The notes under the pieces are model-generated. The model did not search any database. It saw only the letters and a program-made list of their open reading frames with translations, and had not been told where the DNA came from. Shown here piece after piece: positions 1 through 6,598 of a DNA stretch of 6,598 bases (position 1 is its first letter; each line of letters opens with the position of its first letter). The DNA is from Chloroflexota bacterium (GTDB lineage: Bacteria; Chloroflexota; Anaerolineae; UBA7937; JACPPX01): the NCBI GenBank assembly GCA_016196905.1, contig JACPWV010000056.1:1-6598 (forward strand). Direction: 5' to 3'. The translations under genes and the position numbers were made by a program.

Positions 1-542
1 CAGAGCAGCAAGCCGCGGGGGATGCTGGGGTCGAGGCGGGAGCCGCCGCAGACCTGGATCCCCGCAGCGGCGATGTCGCGGCCGCGGAAGGGTCCATAGC
101 GGGCGGTGTACACAACGACGTCTTCGGCCGAGGTCCCGGGCGGGTTCTGGAGGCGCGAGACGACGACCGGGTTTGCCGGGTCGCGCGCATCGACGACCAT
201 CACACCGTTGTTCGGCTCCTCAGGGCAGAAGCGGGTCTTGGAGCCACTCGACCAGTCGGTGAAGCCCCAGTGGCCGACATAAGCGAAGCCCTCGTGCACC
301 CAAACGTCGGCGTTGAAGCCGCGCCCGCCGAGGTCGTTGTGGCCGACGACGACCATGTTTAGTGCCGAACCACTCTTCACGCCTTCTTGGAACGTCTTCT
401 TAGATTGCTCGAGGCGGTGTAGCTCCTCGGGCAGGAGCTCGTCCTCGTTCGACGGCTGCGTCGGAGCCGCGGTTGCCAACGCTGGCACCAGGATGCTAAG
501 CACGAGAGCAAGCAAGATTATCGATCGTCGTATGCCGTGCAT
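1..542 (-). CDS. Secreted LVIVD-repeat-like (beta-propeller) protein, N-terminal part
   Basis: The frame is open from an ATG at 542 to the left edge, giving 180 codons; the C-terminus lies outside the window. The start is supported by AAAGGAGGG at 554-546, four bases from the ATG if AGGAGG is taken as the core. Residues 1-25 form a clear signal peptide: MHGIRR, a hydrophobic stretch to about residue 22, then small residues (ALA at 21-23, ATA at 23-25) suited to signal peptidase I. An acidic, helix-like linker (about 30-58) follows. From residue 62 the pattern 'MVVVGHNDLGG...ADVWVHEGFAYVGHWG...GVMVVDARDPANPVVVSRL' is typical of LVIVD/YVTN-type propeller repeats, where 'xVxVxDxxDPxxPxxVs' blades recur. 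An exported extracytoplasmic protein is therefore likely. Its ligand or role is unknown; cysteines at 106 and 165 could pair. The family name rests on motif recognition only. Confidence 0.65.
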   Translation of the reverse strand, partial: MHGIRRSIILLALVLSILVPALATAAPTQPSNEDELLPEELHRLEQSKKTFQEGVKSGSALNMVVVGHNDLGGRGFNADVWVHEGFAYVGHWGFTDWSSGSKTRFCPEEPNNGVMVVDARDPANPVVVSRLQNPPGTSAEDVVVYTARYGPFRGRDIAAAGIQVCGGSRLDPSIPRGLLL

Positions 543-704
543 CGTCCCTCCTTTGAACCGCTTGAATGGGGTGGGAGCATCCGAGAGTCGACCTGGGGAT
601 GCGAGTGCTTCTCGCCCGTAGCCCCTCCTTTCTAAGGGAACTGCTACAGTAACTCATGGCAAGCACAGCCATCAATGAAACGTTACAGGCACGGGATGCT
701 AAGA

Positions 705-734
705 ACCATAGTCAGGCTCAAGCGCCTCAGTCAA
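705..734 (-). promoter_or_regulatory. Possible second promoter for the secreted protein gene
   Basis: On the minus strand TTGACT (734-729) is followed after 18 bp by TATGGT (710-705). This matches five of six bases of the -35 consensus and is a moderate -10. It would start transcription near 698 and give a leader of about 155 nt for the gene beginning at 542. It lies downstream of the terminator-like hairpin at 806-834, so it would bypass that structure. Support is by motif only. Confidence 0.3.
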
Positions 735-805
735 GAACGCTTTTCTCGAGCAGTATTGAAGTTATCGTTCAAGTTGAAGATGGGTGTGAATTCACTCAAC
801 ATACG

Positions 806-834
806 AAAACCGACCATGCCCTTTCCACGGTCGG
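806..834 (-). terminator. Hairpin plus U-tract (terminator or attenuator)
   Basis: Read on the minus strand, CCGACC (834-829) pairs with GGTCGG (815-810), extended inward by G-U and U-A pairs to about 8 bp, and is followed directly by TTTT (809-806). This is the layout of an intrinsic terminator, although the T-tract is short. It stands about 100 nt after the predicted start of the minus-strand promoter and more than 260 bp before the secreted protein gene, so it could end a small RNA or attenuate that gene. Confidence 0.45.
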
Positions 835-933
835 CGTCGATTGACGACCTCCCATAAACCTCCGTCCCCCCCGGAGACCCCCCGCCTACACCCTCACAGG
901 AAACGAAATTGAATCAATCGCTCGCGGAGGTCT
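806..933 (-). ncRNA. Candidate small RNA or attenuated leader
   Basis: A strong minus-strand promoter (969-940) predicts a start near A933, and a terminator-like hairpin with UUUU (834-806) predicts an end near 806, giving an RNA of roughly 127 nt. Inside it GACCUCC (932-926) can pair perfectly with GGAGGUC (852-846), and CUCCG/CGGAG stems can form around the G-run at about 875-858, so the transcript would be highly structured. I do not recognise a known family: no SRP, 6S or common riboswitch core is visible. The alternative is a regulated leader of the secreted protein gene, with readthrough continuing to 542. A 19-codon ORF starting at 855, with GGAGG just upstream, runs through the hairpin and could be a leader peptide. 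Confidence 0.35.
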
Positions 934-939
934 GGTCGC

Positions 940-969
940 ATTATAGCATGGCCACTCTCGGGGTGTCAA
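940..969 (-). promoter_or_regulatory. Near-perfect sigma-70-type promoter, minus strand
   Basis: TTGACA (969-964) and TATAAT (945-940), separated by 18 bp, are both exact consensus hexamers. In this GC-rich window that is unlikely by chance. Transcription would start near 933 and run leftwards into the terminator-like hairpin at 834-806 and, with readthrough, the secreted protein gene at 542. Confidence 0.65.
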
Positions 970-993
970 TAGCTTCTGTCAAGCTTTTGTCAA
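964..993 (+). repeat. Three TGTCAA direct repeats between divergent promoters
   Basis: TGTCAA occurs at 964-969, 977-982 and 988-993. The last two lie within tandem 11-bp units, GCTTCTGTCAA (972-982) and GCTTTTGTCAA (983-993), which differ at one base. The first copy is the minus-strand -35 box read in reverse and the third overlaps the plus-strand -35 box, so the repeats may be a regulator binding site or a set of duplicated -35 elements. Confidence 0.45.
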
Positions 994-1015
994 ACCAAGG
1001 CTTTTGAGGTATAGT
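987..1015 (+). promoter_or_regulatory. Promoter of the aldo/keto reductase gene
   Basis: TTGTCA (987-992), a 17-bp spacer and TATAGT (1010-1015) form a good sigma-70-type promoter, five of six matches in each hexamer. The predicted start near 1022 gives a leader of about 30 nt ahead of the ATG at 1054, which carries GGGGAGGG (1042-1049) as ribosome binding site. The -35 boxes of this and the minus-strand promoter are only 17 bp apart. Confidence 0.6.
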
Positions 1016-1053
1016 GAGTTGAGTGTTGATATCGTCAAGTCGGGGAGGGCATT

Positions 1054-2034
1054 ATGCAATATCGCGTATTAGGTCGCACCGGTATTCGGGCCTCCGAGAT
1101 CGGCTTCGGGGCCTGGGCCATCGGGGGCGACCAGTGGGGGCCGCAGGACGATCGCGAGTCCATGGCCGCCCTGCACAAAGCCTTGGACCTGGGCTGCACC
1201 CTCATCGACACCGCCCAGGTCTACGGGGAAGGGCACAGCGAGGTGCTCATCGGGCGCGTCCTGCGTGAGCGGGGTGAGCGGGTGACGGTGGCCACCAAGG
1301 TGCCGCCCAAGAATTATCGCTGGGGACCGCCTCCGGGCGCGGACCTCCGCGACTACTTCCCCGCCGATTACATCATCAAACGCTGCGAGTCCAGCTTGCG
1401 CAACTTGGGAACGGAAACCCTGGACCTCTATCAGCTCCACACCTGGTGTCCCAGCTGGGAGCACGAGACCGAGTGGTATGAGGCCCTGCTCAAGCTGCGC
1501 CAACAGGGCAAGATCCGCTACATCGGCATCTCGGTCAGCGATCACCGCCCCGGGGAGGCCAACCCGCAGATCGAGGCGGGGCGGGTGGACAGCATTCAGG
1601 TCATCTACAACATCCTGGATCAATCGCCCGAATGGAGGCTTTTCCCCGTGGCCCAAAAACATCACGTAGGGATCATCGTACGGGTGCCCTTGGCCTCAGG
1701 GGCCCTCACCGGCAAGTTCACCCAGAGGACGCGTTTCCCCAAAGGCGATTGGCGGCGCGAATGGAAGGATCGAGAGTGGCTGCATCGCATGGTGGAGCAG
1801 GTGGAGCGCATCCAATTCCTGACTCAGGACGGGATGCCCCTGGCCACCGCCGCGCTGAAATTCGTCCTGAGCCACCCGGCGGTCTCCACCCTCATCCCCG
1901 GCATTCGCAACTCCCAGCAGGCAGAGATGAACCTGAGCGCTTCCGACGGCCGCCCCCTGCCCGAAGAGCACCTGCGGCGGCTGCGCCAGATGTATACCCT
2001 CGGCCTGCTGGGCGCGGAGACCTCGGCAGGGTAG
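1054..2034 (+). CDS. Aldo/keto reductase family oxidoreductase
   Basis: The 326-residue protein has the usual length of an aldo/keto reductase, a single-domain TIM barrel that reduces aldehydes or ketones with NADPH in the cytoplasm. The start, MQYRVLGRTGIRASEIGFG, is the typical N-terminus of the family. The catalytic tetrad is intact: D52 and Y57 in 'IDTAQVYGEGHSE', K82 in 'VATKV', H129 in 'LYQLH'. Near the C-terminus 'STLIPGIRNSQQAEMNL' is the cofactor-phosphate-binding segment, so NADPH is the likely cofactor. GGGGAGGG at 1042-1049 sets the ATG at 1054. The gene appears to be a single unit with its own promoter; the following 441 bp separate it from the RRM gene. The substrate cannot be read from the sequence. 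Confidence is high for the family and low for any specific substrate. Confidence 0.95.
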   Translation: MQYRVLGRTGIRASEIGFGAWAIGGDQWGPQDDRESMAALHKALDLGCTLIDTAQVYGEGHSEVLIGRVLRERGERVTVATKVPPKNYRWGPPPGADLRDYFPADYIIKRCESSLRNLGTETLDLYQLHTWCPSWEHETEWYEALLKLRQQGKIRYIGISVSDHRPGEANPQIEAGRVDSIQVIYNILDQSPEWRLFPVAQKHHVGIIVRVPLASGALTGKFTQRTRFPKGDWRREWKDREWLHRMVEQVERIQFLTQDGMPLATAALKFVLSHPAVSTLIPGIRNSQQAEMNLSASDGRPLPEEHLRRLRQMYTLGLLGAETSAG

Positions 2035-2475
2035 CATCGTCTCCAGGCTGACGAGCAGTGCCACAGTATGGATGCAGCACTTTGGAGCGGACAATCTCCC
2101 CGGAGAATCAGTCGCAACGCCAAAGTTCAGGTGACCTTTGTCGAGGAGGAGCTTGTGCCGGCCAGCCAGCTCAGCCAAATCACACTCGAAGTCGCGGGAC
2201 GTGGTGACAGAGTCGTAGGCGTTCAACTCGATGGGGCGAATCCGAACCTAGCGGGTTGGTCGGCTTCTCTGAGCCTACCGCGGACATGAGCTCGGCCCCA
2301 AAGCTTTTGGACAGACGCCCTTGACGTGTGGTGCTGTTGGCTTCCCAGATTGAAGAGGGATTGTCGAGGGCTCTCGCAGAGTCGCTCAGGTGTCCGTGCC
2401 TGAGGGGGAGGTGCCTAGGAGAAGAGAGAACTAACCCGGCCTGAGGCGTTCGTCTAGATCCCAAAGGAGGAGAAG
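2035..2475. other. 441-bp intergenic region without a convincing gene
   Basis: Short open frames exist here on both strands (plus 2068-2289; minus 2180-2464, and the upstream end of a minus frame at 2226), but none has a good ribosome binding site or a recognisable family. A weak hairpin (AGTGC 2057-2061 with GCACT 2077-2081, then TTT) may end aldo/keto reductase transcription. Just upstream of the RRM gene, CTCAGG (2385-2390) and CCTGAG (2399-2404) form a 6-bp stem with an 8-nt loop that could sit in its leader. I found no clear promoter for the RRM gene; TTGACG at 2321-2326 lacks a good -10 partner. Confidence 0.6.
2463..2470 (+). promoter_or_regulatory. Strong ribosome binding site setting a GTG start
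   Basis: AAAGGAGG lies five bases before GTG at 2476. It selects GTG as the start of the RRM protein, which then begins with the normal family N-terminus (MEIKLYVGNL). Confidence 0.8.
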
Positions 2476-2814
2476 GTGGAAATCAAGTTGTACGTAGGCA
2501 ATCTGTCCTACGACGCGACGGAGGAGGAACTCCGGGAGCTTTTCAGCCAAGCCGGCGCGGTGCGCTCAGTGTCCCTGATCACCGATCGCGACACGGGTCG
2601 GCCCCGCGGCTTCGCTTTCGTGGAGATGGAGAGCAGCGCCGAGGCGGAGAAGGCCGTCAGCATGCTCAACGGCTACCTGCTGCGCGACCGCCAGCTGCGG
2701 GTCAGCGAGGCGCGCCCCCGCGAGGAGCGCGGTGGAGGGGAGCGCGGTGGAGGGGAGCGACGCGGTGGAGGCTTCCGCGGGGGCCGGGGCGGAGGTCGTC
2801 GCGGCCGCTACTAA
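2476..2814 (+). CDS. RRM-domain RNA-binding protein with RGG tail
   Basis: This 112-residue protein is a single RNA recognition motif followed by a Gly/Arg-rich tail, the arrangement of the small bacterial RNA-binding proteins best known from cyanobacteria (Rbp family) and also common in other phyla. RNP2 is LYVGNL (5-10) and RNP1 is RGFAFVEM (44-51), with the aromatic residues Y6, F46 and F48 that stack on RNA bases. The RRM fold ends near residue 79 (LRVSEARP). Residues 83-112 contain repeated ERGGG units and an RGGRGGGRRGRY end. The tail is likely disordered and binds RNA nonspecifically. In cyanobacteria such proteins are cold-induced and affect mRNA stability; that role is inferred here. 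Translation starts at GTG. The selenoprotein gene begins 68 bp downstream on the same strand and may be cotranscribed. Confidence 0.93.
   Translation: MEIKLYVGNLSYDATEEELRELFSQAGAVRSVSLITDRDTGRPRGFAFVEMESSAEAEKAVSMLNGYLLRDRQLRVSEARPREERGGGERGGGERRGGGFRGGRGGGRRGRY
2725..2754 (+). repeat. Tandem 15-bp repeat encoding ERGGG
   Basis: GAGCGCGGTGGAGGG occurs twice in a row (2725-2739, 2740-2754) and is followed by a diverged third unit (2755 onwards, GAGCGACGCGGTGGAGG). The copies encode ERGGG in the RNA-binding tail, suggesting tail length changes by repeat slippage. Confidence 0.8.
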
Positions 2815-2882
2815 CAAGGCTCGCCAGAGAACTTGACCGAGGAGGGCTGCTTGCCCAGACTCGGCCATAGGGGGTGATCGGC

Positions 2883-3467
2883 ATGGCCTGGATTCGGGTG
2901 ATCGAGCCACAAGAATCGGAGGGCGTCCTCGCTCAGCATTATGCTAAGGCGGTGCAACGGGCCGGCTGGGTGTGGAACATCGTCAAGATCATGAGCCTCA
3001 AGCCGGAGCAGATCAAGCACGCCATCGAAGGGATGTACGTGGGGATGATGCACGGCCCCTCGGGACTGAGCCGCGCCCAGCGGGAGATGATCGCCGTGGT
3101 CGTCTCCCGGGTCAACAGCTGTCATTACTGAATCCAGGCCCATGCCCATGACCTCCGGGAAGAGGTCGAGGATGAGGAACTGGTCGATCACATTCGAAAC
3201 GATTACCGACAGGCGAAGCTGGACCCCGCCACCCGGGCCATGCTGGACTACTGCGTGAAGTTGACCACCCGTCCCTGGGAGATGCGTGAGGACGATGTGG
3301 AAACGCTCCGCGCTCACGGCCTCAGCGATGCGGACATCCTAGACATCGTGCAGGTGGCTAGCTTCTTTAACTACATCAATCGGGTGGCCGATGCGCTGGG
3401 CGTAGATCCGGAGCCCTTCATGGAACCCTGGCCCTGGCAGGAACGGGCCTTGCCGTCGCTGAGCTGA
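2883..3467 (+). CDS. Selenocysteine-containing AhpD-like / CMD-family peroxidase-related protein (in-frame TGA at 3129-3131)
   Basis: Read through one TGA, this is a 194-residue protein of the carboxymuconolactone decarboxylase/AhpD superfamily, of the 'uncharacterised peroxidase-related' type, at the normal family length. AGGGGG (2869-2874) precedes the ATG at 2883. The N-terminus (MAWIRVIEP) and 'GPSGLSRAQREMIAVVVSRVNSCHY' match the family; the next residue, normally the second Cys of CxxC, is encoded by TGA (residue 83). After it come IQAHAHDL, 'LDPATRAMLDYCVKLT', 'LSDADILDIVQV' and the conserved 'FFNYINRVADALGV'. E68, C80, Sec83 and H87 have the spacing of mycobacterial AhpD E118, C130, C133, H137, the proton relay and redox pair. 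A SECIS-like hairpin follows the TGA. Sec would replace the cysteine that attacks peroxide in AhpD, suggesting a thiol/selenol peroxidase or disulfide reductase. Its substrate and reductant are unknown. The alternative, a nonsense-mutated pseudogene, is less likely given the exact position and intact remainder. Confidence 0.87.
3129..3131 (+). other. UGA predicted to be recoded as selenocysteine (Sec83)
   Basis: The codon follows TGT-CAT-TAC (C80-H81-Y82), making CHYU in place of the family's CHYC. It is the only in-frame stop between 2883 and the terminal TGA at 3465-3467. TGG encodes Trp at residues 3, 29, 31, 132, 183 and 185, which argues against a code where UGA means Trp. Confidence 0.85.
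3145..3172 (+). promoter_or_regulatory. Bacterial SECIS-like stem-loop
   Basis: GACCTC (3150-3155) pairs perfectly with GAGGTC (3162-3167), closed below by a U-G pair (3149/3168) and, past an A-A mismatch, by two C-G pairs (3147/3170, 3146/3171). The loop is CGGGAA (3156-3161). The loop begins 24 nt after the UGA and has G as its second base; both fit the published bacterial SECIS pattern (loop roughly 16-37 nt from UGA, a G among the first two loop bases). It lies inside the coding frame, as bacterial SECIS elements do, and would recruit SelB with Sec-tRNA. Confidence 0.7.
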
Positions 3468-3470
3468 GCG

Positions 3471-3605
3471 ATGCCGGGGTCCATGTCCACGGGGCTAAGA
3501 TCCTTGAGCGATGAGCAGCTCCTGACCATGCCAGATGAACTGGTCCACTTCTTAGAGACGATGATCGATGCCTCCGGGCGAGCGGCTGTCGATCAGCCCG
3601 CCTGA
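3471..3605 (+). CDS. Possible small protein, 44 aa, unrecognised
   Basis: An ATG three bases after the selenoprotein stop opens a 44-codon frame, 'MPGSMSTGLRSLSDEQLLTM...' to '...AAVDQPA'. The middle part (SLSDEQLLTMPDELVHFLE) has the alternating charged/hydrophobic pattern of an amphipathic helix and GC-rich third positions like the neighbours. The ribosome binding site is poor, which would fit translational coupling to the upstream gene. Its stop codon is the loop of a 7-bp palindromic hairpin (3596-3612). I do not recognise a family; it could be chance. Confidence 0.28.
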   Translation: MPGSMSTGLRSLSDEQLLTMPDELVHFLETMIDASGRAAVDQPA

Positions 3606-3612
3606 GGCGGGC
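3596..3612. repeat. Short GC palindrome, copy 1
   Basis: GCCCGCC-TGA-GGCGGGC forms a 7-bp stem with a 3-nt loop. There is no following T-tract, so it is not an obvious intrinsic terminator. The same core recurs in opposite orientation inside the ATPase gene at 4055-4070. Confidence 0.5.
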
Positions 3613-3736
3613 CGTTCACGCTGAGTTGCAACGCCGCGGCCTGCCCACCAAGCAGCCGCGAGGCGAACCCACAAGGCGTAGTCCTGATCTCGGCTGAGAC
3701 ACATCCCGGGTCGAAGCTTTTTAAAACCGTAGGGTT

Positions 3737-3771
3737 AGCAAGCGCTCCCGCGAGGGGAGCGCTTGCTCTTT
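3737..3771. terminator. Strong, probably bidirectional terminator
   Basis: AGCAAGCGCTCCC (3737-3749) pairs without mismatch with GGGAGCGCTTGCT (3755-3767), a 13-bp stem with a 5-nt GCGAG loop. On the plus strand it is followed by CTTT. It sits between convergent genes, 270 bp past the selenoprotein stop and 21 bp past the ATPase stop, and probably ends transcription from both sides. The T-tract is short on the plus side and absent directly after the stem on the minus side. Confidence 0.75.
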
Positions 3772-3787
3772 GAAGGCCTCCTCAAGG

Positions 3788-4873
3788 CTACGCCTCGCCA
3801 GGCCCTCCGGCCAACAAGCTCATGTGCTCCGCACGTAGGGACAATCTTATGTGCTGGCCGGGATGGGGAAGCCCCTTGGCCTGGGCGTCGATCTGGAAGG
3901 TCAAGGTTTGGCCCTGCGCCCCGTGGACGAGGAGTTGATAGTGGTCACCCCGAAAAGAGCACTCCTGGACGATCACCTCGATCAAGTTCTCGCCGCCCCC
4001 TGGGCTGGTCAGGATCTGGGCCGCCTCCGGGCGAATGAGCAGGGTGAGTTCATCGCCCGCCTCAGGCGGGGGTGCCGGGCGCGGGTCCAGATTGAAAAGC
4101 CCCCAAGGAGTCTCCACCCACAGCCCGGGGCGGTCGGCGCTGAGGTGTGCGGGCAACAGGTTGGTCAGCCCCAGGAAGTGAGCCACGAAGGGGCTGTTGG
4201 GGTTCTGGTAGACCTCGGCCGGCTGGCCCTCCTGCACCAGGCGCCCCTGGTGCATGATGATCAGGCGATCGGCCACGGCGAAGGCCTCTTCCTGATCGTG
4301 GGTCACGTATAGGGTGGTGATCCCGATGCGTTTGAGCAGCGGACGCAGCTCGTTCATGAGCCGCTCGCGCAGGGGGCGATCCAGGGAACCCAAGGGCTCA
4401 TCCAGCATCAGCAGGCGGGGCTTCGGGGCCAGGCTGCGGGCCAGGGCCACCCGTTGCTGCTCGCCGCCGGAGAGGCTGTGCACATCGTGCCTCGCGTAGT
4501 CGGTGAGGTCCACCAACGCCAAGGCCTCCTGCGCACGCCGCTGCACCTCCGCGGGCGAGAGCCCCGCCATGCGCAGGCCGAAAGCCACGTTGTCCAAAAC
4601 ATTCTTATGTGGAAACAGCGCGTAGTCTTGGAACATCAGGCCGAACCCGCGCTGGTGAGGAGCAGTGGAGGTGATGTCCGCCCCCGCGAAACGAAGCTCC
4701 CCTCGATCGGGCCGTTCCAGGCCGGCGATCGCCCGCAAGAGCGTGGTTTTGCCACAGCCGCTGGGGCCCAGCACGCACAAGATCTCCGCTGCCTCGATCT
4801 CGAAGCTGACATCGACCAGGGCCCTTTTTTGTCCGAAACTTTTATCGATGTGGCGAACCTCTAGTAACCCCAT
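3788..4873 (-). CDS. ABC importer ATPase with TOBE domain (iron/thiamine/polyamine type)
   Basis: The 361-residue protein is the ATP-hydrolysing subunit of a binding-protein-dependent importer and acts as a dimer on the cytoplasmic face of the membrane. All nucleotide motifs are intact: Walker A GPSGCGKTT (36-44), Q-loop Q82, signature LSGGEQQ (134-140), Walker B LLMLDEP (154-160), D-loop SLD (163-165) and H-loop H192. From about residue 235 a C-terminal extension ends in a TOBE-type regulatory domain (roughly 285-355, 'LTLLIRPEAAQIL', 'LSLRAEHMSLL'), as in PotA, CysA and FbpC and unlike the shorter ThiQ. The ATG at 4873 has only AAGG directly upstream, so initiation may depend on translational coupling. 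The partner permease lies 169 bp upstream in the same direction. The fused permease points to an iron(III) or thiamine family rather than polyamines. Confidence 0.93.
   Translation of the reverse strand: MGLLEVRHIDKSFGQKRALVDVSFEIEAAEILCVLGPSGCGKTTLLRAIAGLERPDRGELRFAGADITSTAPHQRGFGLMFQDYALFPHKNVLDNVAFGLRMAGLSPAEVQRRAQEALALVDLTDYARHDVHSLSGGEQQRVALARSLAPKPRLLMLDEPLGSLDRPLRERLMNELRPLLKRIGITTLYVTHDQEEAFAVADRLIIMHQGRLVQEGQPAEVYQNPNSPFVAHFLGLTNLLPAHLSADRPGLWVETPWGLFNLDPRPAPPPEAGDELTLLIRPEAAQILTSPGGGENLIEVIVQECSFRGDHYQLLVHGAQGQTLTFQIDAQAKGLPHPGQHIRLSLRAEHMSLLAGGPGEA
4055..4070. repeat. Short GC palindrome, copy 2 (inside the ATPase gene)
   Basis: CCCGCCTCAGGCGGG (4056-4070) is the exact reverse complement of the palindrome core at 3597-3611, and identity extends one base further (4055). 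It lies in the ATPase coding sequence where the frame reads PPPEAGDE, within the linker before the TOBE domain. Confidence 0.5.
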
Positions 4874-4874
4874 C

Positions 4875-4903
4875 CTTCGATCGTCCTATCCCTCTTCGAT
4901 CGT
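4875..4903. repeat. 10-bp direct repeat upstream of the ATPase start
   Basis: CTTCGATCGT occurs at 4875-4884 and 4894-4903, a 19-bp period, directly upstream of the ATPase ATG on the minus strand. It may influence initiation; chance is possible. Confidence 0.35.
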
Positions 4904-5002
4904 GCGCTCCTGGCCCACGAGGCTCAGGGCCAGGCGGCCCATGGCCCTTCGGCCTAGTTCGGCGTTGCCCAGCGATGGGCGATAGCATGCCTTCCCCACC
5001 AT
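4886..5002 (-). CDS. Possible 38-aa ORF between permease and ATPase
   Basis: An ATG at 5002, inside the AT-rich palindrome, opens a 38-codon frame beginning MVGKACYRPSLGNAELG and ending LVGQERTIEEG. The stop (4888-4886) lies 12 bp before the ATPase ATG, so it could couple translation of the ATPase. Third positions are mostly G or C as in the neighbouring genes. There is no good ribosome binding site and I recognise no family. The same DNA forms hairpins, so the codon pattern could be incidental. Confidence 0.28.
   Translation of the reverse strand: MVGKACYRPSLGNAELGRRAMGRLALSLVGQERTIEEG
4909..4982. other. Cluster of hairpins in the permease-ATPase spacer
   Basis: CCTGGCCC (4909-4916) pairs perfectly with GGGCCAGG (4927-4934). 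TTGCCCA (4965-4971) pairs with TGGGCGA (4976-4982) around a GCGA loop, a GNRA tetraloop as read on the plus strand. A GGCC-CTTC-GGCC hairpin lies between them. In the operon mRNA (minus strand) these could stabilise or separate the two cistrons. Confidence 0.35.
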
Positions 5003-5014
5003 AATATTATGGTG
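4997..5014. promoter_or_regulatory. Perfect 18-bp AT-rich palindrome (candidate operator)
   Basis: CACCATAATATTATGGTG is its own reverse complement over all 18 bases and is strikingly AT-rich for this window. It stands 28 bp after the permease stop and upstream of the ATPase on the minus strand. Perfect dyads of this size are typical of dimeric repressor sites such as metal-dependent regulators, but it does not match a specific box I can name. A weak -10-like TATTAT lies inside it. Confidence 0.5.
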
Positions 5015-5042
5015 ATCTTCTTAACGGACAGGGGGGGTGCCC

Positions 5043-6598
5043 TCAAAACTCTCCTTTCTCGCCAGAGCGAAAGCGCTCGATGGCCAGGATGCCCAGGCTG
5101 CACACCAGCATCAATAGGCTGCTCATGGCCAGGGCTTGGCCGTAGTTGAGAGCGCCCGGCTGGCCCAGAAAGCGGAAGATGGCCACGGGCATGGTGGGGA
5201 ACTCGGGACGGGCGATCAGGGAGGTGGCCCCGAACTCCCCCAGCGAGATGGTGAAGGCGAACACAGAGCCCACCAGGAGCGCGGGGGAGACGATGGGCAG
5301 GTCTATTTCCCTCCAGACCCGCCCGGGCGAGGCTCCCAATACTGCCGCCGCCTCGCGCAGGTGAGGATGGATGCTCCGTAACACGGGCAGCAGGCTGCGC
5401 ACCACGAAGGGGAAGGCCACCAGGCCGTGAGCCAGGGGCAGGAGCAGGGGGGAGGCTCTCAGGTTCAGCGGAGGCTCATCCAAGGCTAGGATATACCCGA
5501 AGCCCAGGGTGACCGCCGAGGTCCCTAAGGGCAACATGAAGATCGGGTCCAGAGTGGCGCGGATCACCCCTTTACGCTGGGTCAGCAAATCGGCGGCCAG
5601 GAGGCCCAGCCCCACCGCCAAGGCCACCGTGGCCGCAGCCACCAGCAGCGAGTTGCGCACCGCTTCCAGCGGCGGCACGAACAGGATGGAACCCCGCGGA
5701 TTGGTGAAAAGCGCCAGGTAGTGATCCACCCCGTATCCATCCCTCCCCAAGAGGGAGCGTTCGACCAAGGCCAAAAGTGGGGTCAGCAGCAGGACGACCA
5801 TGAAGCCAATATTGGCGGCCACCCAGGCGATCTCCCGCGCTGTCTGCGGCCGGCGCTGAACCAGGCGCTGAGCCCGGAGGGGCAAGGGTACTGAACTGGC
5901 AGCTTGCAGGTGAGTGTACAGCCACATCGAGATGAAGGTGAACCCAATCTGGGTCAGGGAGAGGGCGGCCGCCAAGGGCAGATTGAAGAGATTGACGGTT
6001 TGCTGGTATATCTCTACCTCCAAGGTGGCGAAGCGGGGACCGCCCAGGATCAAGATCACCCCAAAAGAAGTGAAATCGAAGATGAAGACCAGGAGGGCCG
6101 CGGCCAGGATGGCGGGTCTCAGCAGGGGCAAGGTCACCTCCCCAAAGGTGTGCCAATGATCGGCCCCCAGCGCCCGCGCCGCCTCCTCCAAGCGTGGACC
6201 CAGGTTGGCCCAAAAGCCCCCCACCATTCGCAGGATCACCGTGTAATTATAAAAGACGTGGGCGAGGAGAATGATCCACAGGGTATGCTGCAAATTGAGC
6301 AGCGGTTGCTCGCGGTGAAAGAGGGCCATGAGCAACTGATTGAGCCATCCCCGCGGGCCCAGCGTGGCGGCGAAGGCGGCCGCCACCACCACGGCGGGCA
6401 TAACGAAAGGGATGGTGGTGAGGGCCTGGAGGAACGCCTTCCCGGGGAAGGTATACTTGGCGAAAACGTGGGCAGCCGGCAGCGCCACCAAGAGGGTAAG
6501 CAACGTCGAGAGGGTGGCCTGCCAGACGGTGAATCCCAGGGTCTGGGCGAAGAGGGGGCTGCGCAGCAGCTCAGCCAGGGTGGAGAGATCCAGGGATC
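5043..6598 (-). CDS. ABC importer permease, fused two-domain (ThiP/FbpB type), 5' end missing
   Basis: The frame is open from the right edge to a TGA at 5045-5043, giving 517 visible residues; the true start lies outside, probably a few tens of residues further. A TTG at 6503 is an internal Leu codon, since the upstream residues (FTVWQATLSTLLTLLVALPAAHVFA) continue a transmembrane helix. The protein holds two homologous binding-protein-dependent permease domains in tandem, each with several hydrophobic helices and an EAA loop that docks on the ATPase: 'EEAARALGADHWHTFGEVTLP' (about 6188-6126) and 'REAAAVLGASPGRVWREIDLP' (about 5357-5298). Such fusions are typical of iron(III) (FbpB/AfuB) and thiamine (ThiP) importers, where one polypeptide forms the whole channel. 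It pairs with the ATPase encoded just downstream. The binding protein gene would be expected off the right edge. Confidence 0.92.
   Translation of the reverse strand, partial: SLDLSTLAELLRSPLFAQTLGFTVWQATLSTLLTLLVALPAAHVFAKYTFPGKAFLQALTTIPFVMPAVVVAAAFAATLGPRGWLNQLLMALFHREQPLLNLQHTLWIILLAHVFYNYTVILRMVGGFWANLGPRLEEAARALGADHWHTFGEVTLPLLRPAILAAALLVFIFDFTSFGVILILGGPRFATLEVEIYQQTVNLFNLPLAAALSLTQIGFTFISMWLYTHLQAASSVPLPLRAQRLVQRRPQTAREIAWVAANIGFMVVLLLTPLLALVERSLLGRDGYGVDHYLALFTNPRGSILFVPPLEAVRNSLLVAAATVALAVGLGLLAADLLTQRKGVIRATLDPIFMLPLGTSAVTLGFGYILALDEPPLNLRASPLLLPLAHGLVAFPFVVRSLLPVLRSIHPHLREAAAVLGASPGRVWREIDLPIVSPALLVGSVFAFTISLGEFGATSLIARPEFPTMPVAIFRFLGQPGALNYGQALAMSSLLMLVCSLGILAIERFRSGEKGEF

Follow-up and report, generated by a model that had tools for sequence, protein, structure and literature searches.

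A predicted CxxU selenoprotein of the AhpD-like family TIGR01926 in an uncultured Chloroflexota bacterium

Introduction

AhpD-like proteins with selenocysteine (Sec) in a CxxU motif have been reported several times. In 2005, an 'AhpD-like protein' (COG2128, CXXU) was represented by 27 Sargasso Sea sequences (PMC1088965), and in 2006 AhpD-like (COG2128) was counted, with two members, among the bacterial selenoprotein families (PMC1794560). An 'AhpD-like 1' group, again COG2128 and CxxU, comprises 299 GOS sequences (PMC2398784), COG2128 (YciW) CxxU is listed in PMC9312934, and an 'AhpD-like protein TIGR01926 CxxU' appears in a table of a 2026 review (PMC13188914). By these entries, the family itself is already known as a selenoprotein. 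The protein described below is thus not new in kind, because the Sec-containing CxxU form of COG2128/TIGR01926 has been published.

In AhpD of Mycobacterium tuberculosis, the proton relay consists of Glu118, Cys130, His132, Cys133 and His137, and both cysteines are catalytic (PMC3141380). Human Sestrin2 keeps the first cysteine only, and it is this residue that does the chemistry (PMC4674687). A Deinococcus radiodurans mutant that lacks its AhpD-like protein is sensitive to H2O2; complementation with the wild type protein gives back part of the resistance, and far more of it than do variants in the two CxxC cysteines (PMC8945050).

Here, we analyse a gene with an in-frame TGA in a window of 6,598 nucleotides, the window being the whole stretch of DNA studied, from a metagenome-assembled Chloroflexota bacterium.

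Results

The gene and its TGA codon

When TGA is translated as U, the frame at 2883-3467 of the forward strand gives 194 residues with one internal U, residue 83 in the motif CHYU, and ends at a terminal TGA (3465-3467). The standard ORF list breaks this gene into 2874-3131 (85 aa) and 3240-3467 (75 aa), which bears out the statement of the first-pass annotation that it is hidden as two ORFs. That annotation had also placed a lone in-frame TGA at the second Cys of a CxxC motif, and this is what is found at 3129-3131, with family sequence on both sides. The spacing E68-C80-U83-H87 (12, 3 and 4 residues) is equal to that of Glu118-Cys130-Cys133-His137 in the mycobacterial enzyme, again as it had been read. 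The parts of the gene are the following.

2869..2879, forward strand: Shine-Dalgarno-like AGGGGGTGATC, 3 nt before the ATG at 2883; read from the sequence, with a presumed function
2883..3467, forward strand: coding sequence of the 194-residue CxxU AhpD-like (TIGR01926) protein, ATG to terminal TGA; by translation, profile match and predicted fold
3084..3086, forward strand: E68, position of the proton-relay glutamate; invariant in 52 sequences, putative role by analogy with AhpD Glu118
3120..3122, forward strand: C80, first residue of the CxxU motif; invariant in 52 sequences
3126..3128, forward strand: Y82, counterpart of Sestrin2 Tyr127 and YP_296737.1 Tyr88; invariant, placed by motif spacing and the residues named in PMC4674687
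3129..3131, forward strand: in-frame TGA, predicted selenocysteine U83; the same codon is TGA in relatives
3141..3143, forward strand: H87, position of the proton-relay histidine; invariant in 52 sequences
3150..3167, forward strand: predicted bacterial SECIS hairpin, stem GACCTC/GAGGTC and apical loop CGGGAA; by fold and conservation of its register

Family and fold

In a profile search, residues 3-178 align with positions 2-177 of the 178 in TIGR01926 ('peroxidase-related'), scoring 169.5 bits against a cut-off of 81.8. The joined frame also matches Pfam CMD and, marginally, Pfam PA26 (sestrin, PF04636; 30.1 bits, cut-off 29.4). Three other models stay below their thresholds: TIGR00777, which is AhpD proper (24.7 bits against 191.95), NF041238 or AhpD_rel_CFYUT (74.4 against 175) and the YciW-related NF053654, GroundWater_YciW (22.4 against 310). 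With 194 residues and one CMD domain, the protein lies outside the definition of a sestrin, which combines Sesn-A and Sesn-C.

The active site E-x11-C-x-Y-[C/U]-x3-H is present on a predicted AhpD-like helical fold. L62, E68, N78, C80, Y82 and H87 are invariant in an alignment of 52 sequences, comprising the query and 51 picked from 120 listed homologues (of 361), and AlphaFold2 gave a mean pLDDT of 94.4 from these 52. The best Foldseek matches are chains of 6K40, 3C1L, 2PRR, 2PFX and 2OYO, with TM scores of 0.79-0.85 by query length, and Sestrin2 chains reach 0.65-0.67 on the same measure. The top match, 6K40, is probably the D. radiodurans AhpD-like protein treated in PMC8945050.

Conservation of the TGA among relatives

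The 120 listed of 361 database homologues were aligned at the Sec column, where 109 have Cys, nine Trp (P0003, P0005-P0011 and P0095), one Arg (P0012) and one Gly (P0013). The Trp residues probably arose in public gene calls that applied code 4 to a UGA. As this search was limited to proteins 0.55 to 1.75 times the length of the query, halves cut at the UGA cannot show in it.

In a sample of 400 genomes from the phylum, 67 have a match (E 1e-20 or better), the host among them. At the 77 loci examined, a few of which are weak matches, the codon is TGA in 38 (own included), TGC in 29 and TGT in eight, which supplies the comparison of Cys and TGA at position 83 that the first-pass annotation had called for; the other two loci lack the motif. 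One locus without the CxxC motif is L078, a family member in genome G267, which has SelB over cut-off. TGA forms thus make up 38/75 of the motif-bearing loci from this protein-query search. The earlier view that the peroxidase-related branch usually has CxxC does not agree with this count, nor with the papers of 2005, 2008, 2022 and 2026, whose entries give a Sec form of COG2128/TIGR01926 as CxxU.

The 37 further TGA loci are spread over 34 genomes of the phylum. All 38 TGAs, at loci found without a pattern that requires TGA, occupy the second position of CxxC, and the placement of this codon in 38/38 TGA-bearing loci (own included) among the 77 examined is more than chance. Random stops elsewhere in relatives had been named as a sign of a pseudogene; inside the family domain of the 38 TGA loci there is no other stop, apart from one at the C-terminal end of L035, and the pseudogene reading is disfavoured.

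A second scan of named genomes, using a pattern that requires TGA, returned at least 118 stretches, of which 80 were taken as loci. In 76 of these the family score exceeds 90 bits and TGA stands at the codon, seven of them having another stop close to where the match ends; the remaining four (L149, L158, L174 and L186) reach 30-49 bits only. Since the pattern demands TGA, these loci carry no information on the share of TGA forms. At least 15 named phyla are present among the 75 pattern-scan rows placed in the tree described below, and TGA-bearing relatives are mostly 35-60% identical to the query. A single-protein scan of named genomes confirmed no relative.

Selection after the TGA and the tree

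The reading frame is maintained downstream of the TGA. Amino-acid identity before and after it is 0.63 and 0.57 for L018, 0.56 and 0.60 for L182, and 0.51 and 0.54 for L178. After the TGA, codon position 3 is the commonest site of difference in 7/7 TGA relatives compared and holds, against L018, 48 of 106 nucleotide differences.

These results bear on whether the gene is a nonsense pseudogene or the TGA a sequencing error for TGC or TGT. The base is known from one metagenome assembly, which leaves room for an error, but the gene has a single stop with the frame kept after it, and relatives from 15 named phyla, most of them 35-60% identical, have TGA at the equivalent codon. Such conservation makes a pseudogene or an erroneous base very improbable, and this reading is set aside.

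A FastTree tree was made from 187 rows with the Sec column masked; it is unrooted and quick, with long branches flagged. On it, the Sec/Cys state changes eight times (shuffled mean 52.8) when the nine W, one R and one G rows are scored as Sec. The query falls within a supported set of 59 rows, with 45 TGA, nine W, one G and four Cys, many of the 45 TGA rows stemming from the pattern scan that requires TGA. Eleven rows of this set come from the protein-query genome search, and 11/11 are TGA, own included. The closest row is L018, from the same class and 60% identical, followed by P0011 and by rows of Planctomycetota and Acidobacteriota. Relatives of the same class (L019, L030 and L031) are placed among the Chloroflexota rows.

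The hairpin after the UGA

The predicted SECIS element is the hairpin GACCUC-CGGGAA-GAGGUC at 3150-3167, whose apical loop starts 24 nt after the TGA. Over 57 nt the predicted fold has an energy of -22.3 kcal/mol (z -2.08), a value matched by 7/200 shuffles. A survey covered 113 TGA loci, the remaining one of the 114 being too short, together with 33 of the 37 Cys loci, namely those scoring at least 90 bits. In 99/113 TGA loci versus 5/33 Cys loci (Fisher P 8e-15, ignoring relatedness), the best hairpin has six or more base pairs and carries G as the first or second base of its loop; when these genes were searched at seven other offsets, such a hairpin was present in 5 to 35 of 113, the 35 at -60.

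The query's own register, with all six pairs, is complete in 28/113 TGA loci (own included) and in 0/33 Cys loci. When the partner strand is slid by one to three bases, the register is complete in 0 to 5 TGA loci. At five of the six pairs, both bases have changed and still pair (C21-G34, for instance, becomes G-C or U-A), a count made in 28 loci that were themselves selected for pairing. Against synonymous recoding, the query hairpin is not significant (P about 0.13); the median P is 0.17 for TGA loci versus 0.45 for Cys loci, and 3/38 TGA loci reach 0.05. Because this signal is weak, part of the hairpin pattern may reflect the encoded residues.

Four main registers, with the loop starting 17, 19, 24 or 25 nt after the UGA, account for 82/113 TGA loci. 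They cluster on the tree, with nine changes (shuffled mean 44.2), which would fit a recoding signal that has shifted its position inside the reading frame. Rfam gave no match in the window at gathering scores, and a promoter and terminator scan of the window gave nothing useful.

Selenium machinery in the host and its relatives

The host assembly is 1.41 Mb in 227 contigs and is 64.91% complete. A search for selA, selB, selC and selD had been proposed, and half of it succeeded: SelA (582.8 bits) and SelD (367.5 bits) are present, whereas SelB and tRNA-Sec gave nothing over cut-off in this 65%-complete assembly. Here, the SelD gene has an in-frame TGA of its own and is predicted to be a second selenoprotein of the host.

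316-1776 of its contig, complement strand: SelD of the host genome (L016, G000:C6), in-frame TGA in the motif CAGU; by profile match

For SelB there were five matches in the assembly, none over cut-off, and the best two (L001 and L002) are IF-2 and LepA, judged from their ORFs. For tRNA-Sec there were nine, none over cut-off, the best at 41.4 against 47; eight candidate loci are tRNA-Ser, -Leu, -Trp, -Thr or -Gly by ARAGORN. With SelA, and SelD carrying its own TGA, both encoded by the host, the proposal of a CxxU selenoprotein of the AhpD/CMD superfamily is supported.

The evidence bears on two readings without Sec. The undetected SelB and tRNA-Sec in an assembly 65% complete would suit a pseudogene, but SelA and the TGA-bearing SelD speak against one. 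Alternatively, Cys, Ser or Trp could be inserted at the UGA by a suppressor tRNA or one with a UCA anticodon, or the code could be reassigned, for which one can cite the tRNA-Sec not found in the 65%-complete assembly and the nine W, one R and one G at the Sec column among the 120 listed of 361 homologues. Such decoding is argued against by SelA and by SelD with its own in-frame TGA, by the hairpin after the UGA across TGA loci and by tRNA-Sec in most TGA genomes (see below). In addition, the ORFs of the CxxU gene and of the permease in the window terminate in TGA; since both end in this codon and Sec machinery is present, code 4 (TGA as Trp) is set aside. Decoding as another residue is accordingly considered highly unlikely, if marginally less so than a pseudogene, and Sec insertion is the reading followed below.

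SelA and SelB are over cut-off in 7/7 order-mates from other families (G002-G008). SelD with one in-frame TGA, counted with its position unassigned, is present in 6/7 of these, and tRNA-Sec at 70 bits or more in 4/7. In G001, which is of the same family, is the nearest genome and is 80% complete, none of SelA, SelB, SelD and tRNA-Sec is over cut-off, the tRNA-Sec search of relatives' genomes having used stricter filters that lose weak matches. Selenium use has possibly been lost in this sister lineage. The CxxU protein finds no match in any of the eight order-mates (G001-G008), so the gene is patchy in this order, probably through loss or transfer unless the contig is misbinned.

The co-occurrence sample consists of 67 genomes with a match, 34 with TGA (G018 included) and 33 without (including G267, which lacks the motif). 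SelB is over cut-off in 31/34 TGA genomes versus 23/33 without TGA (P 0.03). With the threshold for tRNA-Sec set at 54 bits, above a group of second matches at 48-52 bits, the figures are 28/34 versus 23/33 (P 0.26), and for SelB or tRNA-Sec they are 33/34 versus 26/33 (P 0.03). G417, the sole TGA genome that lacks both, encodes SelA and SelD with TGA. Co-occurrence discriminates weakly, because SelB is also present in 23/33 genomes whose copy lacks TGA.

Neighbourhood

Around 114 TGA loci there are 199 neighbour ORFs, of which 99 (same strand, under 200 nt away) were scanned. No family is present in more than 5/99; the commonest are short-chain dehydrogenases (5/99) and bacterial globins (4/99). 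In the window, a glycine-rich RRM RNA-binding protein (2476-2814) lies on the same strand, 68 nt upstream of the CxxU gene, and RRM is not among the best 25 of 134 families in the 99 neighbours. On the reverse strand, the window encodes an ABC importer ATPase of the molybdate/sulfate/thiamine/phosphonate class (3788-4873) and a permease of the same class with two permease domains (5043-6596), which is cut by the window end.

Discussion

The gene most likely makes a CxxU, TIGR01926-type AhpD-like peroxidase, predicted to reduce H2O2 or organic hydroperoxides, and we put the probability of this reading at about 0.85. The UGA would be recoded by Sec-tRNA made with SelA, by SelB and by the hairpin at 3150-3167. 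In M. tuberculosis AhpD, Cys133 is regarded as the residue that loses its proton, and by this analogy Sec83 would be the attacking residue. Sec83, probably deprotonated, would attack the peroxide and Cys80 would resolve, with E68, Y82 and H87 as a putative proton relay. By the same analogy, catalysis would pass through a selenenyl-sulfide between Cys80 and Sec83, which a lipoyl- or thioredoxin-type donor would then reduce.

The assignment of Sec83 as the peroxide-attacking residue is probable, and the analogies do not all agree with it. Cys80 may instead attack the peroxide and Sec83 resolve, or the protein may be mainly a selenol/thiol adaptor for a partner peroxiredoxin and no peroxidase itself. 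Attack by Cys80 is the way Sestrin2 points, where the first cysteine (Cys125, equivalent to C80) is the sole one of the pair and carries out the chemistry (PMC4674687). AhpD has also been described as an adaptor for AhpC, and PA0269 has a weak intrinsic peroxidase rate (both PMC3141380). However, Sec is confined to the second position in the 38 TGA loci located without a TGA-requiring pattern, which suggests that the second position is the critical nucleophile, and no peroxiredoxin is among the families matched by two or more of the 99 close same-strand neighbours. As AhpD and Sestrin2 point opposite ways, weight is split between attack by Sec83 and this alternative, which is a real contender though the less probable of the two; attack by Sec83 is preferred.

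A broader proposal is advanced tentatively, at somewhat less than even odds. TIGR01926 may contain a deep clade of many phyla that is mainly selenoprotein with occasional Cys replacements, in which the SECIS hairpin moved repeatedly in frame (17, 19, 24 and 25 nt), the recoding signals choosing residues of the helix after the active site. The four main distances between UGA and hairpin across the family are a modest new lead.

With TGA forms at 38/75 motif-bearing loci, a widespread redox enzyme is masked by ordinary gene calling. The uncultured host lineage joins the selenium-using bacteria. Since the enzyme occurs naturally with Sec or with Cys, it provides a means of asking what selenium buys in this active site, and the closeness of the fold to a domain of human Sestrin2 adds to the value of this comparison.

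Comparison with known systems

The nearest system is the AhpD-like selenoprotein family (COG2128/YciW), with which the protein shares the TIGR01926 model, the CxxU motif and Sec at the second position. It differs in organism only, and within what the cited papers give for that family no protein feature was found to separate the two. M. tuberculosis AhpD (TIGR00777) has a matching active-site spacing, with Tyr82 here at the position of His132, but its motif is near the C-terminal end of its chain (PMC3141380) and its fold match is weak (1lw1, E 0.039).

The Sesn-A domain of Sestrin2 shares the Cys, the Tyr at +2 and the His at +7 (C125, Y127 and H132, equivalent to C80, Y82 and H87). Sestrin2 has Leu128 at the Sec83 position and adds a Sesn-C domain that is absent here (PMC4674687).

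The Cys structures 6K40, 2PRR (YP_296737.1), 3C1L, 2OYO and 2PFX, which are 31-40% identical to the query, have the fold in common with it (TM 0.79-0.85). The alignments of 2PFX, 3C1L and 6K40 show CxxC in place of CxxU. In YP_296737.1, the E-C-Y-H spacing is identical (Glu74-Cys86-Cys89-His93 there), and the motif is CxxC where it is CxxU here (PMC4674687).
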